NCBI GenBank assembly: GCA_016935615.1
Contig: JAFGQO010000027.1
Coordinates: 1 to 50,531, forward strand
Length of the DNA stretch: 50,531 nucleotides
Reading direction: 5' to 3'
Source of the DNA: Bacteroidales bacterium
Lineage (GTDB): Bacteria > Bacteroidota > Bacteroidia > Bacteroidales > UBA10428
Notes under the pieces: model-generated
What the model was told of the DNA's origin: nothing
The model's database searches: none
What the model saw: only the letters and a program-made list of their open reading frames with translations
Translations under genes and position numbers: made by a program
In this document: positions 1 to 50,531 of the stretch, in pieces
How the letters are laid out: each line of letters starts with the position of its first letter
Numbering within the stretch: position 1 is the first letter of the stretch

Positions 1-171
1 CTGGTCTGTTACCGTCATACAAATCTAGTTAAAACTGACTTCCTTTCGACAAGTGTATCATTTAATACTAAATCTATTAAATCTTCATGAATTATTAAAA
101 CAAAAAATTAATTAATTGAACTGCCGAAAAATCAAATATACCTATTTTCATAAAAAATTAACTTAACATTT

Positions 172-1827
172 ATGAACGCTAAGATCATCGTGGGTATCTA
201 TGGGATACGAAACCTTTCTGATGCCATTTTCCCAAAGCAAATACACGATCATAATTTAGCTGTTTTTCAAGGGGGAAATTTATTGCATTATATACACCTC
301 GAAAGAGTATCAAGATCCAGATACGATGCAAATATGCATCAGCATATTGAAACAATTGCCCAAGAATTAAATCTGAGTCACAATAAAAGCATGGTTTTAT
401 GTTTTGCTGATCATGAACTGGGAAAGGCTTTTTCTTCTGATGACGGCAACATTCAATTCAAACCGGGCGATCAGAGAAATGAGATTTCATCACTCGGGGA
501 AGGAGTTTCCAATTGGTATGGACATAATGTTAAAGCCTTCAGCATAAGCCATGAACTGGCTCATATTTATTCCTGTATTCCTTTTTTCGGACAATTCAGG
601 CCGGAATCACTCATGATACATTATGACGGCGGAGCGAGTATAAGCAATTTTTCTGCCTGGGAGTATCGGAATCACAAGATACATAATCTTTTTCATCATT
701 GGGAACTTAAAAAATATACAAGCTTTTTTAACGTCAATGCATTGGTCTTCAGATTAACAGGGACCAAACCCAGGTTTCATAATAGTGTGCCTGGCAAATT
801 GATGGGTTTGGCCGCTTACGGAAGTTATAACAGGGATATTGAAGTGTGGCTCAGGAAGAATAAGTATTTCTCTGATATCTGGTCATCTCCTCGGCGATTT
901 TTTCTGCAAATGAAATCAGATTGGGGTTTGGATATTCAATTCGTGGATAACAGAAACAGTTTTCTGAAAGATCTTGCAGCAACATTGCATGAAATGTTTG
1001 TCAGAGAATCGCTGACGGAGATACTGAAAATAAAAGCAATACATAAATACAGGCACCTTTATTTTACAGGGGGTTGTGCATTAAATATTAAGTTGAACTC
1101 TGCATTGATGAACTCAGGTGAATTTGATGAGGTATTTATCCCTCCCTGCGCAGATGATTCAGGGCTTTCATTAGGAGCAGCAGTCGCTGTTTCTCTGGCC
1201 CAGGGAAACACAATAAGGAATTTGGGACCATACCTTAATAATTATCTTTTGGAAACAAAGAAAATCAGGGTCGAGGAACGAGTCATAAAAGAAACGGCAA
1301 GTTTACTTTATGCAAATTCAATTGTTGGGATTTGCAATGATTTTGGCGAAGTGGGTCCCAGAGCCTTAGGAAACAGGAGTCTGCTGGCAAGGGCCGATTC
1401 AAAAAAATTATCAGAAAGAATATCCGTGAGTTTAAAAGAAAGAGAATGGTATAGACCTGTGGCACCTGTAATGCTGAGAGAAAACGCAGAATACTATACG
1501 GGATATAAAAAATTCTATCAGTCAGCAGGATATATGCTGTTTGATTTTAAAATCAGGGCTGAAAGAATGAATGAAATAGAAGGGGTAGTGCATAAGGACA
1601 ATACTTCGAGAATTCAGGTCATTGAACAAAGAGATCAGAATCCTTTTTTGTATGACCTGTTAAAGGAATGTCATATTCGATATGGTATACGTGCACTCAT
1701 TAATACCTCCTTTAACTGCAAAGGTGAGCCGATTGTACATAATCGTATCGATGCATTAAATACTGCAGAAAGAATGCATTTGGATGCATTGATAATTGAT
1801 GGAGAGATACTTAAGTTTCCGTATTAG
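172..1827 (+). CDS. carbamoyltransferase, NodU/CmcH family
   Basis: The 551-residue protein has the two-part layout of O-carbamoyltransferases, which move a carbamoyl group from carbamoyl phosphate to a hydroxyl on a sugar or secondary metabolite. The N-terminal Kae1-like part carries a metal-type H-x-x-x-H motif (SHELAHIYS), a DGGA nucleotide-site element and the stretch VPGKLMGLAAYG. The C-terminal part has DFGEVGPRALGNRSLLA followed by REWYRPVAPVM, both typical of the family. Length is slightly below the usual 570-610 residues. It is convergent with the flippase-like gene, overlapping it by 17 bp. No glycosyltransferase or antibiotic genes lie beside it, so the acceptor cannot be inferred. 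Family assignment is firm; the substrate is unknown. Confidence 0.9.
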   Translation: MNAKIIVGIYGIRNLSDAIFPKQIHDHNLAVFQGGNLLHYIHLERVSRSRYDANMHQHIETIAQELNLSHNKSMVLCFADHELGKAFSSDDGNIQFKPGDQRNEISSLGEGVSNWYGHNVKAFSISHELAHIYSCIPFFGQFRPESLMIHYDGGASISNFSAWEYRNHKIHNLFHHWELKKYTSFFNVNALVFRLTGTKPRFHNSVPGKLMGLAAYGSYNRDIEVWLRKNKYFSDIWSSPRRFFLQMKSDWGLDIQFVDNRNSFLKDLAATLHEMFVRESLTEILKIKAIHKYRHLYFTGGCALNIKLNSALMNSGEFDEVFIPPCADDSGLSLGAAVAVSLAQGNTIRNLGPYLNNYLLETKKIRVEERVIKETASLLYANSIVGICNDFGEVGPRALGNRSLLARADSKKLSERISVSLKEREWYRPVAPVMLRENAEYYTGYKKFYQSAGYMLFDFKIRAERMNEIEGVVHKDNTSRIQVIEQRDQNPFLYDLLKECHIRYGIRALINTSFNCKGEPIVHNRIDALNTAERMHLDALIIDGEILKFPY

Positions 1828-2908
1828 TGGATCCCGATCCGAATTTCATTCTTATCCAGCGTGGGAATAGAATGGATCCGATAAGCAGGTACGGGTAATA
1901 GGATATCATGCGCCATAGCAAAGCCAAAACTGCAGCCAGGGAGGATTTCAATTCAGGAGAAACCTGAAGCAATTCTCCAAAATACCGGACAAAAACATAT
2001 TCTGAAAATCCGCTGCCTCCGGGAGTGGGACTGACCAGCATCATGATCCATGCCACAAGTTGCCGGGCAAAAACGAGAAAATGATCAGGGACAATAAAAA
2101 AAGCCAGAAAGAGTGCATTGATTACCCAATAACGTGATGTCCAGGATAATATGGTAGCTCCGAATGCTTTTATCCAGAAAGAAACAGGTTTTTTCCTTAA
2201 TTCAATTGAGCTGTTAATGATATCGTACCCGGCTTCATTAGCTCCGCTTCTCCAGCGTCGAAGAATAGGGAGTTTAAAAATCCAAAGCAGCAACCATTTC
2301 AATCCACGGGGATTAAAAAACAATCCGTAGCTCAAAGCCAATGTGTAAATCAACTTTATTGCATACCCGATGATGGCAAAAAGGAAAAACTCATTGGCAA
2401 AAGTAAATCCGCCTCCGTCAAATCCTTCAATATGGAACAAACGATGACCACTTATGAAAATCAATATTACAGGAAAGGCAAAAATAAAATACAATTCATC
2501 AAGGAAAGAAGTGGCCATAACAATGGCCGATGCTTTGCCAAGTTTTACACCTTCCTTATTCACAAATATAATTGCTACACTTGTTCCTCCGATAGCAGAT
2601 GGTGTTATTGCAGAAGTAAATTCCCATAGCATGATAATTCTGAAAGTCTGCAGCCAATTGAGATCTTTGTCCGATAGTATTTTTAATCGGATCATGTACC
2701 CTATATCACGCACAGCCATAAGACCTATAGCTATAAAAGTCCATAATGCAGCTCTCTGGCCGAAGTGTATTGAACTAAATAACCTGGGATCAAACTTTCT
2801 GATAAACATAAAAACCACTACACCCAGACCAAGAATAATTGGATAAATTATCCTTGTTGATCGCAATTTTCGCAACGGATTTTTTTTGGATGATAGTTTA
2901 TTTGTCAC
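1811..2908 (-). CDS. lysylphosphatidylglycerol synthase TM-domain (UPF0104) flippase-like membrane protein
   Basis: This 365-residue protein is strongly hydrophobic, with about seven or eight membrane segments after a basic N-terminus. It resembles the membrane domain of MprF and the stand-alone UPF0104 family. The family's conserved features are visible: a SAIGGTSVAIIF stretch near residue 102 and MMLVSPTPGGSGFSEY near residue 290. Such proteins are thought to flip or bind lipids; no synthase domain is attached here. The start is a GTG, and no ATG lies before the first membrane segment. The start overlaps the end of a possible 74-codon ORF on the same strand, and the histidine kinase gene is further upstream. 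Family call is good; the substrate is not known. Confidence 0.85.
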   Translation of the reverse strand: MTNKLSSKKNPLRKLRSTRIIYPIILGLGVVVFMFIRKFDPRLFSSIHFGQRAALWTFIAIGLMAVRDIGYMIRLKILSDKDLNWLQTFRIIMLWEFTSAITPSAIGGTSVAIIFVNKEGVKLGKASAIVMATSFLDELYFIFAFPVILIFISGHRLFHIEGFDGGGFTFANEFFLFAIIGYAIKLIYTLALSYGLFFNPRGLKWLLLWIFKLPILRRWRSGANEAGYDIINSSIELRKKPVSFWIKAFGATILSWTSRYWVINALFLAFFIVPDHFLVFARQLVAWIMMLVSPTPGGSGFSEYVFVRYFGELLQVSPELKSSLAAVLALLWRMISYYPYLLIGSILFPRWIRMKFGSGSTNTET

Positions 2909-3122
2909 ACCAGTTTCCTAAAAATACTATACAAAGAAACACATATTTGGCAATTGCTGAAAGAAGAGAAAGGATAAAGTTTTGGATAAAATCAGCAATT
3001 ATCCTGATCTGCAAAGTGCAGGGACCAGCATTCATAACTTTTTGTGTGCAGCCACTGCAAAAGGTTACGGAACATGCTGATAACAGCGAAACCACGAGGA
3101 AAGAAAAAAGAGATATCTCCAA
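2898..3122 (-). CDS. possible small lipoprotein or membrane peptide (74 aa), uncertain
   Basis: This short ORF fills the gap between the histidine kinase stop and the flippase start, on the same strand. Its TAA overlaps the GTG of the next gene by 11 bp, a layout compatible with translational coupling. The N-terminus is hydrophobic and reaches a lipobox-like LLSAC at residue 17. Further cysteines follow, and a second hydrophobic segment lies near the C-terminus. Against it, the N-terminus lacks the usual positive charge and the composition is not clearly protein-like. I recognise no family. Confidence 0.3.
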   Translation of the reverse strand: MEISLFSFLVVSLLSACSVTFCSGCTQKVMNAGPCTLQIRIIADFIQNFILSLLSAIAKYVFLCIVFLGNWCDK

Positions 3123-3145
3123 AGAAATGATTGTTCTTGATTGAA

Positions 3146-5074
3146 CTATATGAAGAGTTTTTTTAGTTTGCTTATTAGTTGATCATGATTTACAGGTGCT
3201 ACAATAAAATCATTTGCTCCGGCTGCCATACATTCTTCTTTATTCATACTCTTTAACTCAGCGAGTAACAGTAAAACAGGAATTCTTGAATTGATGGTTT
3301 TTATTTTTTGAATAGAACTGCATCCATCAAGCCATTTGGTTTGCATATTCATAATGATAAGATCGATCTTGTTTTGGCGTGAAGAGATGCATTCAAAAAA
3401 GGAATTTGAATTTTTTGGATGGATAACCTCAATTTCATTTTGAAATAAAATGATTTCCAGCATATCGTAAGATTCTTTCATATCATCCACAACCACAACA
3501 CGTTTATTTTTCAATAAGCTTTCAACGGATTCTTTTAGGACGCTGGTTGTTGATCTGGCTTTTTCATAAGGAATAATGAAGTAAAATTCAGAACCTTTAT
3601 TAAGCTCAGATTTTACACCGATCTCACCATTCAGCAGTCTGACTATTCCATTTGCAATGGCCAGTCCAAGTCCGGCGCCTTCATATTTTCTCGCCAGCGA
3701 AAAATCAACCTGATGGAATCTGTCAAAGATAGATTGTATGTTTTCGTCTGAAATGCCTATACCTGTATCTTTCACATAAAATCGCATACTCCCACCAACA
3801 ATAATATAGCCAAACACGATTTCTCCTTTCTGGGTAAATTTGATTGCATTATCCAGAAAGTTACTTAACACCTGTTTAATTCTCAGGTCATCATTAAAAA
3901 TATCACAATGTTCGTTTTTCAATTCTGATTCCAGATGGAGGCGGATATCATATAAACCCAGTTGTTTGGCTTTTTCTCTGAAAGAAAATTCAAGTTCAGC
4001 CATCATTTCATTCAGATTGAAATTCCTTTTGTAAATTGGGAATTGCCCTGAATCTATTTTTGAGATATCGATGATGTCACTAATTTGGTGTAACAGTTGC
4101 TTTCCGTTAGCCAGAATAAAATCAATGTACTTATGTTTTTTGTCATCTTCCGGAAGGGATTGTTTTAAAAACTGGCTAAATCCAAGAATTCCGTTTAAAG
4201 GAGTTCTGATCTCGTGAGACAAATTTGCCAAAAAAGCTGATTTTAGCTGATCTGCTCTTTCAGCTTTGATCTTTGCCTTTCGTAAAGCCTTTTGTTCTTT
4301 TACCCAGTTTGAAATATCACGACCTATGCCCATAATGCCAACAATGTCACCTTTGTTATCTTTCAACGGGAGCTTTGATGTTGAATACCATCTTCGGTTA
4401 TTTTCGCTATCAACTACCTGCTCAATGATGTTTATTTTGGCCTTCCCTGTTCTTATTACTTCCTGTTCATCGCTGAAGTACTTTTTTGCCAGTTTTTTCG
4501 GATGAAAATCAAAATCTGTCTTGCCTAACAGATCCTGCGGACTATTTACTCCCATAAGTTTTGAAACCCACACATTGGCCAGAAGAAACTCACCCTGCTT
4601 ATTTTTAATAAAAATGTTGTTTGGAATAGAGTTGATCAATTCAAGAAGAAGATGGCTTTGTTTTGCAACCATTTCTTCATAATCTTTCAATTCAGAAATA
4701 TTCGTTATCTGGCATAATACAACTTTTTCGGAATGAATGTGTTGTAAAGGGGATAGTTTTAAAACACCCCAAATTGGCTCATTTTCCTTATTTTTTATTC
4801 GTATAATTTGTTGTTTCTGAAACACACTTCCTTTAAAAACAGCGGTGATAAGTTTTTTTGTTTCAGTAACTGAATCAAAAAAGAAGAGTTCTTCAAATCC
4901 GTTCCCGACAATATCCCTGGTTACCCCGAAAAGCTCAAGAGACTCAGGATTAGCATACAATATCATTCCCTCTCCCGAAAGAATAATAATGCCTATGGAT
5001 GCAGATTCCAGCAATTCAACAAGTGAAGGATCAGGCTCAAAAATATGAGATGCTGAAGACTCCAAATCATTCAT
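3146..5074 (-). CDS. PAS-PAS hybrid sensor histidine kinase with degenerate receiver
   Basis: The 642-residue protein has no signal peptide or membrane segment, so it is probably cytoplasmic. Two PAS domains lie at about residues 15-130 and 140-255. A HisKA dimerisation domain follows with phospho-acceptor His287 in NLSHEIRTPLNG, then an HATPase_c domain with DNAIKFT, DTGIGI and GLGLAI boxes. The C-terminal receiver (about 525-642) keeps the acidic pair VVDD, but the phospho-acceptor aspartate position reads Asn576 (IIMNMQ). The usual Thr/Ser and Lys positions are also lost (LLLLA, IVAPV). The receiver is therefore probably not phosphorylated and may be a binding or inhibitory domain. No response regulator is adjacent, so the partner is encoded elsewhere. 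The input signal is unknown. Confidence 0.9.
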   Translation of the reverse strand: MNDLESSASHIFEPDPSLVELLESASIGIIILSGEGMILYANPESLELFGVTRDIVGNGFEELFFFDSVTETKKLITAVFKGSVFQKQQIIRIKNKENEPIWGVLKLSPLQHIHSEKVVLCQITNISELKDYEEMVAKQSHLLLELINSIPNNIFIKNKQGEFLLANVWVSKLMGVNSPQDLLGKTDFDFHPKKLAKKYFSDEQEVIRTGKAKINIIEQVVDSENNRRWYSTSKLPLKDNKGDIVGIMGIGRDISNWVKEQKALRKAKIKAERADQLKSAFLANLSHEIRTPLNGILGFSQFLKQSLPEDDKKHKYIDFILANGKQLLHQISDIIDISKIDSGQFPIYKRNFNLNEMMAELEFSFREKAKQLGLYDIRLHLESELKNEHCDIFNDDLRIKQVLSNFLDNAIKFTQKGEIVFGYIIVGGSMRFYVKDTGIGISDENIQSIFDRFHQVDFSLARKYEGAGLGLAIANGIVRLLNGEIGVKSELNKGSEFYFIIPYEKARSTTSVLKESVESLLKNKRVVVVDDMKESYDMLEIILFQNEIEVIHPKNSNSFFECISSRQNKIDLIIMNMQTKWLDGCSSIQKIKTINSRIPVLLLLAELKSMNKEECMAAGANDFIVAPVNHDQLISKLKKLFI

Positions 5075-5287
5075 ATTTCTTACTGCATTAGAATTTGTAT
5101 TGGTTTAGCAGGAAAAGAATTTAATAAGGATAGTAATATACAACAAATTGTTTCCACTTAAAAACAACATCTTTGATAATTTTGTGTTAATTCACAAAAA
5201 CATTAATAATACAATCTGGTATTAAAACATTTTGTATATGAACTTAAAAATTTCATTATCCATCTTGCTGATCATTTTTTCAATTGA

Positions 5288-5917
5288 TTATTTAAGTCTG
5301 TAAGTAGCGATATTTTCTCGATAATTTATTTGCAATACTCCGATTGCAATCAGATTCACCAGGATCTTCTTTGCAACGGGGTATCTTATTTTGCATAAAC
5401 GACAGAATTCTTTCATGGAAATTTCCCGATCGGTTTGTAAGTACTCAAGTAAGGTTTTTTCCACATCGTTGTACTTGATGAGGGCAGGCTTTTCTTTTCT
5501 TTGGTTCTTCCAGACATTTACTTGAATAGCATTTGCTACAAAATTCTCATCGTGTACACGCACATAAGCTCTCCATTGTTTTTCTTTCCATGGAGCAAGA
5601 TGAGGTTTTGAACTGCTCTCTTCAATGGTTACTTCAAGAAGGTTTTTCCCGTCAATATGCCAGTCTTTCAGGCTATATTCAACAGGTGGCCTGCAGTAAA
5701 AATTTGCAGCCGCATCCAGCATATAAGCTTCTTCGTCTGTTTCAATTCCGCGAATGACCCCGTTATCTTTAACGCCAATCAACAGTTTTCCTCCGCCTGT
5801 ATTGGCAAATGCAGAAAAAGTGCGGGCAATTTTCTTTGCATCAGACACCTCGTATTTAAAATCAAGGTATTGATTTTCGCCTTGTGCAATGAGTTGGCTT
5901 ATGTATTTATTGGGCAC
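5288..5917 (-). CDS. AlbA_2 (Schlafen-type) domain protein with C-terminal winged helix
   Basis: This 209-residue protein begins with an AlbA_2 domain, often called a divergent AAA-4 or Schlafen-type putative nucleic-acid-binding domain. The family's landmarks are EnqYLDFKYE near residue 14, FANTGGGKLLIGVKDNG near residue 38 and IEESSSKPHLA near residue 97. Residues 145-209 look like a small winged helix, which would suit a DNA-binding regulator. The start is GTG (GTG CCC AAT AAA), and no ATG lies nearby. The gene stands alone, with over 130 bp on each side. Related proteins are annotated as putative transcriptional regulators, but the molecular function is not settled. Confidence 0.85.
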   Translation of the reverse strand: MPNKYISQLIAQGENQYLDFKYEVSDAKKIARTFSAFANTGGGKLLIGVKDNGVIRGIETDEEAYMLDAAANFYCRPPVEYSLKDWHIDGKNLLEVTIEESSSKPHLAPWKEKQWRAYVRVHDENFVANAIQVNVWKNQRKEKPALIKYNDVEKTLLEYLQTDREISMKEFCRLCKIRYPVAKKILVNLIAIGVLQINYRENIATYRLK

Positions 5918-6055
5918 AGGGATAAATCTTGATGTTACGATATGCTAATTTACATACTTATAACTTATGGGAATAAATGATAGCGAGAGAATTCGATTAC
6001 CAATTGTTATTTTATTTACAGCTAAACTTTTTTTAAGTTAAAATGATAAGCAGCA

Positions 6056-8011
6056 TTATTTATTGAGAGGTATGCCTGATTCAATGAATTGTTTATTGTT
6101 CAAAAGCATATATTGAAAAACCTGCATATTCGATTTTGCATACAATTCCATTTCTTCTCGTTTTTCAGGATACTCTTTCACGTAGTTTATATTATCAAGA
6201 TCCCTGTATTTATGCAAACTCATATTCTCATCATCTCTAATGATCAGCAGAAAATTCTCATCAAGGACACCAATTTTATCATCATCGTTGATAAAAATAT
6301 AAGGTCTATGTTCTTTTCTTAGATCGATTCCTAAAGTATTGTTAATATAAGGGAATCTTAATAATCCCATGAGGGTTGGAAATAAGTCAATCTGTCCACC
6401 TATGCAGGAATACGTTCTTTGCACACGTATAATTTCCGGGGCATAAAAAATAAGAGGTGTATGATGGTAATCCAGCGAGATATCGTAAGGAGCAGTTATG
6501 GGATCGCCATGGTCAGCGACAAATACAAAAATTGTATTTGAAAACCATTCTTCTTTTGAAGCCAGAGAAATAAATTTTTGCAATGACCAATCTGCATATT
6601 CAACGATTTGATGTTTTATATAAGAATTTTCGGGCTTAAAATATTCAGGAATGTAATAGGGTCCGTGATCACTTGCGGTCATGAAGGTAACGAAAAACGG
6701 TTTTTTTTTAGCATGCATCAGGTTCAGTAACGGGATGGAAAATTCAAACATATAATCGTCGGGAACTCCAAGGGTAGTTTTCACTGCTTTTGCCGGATAA
6801 TCAGATTGAGAGATAATGGTTTCAAAATCGTTTGCATGAAAAAAACCTTCAACATTATCAAATTGGGGATCGTGTGTGGTAAAGTATGTTGCGCTGTAAC
6901 CATAATGATGCAGGATAGTGCTTAGTCCGTTAAATTGTTTGATCACCTTCATCGGGTGTTGCCGGAATAGTGCTGGAAAAGAAAAAAGTGTGCCGAAAAC
7001 GCCGTTATGAGTATGTATTCCCGCTGAGTATATGTTTTCAAAATAGATCGACTTATGTGAAAGACTATCAAGAAATGGTGTGAGATTGTATTGATTTCCG
7101 TGTCTTGACATTTTTGCAGCACTCATGGCTTCCATAATAATCACAATGATATTGGGCCTTGATTCACTGATTGAGTCAGGGATAATATCTCTTGCAACGG
7201 GCGAATCATAATTCTGTTTATTGATCTGCAGTTCTCTTTGCACATATTCAATCGCCTTTTGATCCTCCATAAAATGAACGATTTTATTCTCTTCTTTCCG
7301 ACTATCCAAATAAGTTCGCATAAATGTAAATACCGGATTTAAACCAAGCTGATTCAGAAAAGGATGATTGGAAAAATACGCAGTTCCTATTCTTATTGGT
7401 GATTTTTTTTGAATTCTGCCTCTTATACCTAAAAAAATGATTCCCAAAAAGAGAACAGAGAGTAAAATCCGGGCAATAACATTTGTTTTTCTGGGAACAG
7501 TTTTTTGGTTGAAAATCATTTTTAAAATCAGGTAAAAAGCAAAAACCAAAACAAGCAGGGGGATCAGTATTAAGAAATATTTTGGTTCCTGAAAGATCAT
7601 TTTAAAAACAAAACCGGCATTCTCCATCCATGCAAAAGCACCCACTGAAAATCTGGAAAAGAATTGATTAAAGTAAGGTATATCGGCTGCACATATAATA
7701 AAAGAAAAAGTGAACAAAGAGAAGATCCAATAAAACACTGCTTTATGTAGAAGGGCACTTTTAATATTTATTATCTCCATCACCAGTAACAGAAACGCAG
7801 GCAAAAGAAGTATATAACCCGAAATCACAATGTCGAATCTGATTCCCATCAAAAAAGCGGATGCAATGGTTAAGATGCTTACTTCAGCAAAATCAATTCT
7901 ATCTGTTTCGGTAAGGAAAAGAATAAACCGGAATACAAAGAAAATGCCCAGTACCAATGCATAAGTTTTAATTAGTAATACGATGGATTTAAATCGGTTC
8001 ATTGGATACAT
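6056..8011 (-). CDS. LTA synthase family sulfatase / phosphoglycerol transferase-like membrane protein
   Basis: The 651-residue protein has about five N-terminal membrane segments (residues 10-200) and a large outer sulfatase-fold domain, the layout of LtaS and MdoB-like enzymes. Expected metal and catalytic residues are present: Glu294 in IIMEAMSAA, nucleophile Thr334 in GIHTHNGVFGT, and Asp500-His501 in FVADHGDP. A second histidine site lies in TASDHGPYY. Family enzymes move phosphoglycerol or phosphoethanolamine onto glycans or lipids at the outer face of the inner membrane. Bacteroidota lack lipoteichoic acid, so a modification of glycan, glycolipid or lipid A is more likely. The ATG at 8002 (MNRFKS) is an alternative start. 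No operon partner is evident. Confidence 0.9.
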   Translation of the reverse strand: MYPMNRFKSIVLLIKTYALVLGIFFVFRFILFLTETDRIDFAEVSILTIASAFLMGIRFDIVISGYILLLPAFLLLVMEIINIKSALLHKAVFYWIFSLFTFSFIICAADIPYFNQFFSRFSVGAFAWMENAGFVFKMIFQEPKYFLILIPLLVLVFAFYLILKMIFNQKTVPRKTNVIARILLSVLFLGIIFLGIRGRIQKKSPIRIGTAYFSNHPFLNQLGLNPVFTFMRTYLDSRKEENKIVHFMEDQKAIEYVQRELQINKQNYDSPVARDIIPDSISESRPNIIVIIMEAMSAAKMSRHGNQYNLTPFLDSLSHKSIYFENIYSAGIHTHNGVFGTLFSFPALFRQHPMKVIKQFNGLSTILHHYGYSATYFTTHDPQFDNVEGFFHANDFETIISQSDYPAKAVKTTLGVPDDYMFEFSIPLLNLMHAKKKPFFVTFMTASDHGPYYIPEYFKPENSYIKHQIVEYADWSLQKFISLASKEEWFSNTIFVFVADHGDPITAPYDISLDYHHTPLIFYAPEIIRVQRTYSCIGGQIDLFPTLMGLLRFPYINNTLGIDLRKEHRPYIFINDDDKIGVLDENFLLIIRDDENMSLHKYRDLDNINYVKEYPEKREEMELYAKSNMQVFQYMLLNNKQFIESGIPLNK

Positions 8012-8049
8012 TGAAGTTTAGTTCAACTGGTTCCCCGGTTTGCAATATC

Positions 8050-8124
8050 GATTTGCAGAGCAGTATGAAACCTGATTGCTGTGCTCTGTTCTGCAAATCC
8101 TTGGCAAAGCAGAACTTTTTCTGC
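8050..8124 (-). repeat. pair of hairpin-forming inverted repeats upstream of the sulfatase gene
   Basis: A 10-bp perfect inverted repeat (GATTTGCAGA at 8050-8059 and TCTGCAAATC at 8090-8099) is followed by a smaller one (GCAGA at 8109-8113, TCTGC at 8120-8124). They lie in the 250-bp gap between the PII-like gene and the sulfatase gene, so they could fold in the sulfatase 5' leader or in the 3' end of the efflux transcript. No T-run follows in either direction, so these are not classical terminators. Confidence 0.4.
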
Positions 8125-8262
8125 AATGATGTTGCAGAAGGAATGCTTATCCGGTTTGTAGCTCATACATTCTGGTATTATACATATTATAACGAATTAT
8201 ACCAAAAGCATCCGGATTTCAACAATATGGAAAGGCTTATGATAGACAATTATTTTACCTTA

Positions 8263-8556
8263 TCAAATTACCTGCGATATTTCCCAGACAAAAGCTTTTA
8301 CTCCTACTTCTTCATGTACTTTATCAAGCTTTTTAACTTTTTCCAGTAGAACACTTAATTTTTCATCGGGTATAATTGTTATCAGTGCCGAATTCATTTC
8401 CGGCCAGGTATGTGTTCCCATACGTGGTTCACCGGTCTCGGAACCCCGGCCTTTCACATTTTCCCACCATGTATATCCCCTGATCTCGAGCCGGTCGAGC
8501 ATATATTCCACCCGTTCGGTATTGGCCTGATTAAATACTATAAAAACTGCTTTCAT
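8263..8556 (-). CDS. PG0541-family PII-like transporter-associated protein
   Basis: This protein of about 97 residues starts MKAVFIVFNQAN and has the short ferredoxin-like pattern of PII-type proteins, matching the PG0541 family found in Bacteroidota. The conserved stretch RGYTWWENVKGRG near residues 26-38 corresponds to the T-loop region of PII-like folds. I chose the ATG at 8556 because the upstream 15 codons to a possible start at 8601 are glutamine-rich and unlike the family. It is the last gene of the efflux operon, 66 bp after the RND pump gene. Family members are described as transporter-associated; a role as a small-molecule sensor acting on the pump is inference. Confidence 0.85.
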   Translation of the reverse strand: MKAVFIVFNQANTERVEYMLDRLEIRGYTWWENVKGRGSETGEPRMGTHTWPEMNSALITIIPDEKLSVLLEKVKKLDKVHEEVGVKAFVWEISQVI

Positions 8557-8622
8557 ATTATTTGCTATTTGCTGTCTTTGTTGGCAATTTCGGGTAATCA
8601 TGCATACCCGGAATTTCTATAA

Positions 8623-11600
8623 TTAGGTATCCATAAAAACAAACCGTTTTCTTACCGCTTGTTTTTTATCCCGTTCCCCTTTTCGGGCAAAAACTCCGTA
8701 AGCAACAGGTACAATTATCAGTGTTACGATGGTTGAAAAAACCAGTCCGCCGATAACTGTGATCCCCATAGGACTCCATAACTCCGAACCTTCGCCCTTA
8801 CTCATGGCCAGTGGAAGCATTCCAAGGATGGTGGTCATGGCAGTCATCAATACCGGTCGCAACCTTGATTTTCCAGAAAGTGCAATGGCTTCATTAAGTT
8901 CATATCCCCTGTCGCGCATCAGGTTAATAAAATCTACCAGTACAATCCCGTTTTTGACCACAATACCTACGAGCAGTACTGCTCCCAGCGCAGCAATTAC
9001 ACTAAGGGTTGTATTGGTTATGAACAGGGCGAGTATTACCCCGGTAAAAGCGAAGGGAATAGAAAACATAATAATGAAAGGCATGGTAAAAGATTCAAAC
9101 TGTGATGCCATAACCAGAAATACGAGTATAAGGCTGACCAGCAATAAAAGGGTAAGATCCATGAAGGATTCTACCTGGTCTTCGTAAGCTCCGCCAACAT
9201 TGATCAATACTTCCTGGGGGATATCTATTTGATCGATTTCCGCTTTAATTTTTGCAGCCAGTTCACCCAACGATATGCCTACAGGTTTTATTGATACCGT
9301 TACCAAACGTTCTTTACGTTTTCTCTCAATATTCGGAGGTCCCCAGTATTCTTTCACCTTACCCAGCTCTTTCAGTTTGATCTGCTGTCCCGTGGGTGTC
9401 ATGATAGTTATCTGTTCAAGATCGGAAATAGAATTCCGGTATTTTTCCTTAAAACGAACAACAATATCATATTCATCTCCCTCTTCCCTGAATATGGAAG
9501 CAGTCAGTCCATCTATCCTGTTACGGATATTCGCTGAGACTATGGTATTGTTTAACCCGTGATCGGCAAGTTTGTTTTTATCCAGCACGATCTGGAGTTC
9601 CGGCTTGTCTTCCTCCCTGCTGATCTGAACATCCCGGGCACCTTTAATTTTTTCTGCCTTGTTTTTAATTTCCAGAGCAAGTTTATTGGTTATATCAAAG
9701 TCGAAACCGAAAATTTCTACGTCTACCGTATTGGTTGATCCGCCCATTCCACTGCTTGAAGTGGACACATTGTAATTTATAATTTCAGGAAATTTGTCCA
9801 TTTGATCTCTTAAATCATTGGCGATATCCCATACGGTTCGAGTTCTTTCATCAATAGGTACCAGCCTCATCATAAAATTGATCATATTCGAACCGGTTTG
9901 ACTGAACAATGAAAGCATACCTCCCTCATCATCTGAACCGGAAGAAGAAGATACAATCAATATTTCCGGATAGCGTTCATCAATAATTTTTTCGAGCTTA
10001 CGTGTGATCTTCATGGTCTCTTCAACACGCAGACCGGTTTGCAGTTCTACTGTTGCAGTGATCCTGCTTTCATCCGACTCGGGCATAAAATCAGTACCTA
10101 TAAATTTGAATAACAAGAAAGAAGCTATAAATAATCCAAAGGCAGTAAACACCACAATTCTTTTATGATGCAATGCCCACCGAATGGTTCGTTCATAAAA
10201 CGCATCCAGCTGGTTCAGCATCTTCTCAATTGTATTCTGATAGCTGAATTTTCCTGGAGTTTTTATTTTAGCCTTGAGCCTTAACAATTTTGATGAAAGC
10301 ACCGGGGTAAGAGAAATTGCTGCAGTTGTAGAGGTAACTACAGTAATCGTTACAATCCATCCCAGTTCTTTAAACAGAACGCCTGTCATTCCTGAAACCA
10401 GGGTAAGCGGGAAAAATACCGCTACAATTACTAGGGTAGTGACAATCACCGAAAGCCAAACCTCGTTAGTGGCATAAATGGCTGCTTCACGAGGACTGCT
10501 TCCCCGTTCGATGTGTTTGGTAATATTTTCAAGTACTACAATGGCATCGTCCACCACCATACCTATGGCAATTGACAATGACGTAAGTGAAATAATATTA
10601 ATGGAACTGTCGGCAATAAAAAGATAGATAAAGGCAACAATCAGCGAAATAGGGATGGTAAGAACAATAATAAAAGTCGCCCGCCATCTTCCCAGGAAAA
10701 ACAGTACGACCAAAATGACAAAAAACAGGGCCCACATAAGGGTTTTGGACAGATTGTTTATTGAATCCTTAATAAATGTTGATGTATCCATTATTTGCTG
10801 GATTTCAATATCGGGTGGAAGGTCCTTTTCCAATGAGGTAAGTTTTTTCTGCACCTGTTTGGCAATTTTCACCGTATTGGCTCCTGATTGCTTCATCACA
10901 AACATTCTGATCCCGGGTTGCCCATTTATTTTTTCGTCAATAGACAAATCTTTTATGGTGTCACGTACCGTTGCAATATCATGCACATAAATCGGTTTGT
11001 TACCATAATTACCTACTACAATATCACGAATTTCACTGCTTTCAGAATATTCACCCTCGATACGCAACTGGTAATCCATTTTGCCCATTTTAACGTTTCC
11101 GGAAGGCATATTCAGGTTTTCAGCTGCAATAATACTACCAATTTGCTCAACAGTAAGATTATATGCATCGAGCCTTTTCGGATCAACATCAACATATACC
11201 ATTCGCCGGGGTGTACCAACCGTACTGATTGATCCGATTCCATTAATTCTATTTAAAGGATTAATTATTTTTTCGTCAATAATTTTTTCCAGCCCCGGAT
11301 AACTTTCATTAGCCGTAATAGCATAAAATAAAATAGGGATCATGCTGGTGTTAAATTTAAAAATTGTAGGACGGTCACATTCCTCCGGCAGGTAATCAAA
11401 AATCCAGTCAATGGCATCACGAATATCATTAGAAGCTTCATCAAGATTTGACTCCCACTCAAATTCAAGATTTACAATGGATAAATTATCATACGATACA
11501 GAAGTGATCTCTTTCAGATTGTCTACCGTATTGAGTGCATCTTCAATGGTTTTGGTGACATTGGTTTCAATATCCGAGGCATTGGCACCGGCATAAGTAG

Positions 11601-11745
11601 TCATTACAGAAATGTAAGGAGGATTCATTTCAGGATACAGATCTATAGGTACCTGCATCAGAGAATATATACCTAAAACAATTACAGCCACAAAAATCAT
11701 CAACGTTGTGATGGGCTTGTTTACTGCACTTTTATAAATACTCAT
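8623..11745 (-). CDS. RND efflux transporter permease (HAE1-type)
   Basis: The 1040-residue protein has the full length and duplicated layout of RND pumps: a first membrane helix at residues 10-28, a large periplasmic domain, a block of helices from about 330 to 550, a second periplasmic domain and a final block from about 860. The start MSIYKSAVNKPITTLMIF is typical. The proton-relay aspartate pair is visible in GMVVDDAIVVLENI near residue 400, and GIVVKNGIVLVDFIN appears in the second half. It works at the inner membrane with the adaptor and TolC protein encoded just upstream, exporting drugs, metals, lipids or metabolites by proton exchange. Substrate cannot be read from sequence. HAE1 rather than heavy-metal type is a judgement from motif style. 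Confidence 0.95.
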   Translation of the reverse strand: MSIYKSAVNKPITTLMIFVAVIVLGIYSLMQVPIDLYPEMNPPYISVMTTYAGANASDIETNVTKTIEDALNTVDNLKEITSVSYDNLSIVNLEFEWESNLDEASNDIRDAIDWIFDYLPEECDRPTIFKFNTSMIPILFYAITANESYPGLEKIIDEKIINPLNRINGIGSISTVGTPRRMVYVDVDPKRLDAYNLTVEQIGSIIAAENLNMPSGNVKMGKMDYQLRIEGEYSESSEIRDIVVGNYGNKPIYVHDIATVRDTIKDLSIDEKINGQPGIRMFVMKQSGANTVKIAKQVQKKLTSLEKDLPPDIEIQQIMDTSTFIKDSINNLSKTLMWALFFVILVVLFFLGRWRATFIIVLTIPISLIVAFIYLFIADSSINIISLTSLSIAIGMVVDDAIVVLENITKHIERGSSPREAAIYATNEVWLSVIVTTLVIVAVFFPLTLVSGMTGVLFKELGWIVTITVVTSTTAAISLTPVLSSKLLRLKAKIKTPGKFSYQNTIEKMLNQLDAFYERTIRWALHHKRIVVFTAFGLFIASFLLFKFIGTDFMPESDESRITATVELQTGLRVEETMKITRKLEKIIDERYPEILIVSSSSGSDDEGGMLSLFSQTGSNMINFMMRLVPIDERTRTVWDIANDLRDQMDKFPEIINYNVSTSSSGMGGSTNTVDVEIFGFDFDITNKLALEIKNKAEKIKGARDVQISREEDKPELQIVLDKNKLADHGLNNTIVSANIRNRIDGLTASIFREEGDEYDIVVRFKEKYRNSISDLEQITIMTPTGQQIKLKELGKVKEYWGPPNIERKRKERLVTVSIKPVGISLGELAAKIKAEIDQIDIPQEVLINVGGAYEDQVESFMDLTLLLLVSLILVFLVMASQFESFTMPFIIMFSIPFAFTGVILALFITNTTLSVIAALGAVLLVGIVVKNGIVLVDFINLMRDRGYELNEAIALSGKSRLRPVLMTAMTTILGMLPLAMSKGEGSELWSPMGITVIGGLVFSTIVTLIIVPVAYGVFARKGERDKKQAVRKRFVFMDT

Positions 11746-11782
11746 TGTTTTTTCTCCTATAATTAATTCTTTCGCAATAAGG

Positions 11783-12853
11783 TTATTCGGGTACTACTTT
11801 TACTTTAATACCATCCAATAATCTGGATTGACCTGAAACAATAAGGTGGTCACCTTCCTTAATATCACGTGAAGTAATCTCAACCTGATCATCATACCGT
11901 TTGCCCAGTGTAACGGAAATTCTTCGGGCTTTTCCATTTTCTTCAAGAAAAACATATCGTTCGTTTGATCCCTGAAGCTTTAATATAGCAACTGCAGGAA
12001 CAACCAGTGCCTTCACTACTCCGATTTCAATGGAAACCCGGCAAAACATTCCGGGCCTGAGCTTTTCTCCCGGATTGGGAACTTCTACTTCTATTTCAAA
12101 TGAACGGGTTGCCTGATCGATGGTAGGATGTATACGAAATACTTTCCCACGAAATTCTTTGTCAGGATAAATATCACTTTCAACCTGTACAATCATCCCG
12201 GTAGAGAACATGGGGAAATAATTTTCCGATATGCTAACTATCGCTTTAAGAGGATTCATTTGTACAATGGATACAATTGCTGCTTTACCGGCTGTGGTAT
12301 TCGGAGCACCTGAATACAATTCTCCGTCTTCAAAATATTTACCGGAAATTACACCACTAAACGGAGCTATCAAGCGGGTATTTTCTTTTAAGTATTCAAC
12401 ATTCGACAGGGCTATTTCATATTGAGCTTTTGCCTGGTCATATTGTTGTTTGGAAATACTCCCCACTTTGTTAAGGGTATCCAAACGCTTAAAGTCGGTT
12501 TCTACGGTATTCAGTTGTACCATAGCCTGGTGCAACTGGGTACGGTCCATTTGGACCAATACATCACCTTTGGAGACTATAGAACCGATTTCCACATAGA
12601 TCTTTTCCACACGCCCCGGAGATGAAGGAGCCAGATGTACCTCTTCAAACGGCATCAATGTGGATGTTTGTTCGATGGAACGACCAATGACCTGTTTTTT
12701 AAGTTCCATAATGCGAACCATTTCCACCTTTTTTTCGTTACTGCTGTCAGAAGGTATTCCATCTTCAGTTTTTCCTTGTTCCGGTTTGGAAGAACAACCG
12801 GCCAATATCAACACAATCGTGAATACAGCAGGTATAATTGCTATTTGTTTCAT
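11783..12853 (-). CDS. efflux RND transporter periplasmic adaptor subunit (MFP, lipoprotein)
   Basis: This 356-residue membrane fusion protein starts with a lipoprotein signal (IVLILAGCSS, Cys20), so it is probably anchored to the outer leaflet of the inner membrane. The biotinyl-lipoyl-like half motifs are visible (HLAPSSPGRVEKIYVEIGSIVSKGDVLVQMD and LIAPFSGVISGKYFEDGELYSG). They flank a short alpha-hairpin (about residues 107-155), followed by a beta-barrel and a membrane-proximal domain. It would bridge the RND pump and the TolC channel. It sits between them in one operon, 37 bp ahead of the pump gene. The short hairpin is typical of Bacteroidota adaptors. Confidence 0.93.
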   Translation of the reverse strand: MKQIAIIPAVFTIVLILAGCSSKPEQGKTEDGIPSDSSNEKKVEMVRIMELKKQVIGRSIEQTSTLMPFEEVHLAPSSPGRVEKIYVEIGSIVSKGDVLVQMDRTQLHQAMVQLNTVETDFKRLDTLNKVGSISKQQYDQAKAQYEIALSNVEYLKENTRLIAPFSGVISGKYFEDGELYSGAPNTTAGKAAIVSIVQMNPLKAIVSISENYFPMFSTGMIVQVESDIYPDKEFRGKVFRIHPTIDQATRSFEIEVEVPNPGEKLRPGMFCRVSIEIGVVKALVVPAVAILKLQGSNERYVFLEENGKARRISVTLGKRYDDQVEITSRDIKEGDHLIVSGQSRLLDGIKVKVVPE

Positions 12854-12887
12854 AGAATTAGTTTTTATTTTTTTGTCTGTTTTTCAA

Positions 12888-14189
12888 TTAAATCTTGTTC
12901 AAAAGTTTATCCAGTTCAAGCTGTGCCTGCATCAATTGCATCATGGCACCGATGTAATTGTTTTCGGCCTGAAGATAATTGTTATTTGCCGTAGTAAGAT
13001 CAAGACTGGATACCATCCCCTGCTCATATTTTAATGCAATGTTATCATATACCCTTTTCGATACTTCCACATTTTTTTTCTGACTTTCGTATTGTTCAAG
13101 AGCCGTAGATAAATTGAACCTGCATTGCTTTTCGGATATCAATAGCTGGTCTTCAAGCAAAGCTTTGTTATTTTGAGTTGTTTCATATTGTATTTTGGCC
13201 TGGTCGAGCTTTGCTTTGCGCAAACCACTTGAGAATATAGGTACTCTCATATTCAATCCTATCATATTCGGCGGAGTCATATCAAAGTCGGTGGTCAGAA
13301 ATTTATAGGTGTAATTATAAAATCCCGTAATGGTAGGCAAATAGTTCATTTTTTCAAGAGCAACCTGTTTTTCTGAAATATCTTCCTGGAAATCGATCAA
13401 CTGATAATCGATGTTTTCGTTAAGATTAAAAGGATGAAGCAATGTAGCATCAAAATTCTGTCGTTTCAGGATCTGATCAAGTGACTCGGTGAGTGATATT
13501 CCGGTTTCGGTATCCAGCCCAAGTTGAAGCCGCAAAAGATTGTAAGCCAGTTCGGTCTGGCGTTCGGCAGATCTTACAGCATCTTCAAGCTGATTAACCT
13601 GTACCGAAAGCTGATCGACATCTGTAATTTCCAGGATACCTGCCTGATACATGGCCCGGGTCTTTTTGTAAGCATCCCTTATATTTTCAAGGTTTTTCGA
13701 ATAAATCTCGTGTACTCTCTCTGCTACCAGGATATTATAGTAAGATTCAATCACTTGTTTTTTAATATCCACAGTGGTTTTTTCATAATTTTTTTTCGAG
13801 AGGGTTTTATAAATTCTTGATGTCTGGAGGCCTACAATATAGCTTCCGCTGAAAATAAGCTGATTCACCATCAAATTCATGTTACTGGTAGGCTTTGATT
13901 CTATTTCTGTAGGGGGCATACTTTCATCAAAACGAAGCTCGATGGAATATCCGAGAAAATTGGTATAATCCAGTGAAGCATCTACCTGCGGTAATCCCGA
14001 AGCTATCATTTCCCACACCATTTTATCCGCTTCATCAACCGCCAATCCGGCATTCTGAAGGATAATGTTATACTCCAGGGCATATTGTTGTGCACTATCG
14101 AGGCTGAGATACAACACTTCCTGTCCGGTAACCAAACTGTTTCCTGAAAAGAAGAACAGCAGTAAGACTAAAACTCTTAATTCTTTCAT
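12888..14189 (-). CDS. TolC family outer membrane efflux protein
   Basis: The 433-residue protein begins with a signal peptide (residues 1-22) and shows the TolC repeat pattern: two halves of long coiled-coil helices, each ending in a short beta-strand segment. Landmarks include LDSAQQYALEYNIILQNAGL near residue 31, YEKTTVDIKKQVIESYYNIL near residue 134, and a second-half copy ending SSLDLTTANNNYLQAENNY. It forms the trimeric outer-membrane exit duct for the pump encoded downstream. The gene lies 29 bp after the TetR gene and 34 bp before the adaptor gene. Confidence 0.93.
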   Translation of the reverse strand: MKELRVLVLLLFFFSGNSLVTGQEVLYLSLDSAQQYALEYNIILQNAGLAVDEADKMVWEMIASGLPQVDASLDYTNFLGYSIELRFDESMPPTEIESKPTSNMNLMVNQLIFSGSYIVGLQTSRIYKTLSKKNYEKTTVDIKKQVIESYYNILVAERVHEIYSKNLENIRDAYKKTRAMYQAGILEITDVDQLSVQVNQLEDAVRSAERQTELAYNLLRLQLGLDTETGISLTESLDQILKRQNFDATLLHPFNLNENIDYQLIDFQEDISEKQVALEKMNYLPTITGFYNYTYKFLTTDFDMTPPNMIGLNMRVPIFSSGLRKAKLDQAKIQYETTQNNKALLEDQLLISEKQCRFNLSTALEQYESQKKNVEVSKRVYDNIALKYEQGMVSSLDLTTANNNYLQAENNYIGAMMQLMQAQLELDKLLNKI

Positions 14190-14218
14190 ATTTAAACTAA
14201 TTTGACTTTTATACCTTT

Positions 14219-14839
14219 TTATTTTCTTATATCCAGTTCATACGTAAAATACTGCTCGATAAGCTGTTGTCCCTTTTTAGTGCATATGCCAAAAAAGTAA
14301 GGCATTATAATGTTTTTAAATATTTCACTTTCAGAATATTCATCTTTTGGGAAAAGGGTATCGTCATGAATAATGCTCATCATTTCATGTACATAATCAT
14401 CTACCAGATTAGCATTCAGACCTTTAAGAAATACTCCCTCATCCATTCCTTTTACAATGAGTGTATGAGTAATGGTAAAATCCCTGATTTTATGTTTTGA
14501 AAAAAACAGGTTATATATTTCAGGATAATATTTTTTGAAGTCTTCAAAAAACAGCGGGGTAATTTTTCTTTTTGTATCATCTCCCCATTTGCCAAACGTA
14601 TAAATTGCTTCTACAACATTAGATGTTTTCTTTACAATTTCAAGAGCCTCTTCCTTTTTATTCATCATAAAAACTTTCATTCCTTCCAGTAAAAGGTTGT
14701 TTTTATCTTTGAATGATTCGTACAAAGTCCTTTTTGAAATACCCAACTGTCCTGCGATCTGGTCCATAGTAACATTTCGGATACCATATCTGACAAAAAG
14801 TTCGAAAGCTTCCTTAATAATACGGTCTCTTAACTCCAT
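14219..14839 (-). CDS. TetR/AcrR family transcriptional regulator of the efflux operon
   Basis: This 206-residue regulator starts MELRDRIIKEAFELF and carries a TetR-type helix-turn-helix (IRNVTMDQIAGQLGISKRTLYESFKDKNNLL, residues 20-50). A divergent all-helical ligand domain follows. I prefer the ATG at 14839 to the upstream ORF start at 14893. The first 18 residues of the longer form are hydrophobic and atypical, and the longer form would begin inside the -33 box of the promoter. It is the first gene of the TetR-TolC-adaptor-RND-PII operon. A perfect palindrome lies between the -33 and -7 boxes of its promoter, so autorepression of the whole operon is likely. Confidence 0.92.
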   Translation of the reverse strand: MELRDRIIKEAFELFVRYGIRNVTMDQIAGQLGISKRTLYESFKDKNNLLLEGMKVFMMNKKEEALEIVKKTSNVVEAIYTFGKWGDDTKRKITPLFFEDFKKYYPEIYNLFFSKHKIRDFTITHTLIVKGMDEGVFLKGLNANLVDDYVHEMMSIIHDDTLFPKDEYSESEIFKNIIMPYFFGICTKKGQQLIEQYFTYELDIRK

Positions 14840-14863
14840 ATAACAACCCCGAATTTGAATCGA

Positions 14864-14894
14864 CAAAAATATGAAAACTAAGTTAGTTTGCAAA
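14864..14894 (-). promoter_or_regulatory. efflux-operon promoter, Bacteroidota type
   Basis: Read on the minus strand, a TTTG (-33) at 14894-14891 and a TATTTTTG (-7) at 14871-14864 are separated by 19 bp. This matches the Bacteroidota consensus TTTG / TAnnTTTG exactly. It lies 24 bp upstream of the chosen TetR start. Confidence 0.75.
14875..14889. promoter_or_regulatory. operator-like palindrome within the efflux promoter
   Basis: AAACTAA-G-TTAGTTT is a perfect palindrome with 7-bp arms and a one-base centre, sitting entirely inside the spacer between the -33 and -7 boxes. A TetR dimer bound here would block RNA polymerase. The adjacent TetR gene is the obvious candidate binder; this is inference. 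Confidence 0.65.
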
Positions 14895-15314
14895 GTTTTT
14901 TCCCGTTATTTTGTTTTTTTCTTTTTTAACTTTCAAGCAGTCTTTTCTGGCAATACAAATCCATCTGTAAAACAATTAACTATTTTATGTACAGTGAATT
15001 ACTCTGCAGATAAACCTTCAGTTGATAAAACAGAAAGGACTGCCTGACAAACAGCTATGGAATTCCATTTTCTGTATCCTGCTGATCAGGGCCAATGCCA
15101 TGCAACCTCATTGGTAAAATGAAACCGTAATGTTATGCAGCATTCGGTTCATTAGGTTCCTGCCAGAATAAGAACAAAAATTTGTATTTTCTTATTCATT
15201 TTTTTTACATTTAAATCGAAAGATTTTTTTCAGAAAAGTTTAATTCAATTCTTGGCTGACGCGATCTCTGACAACCTAGATATTGATTGCAGTGAATTTA
15301 TTAATAGAGAAAAA
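14895..15314. other. intergenic region without a recognised gene
   Basis: About 420 bp separate the divergent TetR and transglutaminase genes. I find no tRNA, ORF with coding character or repeat. A weak inverted repeat (CCAATG ... CATTGG, around 15090-15117) and AT-rich DNA from 15180 to 15230 are present. No clear TAnnTTTG box was found for the rightward gene. Confidence 0.5.
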
Positions 15315-16919
15315 ATGACAAGAACAATGAAAAATGCTTTTTTACTGGTTGGATTTATTCTTTTTCCCCGGATTATACAAGCCTTCCCGGGAGAAATCAT
15401 TCAGTCTTTTCCCTTGCCCGGGAATCATTGTACCGGACTGACCTTTGACGGTGGTTGTCTCTGGGTTGCGGACTATAAAACAGACATCATTTATAAACTT
15501 GATCCGGCATCCGGATCTATCCTGCATCAAATCCCTTCCCCTGGTTTCTGGCCAATGGGATTGGCATGGGATGGAAAGTACCTTTGGAATGCCGACAAGG
15601 AACAGGCGAAGATCTATAAGATCGATCCGCAAAACGGAACAATTCTGTTAACCATCGATGCACCATGCAGTGATCCGGAAGGTCTTACCTGGGATGGTAC
15701 AACACTATGGCTGGGTGATGCACGGGAAAATGCGATGATAAAACTTGATCTGAGTGACGGCACCGCTGTGAAAAAATTTGATGGTCCGGCTAAATCGGTA
15801 AACGGACTTGCCTCAGACGGAAAATACCTGTGGAGCAGTGATCGAAATCTTGATGAGATCTATATGATCGATCCGGAATCAGGCGAAGTGATCATGATCA
15901 TTGATTCTCCCGGTCCCTATTCCAGAGGTATGGCATGGGACGGGATCTATCTCTGGAATGTTGACTACCAGACCGATTCCCTGTATAAGATCATTCGTCA
16001 GGACGAAGAAGTATTCAGGTTGAATGATACACGGAGAGCGCGGATTACACTTATCCATGAAGTCAAAGTTTTTGGACAGGGGAAATTGAAAAACCTTGAT
16101 GTTTTTATTGCGATACCGGAAAATATGTCGCAGCAGAAGATTCTGGACACATCATTTACACCGCAACAGTATACGTTGAAAAAAGATCACTGGCAGCAGC
16201 CGGTAGCCTCATTTCATTATGAGAATATTTCATCAAATGAAACCGTTCAATCTATCATGGTGGTGGATGCAGCTGTTTCAGCCATCAGGTATTTTATTTA
16301 TCCTGACAAAGTCGGGTCCCTGGAATCCATTCCCCAAAACATATACAGGTTATATACTTCCAATGGAAGCAAATACATGACCGATGATCCGTATATGCAA
16401 GAGCTGGTCAAAAAAATTGTCGGTGATGAGACAAATCCATATTGGATTGCCCGTAGGATATTCAATTGTGTACGCAATACCCTGGAATACAAAATGGAAG
16501 GAGGCTGGAATGCAGCGCCGCTGGTATTGCAGAGAGGCACTGGCTCCTGTTCGGAATATACCTTTTGTTTCGTATCCTTGTGCCGGGCTGCCGGATTGCC
16601 TGCAAGGTATGTGGGGGCACTTGTGGTAAGGGGTGATGATGCCAGTCTGGATGAGTTTTTTCACCGATGGCCAGAAGTATATCTTCCCAATTATGGTTGG
16701 ATACCCATCGATCCTCAGGGAGGAGACAAACAACTGGCACGCGACCAGGCAATAAATATAGGCAACTTGCCAAATCGTTTTCTGATTACAACACAAGGCG
16801 GTGGCGACTCGGAATACCTGGGATGGTACTATAATGTGAATGAAAGGTATCAGACGGAACCACAGGTTCAGATTCATATTGAAGCGTTCGGAGAATGGGA
16901 TCCTTTGGATAAAGATTGA
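15315..16919 (+). CDS. secreted transglutaminase-domain protein with N-terminal beta-propeller
   Basis: The 534-residue form starting at ATG 15315 begins MTRTMKNAFLLVGF and has a clear signal peptide, unlike the 21 residues added by the longer ORF start. Residues 30-235 contain about five repeats of the type GLTFDGGCLWVADYKTDIIYKLDP, a Vgb/SMP-30-like propeller. A linker domain follows, then a transglutaminase-like fold with catalytic triad Cys412 (GTGSCSEYT), His450 (FFHRWPEVYL) and Asp466 (IPIDPQGG). Such enzymes can act as cysteine proteases or cross-linking enzymes; the substrate is unknown. It is monocistronic. The domain pairing is uncommon in my experience but each part is clear. Confidence 0.88.
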   Translation: MTRTMKNAFLLVGFILFPRIIQAFPGEIIQSFPLPGNHCTGLTFDGGCLWVADYKTDIIYKLDPASGSILHQIPSPGFWPMGLAWDGKYLWNADKEQAKIYKIDPQNGTILLTIDAPCSDPEGLTWDGTTLWLGDARENAMIKLDLSDGTAVKKFDGPAKSVNGLASDGKYLWSSDRNLDEIYMIDPESGEVIMIIDSPGPYSRGMAWDGIYLWNVDYQTDSLYKIIRQDEEVFRLNDTRRARITLIHEVKVFGQGKLKNLDVFIAIPENMSQQKILDTSFTPQQYTLKKDHWQQPVASFHYENISSNETVQSIMVVDAAVSAIRYFIYPDKVGSLESIPQNIYRLYTSNGSKYMTDDPYMQELVKKIVGDETNPYWIARRIFNCVRNTLEYKMEGGWNAAPLVLQRGTGSCSEYTFCFVSLCRAAGLPARYVGALVVRGDDASLDEFFHRWPEVYLPNYGWIPIDPQGGDKQLARDQAINIGNLPNRFLITTQGGGDSEYLGWYYNVNERYQTEPQVQIHIEAFGEWDPLDKD

Positions 16920-17094
16920 TCCTTTCTTTGCTAACAGATACTAATGACTTCAATGTTAGGGAATTTATCCGGGATGCTTTGTCAATTTAGGGTTCACGCC
17001 TGGTTTGCAGGTTAACATGAAGCCAGATATCGTCACTGTGCTCACGATGATGTTAGAGAACTTAATCAAAGCAAAGCTTTGAACAAATTCGGGA

Positions 17095-17107
17095 CCAACT
17101 GAGCTAA
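17095..17107 (-). repeat. tRNA D-arm-like fragment
   Basis: On the minus strand this reads TTAGCTCAGTTGG, identical over 13 bp to the D-arm region of the tRNA-Ala gene at 17458-17470. It lies immediately at the stop codon of the frameshift-extended GIY-YIG reading frame, so that ORF sits between two tRNA-like segments in the same orientation. The surrounding 16985-17095 stretch contains several short inverted repeats. Confidence 0.5.
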
Positions 17108-17168
17108 TAAAGTATAAAATTGTTTTTTTGAATAAAATTCAGGATTAGAGTCCCTGATCTGAGATTCT

Positions 17169-17366
17169 TTATTTTTTTTTCCATTTAATGGCACCCGATC
17201 TTGTATCACAAACTTTTAAGGCAAGAAGAGCCCAGGGTCCAAGGTTTTTAGTGTATATAGATCTTCCGGTATTATGGGATTCAGGACGTTGATCGATATT
17301 CTGAGTCTGACCAATGTATAACTGATCATTCTTTTCAGACTTAATAATATACACAAAGTATTTCAT
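17169..17366 (-). CDS. GIY-YIG family endonuclease, apparently frameshifted at the 3' end
   Basis: The 65-residue product from ATG 17366 (MKYFVYIIKSEKNDQLYIGQTQN) contains the GIY-YIG core: YII and YIG strands, then the R-x3-H-N-x-G block (QRPESHNTGRS). Family members of this small UvrC-like class usually run 80-95 residues and end in a REKEIKnWKS-type helix. Here the frame stops right after a run of nine A residues. One extra A would continue as KKKIKNLRSGTLI, which matches the expected end and reaches a stop at 17104. So there is either a 1-bp deletion or sequencing error in the homopolymer, or slippage. It lies 36 bp downstream of tRNA-Ala on the same strand. Function is unproven. Confidence 0.75.
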   Translation of the reverse strand: MKYFVYIIKSEKNDQLYIGQTQNIDQRPESHNTGRSIYTKNLGPWALLALKVCDTRSGAIKWKKK

Positions 17367-17376
17367 AATCAAACGA

Positions 17377-17399
17377 AAGCCCGCAATTTTTACGGGCTT
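17377..17399 (-). terminator. hairpin following tRNA-Ala
   Basis: The inverted repeat AAGCCCG / CGGGCTT (7 bp, 9-nt loop) lies 3 bp downstream of the tRNA 3' end and just before the GIY-YIG start. The T content after it (TCGTTTG) is weak, so it may be a processing hairpin or a leaky terminator. Confidence 0.5.
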
Positions 17400-17402
17400 C
17401 TG

Positions 17403-17476
17403 TGGAGGTTAGGGGAGTCGAACCCCTGACCTTTTGGCTGCCAGCCAAACGCTCTAGCCAACTGAGCTAAACCCCC
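17403..17476 (-). tRNA. tRNA-Ala (anticodon GGC)
   Basis: The minus strand folds into a full cloverleaf. Acceptor stem GGGGGTT pairs with AACCTCC, including a G3-U70 wobble, the classical alanine identity element. The D-stem is GCTC/GAGC, the anticodon stem TTTGG/CCAAA with loop CTGGCAG (anticodon GGC), and the T-arm AGGGG-TTCGACT-CCCCT. The discriminator base is A. The 3' CCA is not encoded. Confidence 0.95.
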
Positions 17477-17685
17477 GGATTTGATCATTCTAAGATTGCC
17501 GCCAAAAATAGAAAAAATCCGGATATTTTCACTGTCTGAAAAGGAAACAAATACAAAATCGATACAAATGCATTACAATGTGATCATTTGAACATGAATC
17601 TCATCTTTTTCAGGAATTATAGCAAAGGGATGGCAGGATTTTTGAACAGAAGTGATTAAGGTCAGTTGAAATATTGATTTATTTC

Positions 17686-17716
17686 TTTGGCTTTCGTAAA
17701 GATTTAGCTATTTTTA
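17686..17716 (+). promoter_or_regulatory. promoter upstream of tonB-like gene
   Basis: TTTG at 17686-17689, a 19-bp spacer, then TATTTTTA at 17709-17716 (one mismatch to TAnnTTTG). It ends 22 bp before the ATG at 17739. Confidence 0.5.
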
Positions 17717-17738
17717 TTGCCCGAAAAATTAAAAGAAC

Positions 17739-18416
17739 ATGGAAGTCAAAAAAAGCAGTAAAGCAGACCTCGAAAGCAAAAGCAATTTGTTTTTTGAAAT
17801 CGGTGTTGTTGCCGTCCTTGCAGTACTCCTGGTATTTTTTGAATGGACATCAAAACCAAAAAACAATAATTTGTTGTTGGGTATGCAGGGTGGTGAGGTT
17901 GACGAGGAAATTATTCCTATCACCCGTCAGCAGCAAGAACAGCCCCCTCCGCCTCCCCCTCCGCCACAGGTAATTGAAGTGATCAATATCGTGGAGGATG
18001 ATGTGGATATTGAAGAGATTGATTTTGAGAGTATGGACGTAGATGAGAATATGGCAATTGATTTTGTTCCTTTTGAAGAGGAAGAGGAAGCGGAAGAGGA
18101 AGTATTCTTTATCGTGGAAGACATGCCGACATTTCAGGGTGGCGGCAAAGAAAAATTCAGGGAATACATACAGCAAAACCTGAATTATCCGCCTATCGCT
18201 GCAGAAAATGGGATCAGTGGTCGTGTATTTGTACAGTTTGCTGTTAATGCCAAGGGAGAAGTTGTTGATGTAGTTGTGGTTCGTGGTGTCGATCCGGCAT
18301 TGGATAAAGAAGCAAAACGTGTGGTTCAGAGCTCACCAAAATGGGTCCCCGGGAAACAACGTGGTAGGCCGGTTAAAGTACAGTTTACCTTCCCGATCGT
18401 ATTTGTTTTGCAATGA
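17739..18416 (+). CDS. energy transducer TonB
   Basis: The 225-residue protein has one N-terminal membrane helix (residues 20-40) preceded by charged residues and a proline run (QPPPPPPPPQ, about residues 68-77). A very acidic linker rich in Asp and Glu (80-127) follows, then a TonB C-terminal domain. That domain carries NLNYPPIAAENGISGRVFVQFAVNAKGEV and ends VQFTFPIVFVLQ. TonB transmits proton-motive force from ExbB/ExbD to outer-membrane receptors. No exbB or exbD is adjacent, which is usual for the many TonB paralogues of Bacteroidota. Similar proteins also serve as structural periplasmic adaptors. The acidic rather than lysine-rich linker is notable. Confidence 0.93.
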   Translation: MEVKKSSKADLESKSNLFFEIGVVAVLAVLLVFFEWTSKPKNNNLLLGMQGGEVDEEIIPITRQQQEQPPPPPPPPQVIEVINIVEDDVDIEEIDFESMDVDENMAIDFVPFEEEEEAEEEVFFIVEDMPTFQGGGKEKFREYIQQNLNYPPIAAENGISGRVFVQFAVNAKGEVVDVVVVRGVDPALDKEAKRVVQSSPKWVPGKQRGRPVKVQFTFPIVFVLQ

Positions 18417-18434
18417 TCAAAAAAAATAGAAACT

Positions 18435-18464
18435 AACCCCGGAGGTATTCCGGGGTTTTTTTTT
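18435..18464 (+). terminator. rho-independent terminator after tonB
   Basis: AACCCCGGA (18435-18443) pairs with TCCGGGGTT (18449-18457) in a 9-bp stem with a 5-nt loop, followed by a run of T to 18464. It lies 18 bp after the TonB stop codon. Confidence 0.9.
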
Positions 18465-18465
18465 C

Positions 18466-18473
18466 TATTTTTG
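18466..18473 (+). promoter_or_regulatory. -7 promoter box upstream of the lipoprotein gene
   Basis: TATTTTTG matches TAnnTTTG and directly follows the tonB terminator, 19 bp before the ATG at 18493. The -33 position falls in the terminator stem and has no good TTTG, so support is partial. Confidence 0.4.
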
Positions 18474-18492
18474 ATACTACAATATCTGAAAA

Positions 18493-19665
18493 ATGAGATC
18501 AATACAAGTCCTTGTTCTGCTATTGTTGCTTCTTACAGCATGCAGATCCCCGGAAAAATTATTGCAAAAGGGCGATTATGACTCTGTGATTGAAAGGATC
18601 ACAAAAAAAACAGTAAGAGGCAGGGCGGATAAGGATGACAAACTGCTTTTGGATAAAGCATACAGGCTTGCAAACCAGCATGACCTGCAAAGAATTAAAT
18701 TTCTGAAAACCGAAAACAATCCCGAAAACTGGGAGGAGATCTACAAACGTTACAATGCCTTAAGCCGGCGACAAGCTGAAATTCAGAAAGTAACACCTCT
18801 TAATGTCGGGAACAGGGTTATAACATACGACTATACGGATTATACAAAGGAGATCGTTGAAGCAAAAGCAAATGTTGCCAGGTTTTATTACGAGAAAGGG
18901 CTGAACAATATGAAATTGCAATCGAAGGAAGGTTACAGACAGGCTTATTACGACTTTCAGAAAGTACATCAATACCGGGTTGCTGACTATCATGATGTAA
19001 ATGATTTGATTGAGGATGCGAAATTCTTTGGAACCACCAGGGTTTTGTTACTTGCAGTAAATACATCAGGAGTGCGGTTGCCGAATGAATTTTATGATAA
19101 CATTGTAAACATAAACCTTTCTGGTTTGAACACCATGTGGGTAGAATATTACTTAAATGATCATAGCAGAGATATACAATATGATTATTTTATTACTGTT
19201 GAACTGCATCATATCGTAGTTACTCCTGATGGAATTTCAAGAAGAGAGTATGTTCGAACCAAAGAAATGCAGGACGGATTTGAATATGAACTTGACAGAA
19301 GGGGAAATGTTAAAAAAGACAGTCTTGGAAATAACATTAAAATTCCTAAATTCAAAAGATTATCCTGCAAAGTAATTGAAACAAGGCAATTCAAATCGGT
19401 TACCATTAAAGGAATGGTTAAATTCAGGCCGGGATCATCCAGAAGTACTTACAAATCTGAACCTGTTGCAGCCACATCTGTTTTTGAACATTTTTCGGCC
19501 AGAGCATATGGCGATCTTGAAGCCCTTGAAGCTACCGACAGGCAGCTTTTACGAAATGAAGTTGCACCTTTTCCCGATGATCTTTCTATGATTTACGATT
19601 GTACGGAAACATTGAAACAGGCAATTCATGATGTGATTTATGACAATCGGAGGTTAATCAATTGA
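18493..19665 (+). CDS. conserved lipoprotein of unknown function
   Basis: The 390-residue protein has a clean lipoprotein signal (VLLLLLLTACRS, Cys17), so it should be exported and lipidated. Residues 20-170 are helical and repeat-like (KLLQKGDYDSVIERITKK, AYYDFQKVHQYRVADYHDVNDLIEDA), suggesting TPR-type helices. The remainder is rich in beta-strands. I do not recognise a named domain. It is flanked by the tonB terminator and the hflX promoter, so it is probably expressed alone. An outer-membrane-associated scaffold role would fit but is inference. Confidence 0.8.
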   Translation: MRSIQVLVLLLLLLTACRSPEKLLQKGDYDSVIERITKKTVRGRADKDDKLLLDKAYRLANQHDLQRIKFLKTENNPENWEEIYKRYNALSRRQAEIQKVTPLNVGNRVITYDYTDYTKEIVEAKANVARFYYEKGLNNMKLQSKEGYRQAYYDFQKVHQYRVADYHDVNDLIEDAKFFGTTRVLLLAVNTSGVRLPNEFYDNIVNINLSGLNTMWVEYYLNDHSRDIQYDYFITVELHHIVVTPDGISRREYVRTKEMQDGFEYELDRRGNVKKDSLGNNIKIPKFKRLSCKVIETRQFKSVTIKGMVKFRPGSSRSTYKSEPVAATSVFEHFSARAYGDLEALEATDRQLLRNEVAPFPDDLSMIYDCTETLKQAIHDVIYDNRRLIN

Positions 19666-19716
19666 TACTTTTTATCAGTGATGCAATTCAATAATTTCAC
19701 AGGTTTACAATTACGG

Positions 19717-19749
19717 ATTGATTGATCAAAACTTAAAATGTTAATTTTG
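19717..19749 (+). promoter_or_regulatory. promoter upstream of hflX
   Basis: ATTG at 19717-19720 (one mismatch to TTTG), 21-bp spacer, then TAATTTTG at 19742-19749, a perfect -7 match. It ends 22 bp before the hflX ATG. Confidence 0.55.
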
Positions 19750-19771
19750 CGGGTTTGAAGAAAAGTTAGCA

Positions 19772-20962
19772 ATGACCGGGATTACTACAAAGAAAATCAA
19801 AGAGAGAGCAATATTGATTGGTGTAATAAGCAATGAACAGACTGAAGAGGAGGTCAGTGAATACCTTAATGAACTTTCCTTTCTTGTTGAAACTGCAGGA
19901 GGCATACCAATAAGAAGGTTTACTCAAAAAATTGAATTTTCCAATGCAAGAACTTATATCGGTAAAGGTAAGCTGCTTGAAATCGGCGGGTTTATTGAAT
20001 TCAACGACATAGACCTGGTAATATTTGACGATGAATTGTCACCAAGTCAGTTGAGAAATATTGAGCGCGAGTTGGATCGCAGAATCCTTGATCGTACCAA
20101 TCTTATTCTTGACATCTTTGCAGCCAGGGCAAAAACCTCTCATGCAAAAACCCAGGTGGAGCTTGCACAGTATCAATACCTTCTGCCGCGTTTAACACGA
20201 ATGTGGACACACCTTGAAAGACAGCGGGGAGGGATCGGATTGCGTGGTCCGGGTGAAACTGAAATTGAGACAGACCGAAGAATAATAAGGGACAAAATTG
20301 CAAAACTGAAAAAGGACCTTGCCAGGATTGACAGGCAAATGGCGACACAACGCAAGAGCAGGGGGAAATTGATACGGGTAGCCCTTGTCGGCTATACCAA
20401 TGTTGGCAAATCGACCATTATGAATCTTTTAAGTAAATCGGATGTATTTGCCGAAAACAAACTGTTTGCCACATTGGATACTACAGTAAGAAAAGTTGTT
20501 GTAGGCAATCTCCCTTTCCTTTTATCAGATACTGTGGGGTTTATTCGTAAACTTCCGCATCATCTTGTGGAATCGTTCAAATCAACACTCGATGAGGTCC
20601 GGGAATCTGATATTCTTTTGCATGTTGTTGATATATCCCATCCGAATTTTGAAGAACAGATCCATGTGGTAAATCAAACACTTCATGAAATAGGAGTCTC
20701 TGATAAAACGATGTTCATCCTTTTTAACAAAATAGATATTTACAAATACATTCTTAAAGATGAAGATGATTTAACACCCCGAACAAAAGAGAATTATTCA
20801 TTGGACGAGCTGAAGAAAAGCTGGATGGCAAAAAACAATACCGATTGCCTTTTTATATCTGCAAAGAAAAAAGAAAACATTGAAGAATTGAAAAAATTGC
20901 TCTACGCTAAAGTCAGAGAAGTACATATCACAAGGTACCCTTATGATAATTTTCTCTATTAA
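19772..20962 (+). CDS. hflX: GTPase HflX
   Basis: The 396-residue protein has the HflX layout: an N-terminal nucleotide-binding domain, a coiled linker and a TRAFAC-type GTPase domain. The family signature GGIGLRGPGETEIETDRR appears near residue 150. The G-motifs follow: G1 GYTNVGKST near 207, G3 DTVGFIRKLPHHLVESF near 252, G4 NKID near 319 and a G5-like ISAKKKE near 365. HflX binds the 50S subunit and helps split or rescue stalled ribosomes, especially under heat stress. The short C-terminal tail is normal. It is not next to hfq or hflKC as in E. coli. Confidence 0.97.
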   Translation: MTGITTKKIKERAILIGVISNEQTEEEVSEYLNELSFLVETAGGIPIRRFTQKIEFSNARTYIGKGKLLEIGGFIEFNDIDLVIFDDELSPSQLRNIERELDRRILDRTNLILDIFAARAKTSHAKTQVELAQYQYLLPRLTRMWTHLERQRGGIGLRGPGETEIETDRRIIRDKIAKLKKDLARIDRQMATQRKSRGKLIRVALVGYTNVGKSTIMNLLSKSDVFAENKLFATLDTTVRKVVVGNLPFLLSDTVGFIRKLPHHLVESFKSTLDEVRESDILLHVVDISHPNFEEQIHVVNQTLHEIGVSDKTMFILFNKIDIYKYILKDEDDLTPRTKENYSLDELKKSWMAKNNTDCLFISAKKKENIEELKKLLYAKVREVHITRYPYDNFLY

Positions 20963-21033
20963 TTGTCCTGACAAGTGATTGTTGCGGAAGTATTTTAACC
21001 TCAAACCTGTTTGCTCTGCCCGCCAGTTTACCA

Positions 21034-21082
21034 GCCTGTAGCTGACAGGCAGGGAACGCAAAGAATGTGCAAAGATCACTAA
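21034..21082. repeat. degenerate intergenic repeat with hairpin and CGCAAAG motif
   Basis: A hairpin GCCTGT-AGCTG-ACAGGC (21034-21050) is followed by a CGCAAAG-AATGTG-CAAAG stretch. This resembles the CGCAAAG/CACAAAG short-repeat relics I associate with Bacteroidota intergenic DNA. It lies between convergent hflX and asd. No terminal repeats are visible, so it is probably a relic. Confidence 0.35.
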
Positions 21083-21151
21083 GTAATACCAGCAATGCAT
21101 TTCATTCACTGCAATTTTTGCAGCTAAAAAAAATACTTTTGGGAGTCCTTA

Positions 21152-22159
21152 TTATAAAAGATTGTTTTTTACCAGATATTCTGCAATTTGCACGGCGTTC
21201 AGTGCAGCTCCTTTTTTAAGCTGATCTCCAACGCACCAGAAAGTAATTCCTTTTGGATTTGTAAGGTCTTTCCTTATGCGGCCAACAAAAATATCGTCTT
21301 CCCCAGCGCCAAAAAGTGGCATGGGGTATTTCAGGTTTGACGGATCGTCGATAAGGGTCACTCCTTCTGCATTGGCAAGAGCTTTCCGCACATCATCCGG
21401 AGAAAGCTCATCTTCTGTTTCAATCCACACGGCTTCAGAGTGATTTCTCAACACCGGAACACGCACACAAGTTGCACTTACAGCAGCATCGGTATGCATA
21501 ATTTTTTTTGTTTCATGGTACATCTTCATTTCTTCTTTTGTGTACCCGTTATCCATAAATTGATCTACCTGCGGGATCACATTCATCGCAAGCTGATAGG
21601 GAAATTTTTCAACCTTTACTTTTTCACCGGCAACGATCTGCTTTGTTTGTTCTTCCAGTTCTGTCATAGCCTGTGTACCTGCACCACTTGCCGATTGATA
21701 GGATGCAACATGTACTTTTTTAATATGAGACAAGTTTTCTATAGGCTGAAGACAAACGACCATTTGTATTGTTGTACAATTCGGGTTGGCAATAATATTC
21801 CTGGGCCTGTTTTTTGCATCATCGGCATTTATTTCAGGGACTATTAGGGGAACATCATTATCCATGCGAAATGCACTGGAGTTATCAATCATTACAGCAC
21901 CGTGTCTGGTAATAGTTTCTGCATATTCAACAGAGGTGCCTGCCCCGGCAGAGGTAAGTGCTATATCAATGTCTTTAAAATCGTCTCCGTGTTTCAACTC
22001 TTTCACAACCAGTTTCTTTCCCTTGTAGATATACTCTTTTCCGGCACTTCGCTCAGAGCCAAAAAGCACAAGTTCATCCAATGGAAATTTTCTTTCTTCG
22101 AGCACTTTCAGAAATTCTTGTCCTACAGCGCCACTGGCACCAACAATAGCAACTTTCAT
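21152..22159 (-). CDS. asd: aspartate-semialdehyde dehydrogenase
   Basis: The 335-residue enzyme reduces aspartyl phosphate to aspartate semialdehyde with NADPH, the branch point to lysine, diaminopimelate, methionine and threonine. The N-terminal Rossmann motif [10 protein letters not shown], the catalytic cysteine in NPNCTTIQM near residue 128, the stretch [10 protein letters not shown] and the substrate-binding [17 protein letters not shown] are all present. Length is typical of the Gram-positive/Bacteroidota type (330-340). It is divergent from the lamin-tail gene, and a 19-bp palindrome lies 39 bp upstream of its start. Confidence 0.97.
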
Positions 22160-22198
22160 CTTACTTCATTTATAGTGGTGATACAATACACTAAAATA

Positions 22199-22217
22199 AA
22201 ATCCCTTAAAGGGATTT
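22199..22217. promoter_or_regulatory. 19-bp perfect palindrome between asd and the lamin-tail gene
   Basis: AAATCCCTT-A-AAGGGATTT has 9-bp arms and a one-base centre. It lies between divergent starts, 40 bp from asd and 67 bp from the rightward gene, where a transcriptional terminator is not expected. An operator for a dimeric repressor is the simplest reading. Confidence 0.45.
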
Positions 22218-22284
22218 GATATAAAAATTAAAATTATGTATTTTGAACCACGAATCAATATACAAAATTCGTATTTTTTTTTAA

Positions 22285-24885
22285 ATGAAAGTACTGGTAT
22301 TGCTTTTTTTCATCATACCGGTTATTTCGTTAGGTCAAAATATTTCTATCGATTTTGAAAATAACGATCTGAGCGACTGGTATCAGAATAATTCAGGGCA
22401 CTGGACAACGACTCGGGATAACCCGATTGAAGGATGTTTTTCATTAAAACACAATTACAACAGTTATGAAGCCTCAACGGAATGGATTGCTTTGTTTCAT
22501 GATCCTTTGGAAATAAGGGAAGGAGCAGTGTTGCAGTTTTCTTTGTCTTACGACTTTGATCCTTCAGAAAAGAACAATTGGGCGGTAATACTATCAGAAA
22601 ATTCTCTGCCGGGAAAAGAACTGACAGATGCTTTTGTCTTTGGAGTGAATTATACGGGCAACAGCGATGAACTTCAGCTATGGAATGTAAAAGATGGAGT
22701 CGCAGTGAGTATATTGAACACCGGATTTGACTGGGAAGAAAACCTTGAAAACGGAGAAGCAGTGAAAATTCGGCTCAATTTTTCAAATACAGGGGTAGTA
22801 AAAATTGAAACAGAAACCCCCGGGAACTCTTTTCATACGATAGGATCGGCTCAGGTTGAATTGTTGGAAACAGCAAATATTTTTACATTGTATTATAAGT
22901 ATACATCAACATACGATCGTGGATTGATGTTTGACGAATTGACTATGGATGGATTTTTTTCAGATGAAACCACTTTGCCGTTTGTTGAAAGCATTTCTGT
23001 TGTGAGTCCGCATGAAGTTGAAGTTATTTTCTCTGAGGTTGTACAAATGCATGATAACCTTGAGTTTTGTGCAGATGGAGCCGGGTGTTATAGTACCGGA
23101 TATTATGTGGGTAGATCTGTTCTTATTCATCTGCCGGGCAGATTGATTCCGGGCAATCGTTACCAACTGTCCCTGCCCGATATTAAAGACATGTATGGCA
23201 ACAGCATGAAAGATGAGGAACGCAGTCAGGAGTTTTATTATGCCAAGGCATATGATCTTATTATCAATGAAATCCTTGCCGATCCTTCACCACCTGTATT
23301 ATTGCCGGAAACAGAATATATTGAATTGTTCAACAGGTCGGAAGAAGACATTGCTGCAGGAGGTTGGCATATAACAGCGAACAACAGGGTAACAGAATTT
23401 CCTTTTAAGGTTATTCCTTCCCATTCCTATGCGGTTTTGTGTGATGCAGACAAAGAAGCACTTTTCGATACATCAGTATATACAATTCCCTGTCATAATT
23501 TTCCGAAACTTAACAATGTCGGATCAAAACTAATACTACAGGACAGATCAGGCCGGTTAATTCATGCAACTGAATACAAAGCAGACTGGTTTGAAAGTTC
23601 TTCAAAAAAAGAAGGAGGATGGTCTTTGGAAATGATCAATCCGGAAGATCCCTGTGCCGCCTGTGGCAATTGGAAGGAATCACTGCATTATAAAGGAGGA
23701 ACTCCCGGACAGAAAAATTCAGTTTTTCAATTTTATACAAAGAACGATTATCCTGAGGTATGGCGTGCTGCGGTGACTGAATCAGGTTCGGTAATGCTCT
23801 ATTTTTCAGAACCTCTGGATAGCATGAAAAGTGTATCAACACAATTTTTCACTGTTGATAAAGGGATAGGCAATCCTGATTCGATAGTTCCTGCATGGCC
23901 GGTTCTTGAAAAAATGGAAATGATATTTGATCAAAAGCTGGTGAACAATACTATTTATGAAATTAGCCTGACTTCTGATCTGTGCGATTGTTCCGGTGCG
24001 ACTTTGGATCATAACACAGATATTCGGTTTACAGTGCCAAAGAAAGCAGACAGTGCAGCCATTGTGATCAACGAAATCATGTTTGATCCCGAATATGGAT
24101 ATACAGAGTACATTGAATTGTATAATTGTTCGGATAAAACCATTGATATAAGAAATTATAGCATAATAATCGGAAATGCAGGTGGAGATACACTTTGTAT
24201 GACAGATGAATTTTTTCCTGTTGAGTCGGATAGTTATGTGATTGTTGCAAGGCATTACTCAGGCATTGATAACAGCGAACCGTTTTCCAGGGCAGAACAC
24301 CTGGTTTGTATGGAGAACATGCCCGCATTGCCAAATGAAGGAGCAAAGATATATTTATTCACTGACGAAAACAGAATATATGATATCGTATATTATTCTG
24401 CTGATTTTCACCATAAACTTTTATCTGAAACCAGGGGTGTGGCACTGGAAAGGATTTCTTCGGTGAGATCGGGTCTCGATCCCGGGAATTGGCAGTCCGC
24501 TTCATCATCATCGGGATACCAGACTCCGGCTGCTCCAAACTCTCAGGGTGAGAAGAATGATTATGGCTGCAAAATTGAAATATCTCCTGAAAGCATTACT
24601 CCCAATGGTGACGGTCTGGATGATGAATTGTTAATTCATTATACTATGGATAGATCGGGATATATGGCAAGAGTCATGGTATTTGACAAAAACGGAAGGA
24701 AAATAAACACATTGGCAAACGGAGAGATACTTGGCACGCAAGGATATTATTATTATAACGGGAAAAACTCTGATGGATCAGACTTACGAACAGGATATTA
24801 TATTATATTTTTTGATGCATACAACGACAAAGGTAGTCGCATAACTGAAAAGAAAAGTTTTGTGATTGTCGGTACCAGGAAATAA
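22285..24885 (+). CDS. secreted lamin-tail-domain (LTD) surface protein
   Basis: The 866-residue protein has a signal peptide (cleavage near residue 17, SLG-QN). It continues with a jelly-roll-like N-terminal domain, a first SbsA/Big_5 Ig-like domain (about 232-315), a first lamin-tail domain (322-470, LIINEILADPS then EYIELFN) and a second Ig-like domain (489-580). A second lamin-tail domain (590-720, IVINEIMFDP then EYIELYN) and a FlgD-like Ig domain (765-860, SITPNGDGLDDELLIHY) complete it. LTD repeats are common in large exported Bacteroidota proteins. The C-terminus ends in the FlgD-like strand pattern, so type IX secretion is possible but not shown. The precise function is unknown. Confidence 0.88.
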   Translation: MKVLVLLFFIIPVISLGQNISIDFENNDLSDWYQNNSGHWTTTRDNPIEGCFSLKHNYNSYEASTEWIALFHDPLEIREGAVLQFSLSYDFDPSEKNNWAVILSENSLPGKELTDAFVFGVNYTGNSDELQLWNVKDGVAVSILNTGFDWEENLENGEAVKIRLNFSNTGVVKIETETPGNSFHTIGSAQVELLETANIFTLYYKYTSTYDRGLMFDELTMDGFFSDETTLPFVESISVVSPHEVEVIFSEVVQMHDNLEFCADGAGCYSTGYYVGRSVLIHLPGRLIPGNRYQLSLPDIKDMYGNSMKDEERSQEFYYAKAYDLIINEILADPSPPVLLPETEYIELFNRSEEDIAAGGWHITANNRVTEFPFKVIPSHSYAVLCDADKEALFDTSVYTIPCHNFPKLNNVGSKLILQDRSGRLIHATEYKADWFESSSKKEGGWSLEMINPEDPCAACGNWKESLHYKGGTPGQKNSVFQFYTKNDYPEVWRAAVTESGSVMLYFSEPLDSMKSVSTQFFTVDKGIGNPDSIVPAWPVLEKMEMIFDQKLVNNTIYEISLTSDLCDCSGATLDHNTDIRFTVPKKADSAAIVINEIMFDPEYGYTEYIELYNCSDKTIDIRNYSIIIGNAGGDTLCMTDEFFPVESDSYVIVARHYSGIDNSEPFSRAEHLVCMENMPALPNEGAKIYLFTDENRIYDIVYYSADFHHKLLSETRGVALERISSVRSGLDPGNWQSASSSSGYQTPAAPNSQGEKNDYGCKIEISPESITPNGDGLDDELLIHYTMDRSGYMARVMVFDKNGRKINTLANGEILGTQGYYYYNGKNSDGSDLRTGYYIIFFDAYNDKGSRITEKKSFVIVGTRK

Positions 24886-24889
24886 CAAA

Positions 24890-24920
24890 CCCCGCATGAA
24901 GCGGGGCTGAAATTTTTTTT
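24890..24920. terminator. terminator between the convergent LTD and rpsT genes
   Basis: CCCCGC (24890-24895) pairs with GCGGGG (24901-24906) around a 5-nt loop, followed by T8 at 24913-24920 for rightward transcription. For leftward transcription the same stem is followed by TTTGTT. A second small hairpin GTAAGC-AAA-GCTTAC (24921-24935) sits beside the rpsT stop. Confidence 0.85.
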
Positions 24921-24938
24921 GTAAGCAAAGCTTACCAA

Positions 24939-25190
24939 TTATAAGCTATTCACATGTTTTGAAAGTTGCGATTTCAGATTGGCAGCTTTGTTCTTATGAA
25001 CAATGTGTTTTTTGGATAACTTGTCGATCATGGCAGCAACTTTAGGTAACATCTTTTGAGCATCTCCTTTTTTAGAAGTATTCTTTAATTCCTTGATTGC
25101 ATTTCTTGTTGATTTGGCATAGTATTTATTGTGCTCCTTTTTCTGCTCAGACTGCCTTGTTCTTTTTACTGCCGATTGATGATTTGCCAT
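24939..25190 (-). CDS. rpsT: 30S ribosomal protein S20
   Basis: The 83-residue, lysine-rich helical protein starts MANHQSAVKRTRQSEQKKEHNK and contains STRNAIKELKN, matching S20. This protein binds 16S rRNA early in 30S assembly. Length is typical. It is monocistronic between the glgB terminator and the shared terminator with the LTD gene. Confidence 0.97.
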   Translation of the reverse strand: MANHQSAVKRTRQSEQKKEHNKYYAKSTRNAIKELKNTSKKGDAQKMLPKVAAMIDKLSKKHIVHKNKAANLKSQLSKHVNSL

Positions 25191-25229
25191 TATTTTCTGT
25201 TCTTAATAGTCCGTTTTTCAATGAGCCGA

Positions 25230-25257
25230 CAAAATTAGTTAAAAATTTCAATCCAAA
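25230..25257 (-). promoter_or_regulatory. probable rpsT promoter
   Basis: Minus strand: TTTG at 25257-25254, a 16-bp spacer, then TAATTTTG at 25237-25230, a perfect -7 match, 39 bp before the ATG. The spacer is shorter than the usual 19-21 bp, and the -33 box overlaps the glgB terminator. Confidence 0.4.
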
Positions 25258-25273
25258 AAATATTGGATTGAAA
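25241..25273 (-). terminator. terminator after glgB
   Basis: Perfect 11-bp inverted repeat (TTTCAATCCAA at 25246-25256, TTGGATTGAAA at 25263-25273) followed on the minus strand by T5. It starts 8 bp after the glgB stop codon. Confidence 0.8.
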
Positions 25274-25280
25274 TAATTCA

Positions 25281-27299
25281 TCAGACTTCATAAATGGATG
25301 GTGCAGGCATTCGTTTGAAGACCAAAGCAGTACGACTGGGGAGGTAGATCTTTAACATGTTTGAGCCGGTAATCCCGCCAATTCGCTGGGGATAATAGGT
25401 TATAGAATCATCAACATTGCCAAATCCGCCAAAAATCCTGTTGTCAGTATTTAAGATGATTTTATATTTTCCTGCGGGTACTTTTATTCCGTAATCAGTG
25501 AAAGAATGACCGGGATTGAAATTAAAAACAAACAAAAGGTTACCACGTTCAAAAGCTAAGACTTTATCTCCCTGATTTTCAAGAAACAGATTGCACCAGG
25601 GCTGTGACAGAAAGTTGTATTCAGAATGGAGTAACAACATGTAATAATCAAAATCGCCAAGATAGTGATATTTCAATTCCGGATTATCAGCGAGGCTCCA
25701 TTGTCTGCGTGCATATTTGAACGACCAGTTATTGCCTTCACGCGGAAAATCGATCCATTCGGGATGGCCGAATTCATTTCCCATAAAATTCAGATAGCCG
25801 CCTCCTGAAGTAGCAAAAGTAATTAACCTGATCATCTTGTGCAAAGCTATGCCGCGATCGATAATCAGGTTTTGAGATCCCTTGTTCATATACCAGTACA
25901 TCTCTTTGTCCAGAAGGCGGAAAATAATGGTTTTATCCCCTACCAGAGCCTGATCATGAGATTCGGCATAGGCAATTGTTTTTTCAAATGCCCTTTTGCT
26001 GGTAAGTTCATGGTAAAGTTCACTCACATTCCAGTCTTCATCAGCTCTTTCTTTAATGATCTTTATCCAGTAATCGGGGATTCCCATTGCCAGACGAAAA
26101 TCGAAACCTATACCTCCCTTTTCAAAAGGTTCTGCCAGGCCCGGCATACCGCTCATTTCCTCAGCTATGGTTATTGCTGCCGGTTTTGCTTCATGAATAA
26201 GTTCATTGGCCAGAGTTAGGTAGATTATTGCATCTCCGTCCTGTCCTCCGTCATAGTAATAATCATAATTTGTAAAACTTCGTTCCAGGCCGTGATCATA
26301 ATATAACATACTGGTAACACCATCGAAACGAAAACCGTCAAACTGATATTCTTCAAGCCAGAATCTGCAATTTGAAAGCAGGAAATGCAGCACATGGTCT
26401 TTCCCATAATCAAAACAAAGCGAATCCCATGCGATATGTTCCCTCCGGGGACCGTCATTGAAATAAAGATTGGGAGTTCCGTCAAAACGACCAAGTCCTT
26501 CGATCTCATTTTTTACTGCATGGGAATGTACAAGATCCATGATCACTGCTATGCCATGGCTGTGAATGGCATCAATTAATTCTTTCAGTTCATCCGGAGT
26601 TCCAAATCTGGAAGACGCGGCAAAAAAGTTGGAAACATGGTATCCGAAAGATCCGTAATACGGGTGTTCCTGTATCGCCATCAATTGAATGGTATTGTAT
26701 CCGGCTTTAACAATGCGGGGAAGAACCAGTTCACGGAATTCCCTGTATGTTCCCACTTTTTGATCTTCTGTTGCCATCCCGATATGTGCTTCATAGATAA
26801 TAGGCTGAGTTGGCATTGTTTTTAAGGGTGAATGTTGCCATACAAATGACTCATGGGCCCATACCTGGGCATCGAATACTTTTGTATTTTCATCCTGGAC
26901 ACATCGATAGGCGTATGAGGGGATACGATGTCCTTTGCCGCCCTCCCAGTGTATGGAGAGCTTATAATGTTGACCGTGTTTTAAAGATTTCTTAAGCAAA
27001 TGGATTTCCCAGTTATCATTTTCAATCCTGGTAAGTTGATACGCATCTGACTCTTCCCAGTTGTTGAATTCTCCAAGTAAAAATATTTTTGTGGCATTTG
27101 GAGCCCATTCACGAAATACCCATTCGGTTTTGGTTTCCAGCAAACCATAATAGAGATGACCTGAAGCAAAATTTTTCAGTGATCCGGTGTTTTGAGCAAG
27201 CTGTTCTTTCTTTTTCTTTGCGGCTTCGTACCTCAGACTGATAATCTGAGAGTAAGGTTCCAGCCATGGATCTTCCTGTACAATAACGGGTTTTGTCAT
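25281..27299 (-). CDS. glgB: 1,4-alpha-glucan branching enzyme, eukaryote-like GH13_8 type
   Basis: The 672-residue enzyme makes alpha-1,6 branches in glycogen. An N-terminal CBM48-like domain (TEWVFREWAPNATKIFLLGEFNNW) precedes the GH13 barrel. The barrel carries MDLVHSHAVKN, nucleophile Asp in DGFRFDGVTSMLYYDHG, acid/base Glu in TIAEEMSGMPG and YAESHDQALVGD. The phrases YYDHG and AEEMSGMPGL resemble the animal/plant-type GBE1 branch rather than E. coli GlgB. ATG 27299 (MTKPVIV) is preferred because the upstream start codon is TTG. No other glycogen genes are nearby, and the gene follows the ABC operon on the same strand. Confidence 0.95.
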   Translation of the reverse strand: MTKPVIVQEDPWLEPYSQIISLRYEAAKKKKEQLAQNTGSLKNFASGHLYYGLLETKTEWVFREWAPNATKIFLLGEFNNWEESDAYQLTRIENDNWEIHLLKKSLKHGQHYKLSIHWEGGKGHRIPSYAYRCVQDENTKVFDAQVWAHESFVWQHSPLKTMPTQPIIYEAHIGMATEDQKVGTYREFRELVLPRIVKAGYNTIQLMAIQEHPYYGSFGYHVSNFFAASSRFGTPDELKELIDAIHSHGIAVIMDLVHSHAVKNEIEGLGRFDGTPNLYFNDGPRREHIAWDSLCFDYGKDHVLHFLLSNCRFWLEEYQFDGFRFDGVTSMLYYDHGLERSFTNYDYYYDGGQDGDAIIYLTLANELIHEAKPAAITIAEEMSGMPGLAEPFEKGGIGFDFRLAMGIPDYWIKIIKERADEDWNVSELYHELTSKRAFEKTIAYAESHDQALVGDKTIIFRLLDKEMYWYMNKGSQNLIIDRGIALHKMIRLITFATSGGGYLNFMGNEFGHPEWIDFPREGNNWSFKYARRQWSLADNPELKYHYLGDFDYYMLLLHSEYNFLSQPWCNLFLENQGDKVLAFERGNLLFVFNFNPGHSFTDYGIKVPAGKYKIILNTDNRIFGGFGNVDDSITYYPQRIGGITGSNMLKIYLPSRTALVFKRMPAPSIYEV

Positions 27300-27401
27300 A
27301 TGCAAGGTCTTTCTACGCTTAACTATAAAGATAATATTTATTATAACAGAAAACGGTATGCTGTTGTTTCAAATAAGAATACATCCTGACAGGATACTTC
27401 T

Positions 27402-28136
27402 TTATTTTTTCAATGCAGCTTTGGTAAAGATATACTCCGGGATTTCTTTATCAAATTCAATATCAACAATAATAAATTCTGTTCCGTCTCCTTTTTTGAG
27501 CATGTCTTTAAACACAAACTTTTTTGGATACCAGCGGTTACCCATCTTTGTGATATCAAAAAGTTCCAGTCTTTTTAACAGTGTTCCGTTTTTTGCATAC
27601 AACTCCTCTTTCAGGGGAATGTAGCGGAGCTTATCGACCCAGATTTTGCGCATTTGGTAATTAATTTCAGCAGTTTTTGCCTGAAGTTCAACGATCCAAC
27701 AATTCCTGTCTTCAATCTTTTCAGATCCGATAACAGCCGCATCGTAATTTTCAAGCAATTTGGCTTTGTCCATCATGTCTTCATAAGAAAGATCCGATCC
27801 CATTACCGATTGCCGGAGCATATGTCCCGAAATTTGAATCGTCCTGTCAGAGCCGGGCGAATAAATCCAAAGCTGGTCTTCAAGCTTCAGCATTTTTGTA
27901 CCTTTTTCACGCGCGGGAGAAAGATATTCCGTAAAGGCCTTTTTGTCACCCATTCCCCAGGATTTTGCTTCTATGGTCCTGGTTTGCCGGACACCGTGAA
28001 TAACCATTTTAGACATAGTAATGGTGCTTTTCGAAGTCATGTTGTTATCAATCTTTTCAAGAATCTCTTTTCCTGAAGGCTCCTGGGCCCTGAGTATTGT
28101 TGTTGTAAGTAACAGTATTAAAGCAAATTGTTTCAT
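27402..28136 (-). CDS. LolA-like outer membrane lipoprotein-sorting protein
   Basis: The 244-residue periplasmic protein has a signal peptide (cleaved near residue 17, LRA-QE). It has the half-barrel LolA-like fold pattern of the outer-membrane lipoprotein-sorting protein family, with AKSWGMGDKKAFTEYLSP, KMLKLEDQLWIYSPGSDRTIQISGHMLRQSVMGSDLSYEDMM, and KIWVDKLRYIPLKEELYAKNGTLLKRLE. Related proteins bind acyl chains. It is the last gene of the TetR/barrel/ABC operon, 54 bp after the second permease. It is therefore probably a dedicated periplasmic carrier for what the ABC pump delivers, rather than the housekeeping LolA. A small inverted repeat (27383-27395) follows. Confidence 0.88.
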   Translation of the reverse strand: MKQFALILLLTTTILRAQEPSGKEILEKIDNNMTSKSTITMSKMVIHGVRQTRTIEAKSWGMGDKKAFTEYLSPAREKGTKMLKLEDQLWIYSPGSDRTIQISGHMLRQSVMGSDLSYEDMMDKAKLLENYDAAVIGSEKIEDRNCWIVELQAKTAEINYQMRKIWVDKLRYIPLKEELYAKNGTLLKRLELFDITKMGNRWYPKKFVFKDMLKKGDGTEFIIVDIEFDKEIPEYIFTKAALKK

Positions 28137-28190
28137 TTTCTTTTATTTTTTTCGTGTTCCTGTTTTCGCAGAAAAAACAGGAAGGATTAA

Positions 28191-29465
28191 TTAAGTTTCC
28201 AGTTCTTTAAATAAGGAAGCAGTTTTACGTTTATAGATACCAATACCTGAAAGCATGGTGCCCAAAACAACAGAAAACAAACCGGGAATAAAGCCAAGGT
28301 AATAGGCCGGTGTGGTAATACTGGCCCTGAATACACTTGGCATCATGATCTTTGAACTTTTCATCATATCACCTATATTAAGGCCCACTTCCTGTAACCA
28401 ATATGAAAAACCAAGTCCAATGAGGGTTCCTAAAGTTGAACCTACTATTCCAATTAATATAGCTTCGCCGATCATTGACCGGTAAATATGCCCTTTCCCT
28501 TCTCCAATGGCTAACCGAATGCCTATTTCCCCATAACGACGCAGACCACCTATTAAACCAGTATTCCATAAAACAATTGACATTGCCAGCACGAATACAG
28601 TAATTATAATACCTATAAATCCATCGATCATATCAAAATAACCTGACATAATACTATCATTTCGTAACCTTGTCATTACAGGTGAAAATTCATCATTCGG
28701 ATCGGAATATTTATCATTAAAAGTGTTTTCAGCATTAAATGCTGCTATATCGTCATAATTTGGTCTGTCAAGGAAGCCTAAAAGTTCACCACAAGCATCA
28801 TACATATCCAGTGCATTTTGTATTCCTGTAATATCTGCAATCATTCCACTGCGATCCATGATCTGAATTCCGAATTCAATGGTTCCGGCAACTACAAAAT
28901 TCTGAATGGACATTCCGCCGTACATGGTAGAGGTAATTAAGGTGACAAGGTCGCCGGGTTCAACTTCCAGTTTCCCGGCAAAATCATTACTGATCAAAAC
29001 CTCGTTTGATTTTTCAGGGTATCTGCCTTTTTTAAGGGCTCCCTCCAGATTCAGTCTTTCAATTTCCTTGGTGTTTTCCGATATCAAATCAGCAGCCATT
29101 CCGACGACAATACCTTGTTTTTTGGTTTCTCCGTGTTCATCGGGAGAATCCAATAAACCACTGAAATTGATCCGCTGAACAAAATCCATGTTTGGGTAGT
29201 CTTTTTTCAGATCAGCCAATAAATCGCTGACCTTTGTTAAGGCCAAATCGTTTGGAACCTGGTCTTTGTTATCAGCATAAGCCCGGGTCATGATTTTTAC
29301 ATGACCGGAGGAATATTTAGCGGAAAACTCAACAGTATCACCCAGAATACCGTTGATATAACAATAGGCAAGTACAGTTAGCGAAACACCGGCAGTTACA
29401 ACCAAAATAGGCAGAAGGCTGCGGTTTCGATCTCGTAATAATCCTTTAAATAGAAAACGTATCAT
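28191..29465 (-). CDS. ABC transporter permease, FtsX/MacB type (second permease)
   Basis: This 424-residue protein has one N-terminal membrane helix (about 15-38), a large periplasmic domain, and three C-terminal helices (about 265-290, 318-345, 385-410). This is the type VII (MacB/LolCE) topology. The FtsX-domain landmark RRYGEIGIRLAIGEGKGHIYRSMIGEA is present near residues 311-337. Its ATG overlaps the stop of the upstream permease (ATGA), so the two are translationally coupled. It probably forms a heterodimer with that permease, powered by the ATPase encoded just before. Confidence 0.92.
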   Translation of the reverse strand: MIRFLFKGLLRDRNRSLLPILVVTAGVSLTVLAYCYINGILGDTVEFSAKYSSGHVKIMTRAYADNKDQVPNDLALTKVSDLLADLKKDYPNMDFVQRINFSGLLDSPDEHGETKKQGIVVGMAADLISENTKEIERLNLEGALKKGRYPEKSNEVLISNDFAGKLEVEPGDLVTLITSTMYGGMSIQNFVVAGTIEFGIQIMDRSGMIADITGIQNALDMYDACGELLGFLDRPNYDDIAAFNAENTFNDKYSDPNDEFSPVMTRLRNDSIMSGYFDMIDGFIGIIITVFVLAMSIVLWNTGLIGGLRRYGEIGIRLAIGEGKGHIYRSMIGEAILIGIVGSTLGTLIGLGFSYWLQEVGLNIGDMMKSSKIMMPSVFRASITTPAYYLGFIPGLFSVVLGTMLSGIGIYKRKTASLFKELET

Positions 29466-30637
29466 TGTATTTTTCCTTTTATTGCTTCGGTTGGGTTCAT
29501 TTTAGAGATCTTGCGAGCCGGCAAATAGCTCACTATTGTAGTAATAATGAATACTAAAATCACGGTAGTGACTATCAGTCCGATTCCATATACAGGGAAA
29601 ATTGTCTCTGCAACGGTGATTCCCATATCGTCTGTTCCTGCAGGCATAGTAAAGCCTGTTTTTATTTGCCATAATAGAAAAGGAATTCCATAAATAGCGC
29701 CGACGATAACTGCAAGAATTGCGTGCATGGCTCCTTCCACTGTGAAAAGACTTACAACCTGCCTTCTGGTCATTCCCATAGCAATATAAGTTCCTATCTC
29801 TTTTTGTCTGCGAAAGATCGAGAGTACCTGCGTATCAAATACAGCAAGCATGGCAAGAAGAAGAAGAATGATATAAAAAACCGAGCCTCCGACCTTTTTC
29901 ATTTTGATCATTTCATTCATTTCAGTCATTAAGAAATCCAGGCTTTTATAATTCCAACCCGACACAGTCTCATTTGTTTTAAAATTTTTACCAATGATAA
30001 ACAGAGTTGCCTCATCCGGAGACTGCATCATTTCCTGCAAATCTTTAATAGCAACCCATATTTGTCCGGCATCCACATTTGGCACATTACAGTTGAATAT
30101 TTTCACAACTTTCACTTCTGTTGCATCAAATGTTCCGTTGGCATCTCTCCATCGTATGGTAGTAATATCGCCTTCATTAAGCTTGCAACTTCTGGCCATT
30201 CTGCGACCAATAATTACAGGAATTTCTTCTGATTCAATATTTAATGCTGCAGTGGGTAAGGCAAGCAGTTTTTGATCAGGGTTGATTCCCTTTAATAGCA
30301 TGCTTTGAATTCTGCCATCAGGATAAATGGTTCCCTGGTTGATTAGAACCGGAGCAACAATTCCTTTTTTTATAGCTTTTTTAAATACTTCAGGGAATGT
30401 CGCATGACTTTCTTCCAGGGTAAAGAAATCGTAAGGATCGTAATTTTTGTTCCAGTATTGTCCATTTCCTACTTCCCAGTTTTGCATATCCTTTTTGGCC
30501 TGATGATTCCAACCGTCAATCACTCCGTAGTGCCAGATTATCAGTATATACACAATGGATAATACAAATACGTTGAGCCAGGTTCGTAAGCCTGCACCGA
30601 TCAGGTTTCGATAGGCTAATTTTAATGATAACATCAT
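29462..30637 (-). CDS. ABC transporter permease, FtsX/MacB type (first permease)
   Basis: The 391-residue protein has the same topology: a helix near residues 12-36, a periplasmic domain, and C-terminal helices near 255-275, 305-330 and 350-375. The FtsX landmark RRQKEIGTYIAMGMTRRQVVSLFTVEGA is clear. I chose ATG 30637 (MMLSLKLAYRNL) over the ATG at 30652. A strong AAGGAGG site lies just before it, and the upstream start overlaps the ATPase stop. Type VII systems move lipoproteins, lipids or peptides across the periplasmic face rather than through the membrane. Confidence 0.92.
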   Translation of the reverse strand: MMLSLKLAYRNLIGAGLRTWLNVFVLSIVYILIIWHYGVIDGWNHQAKKDMQNWEVGNGQYWNKNYDPYDFFTLEESHATFPEVFKKAIKKGIVAPVLINQGTIYPDGRIQSMLLKGINPDQKLLALPTAALNIESEEIPVIIGRRMARSCKLNEGDITTIRWRDANGTFDATEVKVVKIFNCNVPNVDAGQIWVAIKDLQEMMQSPDEATLFIIGKNFKTNETVSGWNYKSLDFLMTEMNEMIKMKKVGGSVFYIILLLLAMLAVFDTQVLSIFRRQKEIGTYIAMGMTRRQVVSLFTVEGAMHAILAVIVGAIYGIPFLLWQIKTGFTMPAGTDDMGITVAETIFPVYGIGLIVTTVILVFIITTIVSYLPARKISKMNPTEAIKGKIQ

Positions 30638-30642
30638 GTTTT

Positions 30643-30649
30643 CCTCCTT
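30643..30649 (-). promoter_or_regulatory. ribosome binding site deciding the permease start
   Basis: AAGGAGG on the minus strand lies 5 bp before the ATGATG at 30637. Strong Shine-Dalgarno sites are rare in this window, so it supports the shorter start. Confidence 0.7.
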
Positions 30650-30651
30650 CA

Positions 30652-31341
30652 TTATTTTATTATGCTGTCATCAGCAGTTACTTTGCCATCCTGAAGAAGT
30701 ATTTTTCGTTTCAGATACCTGATAACTTTATCGTCGTGAGTGGCAAATATGAATGTCGTTTGCAGTTCTTTGTTGAGTCTTTCCATAGTTTGCAGAATGT
30801 GATGCGAATTCTCAGAATCCAGGTTTGCTGTTGGTTCATCAGCCAAGACCAATACCGGGTTTTTAACCATAGCCCTTGCAATGGCAACGCGCTGACATTC
30901 TCCACCTGAAAGCTGAGCCGGTCGTGATTTAACTTTATCGGTTAATCCGACCCAATCCAGTGCATTTATTACAGCTTTTTTACGTTCAGAGACATTCATA
31001 TTTAATAAAAGCAGGGGAAATTCAACATTCTCAAATACGGTATATACCGGCAGCAAATTGTATGTTTGGAAGATGAAACCCATATGCTGCCTTCGTAAAA
31101 TAGCAGCCTTTTTCGTTGTAAGCTTACCAATGTCCTGATCGAGCACCCTTGCTGAACCTTCACTGGGAGAATCCAGTGAGCCAATAATATTGAGAAGGGT
31201 TGTTTTTCCGGAACCACTTGGTCCGACAATTCCGGTGAATTCGCCCTTTCCAAAATGAAGGCTTATATTATTTAAGGCAGTAAATTCACTCTTTCCCATT
31301 GGAAACCTTTTTATAAGCTTGTCAATTTTGATTATTTCCAT
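30652..31341 (-). CDS. ABC transporter ATP-binding protein, LolD/MacB type
   Basis: The 229-residue ATPase has Walker A GPSGSGKTTLLN (about 40-51), the Q-loop in FIFQTYNLLPVYTVFENVEFPLL, signature LSGGECQRVAIARAM (about 144-158), Walker B PVLVLADEPTANLD and the switch histidine in FATHDDKVI. The FQTYNLLP and TANLDSE phrases are typical of the LolD/MacB/FtsE group. The N-terminus KIDKLIKRFPMGKSEFTALNNISLHF fits as well. Two FtsX-type permeases follow directly. The likely job is energising transfer of a lipid or lipoprotein to the periplasmic LolA-like carrier. Confidence 0.95.
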   Translation of the reverse strand: MEIIKIDKLIKRFPMGKSEFTALNNISLHFGKGEFTGIVGPSGSGKTTLLNIIGSLDSPSEGSARVLDQDIGKLTTKKAAILRRQHMGFIFQTYNLLPVYTVFENVEFPLLLLNMNVSERKKAVINALDWVGLTDKVKSRPAQLSGGECQRVAIARAMVKNPVLVLADEPTANLDSENSHHILQTMERLNKELQTTFIFATHDDKVIRYLKRKILLQDGKVTADDSIIK

Positions 31342-31392
31342 AAGATTAAGTTTAAGACTTTTTTTGAGTATTCCGAAACAAATAGTATTTTG

Positions 31393-32553
31393 TCAGTGAT
31401 TATAAACCAGCATCAATTGCAGTCCTTTCCCTGCATATAGATTTTCTGCATCTGACTGTGTCGGTATCTTATAATGTTCGGGATTCCAATATCCTATCAC
31501 ATAAAAAACAATATGATCAAACTGTTTTTGCCAGTTTATAAAATTATATATGGAATTATCATCCCAGTTATAATAGATTATGGCACTCAGATTATCAAAT
31601 AAACCAATAGGATAAGAGATTGACAGCAGAGAAAAAGTGATGGCATTTTCAAATGCAAATGCTTTTTCATCGGATGAAGCTATAAGTTGCTCAAACACAG
31701 TATATATACCGTTCCCGATCCCGAAAGTATAATCCAGTCCCAGATTTAAAATTTCCTGGTTGGTGAAAATGCCCAGATTTTTACTCTTCCGGGTCCATGA
31801 TCCTTCTGCCCAACAACCTACAGCCAAATCGAGTCGTATATCAATTCCTATTCTGTTCTCAGGAATCTCGGCATTAACCGTAAAAGTTGAATCCATGTCA
31901 CGTGAATCGGCTTTTCTGTAATGATAAGATAATCCTGCCTCACCCCGTGGAACAGGGAATTGAAAGCGACCTCCAAACTCGGGAAAACTTCGAACTGTTT
32001 TAATGGATTCCCAACCTTTCGGATTTTTATTGCCATATAAACCCCATAACCATATATTGGCATTGTTAAGGAAGTAATACCGTCCCAAAATGCCCCATAC
32101 TCCATCTGTTAATTGAAGGGGATCACGGGGATCGATCTGATCGAACCACATAAGTGGTCTGAGCATCGTGGCTGAACCGAAATTTATTTTTTGAAGTCCG
32201 GCACGTAATTCAAATTGCCTCGAAGAATAGCGGACCCATAAACGATAGGGTTTTATCTTACCATTGGCAGATGAGGTATCATTGAGCTTAAGTCCTGCAT
32301 TACCATATATGTTAGCACTGGCTTCAAAATCAAGAATTTGATCTGTCCTGAAGTATAAACCATAGTTCAGTTGGGGTATATATCTGGCTCCCAGCCATAA
32401 AGGCAATTCATTTGAAGAATTAAAATGGGTGTAAGCTGATAATTGTCCCTTAAATGTAAGGGAATCGGACCCATTCGAAAGGGTATCCTGTCCATCGAGA
32501 TCAACTATGGAGAGCAGTAAAATACATAACCATATGAGTTCTTTATTGTTCAT
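31393..32553 (-). CDS. outer membrane beta-barrel protein in the ABC/LolA-like operon
   Basis: The 386-residue form from ATG 32553 (MNNKELIWLCILLLSIVDLDGQD) has a signal peptide. The ORF extends 32 codons further upstream into the TetR gene without a signal sequence. The mature protein is built of alternating aromatic beta-strands (YRLWVRYSSRQFELRAGLQKINFG, LDLAVGCWAEGSWTRKS, YYNWDDNSIYNFINWQKQF). It contains a RAGLQKINFG ... DQIDPRDPLQL region like that of DUF1302 and alginate-export-type porins. It ends in an aromatic-rich strand (LMLVYNH). Its ATG overlaps the TetR stop by 11 bp. It may receive cargo from the LolA-like protein, but no biochemical role is known. Confidence 0.82.
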   Translation of the reverse strand: MNNKELIWLCILLLSIVDLDGQDTLSNGSDSLTFKGQLSAYTHFNSSNELPLWLGARYIPQLNYGLYFRTDQILDFEASANIYGNAGLKLNDTSSANGKIKPYRLWVRYSSRQFELRAGLQKINFGSATMLRPLMWFDQIDPRDPLQLTDGVWGILGRYYFLNNANIWLWGLYGNKNPKGWESIKTVRSFPEFGGRFQFPVPRGEAGLSYHYRKADSRDMDSTFTVNAEIPENRIGIDIRLDLAVGCWAEGSWTRKSKNLGIFTNQEILNLGLDYTFGIGNGIYTVFEQLIASSDEKAFAFENAITFSLLSISYPIGLFDNLSAIIYYNWDDNSIYNFINWQKQFDHIVFYVIGYWNPEHYKIPTQSDAENLYAGKGLQLMLVYNH

Positions 32554-33142
32554 CTCTTTCCTTGCGGGGGAATATACCATAAAAGAAGAAATTAGCAATT
32601 TCCATAATAAGATCCTGTGTGCTTGGATAGAAAGCCTGAAGGTTTTCATCGGAAGCCATTTCTCCCATTTTGTTCATGAAATATTGCACAAACTCAAGCC
32701 GGATGTTTTTTCGTATCCAACCCATTTTCTGAGCTTGTGCATAATCGCTAAAGACCAATTGCATTATTTCATTTGTGCGGGATTCCCAATAGGCAAATAT
32801 TTCCAATTTCGGGTCTCCATAGATATCTTTTACCAGTTCAGCACTGATTTCTTTTGTGCCTTCAAATTTCATGATTAGCTGTTGTCTCACTTTTTCTTCA
32901 AAGGGTATATTCTGAGCCATTAATTTCCGATAGTCATTCAGTATATTGTCAAAAATGTTTTTAATTACTGTTTTGGCAACGGCGGTCTTATTGGGGAAAA
33001 AACGATAAAAAGTCATTTTACTGACACTTGCTTCCCGGCAAATTTCTTCTACTGTTACACGTCGAATGCCAAATTTCCAGAAGAGGTCATGACTTGTTTT
33101 AATAATGGAATTGTACTTTTTGTTATCAATTGGGGCACTCAT
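32543..33142 (-). CDS. TetR/AcrR family transcriptional regulator of the ABC operon
   Basis: The 199-residue regulator has an N-terminal TetR helix-turn-helix (FGIRRVTVEEICREASVSKMTFYRFFPNKTAVAKTV, residues 23-58) and a helical effector domain. It heads the operon TetR-barrel-ATPase-permease-permease-LolA-like, overlapping the barrel gene by 11 bp. A plausible promoter (ATTG, 19 bp, TATACTTG with one mismatch) lies just upstream. An imperfect CGTAA ... TTACG repeat at 33206-33226 is the best operator candidate I see, but it is weak. The ligand is unknown; it probably senses the cargo or membrane state. Confidence 0.9.
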   Translation of the reverse strand: MSAPIDNKKYNSIIKTSHDLFWKFGIRRVTVEEICREASVSKMTFYRFFPNKTAVAKTVIKNIFDNILNDYRKLMAQNIPFEEKVRQQLIMKFEGTKEISAELVKDIYGDPKLEIFAYWESRTNEIMQLVFSDYAQAQKMGWIRKNIRLEFVQYFMNKMGEMASDENLQAFYPSTQDLIMEIANFFFYGIFPRKERDEQ

Positions 33143-33283
33143 AATTTATTAGTAAGAATACAAATTCAACACAAGTATACGAAAAAAATATAATAAAACA
33201 ATAATCGTAATATATTTATTTTTACGTAATGGGGGAAAAGTATGCGGGCATTTTACTGTGGCGAATATTTCTTATAAATTAAT

Positions 33284-33291
33284 TACTTTTG
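33284..33291 (+). promoter_or_regulatory. -7 promoter box upstream of ribF
   Basis: TACTTTTG is a perfect TAnnTTTG match 40 bp before the chosen ATG at 33332. No exact TTTG is found at the expected -33 distance. Confidence 0.4.
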
Positions 33292-33331
33292 CTTCTCCTT
33301 TGTGAACCATCACAAGCATGTGACAGACAGA

Positions 33332-34276
33332 ATGAAAATTTTCAGGGATTTACATCAGATTAAAATAAAACACCCGGTGGTTACCGTAGGTATTTTTGAT
33401 GGTGTGCATCTTGCCCATCAGGCGATCATACAAAATCTTATACAGAAGGCCAGGCTGTTATCGGGAGAATCAACAATAGTGACTCTCTGGCCTCATCCAA
33501 GAAAAGTTCTTGATGAGGGAAAAGACACAATAAAATTACTCACTTCACTGGAGGAAAAAATAAGTCTTCTGGAAGTAACCGGAATAGATAATCTTGTAGT
33601 ACTTGAATTTGATAAACAATTTGCATCAACAGGATTTGAAGAATTTGTAAAGAATATTCTTGTGGACAATATAAAGATTGACCATCTTGTTATTGGGTTC
33701 AATCATCAGTTTGGGAAAAACCGTGAGGGGAATTTTGAGAAACTTAAGTCATTGTCAGAACGTTATAAATTTGAATTGACCCGACTTGATCCTTATTTAA
33801 TAAATAGCGAAAGAGTCAGCTCTTCAAAAATAAGAAAGTTGATTCTGGACGGAGAAATAAAAAAAGCCAACAATTTGTTAGGGTACGATTTTTTCTTAAC
33901 AGGCAGAGTAATCGGAGGCAATAAAATGGGGAGGGATATTGGATTTCCCACGGCAAATATTTCCTTAAATGATCCCAATAAGATTGTGCCGATGAATGGT
34001 GTTTATGCAGTGTTTGCATATGTTGACGAAAAAAGACACGAAGGGATGATGAATATCGGCTGCAGACCAACTTTTGAGACAGATTGCAACCAGCCTGTTT
34101 TGGAAGTAAATTTGTTAGATTACTCAGGTGATTTATATGAAAAGGAGATAAAAATTACCTTTATTGAACGGATACGGGAAGAACGAAAATTTTCAACAAT
34201 GAAGAATTTAGCTGTACAGATAGCAAAAGATAAGATTTTAATAAAAGATATCTTATCCTCTGTCAAAAAGAGATAG
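33332..34276 (+). CDS. ribF: bifunctional riboflavin kinase / FAD synthetase
   Basis: The 314-residue protein makes FMN from riboflavin and ATP and then adenylates FMN to FAD. The N-terminal nucleotidyltransferase shows VGIFDGVHLAHQ near residue 21 and VIGFNHQFGKNREGN near 120. The C-terminal kinase shows GRDIGFPTANISLND near 200 and MMNIGCRPTF near 238. I chose ATG 33332 (MKIFRDLHQI) because the longer ORF begins at GTG with residues unlike the family. It is monocistronic, divergent from the TetR/ABC operon. Confidence 0.96.
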   Translation: MKIFRDLHQIKIKHPVVTVGIFDGVHLAHQAIIQNLIQKARLLSGESTIVTLWPHPRKVLDEGKDTIKLLTSLEEKISLLEVTGIDNLVVLEFDKQFASTGFEEFVKNILVDNIKIDHLVIGFNHQFGKNREGNFEKLKSLSERYKFELTRLDPYLINSERVSSSKIRKLILDGEIKKANNLLGYDFFLTGRVIGGNKMGRDIGFPTANISLNDPNKIVPMNGVYAVFAYVDEKRHEGMMNIGCRPTFETDCNQPVLEVNLLDYSGDLYEKEIKITFIERIREERKFSTMKNLAVQIAKDKILIKDILSSVKKR

Positions 34277-34379
34277 ATTAAATTGGCGGATTTAAAATAA
34301 AGTAACAAACTTTGTCACACTCAGATACACTTAAGAATAATAATTATCGTAATACAATATTTGGATATATAAATTTTAG

Positions 34380-35804
<1,425 letters not shown>

Positions 35805-35824
35805 AAATAAATCCGGAATAAGTG

Positions 35825-35859
35825 AAAGAGCTATCAGTATCTATGGCAGCTCTTTTTTT
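35825..35859. terminator. terminator after ahcY, possibly bidirectional
   Basis: AAAGAGCT (35825-35832) pairs with AGCTCTTT (35848-35855), followed by T to 35859. It lies between the convergent ahcY and Rieske-like genes, and the A-run on the left also permits leftward termination. Confidence 0.75.
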
Positions 35860-35864
35860 ACGCA

Positions 35865-36335
35865 TCAGTTGAATACATTCAAATCGCCGGTATTCGGATT
35901 GTAATATGCTTTGTATTCTTTTAGCGGAAAAGTGGCAGGACCATCTGTAGTTGGCGCTCCCATACTCGGAAATACGAAAACAGATCCACATACGGGACAG
36001 GTTGCCATATTGCTTCCATTTGATTCTACAACAACATTTTCAGGATAATCATAAGGACATGTACGATCGAAAGCATAAAATTTATCGCCTGCATTGTAAA
36101 CGATAACTCCATTGTTATTGTAACCAAGAGCCAAAATTCCCAACATATTGTTCGTAATGATCATCGAGTTGTCCTGCGCCTGCAAACGCATAAATTCCGG
36201 ATCGTATAGAATGTTGATTGTAAAGTTCACATAAACTGAAGGAATAGGATGTTGTTCATATCTCTCACATGAAGATGAGAAGAAGATAAATACCGTGCAG
36301 ATAATGGAAAAATATAATAAATTTGAAGGTCTCAT
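35865..36335 (-). CDS. Rieske-like lipoprotein lacking the histidine ligands
   Basis: The 156-residue protein from ATG 36335 has a lipoprotein signal (FIFFSSSCERY, lipobox cysteine near residue 23). Its second half resembles a Rieske ferredoxin domain: YNAGDKFYAFDRTCPYDYPENV, about 20 residues, then CPVCGSVFVFPSMGAPTTDGPATFPLKEY. A true Rieske site needs C-x-H and C-x2-H. Here they read C-P-Y and C-P-V-C, so both histidines are missing and a third cysteine appears. It may bind a different metal, such as zinc, use three cysteines, or be structural. It stands alone. The fold assignment is fair; the function is unknown. Confidence 0.75.
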   Translation of the reverse strand: MRPSNLLYFSIICTVFIFFSSSCERYEQHPIPSVYVNFTINILYDPEFMRLQAQDNSMIITNNMLGILALGYNNNGVIVYNAGDKFYAFDRTCPYDYPENVVVESNGSNMATCPVCGSVFVFPSMGAPTTDGPATFPLKEYKAYYNPNTGDLNVFN

Positions 36336-36404
36336 TTGAAGGAAATTCTTGAATAGCAAATATAGTTATTATATAACGATCAAAAATCAGGAATATTGAG
36401 AATG

Positions 36405-36412
36405 TATTTTTG
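36405..36412 (+). promoter_or_regulatory. -7 promoter box
   Basis: TATTTTTG, a perfect TAnnTTTG match, 28 bp before the ATG at 36441. No clear -33 TTTG at 19-21 bp. Confidence 0.4.
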
Positions 36413-36440
36413 CAACTGAAATTAATAAAAATTGTACTTT

Positions 36441-36938
36441 ATGAAGTTAGCCGACGAAAACGGATTTCTTGAAATTGTCATCTATATCGTTATTATGGTG
36501 GTTGGTCTGGCGGCAAGTGCATTTCGGAACTACAACAAAAGAAAAGAGCAACAACGAATTCCACAGGAGATGATGTCTGATGATCAGAATAAAGAAGTTG
36601 ATCCGGTATTTGACTATGATGAACCTGTTTTGGAAAGACCTTTTTTGGAGGAACTTGCTGAAGAAGAAGATGATGAAGTGATTCAGATGCAACCGGAAGA
36701 AGCAACGGAAGAAAACTTGACTCTCAAAACTGATGCAGGCACAGAAGGTCAGGCTGTTTTTGAATCAACAAAGGATCAGATAATTTCTGATCAGTATAAT
36801 GAAATAGAAAATGCTGATTATGAAGAGATCAGGGATTTCGACTATAATAGTATTGAGGCTAGGCTAAAGGATCCGGATGCTTTCGATCTGAAGAGAGCAG
36901 TGATTTATGCGGAAATTTTAAATCCAAAATATATCTGA
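36441..36938 (+). CDS. small acidic membrane-anchored protein of unknown function
   Basis: The 165-residue product from ATG 36441 (MKLADENGFLEIVIYIVIMVVGLAASAF) has one membrane helix at about residues 9-27. A short basic RNYNKRKEQQR segment and a long acidic tail follow (many Glu/Asp, including LEELAEEEDDEVIQMQPEE). The last 35 residues form a moderately hydrophobic segment (DAFDLKRAVIYAEILNPKY) that resembles a conserved C-terminal helix in small Bacteroidota proteins. The basic patch after the helix suggests that the tail faces the cytoplasm. I recognise no named family. The next gene is greA, which has its own promoter. Confidence 0.75.
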   Translation: MKLADENGFLEIVIYIVIMVVGLAASAFRNYNKRKEQQRIPQEMMSDDQNKEVDPVFDYDEPVLERPFLEELAEEEDDEVIQMQPEEATEENLTLKTDAGTEGQAVFESTKDQIISDQYNEIENADYEEIRDFDYNSIEARLKDPDAFDLKRAVIYAEILNPKYI

Positions 36939-36974
36939 TTTCTTAATGACTCAAATAGAGTTGTCTATTTAATT

Positions 36975-37007
36975 TTTGTTTAATTGCTAAATTATTTATT
37001 ATTTTTG
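36975..37007 (+). promoter_or_regulatory. greA promoter, Bacteroidota type
   Basis: TTTG at 36975-36978, 21-bp spacer, TATTTTTG at 37000-37007. Both boxes match exactly and the spacing equals that of the trp promoter. The ATG of greA lies 72 bp downstream. Confidence 0.7.
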
Positions 37008-37067
37008 CAGAGCAAAGAGTTCCGCGGATATTCGGGATTCTTTTTTGTTTTTAGACTATCCAAATTT

Positions 37068-37072
37068 GGAGG
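37068..37072 (+). promoter_or_regulatory. ribosome binding site deciding the greA start
   Basis: GGAGG lies 7 bp before the ATG at 37080 and supports this start over the ORF start 96 bp upstream, which would lie before or inside the promoter. Confidence 0.7.
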
Positions 37073-37079
37073 AATTATC

Positions 37080-37553
37080 ATGGCAAAGGTCTCATATGTT
37101 ACAGAGGAAGGAATGCAAAAGCTGAAAGATGAACTGGATAATTTGATGAATATTAAAAGACCATCTATTTCAAAGCTTATTGCTGAAGCCCGCGATAAGG
37201 GTGACTTGTCTGAAAATGCCGAGTATGAAGCGGCAAAAGAAGCACAGGGAATGCTTGAAATTAAGATTTCAAAGTTAAAGGACATTATAGCAAATTCCAG
37301 AATTATTGACCAATCAAAGATCGATACCTCTAAAGTTCAGATCCTGAATAAAGTGAAGATCAGGAACAAAAATAATGATGCTACCATGGAATATACAATT
37401 GTATCGGAAAGTGAAGCAAATTTAAAAGCCGGAAAGATTTCTGTTGATACTCCTATAGCAAAGGGATTGTTAGGCAAAAAGGTAGGCGATATAGTGAATA
37501 TTAATGTTCCTTCAGGTGTAATCCCGTTTGAGATTATTGACATTACACTTTAA
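37080..37553 (+). CDS. greA: transcription elongation factor GreA
   Basis: The 157-residue protein rescues backtracked RNA polymerase by stimulating transcript cleavage. It has the N-terminal coiled coil with the acidic tip (ARDKGDLSENAEYEAAKEAQG, about residues 36-56) and the C-terminal FKBP-like domain (SVDTPIAKGLLGKKVGDIVNINVP). Length is that of standard GreA. The start MAKVSYVTEEGMQKLKDEL is chosen from the GGAGG site and family length. The HIT gene follows 48 bp later and may be co-transcribed. Confidence 0.96.
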   Translation: MAKVSYVTEEGMQKLKDELDNLMNIKRPSISKLIAEARDKGDLSENAEYEAAKEAQGMLEIKISKLKDIIANSRIIDQSKIDTSKVQILNKVKIRNKNNDATMEYTIVSESEANLKAGKISVDTPIAKGLLGKKVGDIVNINVPSGVIPFEIIDITL

Positions 37554-37601
37554 TTATCCAGGAATTAACAGAAATACTATTCATTAAAATATAACAAAAC
37601 A

Positions 37602-37994
37602 ATGTCTTCAATTTTTAGTAAAATAATAAAAGGCGAAATACCGTGCTATAAAGTTGCTGAAGATGAGGCCTTTTTTGCCTTTCTTGACATTCATCCTTTG
37701 GCCAGAGGTCACACACTGGTTGTGTCAAAGAAAGAAATCGATTATTATTTTGATCTCGAAGATGAATTGTTCACGGCCATGAATCTTTTTGCCAGAAAAG
37801 TTGCCAGGGCAATTGAAAAATCTGTCGATTGTAAAAGAATTGGAGTTGTAGTAATGGGTCTGGAAGTTGCCCACGCACATATTCATCTGGTCCCTTTGAA
37901 CGATGAGGGAGATCTCAATTTTGCCAATCCCAAAGTTGAATTGTCAAAAGAAGAATATGAAGAAATAGCCAGAACCATTTCTTCCAATCTATAG
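37602..37994 (+). CDS. HIT family protein
   Basis: The 130-residue protein starts MSSIFSKIIKGEIPCYKV and carries the histidine triad HAHIHLVPL at about residues 94-102. This is the HinT/Fhit-type nucleotide hydrolase or transferase signature. Members typically remove AMP from aminoacyl or other phosphoramidates. It follows greA by 48 bp and overlaps the end of convergent ruvC by 6 bp. The specific substrate is unknown. Confidence 0.94.
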   Translation: MSSIFSKIIKGEIPCYKVAEDEAFFAFLDIHPLARGHTLVVSKKEIDYYFDLEDELFTAMNLFARKVARAIEKSVDCKRIGVVVMGLEVAHAHIHLVPLNDEGDLNFANPKVELSKEEYEEIARTISSNL

Positions 37995-38543
37995 GTTGTT
38001 TGTTCTCCCGGGATTCTTTTTTAAAAAATCATTCCAGCCGGAATATCCTTTTTTTATTCCTAACGGGTTTCGCTGATAAAAATGACACATAGCAGCCGCC
38101 AGGCCGTCTGTAGCATCCAGATTTTTTGGAACCTCACTGAAATGAAGAGTATATTGTAAGAATTTTGCTACCTGCTCCTTTGAAGCTGCACCCTGTCCGG
38201 TAATGGAGAGTTTTATTTTACGGGGTGCATATTCAAAAATTGGGATCTTACGATTTAAGGCAGCTGAAATTGCTACGCCCTGAGCGCGGCCAAGCTTTAG
38301 CATAGATTGTATATTCTTTCCATAGAATGGAGCTTCAATAGCGAGTTCATCAGGATGGAACCTGTCTATTAATTCAAGTGTATCATGAAATATTTTTTCC
38401 AGTCGCAGATAATGGTCAATAATCTTTGAAAAATTGCATTCACCCATAGCAATTAACACCGGATTATTTCCCTGAGCTTTTATTATTCCATACCCCATGA
38501 TTTTTGTTCCCGGATCAATTCCAAGTATAATGCGTTCTTCCAA
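37989..38543 (-). CDS. ruvC: crossover junction endodeoxyribonuclease RuvC
   Basis: The 184-residue enzyme cuts Holliday junctions with RuvAB. The four acidic active-site residues are visible: Asp in GIDPGTKIMGYG (residue 9), Glu in LAIEAPFYGKN (about 70), and the pair in the DATDGLAAAMCH motif (Asp near 143-146). Length is typical, with a short C-terminal extension. No ruvA or ruvB lies nearby, as is common in this phylum. Confidence 0.96.
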   Translation of the reverse strand: MEERIILGIDPGTKIMGYGIIKAQGNNPVLIAMGECNFSKIIDHYLRLEKIFHDTLELIDRFHPDELAIEAPFYGKNIQSMLKLGRAQGVAISAALNRKIPIFEYAPRKIKLSITGQGAASKEQVAKFLQYTLHFSEVPKNLDATDGLAAAMCHFYQRNPLGIKKGYSGWNDFLKKNPGRTNNL

Positions 38544-38654
38544 TTTTTCCGAAGATTAATTATATGACACGAAATATACCACTTTCTTTCCGAACAATAA
38601 AGACAGAATCCCGGTCATTCATTCAATAACAATTTCGCGGATCCATCGGTTAAT

Positions 38655-38703
38655 GCCGCTGAAAGCGGGAGCGAGGGTAAATACCCCGCCTCTTGAGGCG
38701 GGG
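38655..38703. repeat. paired hairpins, REP-like intergenic element
   Basis: CCGCT-GAA-AGCGG (38656-38668) is followed by CCCCGCCTC-TT-GAGGCGGGG (38684-38703), a 9-bp perfect GC-rich stem in otherwise AT-rich DNA. No T-run follows on either strand. The element stands between divergent ruvC and a lipoprotein gene, so terminator function is unlikely. It resembles the hairpin ends of REP or IS200/IS605-type elements; no transposase is adjacent. Confidence 0.5.
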
Positions 38704-38829
38704 AGCTTCATTTATAGTGCCGGGAAATATATTTTTCTTCATTAAACCTTTTGCAGACACAAACATCTAAGAAAACGAAATTTCGATGATCATCAGGAAA
38801 AGTATTAATCAAATTAATAAAAGAAAATT

Positions 38830-39753
38830 ATGAAAAGAAAGAGTTTAATATGGATTGCAGCTGTTTTTTCAGCAATGGGCATATTGAATATGTCTTGCGA
38901 GAAAAACATACCTCTCGGGGAAGATGAAAAATTAACAGAGCTTGATATTGAATTGGCATCCGATGATGCAATAGCAGATAATATTTATGAAGACATTGAT
39001 GCGAATGTTCTGGAAAAACTGACGGAGCTGGATGAGAACAATTATCAAACGACAACAACCAAATCGGCAGATGATGACTTTACATGCCTGGTTATTACTG
39101 TGGATCATCCTGATTCAACCAGATTTCCGAAGCTTATCACATTTGATTATGGCGAAGGCTGCTCCGTTGTATTCAATGGAGATACCATTACCAAAAAGGG
39201 GAAAATTCTGGTGACTTTAACAAACAATATGCATATACCCGGATCACAACATATTGTAACTTTTCAGGATTTTTATTTCAATGATATAAAAGTTGAGGGG
39301 ACCAGAACAATTACCTATAATGGCATCAATGAAGATGATCTTCTTGATTTTACAATAGTACTGGAAGAAGGGAAACTTATATTTGTTGATCCTGAATCTG
39401 CCGAACCTCTTGTTTATACAAGGGAGGAAAGGTTGCAAAAAGAGTGGTACAGAGCAAGCGTTGCTACAGAAGATACTATCTTCGTGAATGGTTCAATCTG
39501 GGGAGCAGATGTATATAATCAGAATTACCGCCGGGAAATCATTGAGGAGCTTACTCTGGTTCATTGTCCCGGTTATGGGAGGAGATGGATTATTGTTGAT
39601 GGTCAGATATTAAGTATTGTTGGAGATAGAGAAACCATTATAGATTACTCAGATGGCGATTGTGAGGCAACAGCACTTATAAGACAGGAAAGAGCAACAC
39701 ACAGAATACGAATTCACGAGCGCCATAGAAATCGGACAGGAGGTAAAAGTTAA
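38830..39753 (+). CDS. hypothetical lipoprotein
   Basis: The 307-residue protein has a lipoprotein signal (MGILNMSCEKN, Cys about residue 23), so it is exported and lipidated. The rest is mixed beta-rich sequence with an acidic region (residues 30-70) and threonine-rich strands (TITKKGKILVTLTNN, EGTRTITYNGINEDD). A basic, histidine-rich C-terminus (TALIRQERATHRIRIHERHRN) follows. The pattern of extracellular beta-strands with two or three cysteines resembles Bacteroidota surface lipoproteins, but I recognise no named domain. It is monocistronic. Confidence 0.75.
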   Translation: MKRKSLIWIAAVFSAMGILNMSCEKNIPLGEDEKLTELDIELASDDAIADNIYEDIDANVLEKLTELDENNYQTTTTKSADDDFTCLVITVDHPDSTRFPKLITFDYGEGCSVVFNGDTITKKGKILVTLTNNMHIPGSQHIVTFQDFYFNDIKVEGTRTITYNGINEDDLLDFTIVLEEGKLIFVDPESAEPLVYTREERLQKEWYRASVATEDTIFVNGSIWGADVYNQNYRREIIEELTLVHCPGYGRRWIIVDGQILSIVGDRETIIDYSDGDCEATALIRQERATHRIRIHERHRNRTGGKS

Positions 39754-39815
39754 CTGCTTTTTGTGATGATGAATTGATAATTTTTCATCTGTTTATTTAT
39801 TTTCAATTGTCAGAT

Positions 39816-39885
39816 GGAACTTACCATGATAAAATAATCATACTCGTGTGTATTAAAATCATGCTTATTTTATCATGGAAGTTTC
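39816..39885. repeat. inverted repeat with 21-22-bp arms
   Basis: Left arm 39816-39837 (GGAACTTACCATGATAAAATAA) and right arm 39865-39885 are inverted copies with 14 bp perfect at the inner end. One gap and one mismatch lie further out, around a 27-bp spacer. It could be a hairpin, an operator pair or a miniature element. No gene lies within it. Confidence 0.6.
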
Positions 39886-39945
39886 ATTGAATAAATTTTG
39901 TAACCGGATAGAAATTTGTGCTTTGTCGTGTGAGTCGGATGAATG

Positions 39946-40102
39946 AAGAAGCTATCCAAAAAGTCATATATTTAAGAAAATGTCACAAAGACCCTAAGCC
40001 TTCAAGAATCACAAAATCTTGATTATTAGAACATTATTACTTTACGGATCTTCGTGTTTTACTGATTTAGTGGCATGAAATAAACTTTTTGGACAGCTTC
40101 TT
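39946..40102. mobile_element. MITE-like element, about 157 bp, with 19-bp inverted ends
   Basis: The ends AAGAAGCT(A/G)TCCAAAAAGT at 39946-39964 and 40084-40102 are inverted with one mismatch. The interior has no ORF and carries CACAAAGACCCTAAG on the left and CTTCGTGTTTTACTG on the right, motifs I associate with dispersed Bacteroidota repeats. No target-site duplication is clear. The right end abuts the trpA stop codon at 40108. A non-autonomous IS derivative is likely; family assignment needs a search. Confidence 0.6.
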
Positions 40103-40107
40103 TGCAT

Positions 40108-40884
40108 TTATATTCTCCGAATTGAGCGGATAAAATCTTGGATATTTTTCTTGAGATCACCCTGTTGCTCCAAAATAGTAACAAAAGCACTGCCAATAAT
40201 AGCACCGTTAGCATATTTGCAGGCATGCAGGTAAGTTTTCTGCGATGAAATTCCAAACCCTATCAGGCGTGGCGATCTCAATGAGAGATTTTCCACTCTC
40301 TTAAAATATGCCACCTGGTAATCTTCAAAATCCTGACGTATACCAGTCGTTGACGAAGCCGCAACCATGTAAAGGAATCCCTTACTTTCAACATCAAGTT
40401 GCTTATAACGCTTATCGCTTGTTTGCGGTGTAGCAAGAAAGATATTATACAGGTTGTATTTATCAAATATTGACTTATAGTCACTTAGGTATATGTCTAA
40501 AGGCAAATCAGGCAGAATGGTTCCATCTATGCCAATTTCACTGCATGTTGAACAAAACTTCTCCACGCCAAACTGCATCACAGGATTAAAATATCCCATC
40601 AATAATAATGGGATGTCCACTGTTTTCCTTATGTCTTTAAGCTGGTTAAAAAGAGTACGCACACTCATTCCGTTTTCAAGTGCCGTATGACTGCTTTTTT
40701 GAATAACCGGACCATCGGCTACGGGGTCGCTGAATGGTATACCGATCTCGATCATATCTACTCCTTCGGATGCAAGAGTGTTAATGATGGTCGAGGTTGA
40801 ATCAAGTGTCGGATGTCCGGCAGTGAAATAAATGGAAAGTATGTTGTTGTTTTTCTGCTGAAAAAGAGTATCTATTCTGTTCAT
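40108..40884 (-). CDS. trpA: tryptophan synthase alpha subunit
   Basis: The 258-residue subunit cleaves indole-3-glycerol phosphate to indole and glyceraldehyde 3-phosphate. Catalytic Glu lies in DMIEIGIPFSDPVADGPVIQ near residue 44, and Asp lies in GIDGTILPDLPLD near residue 130. The phosphate-binding region near the end reads LIGFGISS and ANGAIIGSAFV. It is the last gene of the trp operon, 53 bp after trpB, with a MITE-like element directly downstream. Confidence 0.97.
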   Translation of the reverse strand: MNRIDTLFQQKNNNILSIYFTAGHPTLDSTSTIINTLASEGVDMIEIGIPFSDPVADGPVIQKSSHTALENGMSVRTLFNQLKDIRKTVDIPLLLMGYFNPVMQFGVEKFCSTCSEIGIDGTILPDLPLDIYLSDYKSIFDKYNLYNIFLATPQTSDKRYKQLDVESKGFLYMVAASSTTGIRQDFEDYQVAYFKRVENLSLRSPRLIGFGISSQKTYLHACKYANGAIIGSAFVTILEQQGDLKKNIQDFIRSIRRI

Positions 40885-40937
40885 TTTAAATTGTGTCTAA
40901 TACATTTTCCATACAAATTGGTTTTCTATTTTATGCC

Positions 40938-42122
40938 CTATTTCTTTTGCATCATACGAATGTAGGCATCCATGTCTTTATCTCCTCTTCCGGAAAGATT
41001 GATAACCACTACATCATCCGGTCCGAACTTCTTTTTGTTAAGCACAGCGAGTGCATGTGCCGATTCCAGAGCAGGAATAATACCTTCTGATTGCGTAAGA
41101 AAAAAGGCAGCATCCAACGCTTCTTTATCGGTAATGCTTAAATATTCTACTCTTTGTATTTTATGAAGAAATGAATGCATTGGACCAATACCCGGGTAAT
41201 CTAGTCCTGCTGAGATAGAGTATGGCTCAGTGATCTGACCATCATCGTTTTGCATTAACATGGTCTTGCAGCTATGCAACACTCCCGGAGAACCTGTTGC
41301 CAGAGTGGCAGCTGTTTCTTTTGTGTCAATACCAAGTCCGGCAGCTTCCGTTGCAATAAGCTTAACATTTTCATTATCCAGATAATGGTAAAACGCACCG
41401 GATGCATTACTGCCTCCACCAATACAGGCAATAATAAAGTCCGGAAGCTCTCTTCCTTCCTGTTCAGCTAATTGCCAGCGGATTTCTTCACTAATAACAG
41501 ACTGCAACCGGGCCACCAAATCAGGATATGGATGCGGACCTACTACAGAACCAATAATGTAATGCGTATCCCAGGGATTATTGATCCAGTCGCGCAAAGC
41601 ACCATTGGTGGCATCTTTCAATGTTTTGTTACCGCTTTCTACAGGGATTACTTCTGCACCAAGCATTTTCATTCGCAGCACATTGGGTGCCTGGCGTGAA
41701 ACATCAAGCGCTCCCATATAGACTACGCACCGAATGCCCATAAGTGCACAAACAGTAGCGGTGGCCACACCATGTTGACCTGCTCCGGTTTCAGCAATGA
41801 TCCTGGTTTTTCCAAGCTTCCTGGCAATCAGGATCTGACCTATGGTGTTGTTAATTTTATGAGATCCCGTATGATTCAGATCTTCTCTTTTCAGGTATAT
41901 TTTTGTCTTATAGTGTTCTGAAAGTCTTCCGGCATAATACAAAGGAGATGGTCTTCCAACATAGTTCTTCAATAATTTTGCATATTCTGTTTGGAAGGAA
42001 GAACTGGTAAGAATCTTCAAATAATTGTTCTGTAATTCTTCAATATTAGGATACATGGCTTCAGGAATGAAGGCTCCTCCGAATTCACCGTAAAATCCTT
42101 TTTCGTCTACATTGTATTTCAT
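40938..42122 (-). CDS. trpB: tryptophan synthase beta subunit
   Basis: The 394-residue PLP enzyme condenses indole with serine. It carries [15 protein letters not shown] with the PLP lysine near residue 82. [29 protein letters not shown] and the C-terminal [13 protein letters not shown] are also present. I chose ATG 42122 ([18 protein letters not shown]), because the longer ORF start lies in the upstream trpF gene. trpF ends 10 bp before this start. Confidence 0.97.
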
Positions 42123-42132
42123 AAGAATAACA

Positions 42133-42771
42133 TTAGTTTGATCGTATTTTTTGAAAAAAACTTTTAAGAGCTGCAATATTTTTAAGGCCCGGCTGTATTT
42201 CGAACCGACTATTGATGTCAATTCCAAAAATGTTTATAATACTTCTATAATTGTGAAGGATTTCATTATCATCAGGACCTATTCCTCCACTTAGAAATAT
42301 GGGAATGCTTGCTTTATAGCTTTTAAGGATGTTCCAGTCAAATTGCATTCCGGAACCGCCATGAAGATCTGTTTTTGTATCAAAAAGAAAATAATCACAG
42401 CAGGATAGGTAAGGTTCGAGTATTGAAAAATCGAAATCATTATCGATTCCAAAAGATTTAATGATCCTGATGTCCATTTTTTTAAGTTCATAACAATATT
42501 CAGGCGATTCATTGCCATGAAGCTGCACCAGTTGAAGATCCAACCGGTTTATCCAGCTGAAGATTTCAGGTATTAGAGCATTTACAAAAACTCCTACCTT
42601 TTGAATTTCACCGGGAATACCAACATTCAGGGTATAATCATCTCCGGGGAATCTTTTTGAACCGGGATATAAGATAAATCCTATATAGTCGGGATTCAGC
42701 CGAATGAGCGAACGAATATTTTCTTTATCACGCATTCCGCATACTTTTATTTTAAGACCTGTATCTTTCAT
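42133..42771 (-). CDS. trpF: phosphoribosylanthranilate isomerase
   Basis: The 212-residue barrel enzyme has [11 protein letters not shown] with catalytic Cys near residue 11, [22 protein letters not shown] and [11 protein letters not shown] conserved catalytic Asp lies in [14 protein letters not shown]. It converts phosphoribosylanthranilate to the CdRP intermediate in the third pathway step. Its ATG overlaps the trpC stop by 4 bp. Confidence 0.95.
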
Positions 42772-43568
42772 CTTTCTTTTTTTGTATTTACCTCGTCAAC
42801 AAAATCAGCGAAAGCAATTACCGGATCGGATGTTTTCATAAAATATTCTCCTATCAGAAAGCCTGAAAATCCGTTTTCTGAAAGATACAACAGATCATCT
42901 GCAGATGTGATTCCGCTTTCAGAAATTTTTACAAAATCATCAGGTATTTTTTTCACGAGTTTTACCGATTGCTGAAGATCAACTTCAAATGTTTTAAGAT
43001 TCCGGTTATTTATTCCCACAACATCCAGATAATCATTTAAGGTATTTAATTCTTGTTCTTCATGAATTTCCATCAATACCTGCAGACCCAGCTCACGGGC
43101 TTTTTTGGCAAGTGTTTTAGTTTGATCTTTATCCAGAATGGAAGCGATCAGAAGAATAGCATCTGCGCCAATGGCTTTTGCTTCATAAACCTGGTACTCA
43201 TCAATGATAAATTCTTTACGCAGTATAGGGATATTGTTGACATTGCGGGCTTTTCGCAAATCGTCCACTGATCCGCCGAAAAATATAAAATCAGTAAGAA
43301 CTGATAAGGCCGATGCACCGTTTTCTGTGTAACCTGCAGTAACATTTTCAACTTGAGAGATATTGTTAATAATTCCCCTGGATGGCGATTTGCGTTTAAA
43401 TTCAGCGATTATTCCGGTCTTTTCCTGAGACAGAATGAAATCGGTCAGTTTGTAAGTATTTCTTTCGAAACAGGTCATTTTTAACAGTTCGGGAACAGGA
43501 ATAAGGTTTTTACAACTTTCTACTTCCTTCTTTTTATGCTTCACTATGGTATTCAGAACAGACATCAT
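42768..43568 (-). CDS. trpC: indole-3-glycerol phosphate synthase
   Basis: The 266-residue enzyme closes the indole ring. Conserved motifs include IAEFKRKSPSRGIIN near residue 54, ASALSVLTDFIFFGGS, PILRKEFIIDEYQVYEAKAIGADAILLI and VGINNRNLKTFEVDL. SESGITSADDLLYL, ending in GFSGFLIGEYFM, is also present. It is encoded separately from trpF, not fused as in E. coli, and overlaps trpF by 4 bp. trpD ends 19 bp upstream. Confidence 0.97.
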   Translation of the reverse strand: MMSVLNTIVKHKKKEVESCKNLIPVPELLKMTCFERNTYKLTDFILSQEKTGIIAEFKRKSPSRGIINNISQVENVTAGYTENGASALSVLTDFIFFGGSVDDLRKARNVNNIPILRKEFIIDEYQVYEAKAIGADAILLIASILDKDQTKTLAKKARELGLQVLMEIHEEQELNTLNDYLDVVGINNRNLKTFEVDLQQSVKLVKKIPDDFVKISESGITSADDLLYLSENGFSGFLIGEYFMKTSDPVIAFADFVDEVNTKKER

Positions 43569-43587
43569 ACAATTTTAATTGTCAATA

Positions 43588-44580
43588 CTATTGAAGAGCT
43601 ATAAGTTTTTTTAACATAATCAGAGCTTTTCCGCTTTCCAGCGATTCCCTGGCAATATTCACACATTCTTCCAGGGATTTTTCAGGGTAGTAACATTTCA
43701 GAGCAAATCCTGCATTGGCAAAAATGACAAAATTTTGTGAAGCAGTACCCTTCCCTTCAAGAATGTTCAGAAATAATTTTACCGATTCTTCTACAGAGTT
43801 ACCCCCATAAAGATCTTCGGGTTTGACTTTTTCAAAACCTATGGTTTCAGGAGTATAGATCCTGTCTTCATTCTCTGATATAGCCCGGAAATTTCCTGTC
43901 AATGAAATCTCATCGTAACCATCGAGACTATACAGAATAATGTTGTTGATACCGGCATCTGAAAAAACATGATGGTATAATTCAAGAGCCTCTTCATTGT
44001 AAACCCCGACAATTTGGTTTTGTGGCTTTACCGGATTTACCATTGGGCCCAGAAGATTAAAGAATGTCTTTAATTTCAGGCTCTTACGAACAGGACCCAC
44101 GTATTTCATCGAGGGATGAAAAAGGGGGGCATGAAGGTAACAAATGTTTGATTTTTCGATTTCTTTCCTGATCTTATCATTATCGTTTGAAAATTTGTAC
44201 CCCAGGTATTCAAGAACATTTGAAGATCCGCATGATGAAGACACTCCGTAGTTGCCATGCTTTGCAACCTTTACATCTGCACCGGCCAGAACAAAGGAAT
44301 TAAGCGTGGAAATGTTAAATGTATTCTTTTCATCTCCTCCTGTTCCGCAAACATCAATTGTAATTGTATCGGGAATGGTAACCGGAACACACAATTCCAG
44401 GAAAGCATCACGAAATCCTGACAACTCATCAGGATGAATTTTACGCATCAGAAATACTGTTAAGAACGATGCGATTTCCGGATCAGAATATTTTCCCTGA
44501 CCTATTCCCAGGAGAGCATCCCTGGATTCCTGTTTTGTCAGGATGTTTTGATTGAACAGGTAAGTTAATATTTCTTTCAT
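43588..44580 (-). CDS. trpD: anthranilate phosphoribosyltransferase
   Basis: The 330-residue enzyme attaches phosphoribose to anthranilate. The PRPP site DVCGTGGDEKNTFNIST near residue 77 and KHGNYGVSSSCGSSNVLE near residue 104 are clear, as is LGPMVNPVKPQNQIVGVY near residue 176. It is separate from trpG, not fused. trpG ends 69 bp upstream, the largest gap inside the operon. Confidence 0.97.
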   Translation of the reverse strand: MKEILTYLFNQNILTKQESRDALLGIGQGKYSDPEIASFLTVFLMRKIHPDELSGFRDAFLELCVPVTIPDTITIDVCGTGGDEKNTFNISTLNSFVLAGADVKVAKHGNYGVSSSCGSSNVLEYLGYKFSNDNDKIRKEIEKSNICYLHAPLFHPSMKYVGPVRKSLKLKTFFNLLGPMVNPVKPQNQIVGVYNEEALELYHHVFSDAGINNIILYSLDGYDEISLTGNFRAISENEDRIYTPETIGFEKVKPEDLYGGNSVEESVKLFLNILEGKGTASQNFVIFANAGFALKCYYPEKSLEECVNIARESLESGKALIMLKKLIALQ

Positions 44581-44649
44581 AGTGAAAAGGTTTAATTGGT
44601 TATTATTATTCGTCTCATTTTCCAGGTAATATTACTGGCGTTTTTCTGT

Positions 44650-45228
44650 TCAGAATGAATTATTCAGCCAGTTTTCAATGATTTTCAATCCGTACTTTGT
44701 AAGAACGGATTCAGGATGAAATTGAACACCTTTCACATCATATTCTTTATGGCTTATCCCCATAATAATCCCAAACTCATCCAGGCTATTGATCTTAAAG
44801 CAATCCGGCAGATCTTCTCTTGATACCACCCATGAATGGTATCTTCCCACTTCAAGTGTTCCGGGGATCTCTTTGAATAATCTGTCCTCAGGTGCAATGA
44901 TATTGATGGTTGTGGATACTCCGTGGTATACTTTGGACAGATTGATCAATCTTCCGCCAAATGCTTCGGCAATGGCCTGGTGTCCCAGGCAAACACCCAA
45001 AATAGATTTTGAGGCAGAATACTTTTTCACGATGTCAAGACAAATGCCTGCTTCTATAGGTATTCCGGGACCGGGAGATAATAAGATCTTGTCATATTCC
45101 TGGATAGCATCAAGCTCTATCTTGTCGTTTCTGAACACATCCAGCGGATCATCCGTAAGATTTTCAATATAGTGTACCAGATTGTATGTAAATGAGTCGT
45201 AATTGTCAATGACCAGTATTTTTTCCAT
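44650..45228 (-). CDS. trpG: anthranilate synthase component II (glutamine amidotransferase)
   Basis: The 192-residue class I amidotransferase supplies ammonia to TrpE. Conserved elements are ILVIDNYDSFTYNLVHYI at the start, LLSPGPGIPIEAG near residue 50, catalytic Cys in LGVCLGHQAIAEAFGG near residue 78, and His-Glu in GVQFHPESVLTKYG near residue 168. It begins 2 bp after the trpE stop, so the two are coupled. It could also serve a folate pabB enzyme, as in some bacteria; no pabB lies here. Confidence 0.96.
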   Translation of the reverse strand: MEKILVIDNYDSFTYNLVHYIENLTDDPLDVFRNDKIELDAIQEYDKILLSPGPGIPIEAGICLDIVKKYSASKSILGVCLGHQAIAEAFGGRLINLSKVYHGVSTTINIIAPEDRLFKEIPGTLEVGRYHSWVVSREDLPDCFKINSLDEFGIIMGISHKEYDVKGVQFHPESVLTKYGLKIIENWLNNSF

Positions 45229-45230
45229 TG

Positions 45231-46637
45231 TTATATAGTTTTAGCAAGATCAATGGCTTTTTTCAATGCGCCGAGTTTATTATTTACTTCCATGAGTTCA
45301 CTTTTTTCGTCTGATTCGGATACGATTCCTGCTCCTGCCTGATAGAATAATGTATTGCCTTTACTTAAGAAGGTACGTATCATTATGGCATGGTTGAGAT
45401 TGAACTGAAGATCAATAAAACCAATCGCGCCACCATAATAACTTCTCCCCTGGTTTTCATATTTGTCAATGAGTTCCATAGCCTTGTATTTCGGTGCGCC
45501 CGAGAGTGTTCCTGCGGGGAAAGTAGCCATCATCATATCCACGACCTTTGAAGGTTCATTCAGCTTCCCGGAAACTGTAGATACAAGATGAATAACATGG
45601 GAATAGAACTGTACTTCTCGGTAACTGTCCACTTTCACATCTATGCCATGCCTGCTGAGATCATTTCTTGCAAGATCGACCAGCATCACATGTTCGGCAT
45701 TTTCCTTTGGGTCTGCGCAGAGTTGTTTTGCAAGTTCATTGTCCTTTTTGTCATCTCCTGTACGCTTAAATGTACCTGCGATAGGATTGATTATAGCTTT
45801 CCCCTGTTGTATTTTCAATTGTGCTTCGGGCGATGAACCGAAAATCCGGTAATCGCCATAATCAAAATAAAATAAATAAGGAGACGGATTCACAGAACGA
45901 AGAGTCCTGTAAACATTAAAATCGTCTCCCTTGTATTCCTGTGAAAATTGCCTCGACAGAACGATCTGGAAAACATCTCCCCGATAACAGTGTTTTTTTC
46001 CATTGCTGACCATTTCCATGTATTCATCATCAGAGATGTTTGATTGTTCATTGTTCAATGTCTGAAACCTGGCTGGCTCTTTAACATTTTGGTTAAAGAT
46101 CAATGTTTTGATTTCATCAATCCTGCTGGTTTTTCCTTCAAAGATATTTTCGAGGATGATCAGTTCATTTTTAAAATGGTTGATGGCAATTACATACCTG
46201 AAAAAATTGTACCTGACTTCAGGGATTTTATAGGTTTCATGACTCTTTTTATTCAGCTTAATGGTCTCAAAGTGTTGCAAGGCATCATAGCTGGCATATC
46301 CAAATACACCATTTACAAGTGTATTATCTCCATGTTCAACGATGAAAGCACGTATGAACTTATCGAATTTATCACGGAAGTCCTGCACGGAATTCAGGGT
46401 ACTTTCACTCTTTTCACCATCGGGATATTCTTCCGATACAACTCCGTTATCAACCTGAAAAGTTGCTACAGGGTCAAGGCAGATAAAAGAGTATGAATTT
46501 TCATGTCCATGGTAATCAGAGCTTTCCAACAGAAACGAGTACCTGAATTTTTCGTGTACCTGCAAAAATACACTTACAGGGGTAACCATGTCTGCCAGTA
46601 CTTTTTTTGTCGCTAATCTAATTTTATATGTATGCAT
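45231..46637 (-). CDS. trpE: anthranilate synthase component I
   Basis: The 468-residue enzyme converts chorismate to anthranilate, the first committed step. The N-terminal feedback element LLESSDYHGHENSYSF matches the LLES tryptophan-binding motif near residue 36. The catalytic region includes FGSSPEAQLKI, PIAGTFKRTG, ENAEHVMLVDLARNDL and TFPAGTLSGAPKYKAMELI. Its ATG lies 30 bp after the attenuator hairpin, so expression is probably controlled by leader translation as well as by enzyme feedback. Confidence 0.97.
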   Translation of the reverse strand: MHTYKIRLATKKVLADMVTPVSVFLQVHEKFRYSFLLESSDYHGHENSYSFICLDPVATFQVDNGVVSEEYPDGEKSESTLNSVQDFRDKFDKFIRAFIVEHGDNTLVNGVFGYASYDALQHFETIKLNKKSHETYKIPEVRYNFFRYVIAINHFKNELIILENIFEGKTSRIDEIKTLIFNQNVKEPARFQTLNNEQSNISDDEYMEMVSNGKKHCYRGDVFQIVLSRQFSQEYKGDDFNVYRTLRSVNPSPYLFYFDYGDYRIFGSSPEAQLKIQQGKAIINPIAGTFKRTGDDKKDNELAKQLCADPKENAEHVMLVDLARNDLSRHGIDVKVDSYREVQFYSHVIHLVSTVSGKLNEPSKVVDMMMATFPAGTLSGAPKYKAMELIDKYENQGRSYYGGAIGFIDLQFNLNHAIMIRTFLSKGNTLFYQAGAGIVSESDEKSELMEVNNKLGALKKAIDLAKTI

Positions 46638-46666
46638 GTTTTTCTTTTTAATATGGATTAAAATCA

Positions 46667-46700
46667 GAAGCGGCTTACCGTGAGTACGATAAGCCGCTTC
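46667..46700 (-). terminator. trp attenuator hairpin
   Basis: On the minus strand GAAGCGGCTTA (46700-46690) pairs with TAAGCCGCTTC (46677-46667) in an 11-bp perfect stem with a 12-nt loop, followed by TGATTTTAAT. It lies between the trpL stop codon and the trpE start, the place of a Rho-independent attenuator. The U-run is short. Confidence 0.8.
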
Positions 46701-46723
46701 TTGTATTGTATTTATTTTTTACA

Positions 46724-46736
46724 ACAGGGGTCCTGT
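46724..46736 (-). other. small hairpin after the trpL stop codon
   Basis: ACAGG-ACC-CCTGT forms a 5-bp stem two bases after the leader TGA. It could be the pause hairpin or part of an alternative antiterminator fold; I could not resolve the antiterminator by eye. Confidence 0.35.
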
Positions 46737-46737
46737 C

Positions 46738-46797
46738 TCACGTTTTCGGGAGAAATCGGAGCCACCACCACCAGATTGTAAGAAATACTCTATTCAT
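46738..46797 (-). CDS. trpL: trp operon leader peptide, 19 codons with four tandem Trp
   Basis: The ORF ATG at 46797 to TGA at 46738 encodes MNRVFLTIWWWWLRFLPKT. Four consecutive TGG codons at positions 9-12 are what a ribosome-stalling tryptophan sensor needs. An AGGAAAG sequence lies 9 bp upstream, and a Bacteroidota promoter ends 19 bp upstream. The 11-bp attenuator hairpin and trpE follow. It is too short for automatic gene calls. Identification rests on Trp codon density, position and the hairpin; translation has not been shown. Confidence 0.88.
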   Translation of the reverse strand: MNRVFLTIWWWWLRFLPKT

Positions 46798-46816
46798 ATT
46801 GTTTGTTGCTTTCCTG

Positions 46817-46849
46817 CAAAGATATGTTATAATTTTTTAAATAAACAAA
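46817..46849 (-). promoter_or_regulatory. trp operon promoter, Bacteroidota type
   Basis: Minus strand: TTTG at 46849-46846, 21-bp spacer, TATCTTTG at 46824-46817; both boxes match the TTTG / TAnnTTTG consensus. The -33 box begins 2 bp after the clpX stop codon, so trp transcription starts immediately downstream of the clp operon. Confidence 0.8.
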
Positions 46850-46851
46850 TA

Positions 46852-48072
46852 CTAAGCAACCTTTAAACGCTTAATATCTTGTTTTTCAAGTTTTTCAGCT
46901 GCATATTTTTTTGTAATGGTCATCTCTTCCTTATTTCCTTTGGAGGGGAGTTCGAACATTGCATCGATCATAATTGCTTCGCATATAGAGCGAAGTCCGC
47001 GTGCGCCCAATTTAAATTCGATAGCCTTATCCACAACATATTCAAGAACGTTGTCTTTAAAAGAAAGGTTGATTCCGTCCATTTCAAACAACTTGATATA
47101 TTGTTTAATGATCGAGTTTTTAGGCTCGGTCAGGATCCTTCGCAAAGCATTCCTGTCGAGCGGATGAAGGTAAGTGAGAACGGGAAGACGTCCTACGATT
47201 TCCGGGATCATACCAAAGGATTTCAGATCCTGCGGAGCAATGTATTGCAGCAAATTTGTCCTGTCAATTTTATCAGCAACTTTTGAAGCACTATACCCGA
47301 CAACACGAGTGTTCAATCGTTGTCCGATCTTTTTTTCTATTCCGTCAAAAGCTCCTCCGCAGATGAACAGGATATTCTTTGTGTCCACAGGGATCATTTT
47401 CTGATCGGGATGTTTTCTTCCGCCCTGGGGAGGAACATTGATAACAGATCCTTCAAGCAGTTTCAGAAGACCTTGTTGAACTCCTTCTCCCGATACATCA
47501 CGAGTAATGGAAGGATTGTCAGATTTGCGGGCTATTTTGTCAATTTCATCGATGAATACAATTCCTTTTTCAGCAGCTTCAACATTGTAATCAGCTACCT
47601 GCAATAACCTTGTCAGGATACTTTCAATATCTTCACCGACATAGCCGGCTTCTGTAAGGACTGTGGCATCAACAATGGTGAACGGCACGTTCAGCAATCT
47701 GGCAATGGTTCGTGCAAGAAGGGTCTTGCCCGTCCCTGTTTCACCAACCAGAATAATATTGGACTTTTCAATTTCAACATCATCATCTTTCCGGTGATGA
47801 TGCATAAGGCGTTTGTAGTGGTTATAAACAGCTACCGACAGGTATTTTTTTGCCTGATCCTGGCCGATTACGTACAGATCAAGTGAGCTTTTTATTTCTG
47901 AAGGCTTAACAAGTTGTATGGAGTTGATATCAAAATCACCTTTCTTTTTCAGTTCTTCCTGTACAATTTCATAGGCCTGCTCAATGCAATTGTCGCATAT
48001 ATGCCCTGAAATACCGGCAATCAGAAGATTGGTATCACTTTTTTCTCTGCCGCAGAATGAACACCTGTCCAT
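46852..48072 (-). CDS. clpX: ATP-dependent protease ATP-binding subunit ClpX
   Basis: The 406-residue unfoldase has an N-terminal C4 zinc finger ([10 protein letters not shown] with C-x2-C near residues 4-7 and CDNC near 27-30). Walker A GETGTGKT lies near residue 112, and Walker [13 protein letters not shown] near 170. The ClpP-docking loop region and sensor motifs (ARGLRSICE) are also visible. It threads substrates into ClpP. It is last in the tig-clpP-clpX operon, 11 bp after clpP, and the trp promoter follows its stop. Confidence 0.97.
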
Positions 48073-48083
48073 AATGAAAGATT

Positions 48084-48761
48084 TTATTTTTTCGTACGTT
48101 CAAGTACTTCATCGACCATGCCGTATTCAAGTGCTTCTTTCGCTGTCATCCAGTAATCGCGATCCGAGTCTTTTTCCACTTTTTTAATGTCTTTGCCGGT
48201 ATGATCAGCAATGATCTTGTACAATTCGGTTCTGAGTTTCAGTATTTCCCTGGCCGTAATTTCGATATCAGATGCCTGTCCCTGAGCCCCACCCATAGGC
48301 TGGTGGATCATAACTCTTGAATGCTTCAATGCCGACCGTTTGCCTTTATGACCTGCACAAAGCAGCACGGCAGCCATCGAGGCGGCCATTCCGGTACAGA
48401 TGGTGGCAATATCAGAGGATATATATTGCATGGTGTCATAAACTCCCAGACCGGCATGCACTGCACCACCCGGGGAATTGAAGTAGATCTGAATATCTTT
48501 GCCCGGATCGGTAGAATCGAGGTATAACAACTGAGCCTGAATTACGTTTGCCACGTAATCATCAATTGGCAATCCAAGGAAAATGATCCTGTCCATCATC
48601 AGACGTGAAAACACATCCATAGAAGCAACATTTAACTGCCGTTCTTCAATAATTGTGGGAGATATATAGTTATTGTAGACAGAAGTTATTTTTTCCAGGG
48701 TCATGCTGCTGATACCCCGGTGCTTTGTTGCATATTTTTTAAAATCCTTAATATCATCCAT
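48084..48761 (-). CDS. clpP: ATP-dependent Clp protease proteolytic subunit ClpP
   Basis: The 225-residue serine protease has the catalytic triad Ser128 (CTGMAASMA), His153 (VMIHQPMGG) and Asp202 ([10 protein letters not shown]). The structural motif [18 protein letters not shown] is also present. It carries an N-terminal extension of about 30 residues before the usual mature start, as in other Bacteroidota. It lies between tig and clpX, with 34 bp to the tig stop. Confidence 0.97.
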
Positions 48762-48795
48762 ATACCCTTGAATTATAGCTTATGTAAAGGTAATA

Positions 48796-50151
48796 CTATT
48801 TTTCAAACAATTTGTTGAATTTCTCCGAGCTGATCTCTTTGTTTTCAACCTTTGCTGTGTTCTTAACAAATTGTATTACTTTATCTTCTACGACACGTGT
48901 TTTTAATTTGTTTCTGTCCTCTTCACTGGCAAGTATACGTTTTGAGAATTCTTCAAGATGTTCATCGGGCACATTTGACATTCCGTATTGAGCAAACTGC
49001 ATACGTGCAACATCCTTGGCAGCTTGTTTCATATCTTCATCGGCAACTTCAAGTTTGTGCTCGTCAACCAGTTTATCCTTTATCAATTGCCATTTAAGGT
49101 CGTTCTCGAAATGATCGTATTCCTTTTCAATTTGCTCCATGCTGAATTTTCCCTCATTGATCATAAGCAACCACCTTTTCAGGAAATCATTTGGCAGGGG
49201 GCTTCTGAATTTTTTCAGGAGTATTTCTTTTGCATCAACAGAAAACCTGTATTCACTATCCCTCACAAGGTTCTTTTTTGCTTCTTCAGTGATTTTTTCC
49301 CTGAACTCTTTTTCGGATTTTACGATTCCTTGCCCAAAAACTTTATTGAATAAGTCCTGGTTTATCTCAGCGTTTTTGAATAATGAGATATCCTGAATGG
49401 TTATTCTAAAGTTTTGCGAAAGATCGGGCACTTTGCTTTTGTCGATCTTTAGAATGGCTGAAAGCTCGGTATCGTTGGGGTATGCTTTTTTCAGATCAAT
49501 AGTCAAAACATCATTTTTTTTGGATGAAAGAACAGACTTTTTGATCCGATCATCTTTGATCAGTTCAACCGAAAGTGTAGCATCATCAACATGAATACCA
49601 TTTTCAACCGGCTCACCATCAGGATCAAGTTCCCTTATTTCTGCTTTAATCAGAGACTTATCAGTCATTTTATCAACGCTTTCCGGTTCTCCAAAGCGCT
49701 GAGCATAGCCTTCGATATACTTATCAATGAGTTTGTCATCCACTTTGATCGTGTACAGAGGGATCTTGTCTTTGGGAGTAACATTGATATCAATCTCAGG
49801 AGCAATACCCAGGTCAAATTTGAACTCGAATTCAGAATCATGATCCCAGTCGATCGGTTTTCTTTCTCCTTTGTGGGGTAATGGCTCACCCAGGATATTT
49901 AGCTTCTCTTCCATAAGGTATCTGGCAATGGATTCTGAGACGAACTTATTCACTTCCTCAACAAGCACCGGCTTACGGTACATTTTACTGATCAGTCCCA
50001 TGGGCACCTTCCCCGGTCGGAACCCGTCAATTCTGGCTTTCTTCCTGTAATCTTCCAGAACGGTTTTTACCTTTCCCTCATAATCTTCTTTCTCCAGGCT
50101 TATGCTCAACACAGCATTCAGCTCATCGATGTTTTCTTTATTAATATTCAT
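48796..50151 (-). CDS. tig: trigger factor
   Basis: The 451-residue ribosome-associated chaperone has the N-terminal ribosome-binding region with the signature-like DGFRPGKVPMGLISKMY near residue 42. A PPIase-like region with insertion and a helical C-terminal domain rich in Lys/Glu follow. Divergence from the E. coli PPIase domain is usual in Bacteroidota. The gene heads the tig-clpP-clpX operon, the standard order. A hairpin at 50186-50229 separates it from the tRNA-Leu repeat array. Confidence 0.92.
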   Translation of the reverse strand: MNINKENIDELNAVLSISLEKEDYEGKVKTVLEDYRKKARIDGFRPGKVPMGLISKMYRKPVLVEEVNKFVSESIARYLMEEKLNILGEPLPHKGERKPIDWDHDSEFEFKFDLGIAPEIDINVTPKDKIPLYTIKVDDKLIDKYIEGYAQRFGEPESVDKMTDKSLIKAEIRELDPDGEPVENGIHVDDATLSVELIKDDRIKKSVLSSKKNDVLTIDLKKAYPNDTELSAILKIDKSKVPDLSQNFRITIQDISLFKNAEINQDLFNKVFGQGIVKSEKEFREKITEEAKKNLVRDSEYRFSVDAKEILLKKFRSPLPNDFLKRWLLMINEGKFSMEQIEKEYDHFENDLKWQLIKDKLVDEHKLEVADEDMKQAAKDVARMQFAQYGMSNVPDEHLEEFSKRILASEEDRNKLKTRVVEDKVIQFVKNTAKVENKEISSEKFNKLFEK

Positions 50152-50185
50152 TCTATGAATTTTTCTTCAATACCTGATTTTTTTG

Positions 50186-50229
50186 TATAAAAACCGCTAA
50201 CACGAGCGATATGCGAAAGTATCAGCGGT
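50186..50229 (-). terminator. terminator upstream of tig, for tRNA-Leu transcription
   Basis: ACCGCTAA (50193-50200) pairs with TCAGCGGT (50222-50229), one wobble, and on the minus strand the stem is followed by TTTTTATAC. It would end transcription coming from tRNA-Leu and the repeat array. Confidence 0.6.
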
Positions 50230-50242
50230 CATGCGCAGACAA

Positions 50243-50458
50243 AGGGACTTCCCGATAGTCATCGGGATAAACTTCTCATCCCTTATTCTTTTCTACGAAA
50301 AGCCAACAAGTGCTGCTGCACTTGTTCTCATCCTTACTTCGTGCGGATGAAGGGACTTCCCGATAGTCATCGGGATAAACTTCTTATCCCTGGATCTTTT
50401 CTTCGAAAAGTCAACAAGTGCTGCTGCACTTGTTCTCATCCTTACTTCGTGCGGATGA
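50243..50458 (-). repeat. two 108-bp tandem repeats continuing into tRNA-Leu
   Basis: Units 50243-50350 and 50351-50458 differ at about 6 of 108 positions, and the first bases of a third unit are the tRNA-Leu sequence itself. Each junction recreates the tRNA 3' end: 50343-50357 is identical to 50451-50465. In tRNA orientation each unit contains strong hairpins: AACAAGTGC-AGCA-GCACTTGTT, CTTTTC-GAA-GAAAAG, GGGATAA-GAAG-TTTATCCC and CCCGAT-GACT-ATCGGG. No ORF is convincing. Confidence 0.85.
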
Positions 50459-50531
50459 AGGGACTCGAACCCCCACGCCCGAAGGCACTAGATCCTAAGT
50501 CTAGCGCGGCTACCAATTACGCCACATCCGC
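50450..50531 (-). tRNA. tRNA-Leu (anticodon TAG)
   Basis: The minus strand gives a complete class II tRNA: acceptor GCGGATG/CATCCGC, anticodon stem CTAGA/TCTAG with loop CTTAGGA (anticodon TAG), a long variable arm TGCCTTCGGGCGT, T-arm GGGGG-TTCGAGT-CCCTT and discriminator A. The 5' end coincides with the window edge at 50531. Its 3' end is copied in the repeat array downstream. Confidence 0.95.

Follow-up and report, generated by a model that had tools for sequence, protein, structure and literature searches.

How transcription of a Bacteroidales trp operon might be switched by the RNA ahead of its first gene is the question raised by the window, by which we mean the whole 50,531-nt stretch of DNA analysed here. 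The original prediction had read a promoter, an open reading frame with Trp at codons 9-12, a hairpin and trpE as the parts of an attenuator, and re-reading of the coordinates confirmed this arrangement: from 46850 to 46637 on the minus strand, where all features described below lie, the order is promoter-like site, leader ORF, hairpin plus short U-tract, trpE. The promoter-like site (46817-46849), identified by direct reading, consists of TTTG at 46849-46846 and TATCTTTG at 46824-46817, which resemble the -7/-33 promoter of Bacteroidota. Of 139 leaders, 82 have the motif TANNTTTG at most 75 nt ahead of the leader start, as compared with a mean of 8.2 and a maximum of 16 in shuffled windows. 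The leader ORF (46738-46797; ATG at 46797, stop codon at 46740-46738) encodes the 19-codon peptide MNRVFLTIWWWWLRFLPKT, in which codons 9-12 are four tandem TGG Trp codons (46762-46773) that, from a reading of the sequence, would be the regulatory ones; the 3.8-Mb genome contains two copies of TGGTGGTGGTGG.

Between the leader and trpE lies a putative intrinsic terminator (46666-46701), followed by a short, weak U-tract, GAUUUUA (46659-46665). Its hairpin was originally described as a perfect 11-bp stem; instead it has 16 pairs, including G-U, with the arms AGAAGCGGCUUAUCGU (46701-46686) and ACGGUAAGCCGCUUCU (46681-46666) enclosing the loop ACUC (46685-46682). The operon's first gene, trpE, assigned from its ORF and Pfam, runs from its ATG at 46637 to 45231, and the Pfam order after it is trpG, D, C, F, B and A, down to 40108. 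Upstream of the trp leader is clpX, whose end is at 46852. The terminator is nearly palindromic, so that model R1 also weakly matches the opposite strand, in the window at 46632-46704 of the plus strand, at 18 of 21 family leaders.

The closeness of the clpX end would allow the hairpin to be no more than the clpX terminator and the Trp ORF to be a chance ORF, and comparison with related genomes bears directly on this reading. A trpE match is present in 21 of the 23 genomes of the window's family; the other two, G009 and G011, have neither the element nor a trpE match. A Trp-rich leader precedes trpE in all 20 family loci that have readable upstream DNA (L023 and L056 have too little, and L024-L028 duplicate L004-L007 and L013), with an imperfect Trp run, W-C-W-W, in L016 and a hairpin broken by Ns in L020. 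A covariance model built from 28 leaders detects the element in 21 of the 23 family genomes (E <= 2.8e-12), 19 of these 21 detected leaders being members of the model and only those of G013 and G014 independent finds. The wider sample comprises 238 genomes of the phylum, 145 of them with TrpE. In the sampled class, which we infer to be Bacteroidia, all 53 other TrpE-bearing members have a leader ORF with WW or W-x-W upstream of trpE, and all 53 upstreams contain a terminator-like hairpin; in two of them, L136 and L137, the ORF has W-L-W only, a pattern uncounted in the chance control described below.

Outside the class, 27 of the 91 TrpE-bearing genomes were examined, and leader and hairpin are retained in 16 of the 27. 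Seven loci (L163, L168, L171 and L178-L181) have no Trp leader within 600 bases upstream of trpE, L161 has a leader with the hairpin undetected, and the ORF of L166 is likely to be false and resembles part of an upstream gene; L182 and L183 were removed as doubtful, and the leader of L182 may be genuine. In two loci whose operons begin with trpB, L040 and L059, Trp leader and hairpin stand before trpB (about 1570 and 1350 bases before trpE, respectively). Thus, the attenuator stays at the front of the operon despite the changed gene order. The chance rate of a short WW ORF followed by a terminator-like hairpin comes from 1.10 Mb of control DNA, made up of 80 loci counted on both strands: there are 19 instances, or 0.010 per 600 nt, and two of the 19 are the genuine leaders of L040 and L059.

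The presence of the leader in 20/20 family and 53/53 class loci indicates that the Trp leader ORF is selected, and this conservation, set against the chance rate, indicates that the element belongs to the trp operon. Every one of the 20 family loci keeps its Trp codons together with the hairpin, where loss of the codons from a persisting hairpin in close relatives had been named as the outcome that would count against attenuation, and attenuation of the trp operon through a leader peptide is well supported by these comparisons. The element is very probably a Trp attenuator; a clpX terminator preceded by a chance ORF, given the 53 class members, the two trpB-first operons and the low chance rate, is very hard to credit.

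A hairpin screen retained 160 of 174 upstreams. The 14 screened out were L020, L058, L059, L083, L090, L161, L163, L166, L168, L171 and L178-L181, of which L020, L083 and L161 nevertheless have a Trp leader and L058 has an upstream of 350 nt only. In L090, a short ORF whose single Trp codon precedes two His codons (W-H-H), and a terminator-like hairpin, can be seen by eye less than 200 bases upstream of trpE, in the place expected for a leader with a Trp run. Removal of L040 (whose real leader precedes trpB), L182 and L183 left 157 leaders, that of L072 being set by hand, and 72 of the 157 are non-redundant. The longest Trp run is four in 13 of the 157, three in 113, two in 27 and one in 4, so that the four-Trp run of the window, which had been thought unusually long, is not exceptional.

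The original prediction also described this class of control as best known from Proteobacteria. A Bacteroidetes class is already catalogued: Bacteroid-trp (Rfam RF01692) is listed for Bacteroidetes in Table 1 of the paper concerned (PMC2864571), in the main text of which a term search finds no 'attenuation', 'leader peptide' or 'tryptophan'. RF01692 resembles the element of the window in its phylum, its position before trp genes and its first hairpin, and model positions 1-131 align end to end with the window from 46820 to 46688, with a score of 35.5 bits that lies below the 49-bit cut-off. At this cut-off none of the 23 family genomes passes, nor do any of 11 loci in a further set; 3 of 20 other class loci do (L107, 67.4 bits; L111, 56.5 bits; L104, 54.4 bits). 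The model ends as an unpaired tail inside the 5' arm of the terminator and lacks the leader-terminator pairing discussed below. The open-access literature that we searched yielded no description of an antiterminator for Bacteroid-trp. We regard the element as a variant close to this catalogued family and of the classical kind.

The E. coli Trp leader model (RF00513) gives no match to the window at E up to 10, and as a control scores 93.1 bits at the E. coli locus L184. It also gives 35.6 bits, against a cut-off of 41, upstream of trpE in L145 (genome G188, a class member), a similarity that may reflect convergence, transfer or chance. Among the 12 Rfam matches to the window at E up to 10 there is no covariance-model match to a T-box, and those to mir-299 and mir-268 were judged to be chance hits on the hairpin. 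Actinobacterial trp attenuators have leaders with double or triple UGG and conserved complementary triples that link antiterminator and terminator, and are termed classical attenuators (PMC1262725); tandem UGG codons and complementarity to the terminator, in the window that of a candidate antiterminator, are what they share with the window. In Flavobacterium psychrophilum, which belongs to the same phylum as the window, 'strong clues' that leader peptides ahead of amino-acid operons act by attenuation are reported, in passages that give no mechanism; by term search, 'tryptophan' is absent from the main text of that paper (PMC9723704). Small ORFs of B. thetaiotaomicron have been called reminiscent of attenuation leader peptides in a paper whose main text lacks 'trp' (PMC7366714). 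For histidine, no short ORF with HHHH followed by a terminator was found in the genome of the window among 20 of the 23 matches; by eye, hisG there seems to follow another ORF.

We considered which structures the leader RNA could form. It folds far better than dinucleotide shuffles (z -5.64), and its minimum free energy (MFE) fold consists of one long imperfect hairpin and the terminator, with the Trp codons and the bases preceding them in the 5' side of the first hairpin. This fold and covariation together define segment A, UUACAAU (46775-46781), on the 5' side of the first hairpin and its partner, segment B, GUUGUAA (46719-46725), on the 3' side. In the alignment, A:B is paired in 82.5% of cells and 20 cells are changed on both sides; its covariation score is reached by 0 of 500 shuffles and its count of both-sided changes by 34 of 500. 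Over 69 leaders the complementarity of A and B has a z of 5.3. A possible pairing of B with an A/U-rich stretch ahead of the terminator was seen by eye, is weak and was excluded from the count. The terminator stem is paired in 94.9% of cells, with both-sided changes in 9 of 15 counted pairs.

Full-length folding thus gives a first hairpin and a terminator and no antiterminator, as the original prediction had anticipated, and a complementarity scan was undertaken for this reason. Here comparison departs from the fold, and yields a conserved, covarying candidate for the mutually exclusive structure that had not been obvious. Across the family the loop of the terminator is conserved, and a segment around the leader stop codon is complementary to it. 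In the window this segment, C, is CGUGAG (46737-46742) and overlaps the stop codon; from pair counts with its partner and permutation tests, it is the candidate 5' strand of an antiterminator. The complementary segment D, CUCACG (46679-46684), is made up of the last three bases of the terminator loop and the first three of the 3' arm.

In the alignment of 28 leaders, C:D is paired in 83.9% of cells, as against 26.7-43.7% in slid controls. Five of nine pairs are changed on both sides, and three of these five lie in the loop, a position outside the constraint of the terminator stem. The covariation score of 0.143 is reached by 0 of 500 shuffles and the number of pair types is matched by 36 of 500, figures that are not probabilities since the shuffle control ignores relatedness. 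With D slid by -2 there are still four both-sided pairs and a score of 0.108 versus 0.143, and both terminal pairs of the helix are poor, with 19 of 26 unpaired in one and 8 of 28 in the other. Examples of the pairing include CCGUGAG with CUCACGG in L006, CCGAGAG with CUCUCGG in L036, CCGUAA with UUACGG in L035 and, in the Chitinophaga locus L047, CGCUGUGUA with UACACAGCG. In L007, L011, L012 and L030 segment C is retained and the stop codon is elsewhere. The window's own C:D helix has 6 bp and taken alone is not significant (p 0.149). Comparison of aligned sequences thus supports all three putative helices, A:B, C:D and the terminator, and C:D is very probably a real, selected pairing.

Does the same complementarity extend beyond the family? 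We scanned the 72 non-redundant leaders in 20-nt windows against the terminator. With positions counted from the last Trp codon, windows that begin at +5, +10, +12 and +15 nt reach p <= 0.05 in 18, 33, 27 and 20 of the 72, respectively, and at +10 the own score is 18.2 versus 13.3 for shuffled sequence; the excess is slight at 0 and +20 and absent before the Trp codons and from +25 on. In other words, the complementarity is concentrated about 5-35 nt past the last Trp codon. The match of each C to its own hairpin beats re-paired sets of the 72 leaders (z 13.9, 0 of 10,000), and individually 25 of the 72 leaders reach p <= 0.05. From the last Trp codon to the start of the candidate antiterminator strand the median distance is 15-17 nt (19 in the window), so that the strand lies close to where a ribosome held up on Trp would have its leading edge. 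Its position follows the last Trp codon better than the stop codon: in an unrestricted search from the ATG, matches scoring at least 21 (19 of 72) have an SD of 3.0 nt from the last Trp and 8.1 from the stop, and at a score of at least 19 (33 of 72) the SDs are 8.1 and 11.6, raised by outliers. A search for C around the stop codon only was set aside, as it misses leaders with a distant C, such as L030 and L105.

The part of the terminator that is matched distinguishes the window from E. coli trp. The E. coli trp attenuator has, like the window, a tandem-Trp leader peptide, a terminator and trpE, and its antiterminator strand stands at a distance of 14 nt from the last Trp codon, against 19 for the candidate strand of the window; its antiterminator match, however, lies in the 5' arm of the terminator, and that of the window in the loop and 3' arm. 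Among the six E. coli controls, trp, his, phe and thr match the 5' arm (phe and his including loop bases), leu is ambiguous, its best match being to the loop/3' arm through a self-complementary GCGC, and the best match of ilv is to 7 nt of the 3' arm; the strand follows the regulatory codons by 14 nt in trp, 41 in his, 25 in phe, 18 in ilv, 11 in leu and 8 in thr. The four 5'-arm controls, together with 5'-arm matches in other Bacteroidota leaders such as L072 (GGGGCUU with AAGCCCC), raise the alternative that the true antiterminator of the window is of the E. coli type and that the match of C to loop and 3' arm is incidental. Over the 72 leaders, taken without selection by class, the loop with the first 7 nt of the 3' arm nevertheless gives a z of 11.1 and the 5' arm 7.1, with 5.4 for the loop alone and 1.1 for the 3' arm alone; moreover, loop positions covary with C, and of 19 leaders in the window's family 18 have their best match in loop and 3' arm, the remaining one having a spanning match. 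An incidental match beside a 5'-arm antiterminator therefore appears improbable.

The two z values indicate that both arrangements are real, as complementarity. The best match is to loop and 3' arm in 78 of the 157 leaders; in family f6 it is so in 22 of 25. Families f4, f5, f11 and f12 have 5'-arm matches in 10 of 11 leaders, f3, f7 and f10 are mixed, the 5' arm is the target in Chitinophagaceae loci such as L060, L063, L067 and L068, and outside the class the 5' arm is matched in 10 of 16 and loop with 3' arm in 4 of 16. The strand is at the same position in the lineages with a 5'-arm target, which suggests a possible change of the targeted side in the course of evolution.

We suggest the following model for the switch. 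When charged tRNA-Trp is plentiful, the ribosome would reach the stop codon and cover C, so that the terminator forms. When Trp is scarce, the ribosome would stall on the Trp codons, blocking A:B and leaving C just ahead of it; C could then pair with D once D leaves the polymerase, capturing the loop and the upper 3' arm while the remaining 3' arm is still inside the polymerase, and nucleation of the terminator would be blocked and the trp genes transcribed. Without translation, A:B would tend to keep C in its loop, and termination would be the default. Ribosome-mediated attenuation of trp transcription, with switching among A:B, C:D and the terminator, is, in our judgement, the likely and best explanation of the locus.

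Folding with a masked ribosome is consistent with this model under defined conditions. When the transcript is truncated at the end of D, a cut point that was set by the match, and the ribosome front is assumed to cover 12 nt, P(C:D) in the window is 0.00 with no ribosome, 0.90-0.98 with the ribosome on the Trp codons and 0.00 with it at the stop, and E. coli trp, taken through the same steps, behaves alike (0.00, 0.98 and 0.00). In the 78 leaders with a loop/3'-arm match the corresponding means are 0.43, 0.92-0.93 and 0.02, the first of which indicates that in many leaders A:B sequesters C incompletely. When the full-length window leader is folded with nested pairs only, the terminator wins in all states, with P(C:D) 0.00 even with a stalled ribosome, and the mean of the loop/3'-arm leaders with a stalled ribosome is 0.05-0.06; L037 is an exception, with 0.93 when the ribosome is on the first Trp codon. 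The switch must therefore be mainly kinetic. The hairpin of the window has -26.0 kcal/mol, and -18.9 with D blocked.

Terminator pairs left below C:D number 9 in the median (range 3-13) and could form as a pseudoknot. Together with the outcome of the full-length folds, these remaining pairs would suit a different role for a real C:D, as a pseudoknot atop an intact lower stem that tunes pausing, termination or ribosome-polymerase timing and is not an antiterminator. Against this, C occupies the same position as in the leaders that match the 5' arm, so that a single function is simpler, and termination promoted by a stalled ribosome would invert the regulation. We consider such a tuning pseudoknot unlikely, if worth keeping in mind, and lean towards C:D acting as the antiterminator. 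We infer that the loop/3'-arm pairing prevents termination, and the energetics leave doubt on this point. Whether a large part of Bacteroidota, with the window's family among them, uses an antiterminator that captures the loop and upper 3' arm, and so blocks nucleation rather than sequestering the 5' arm, we regard as evenly balanced. The earlier suspicion of a switching mechanism unlike that of E. coli thus gains support, in the sense that another part of the terminator would be targeted.

This proposal supplies a specific switching model for an element that Rfam covers as a leader hairpin only, and its loop/3'-arm arrangement is new as far as the literature searched extends. If capture of the loop and 3' arm works, antitermination would not require sequestration of the arm that is transcribed first, which would change how such switches are to be searched for. 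The lineages with one or the other arrangement provide a natural comparison. One locus outside the class, L164 (genome G210), has 13 nt of unbroken leader-terminator complementarity that spans the 5' arm, the loop and the 3' arm.
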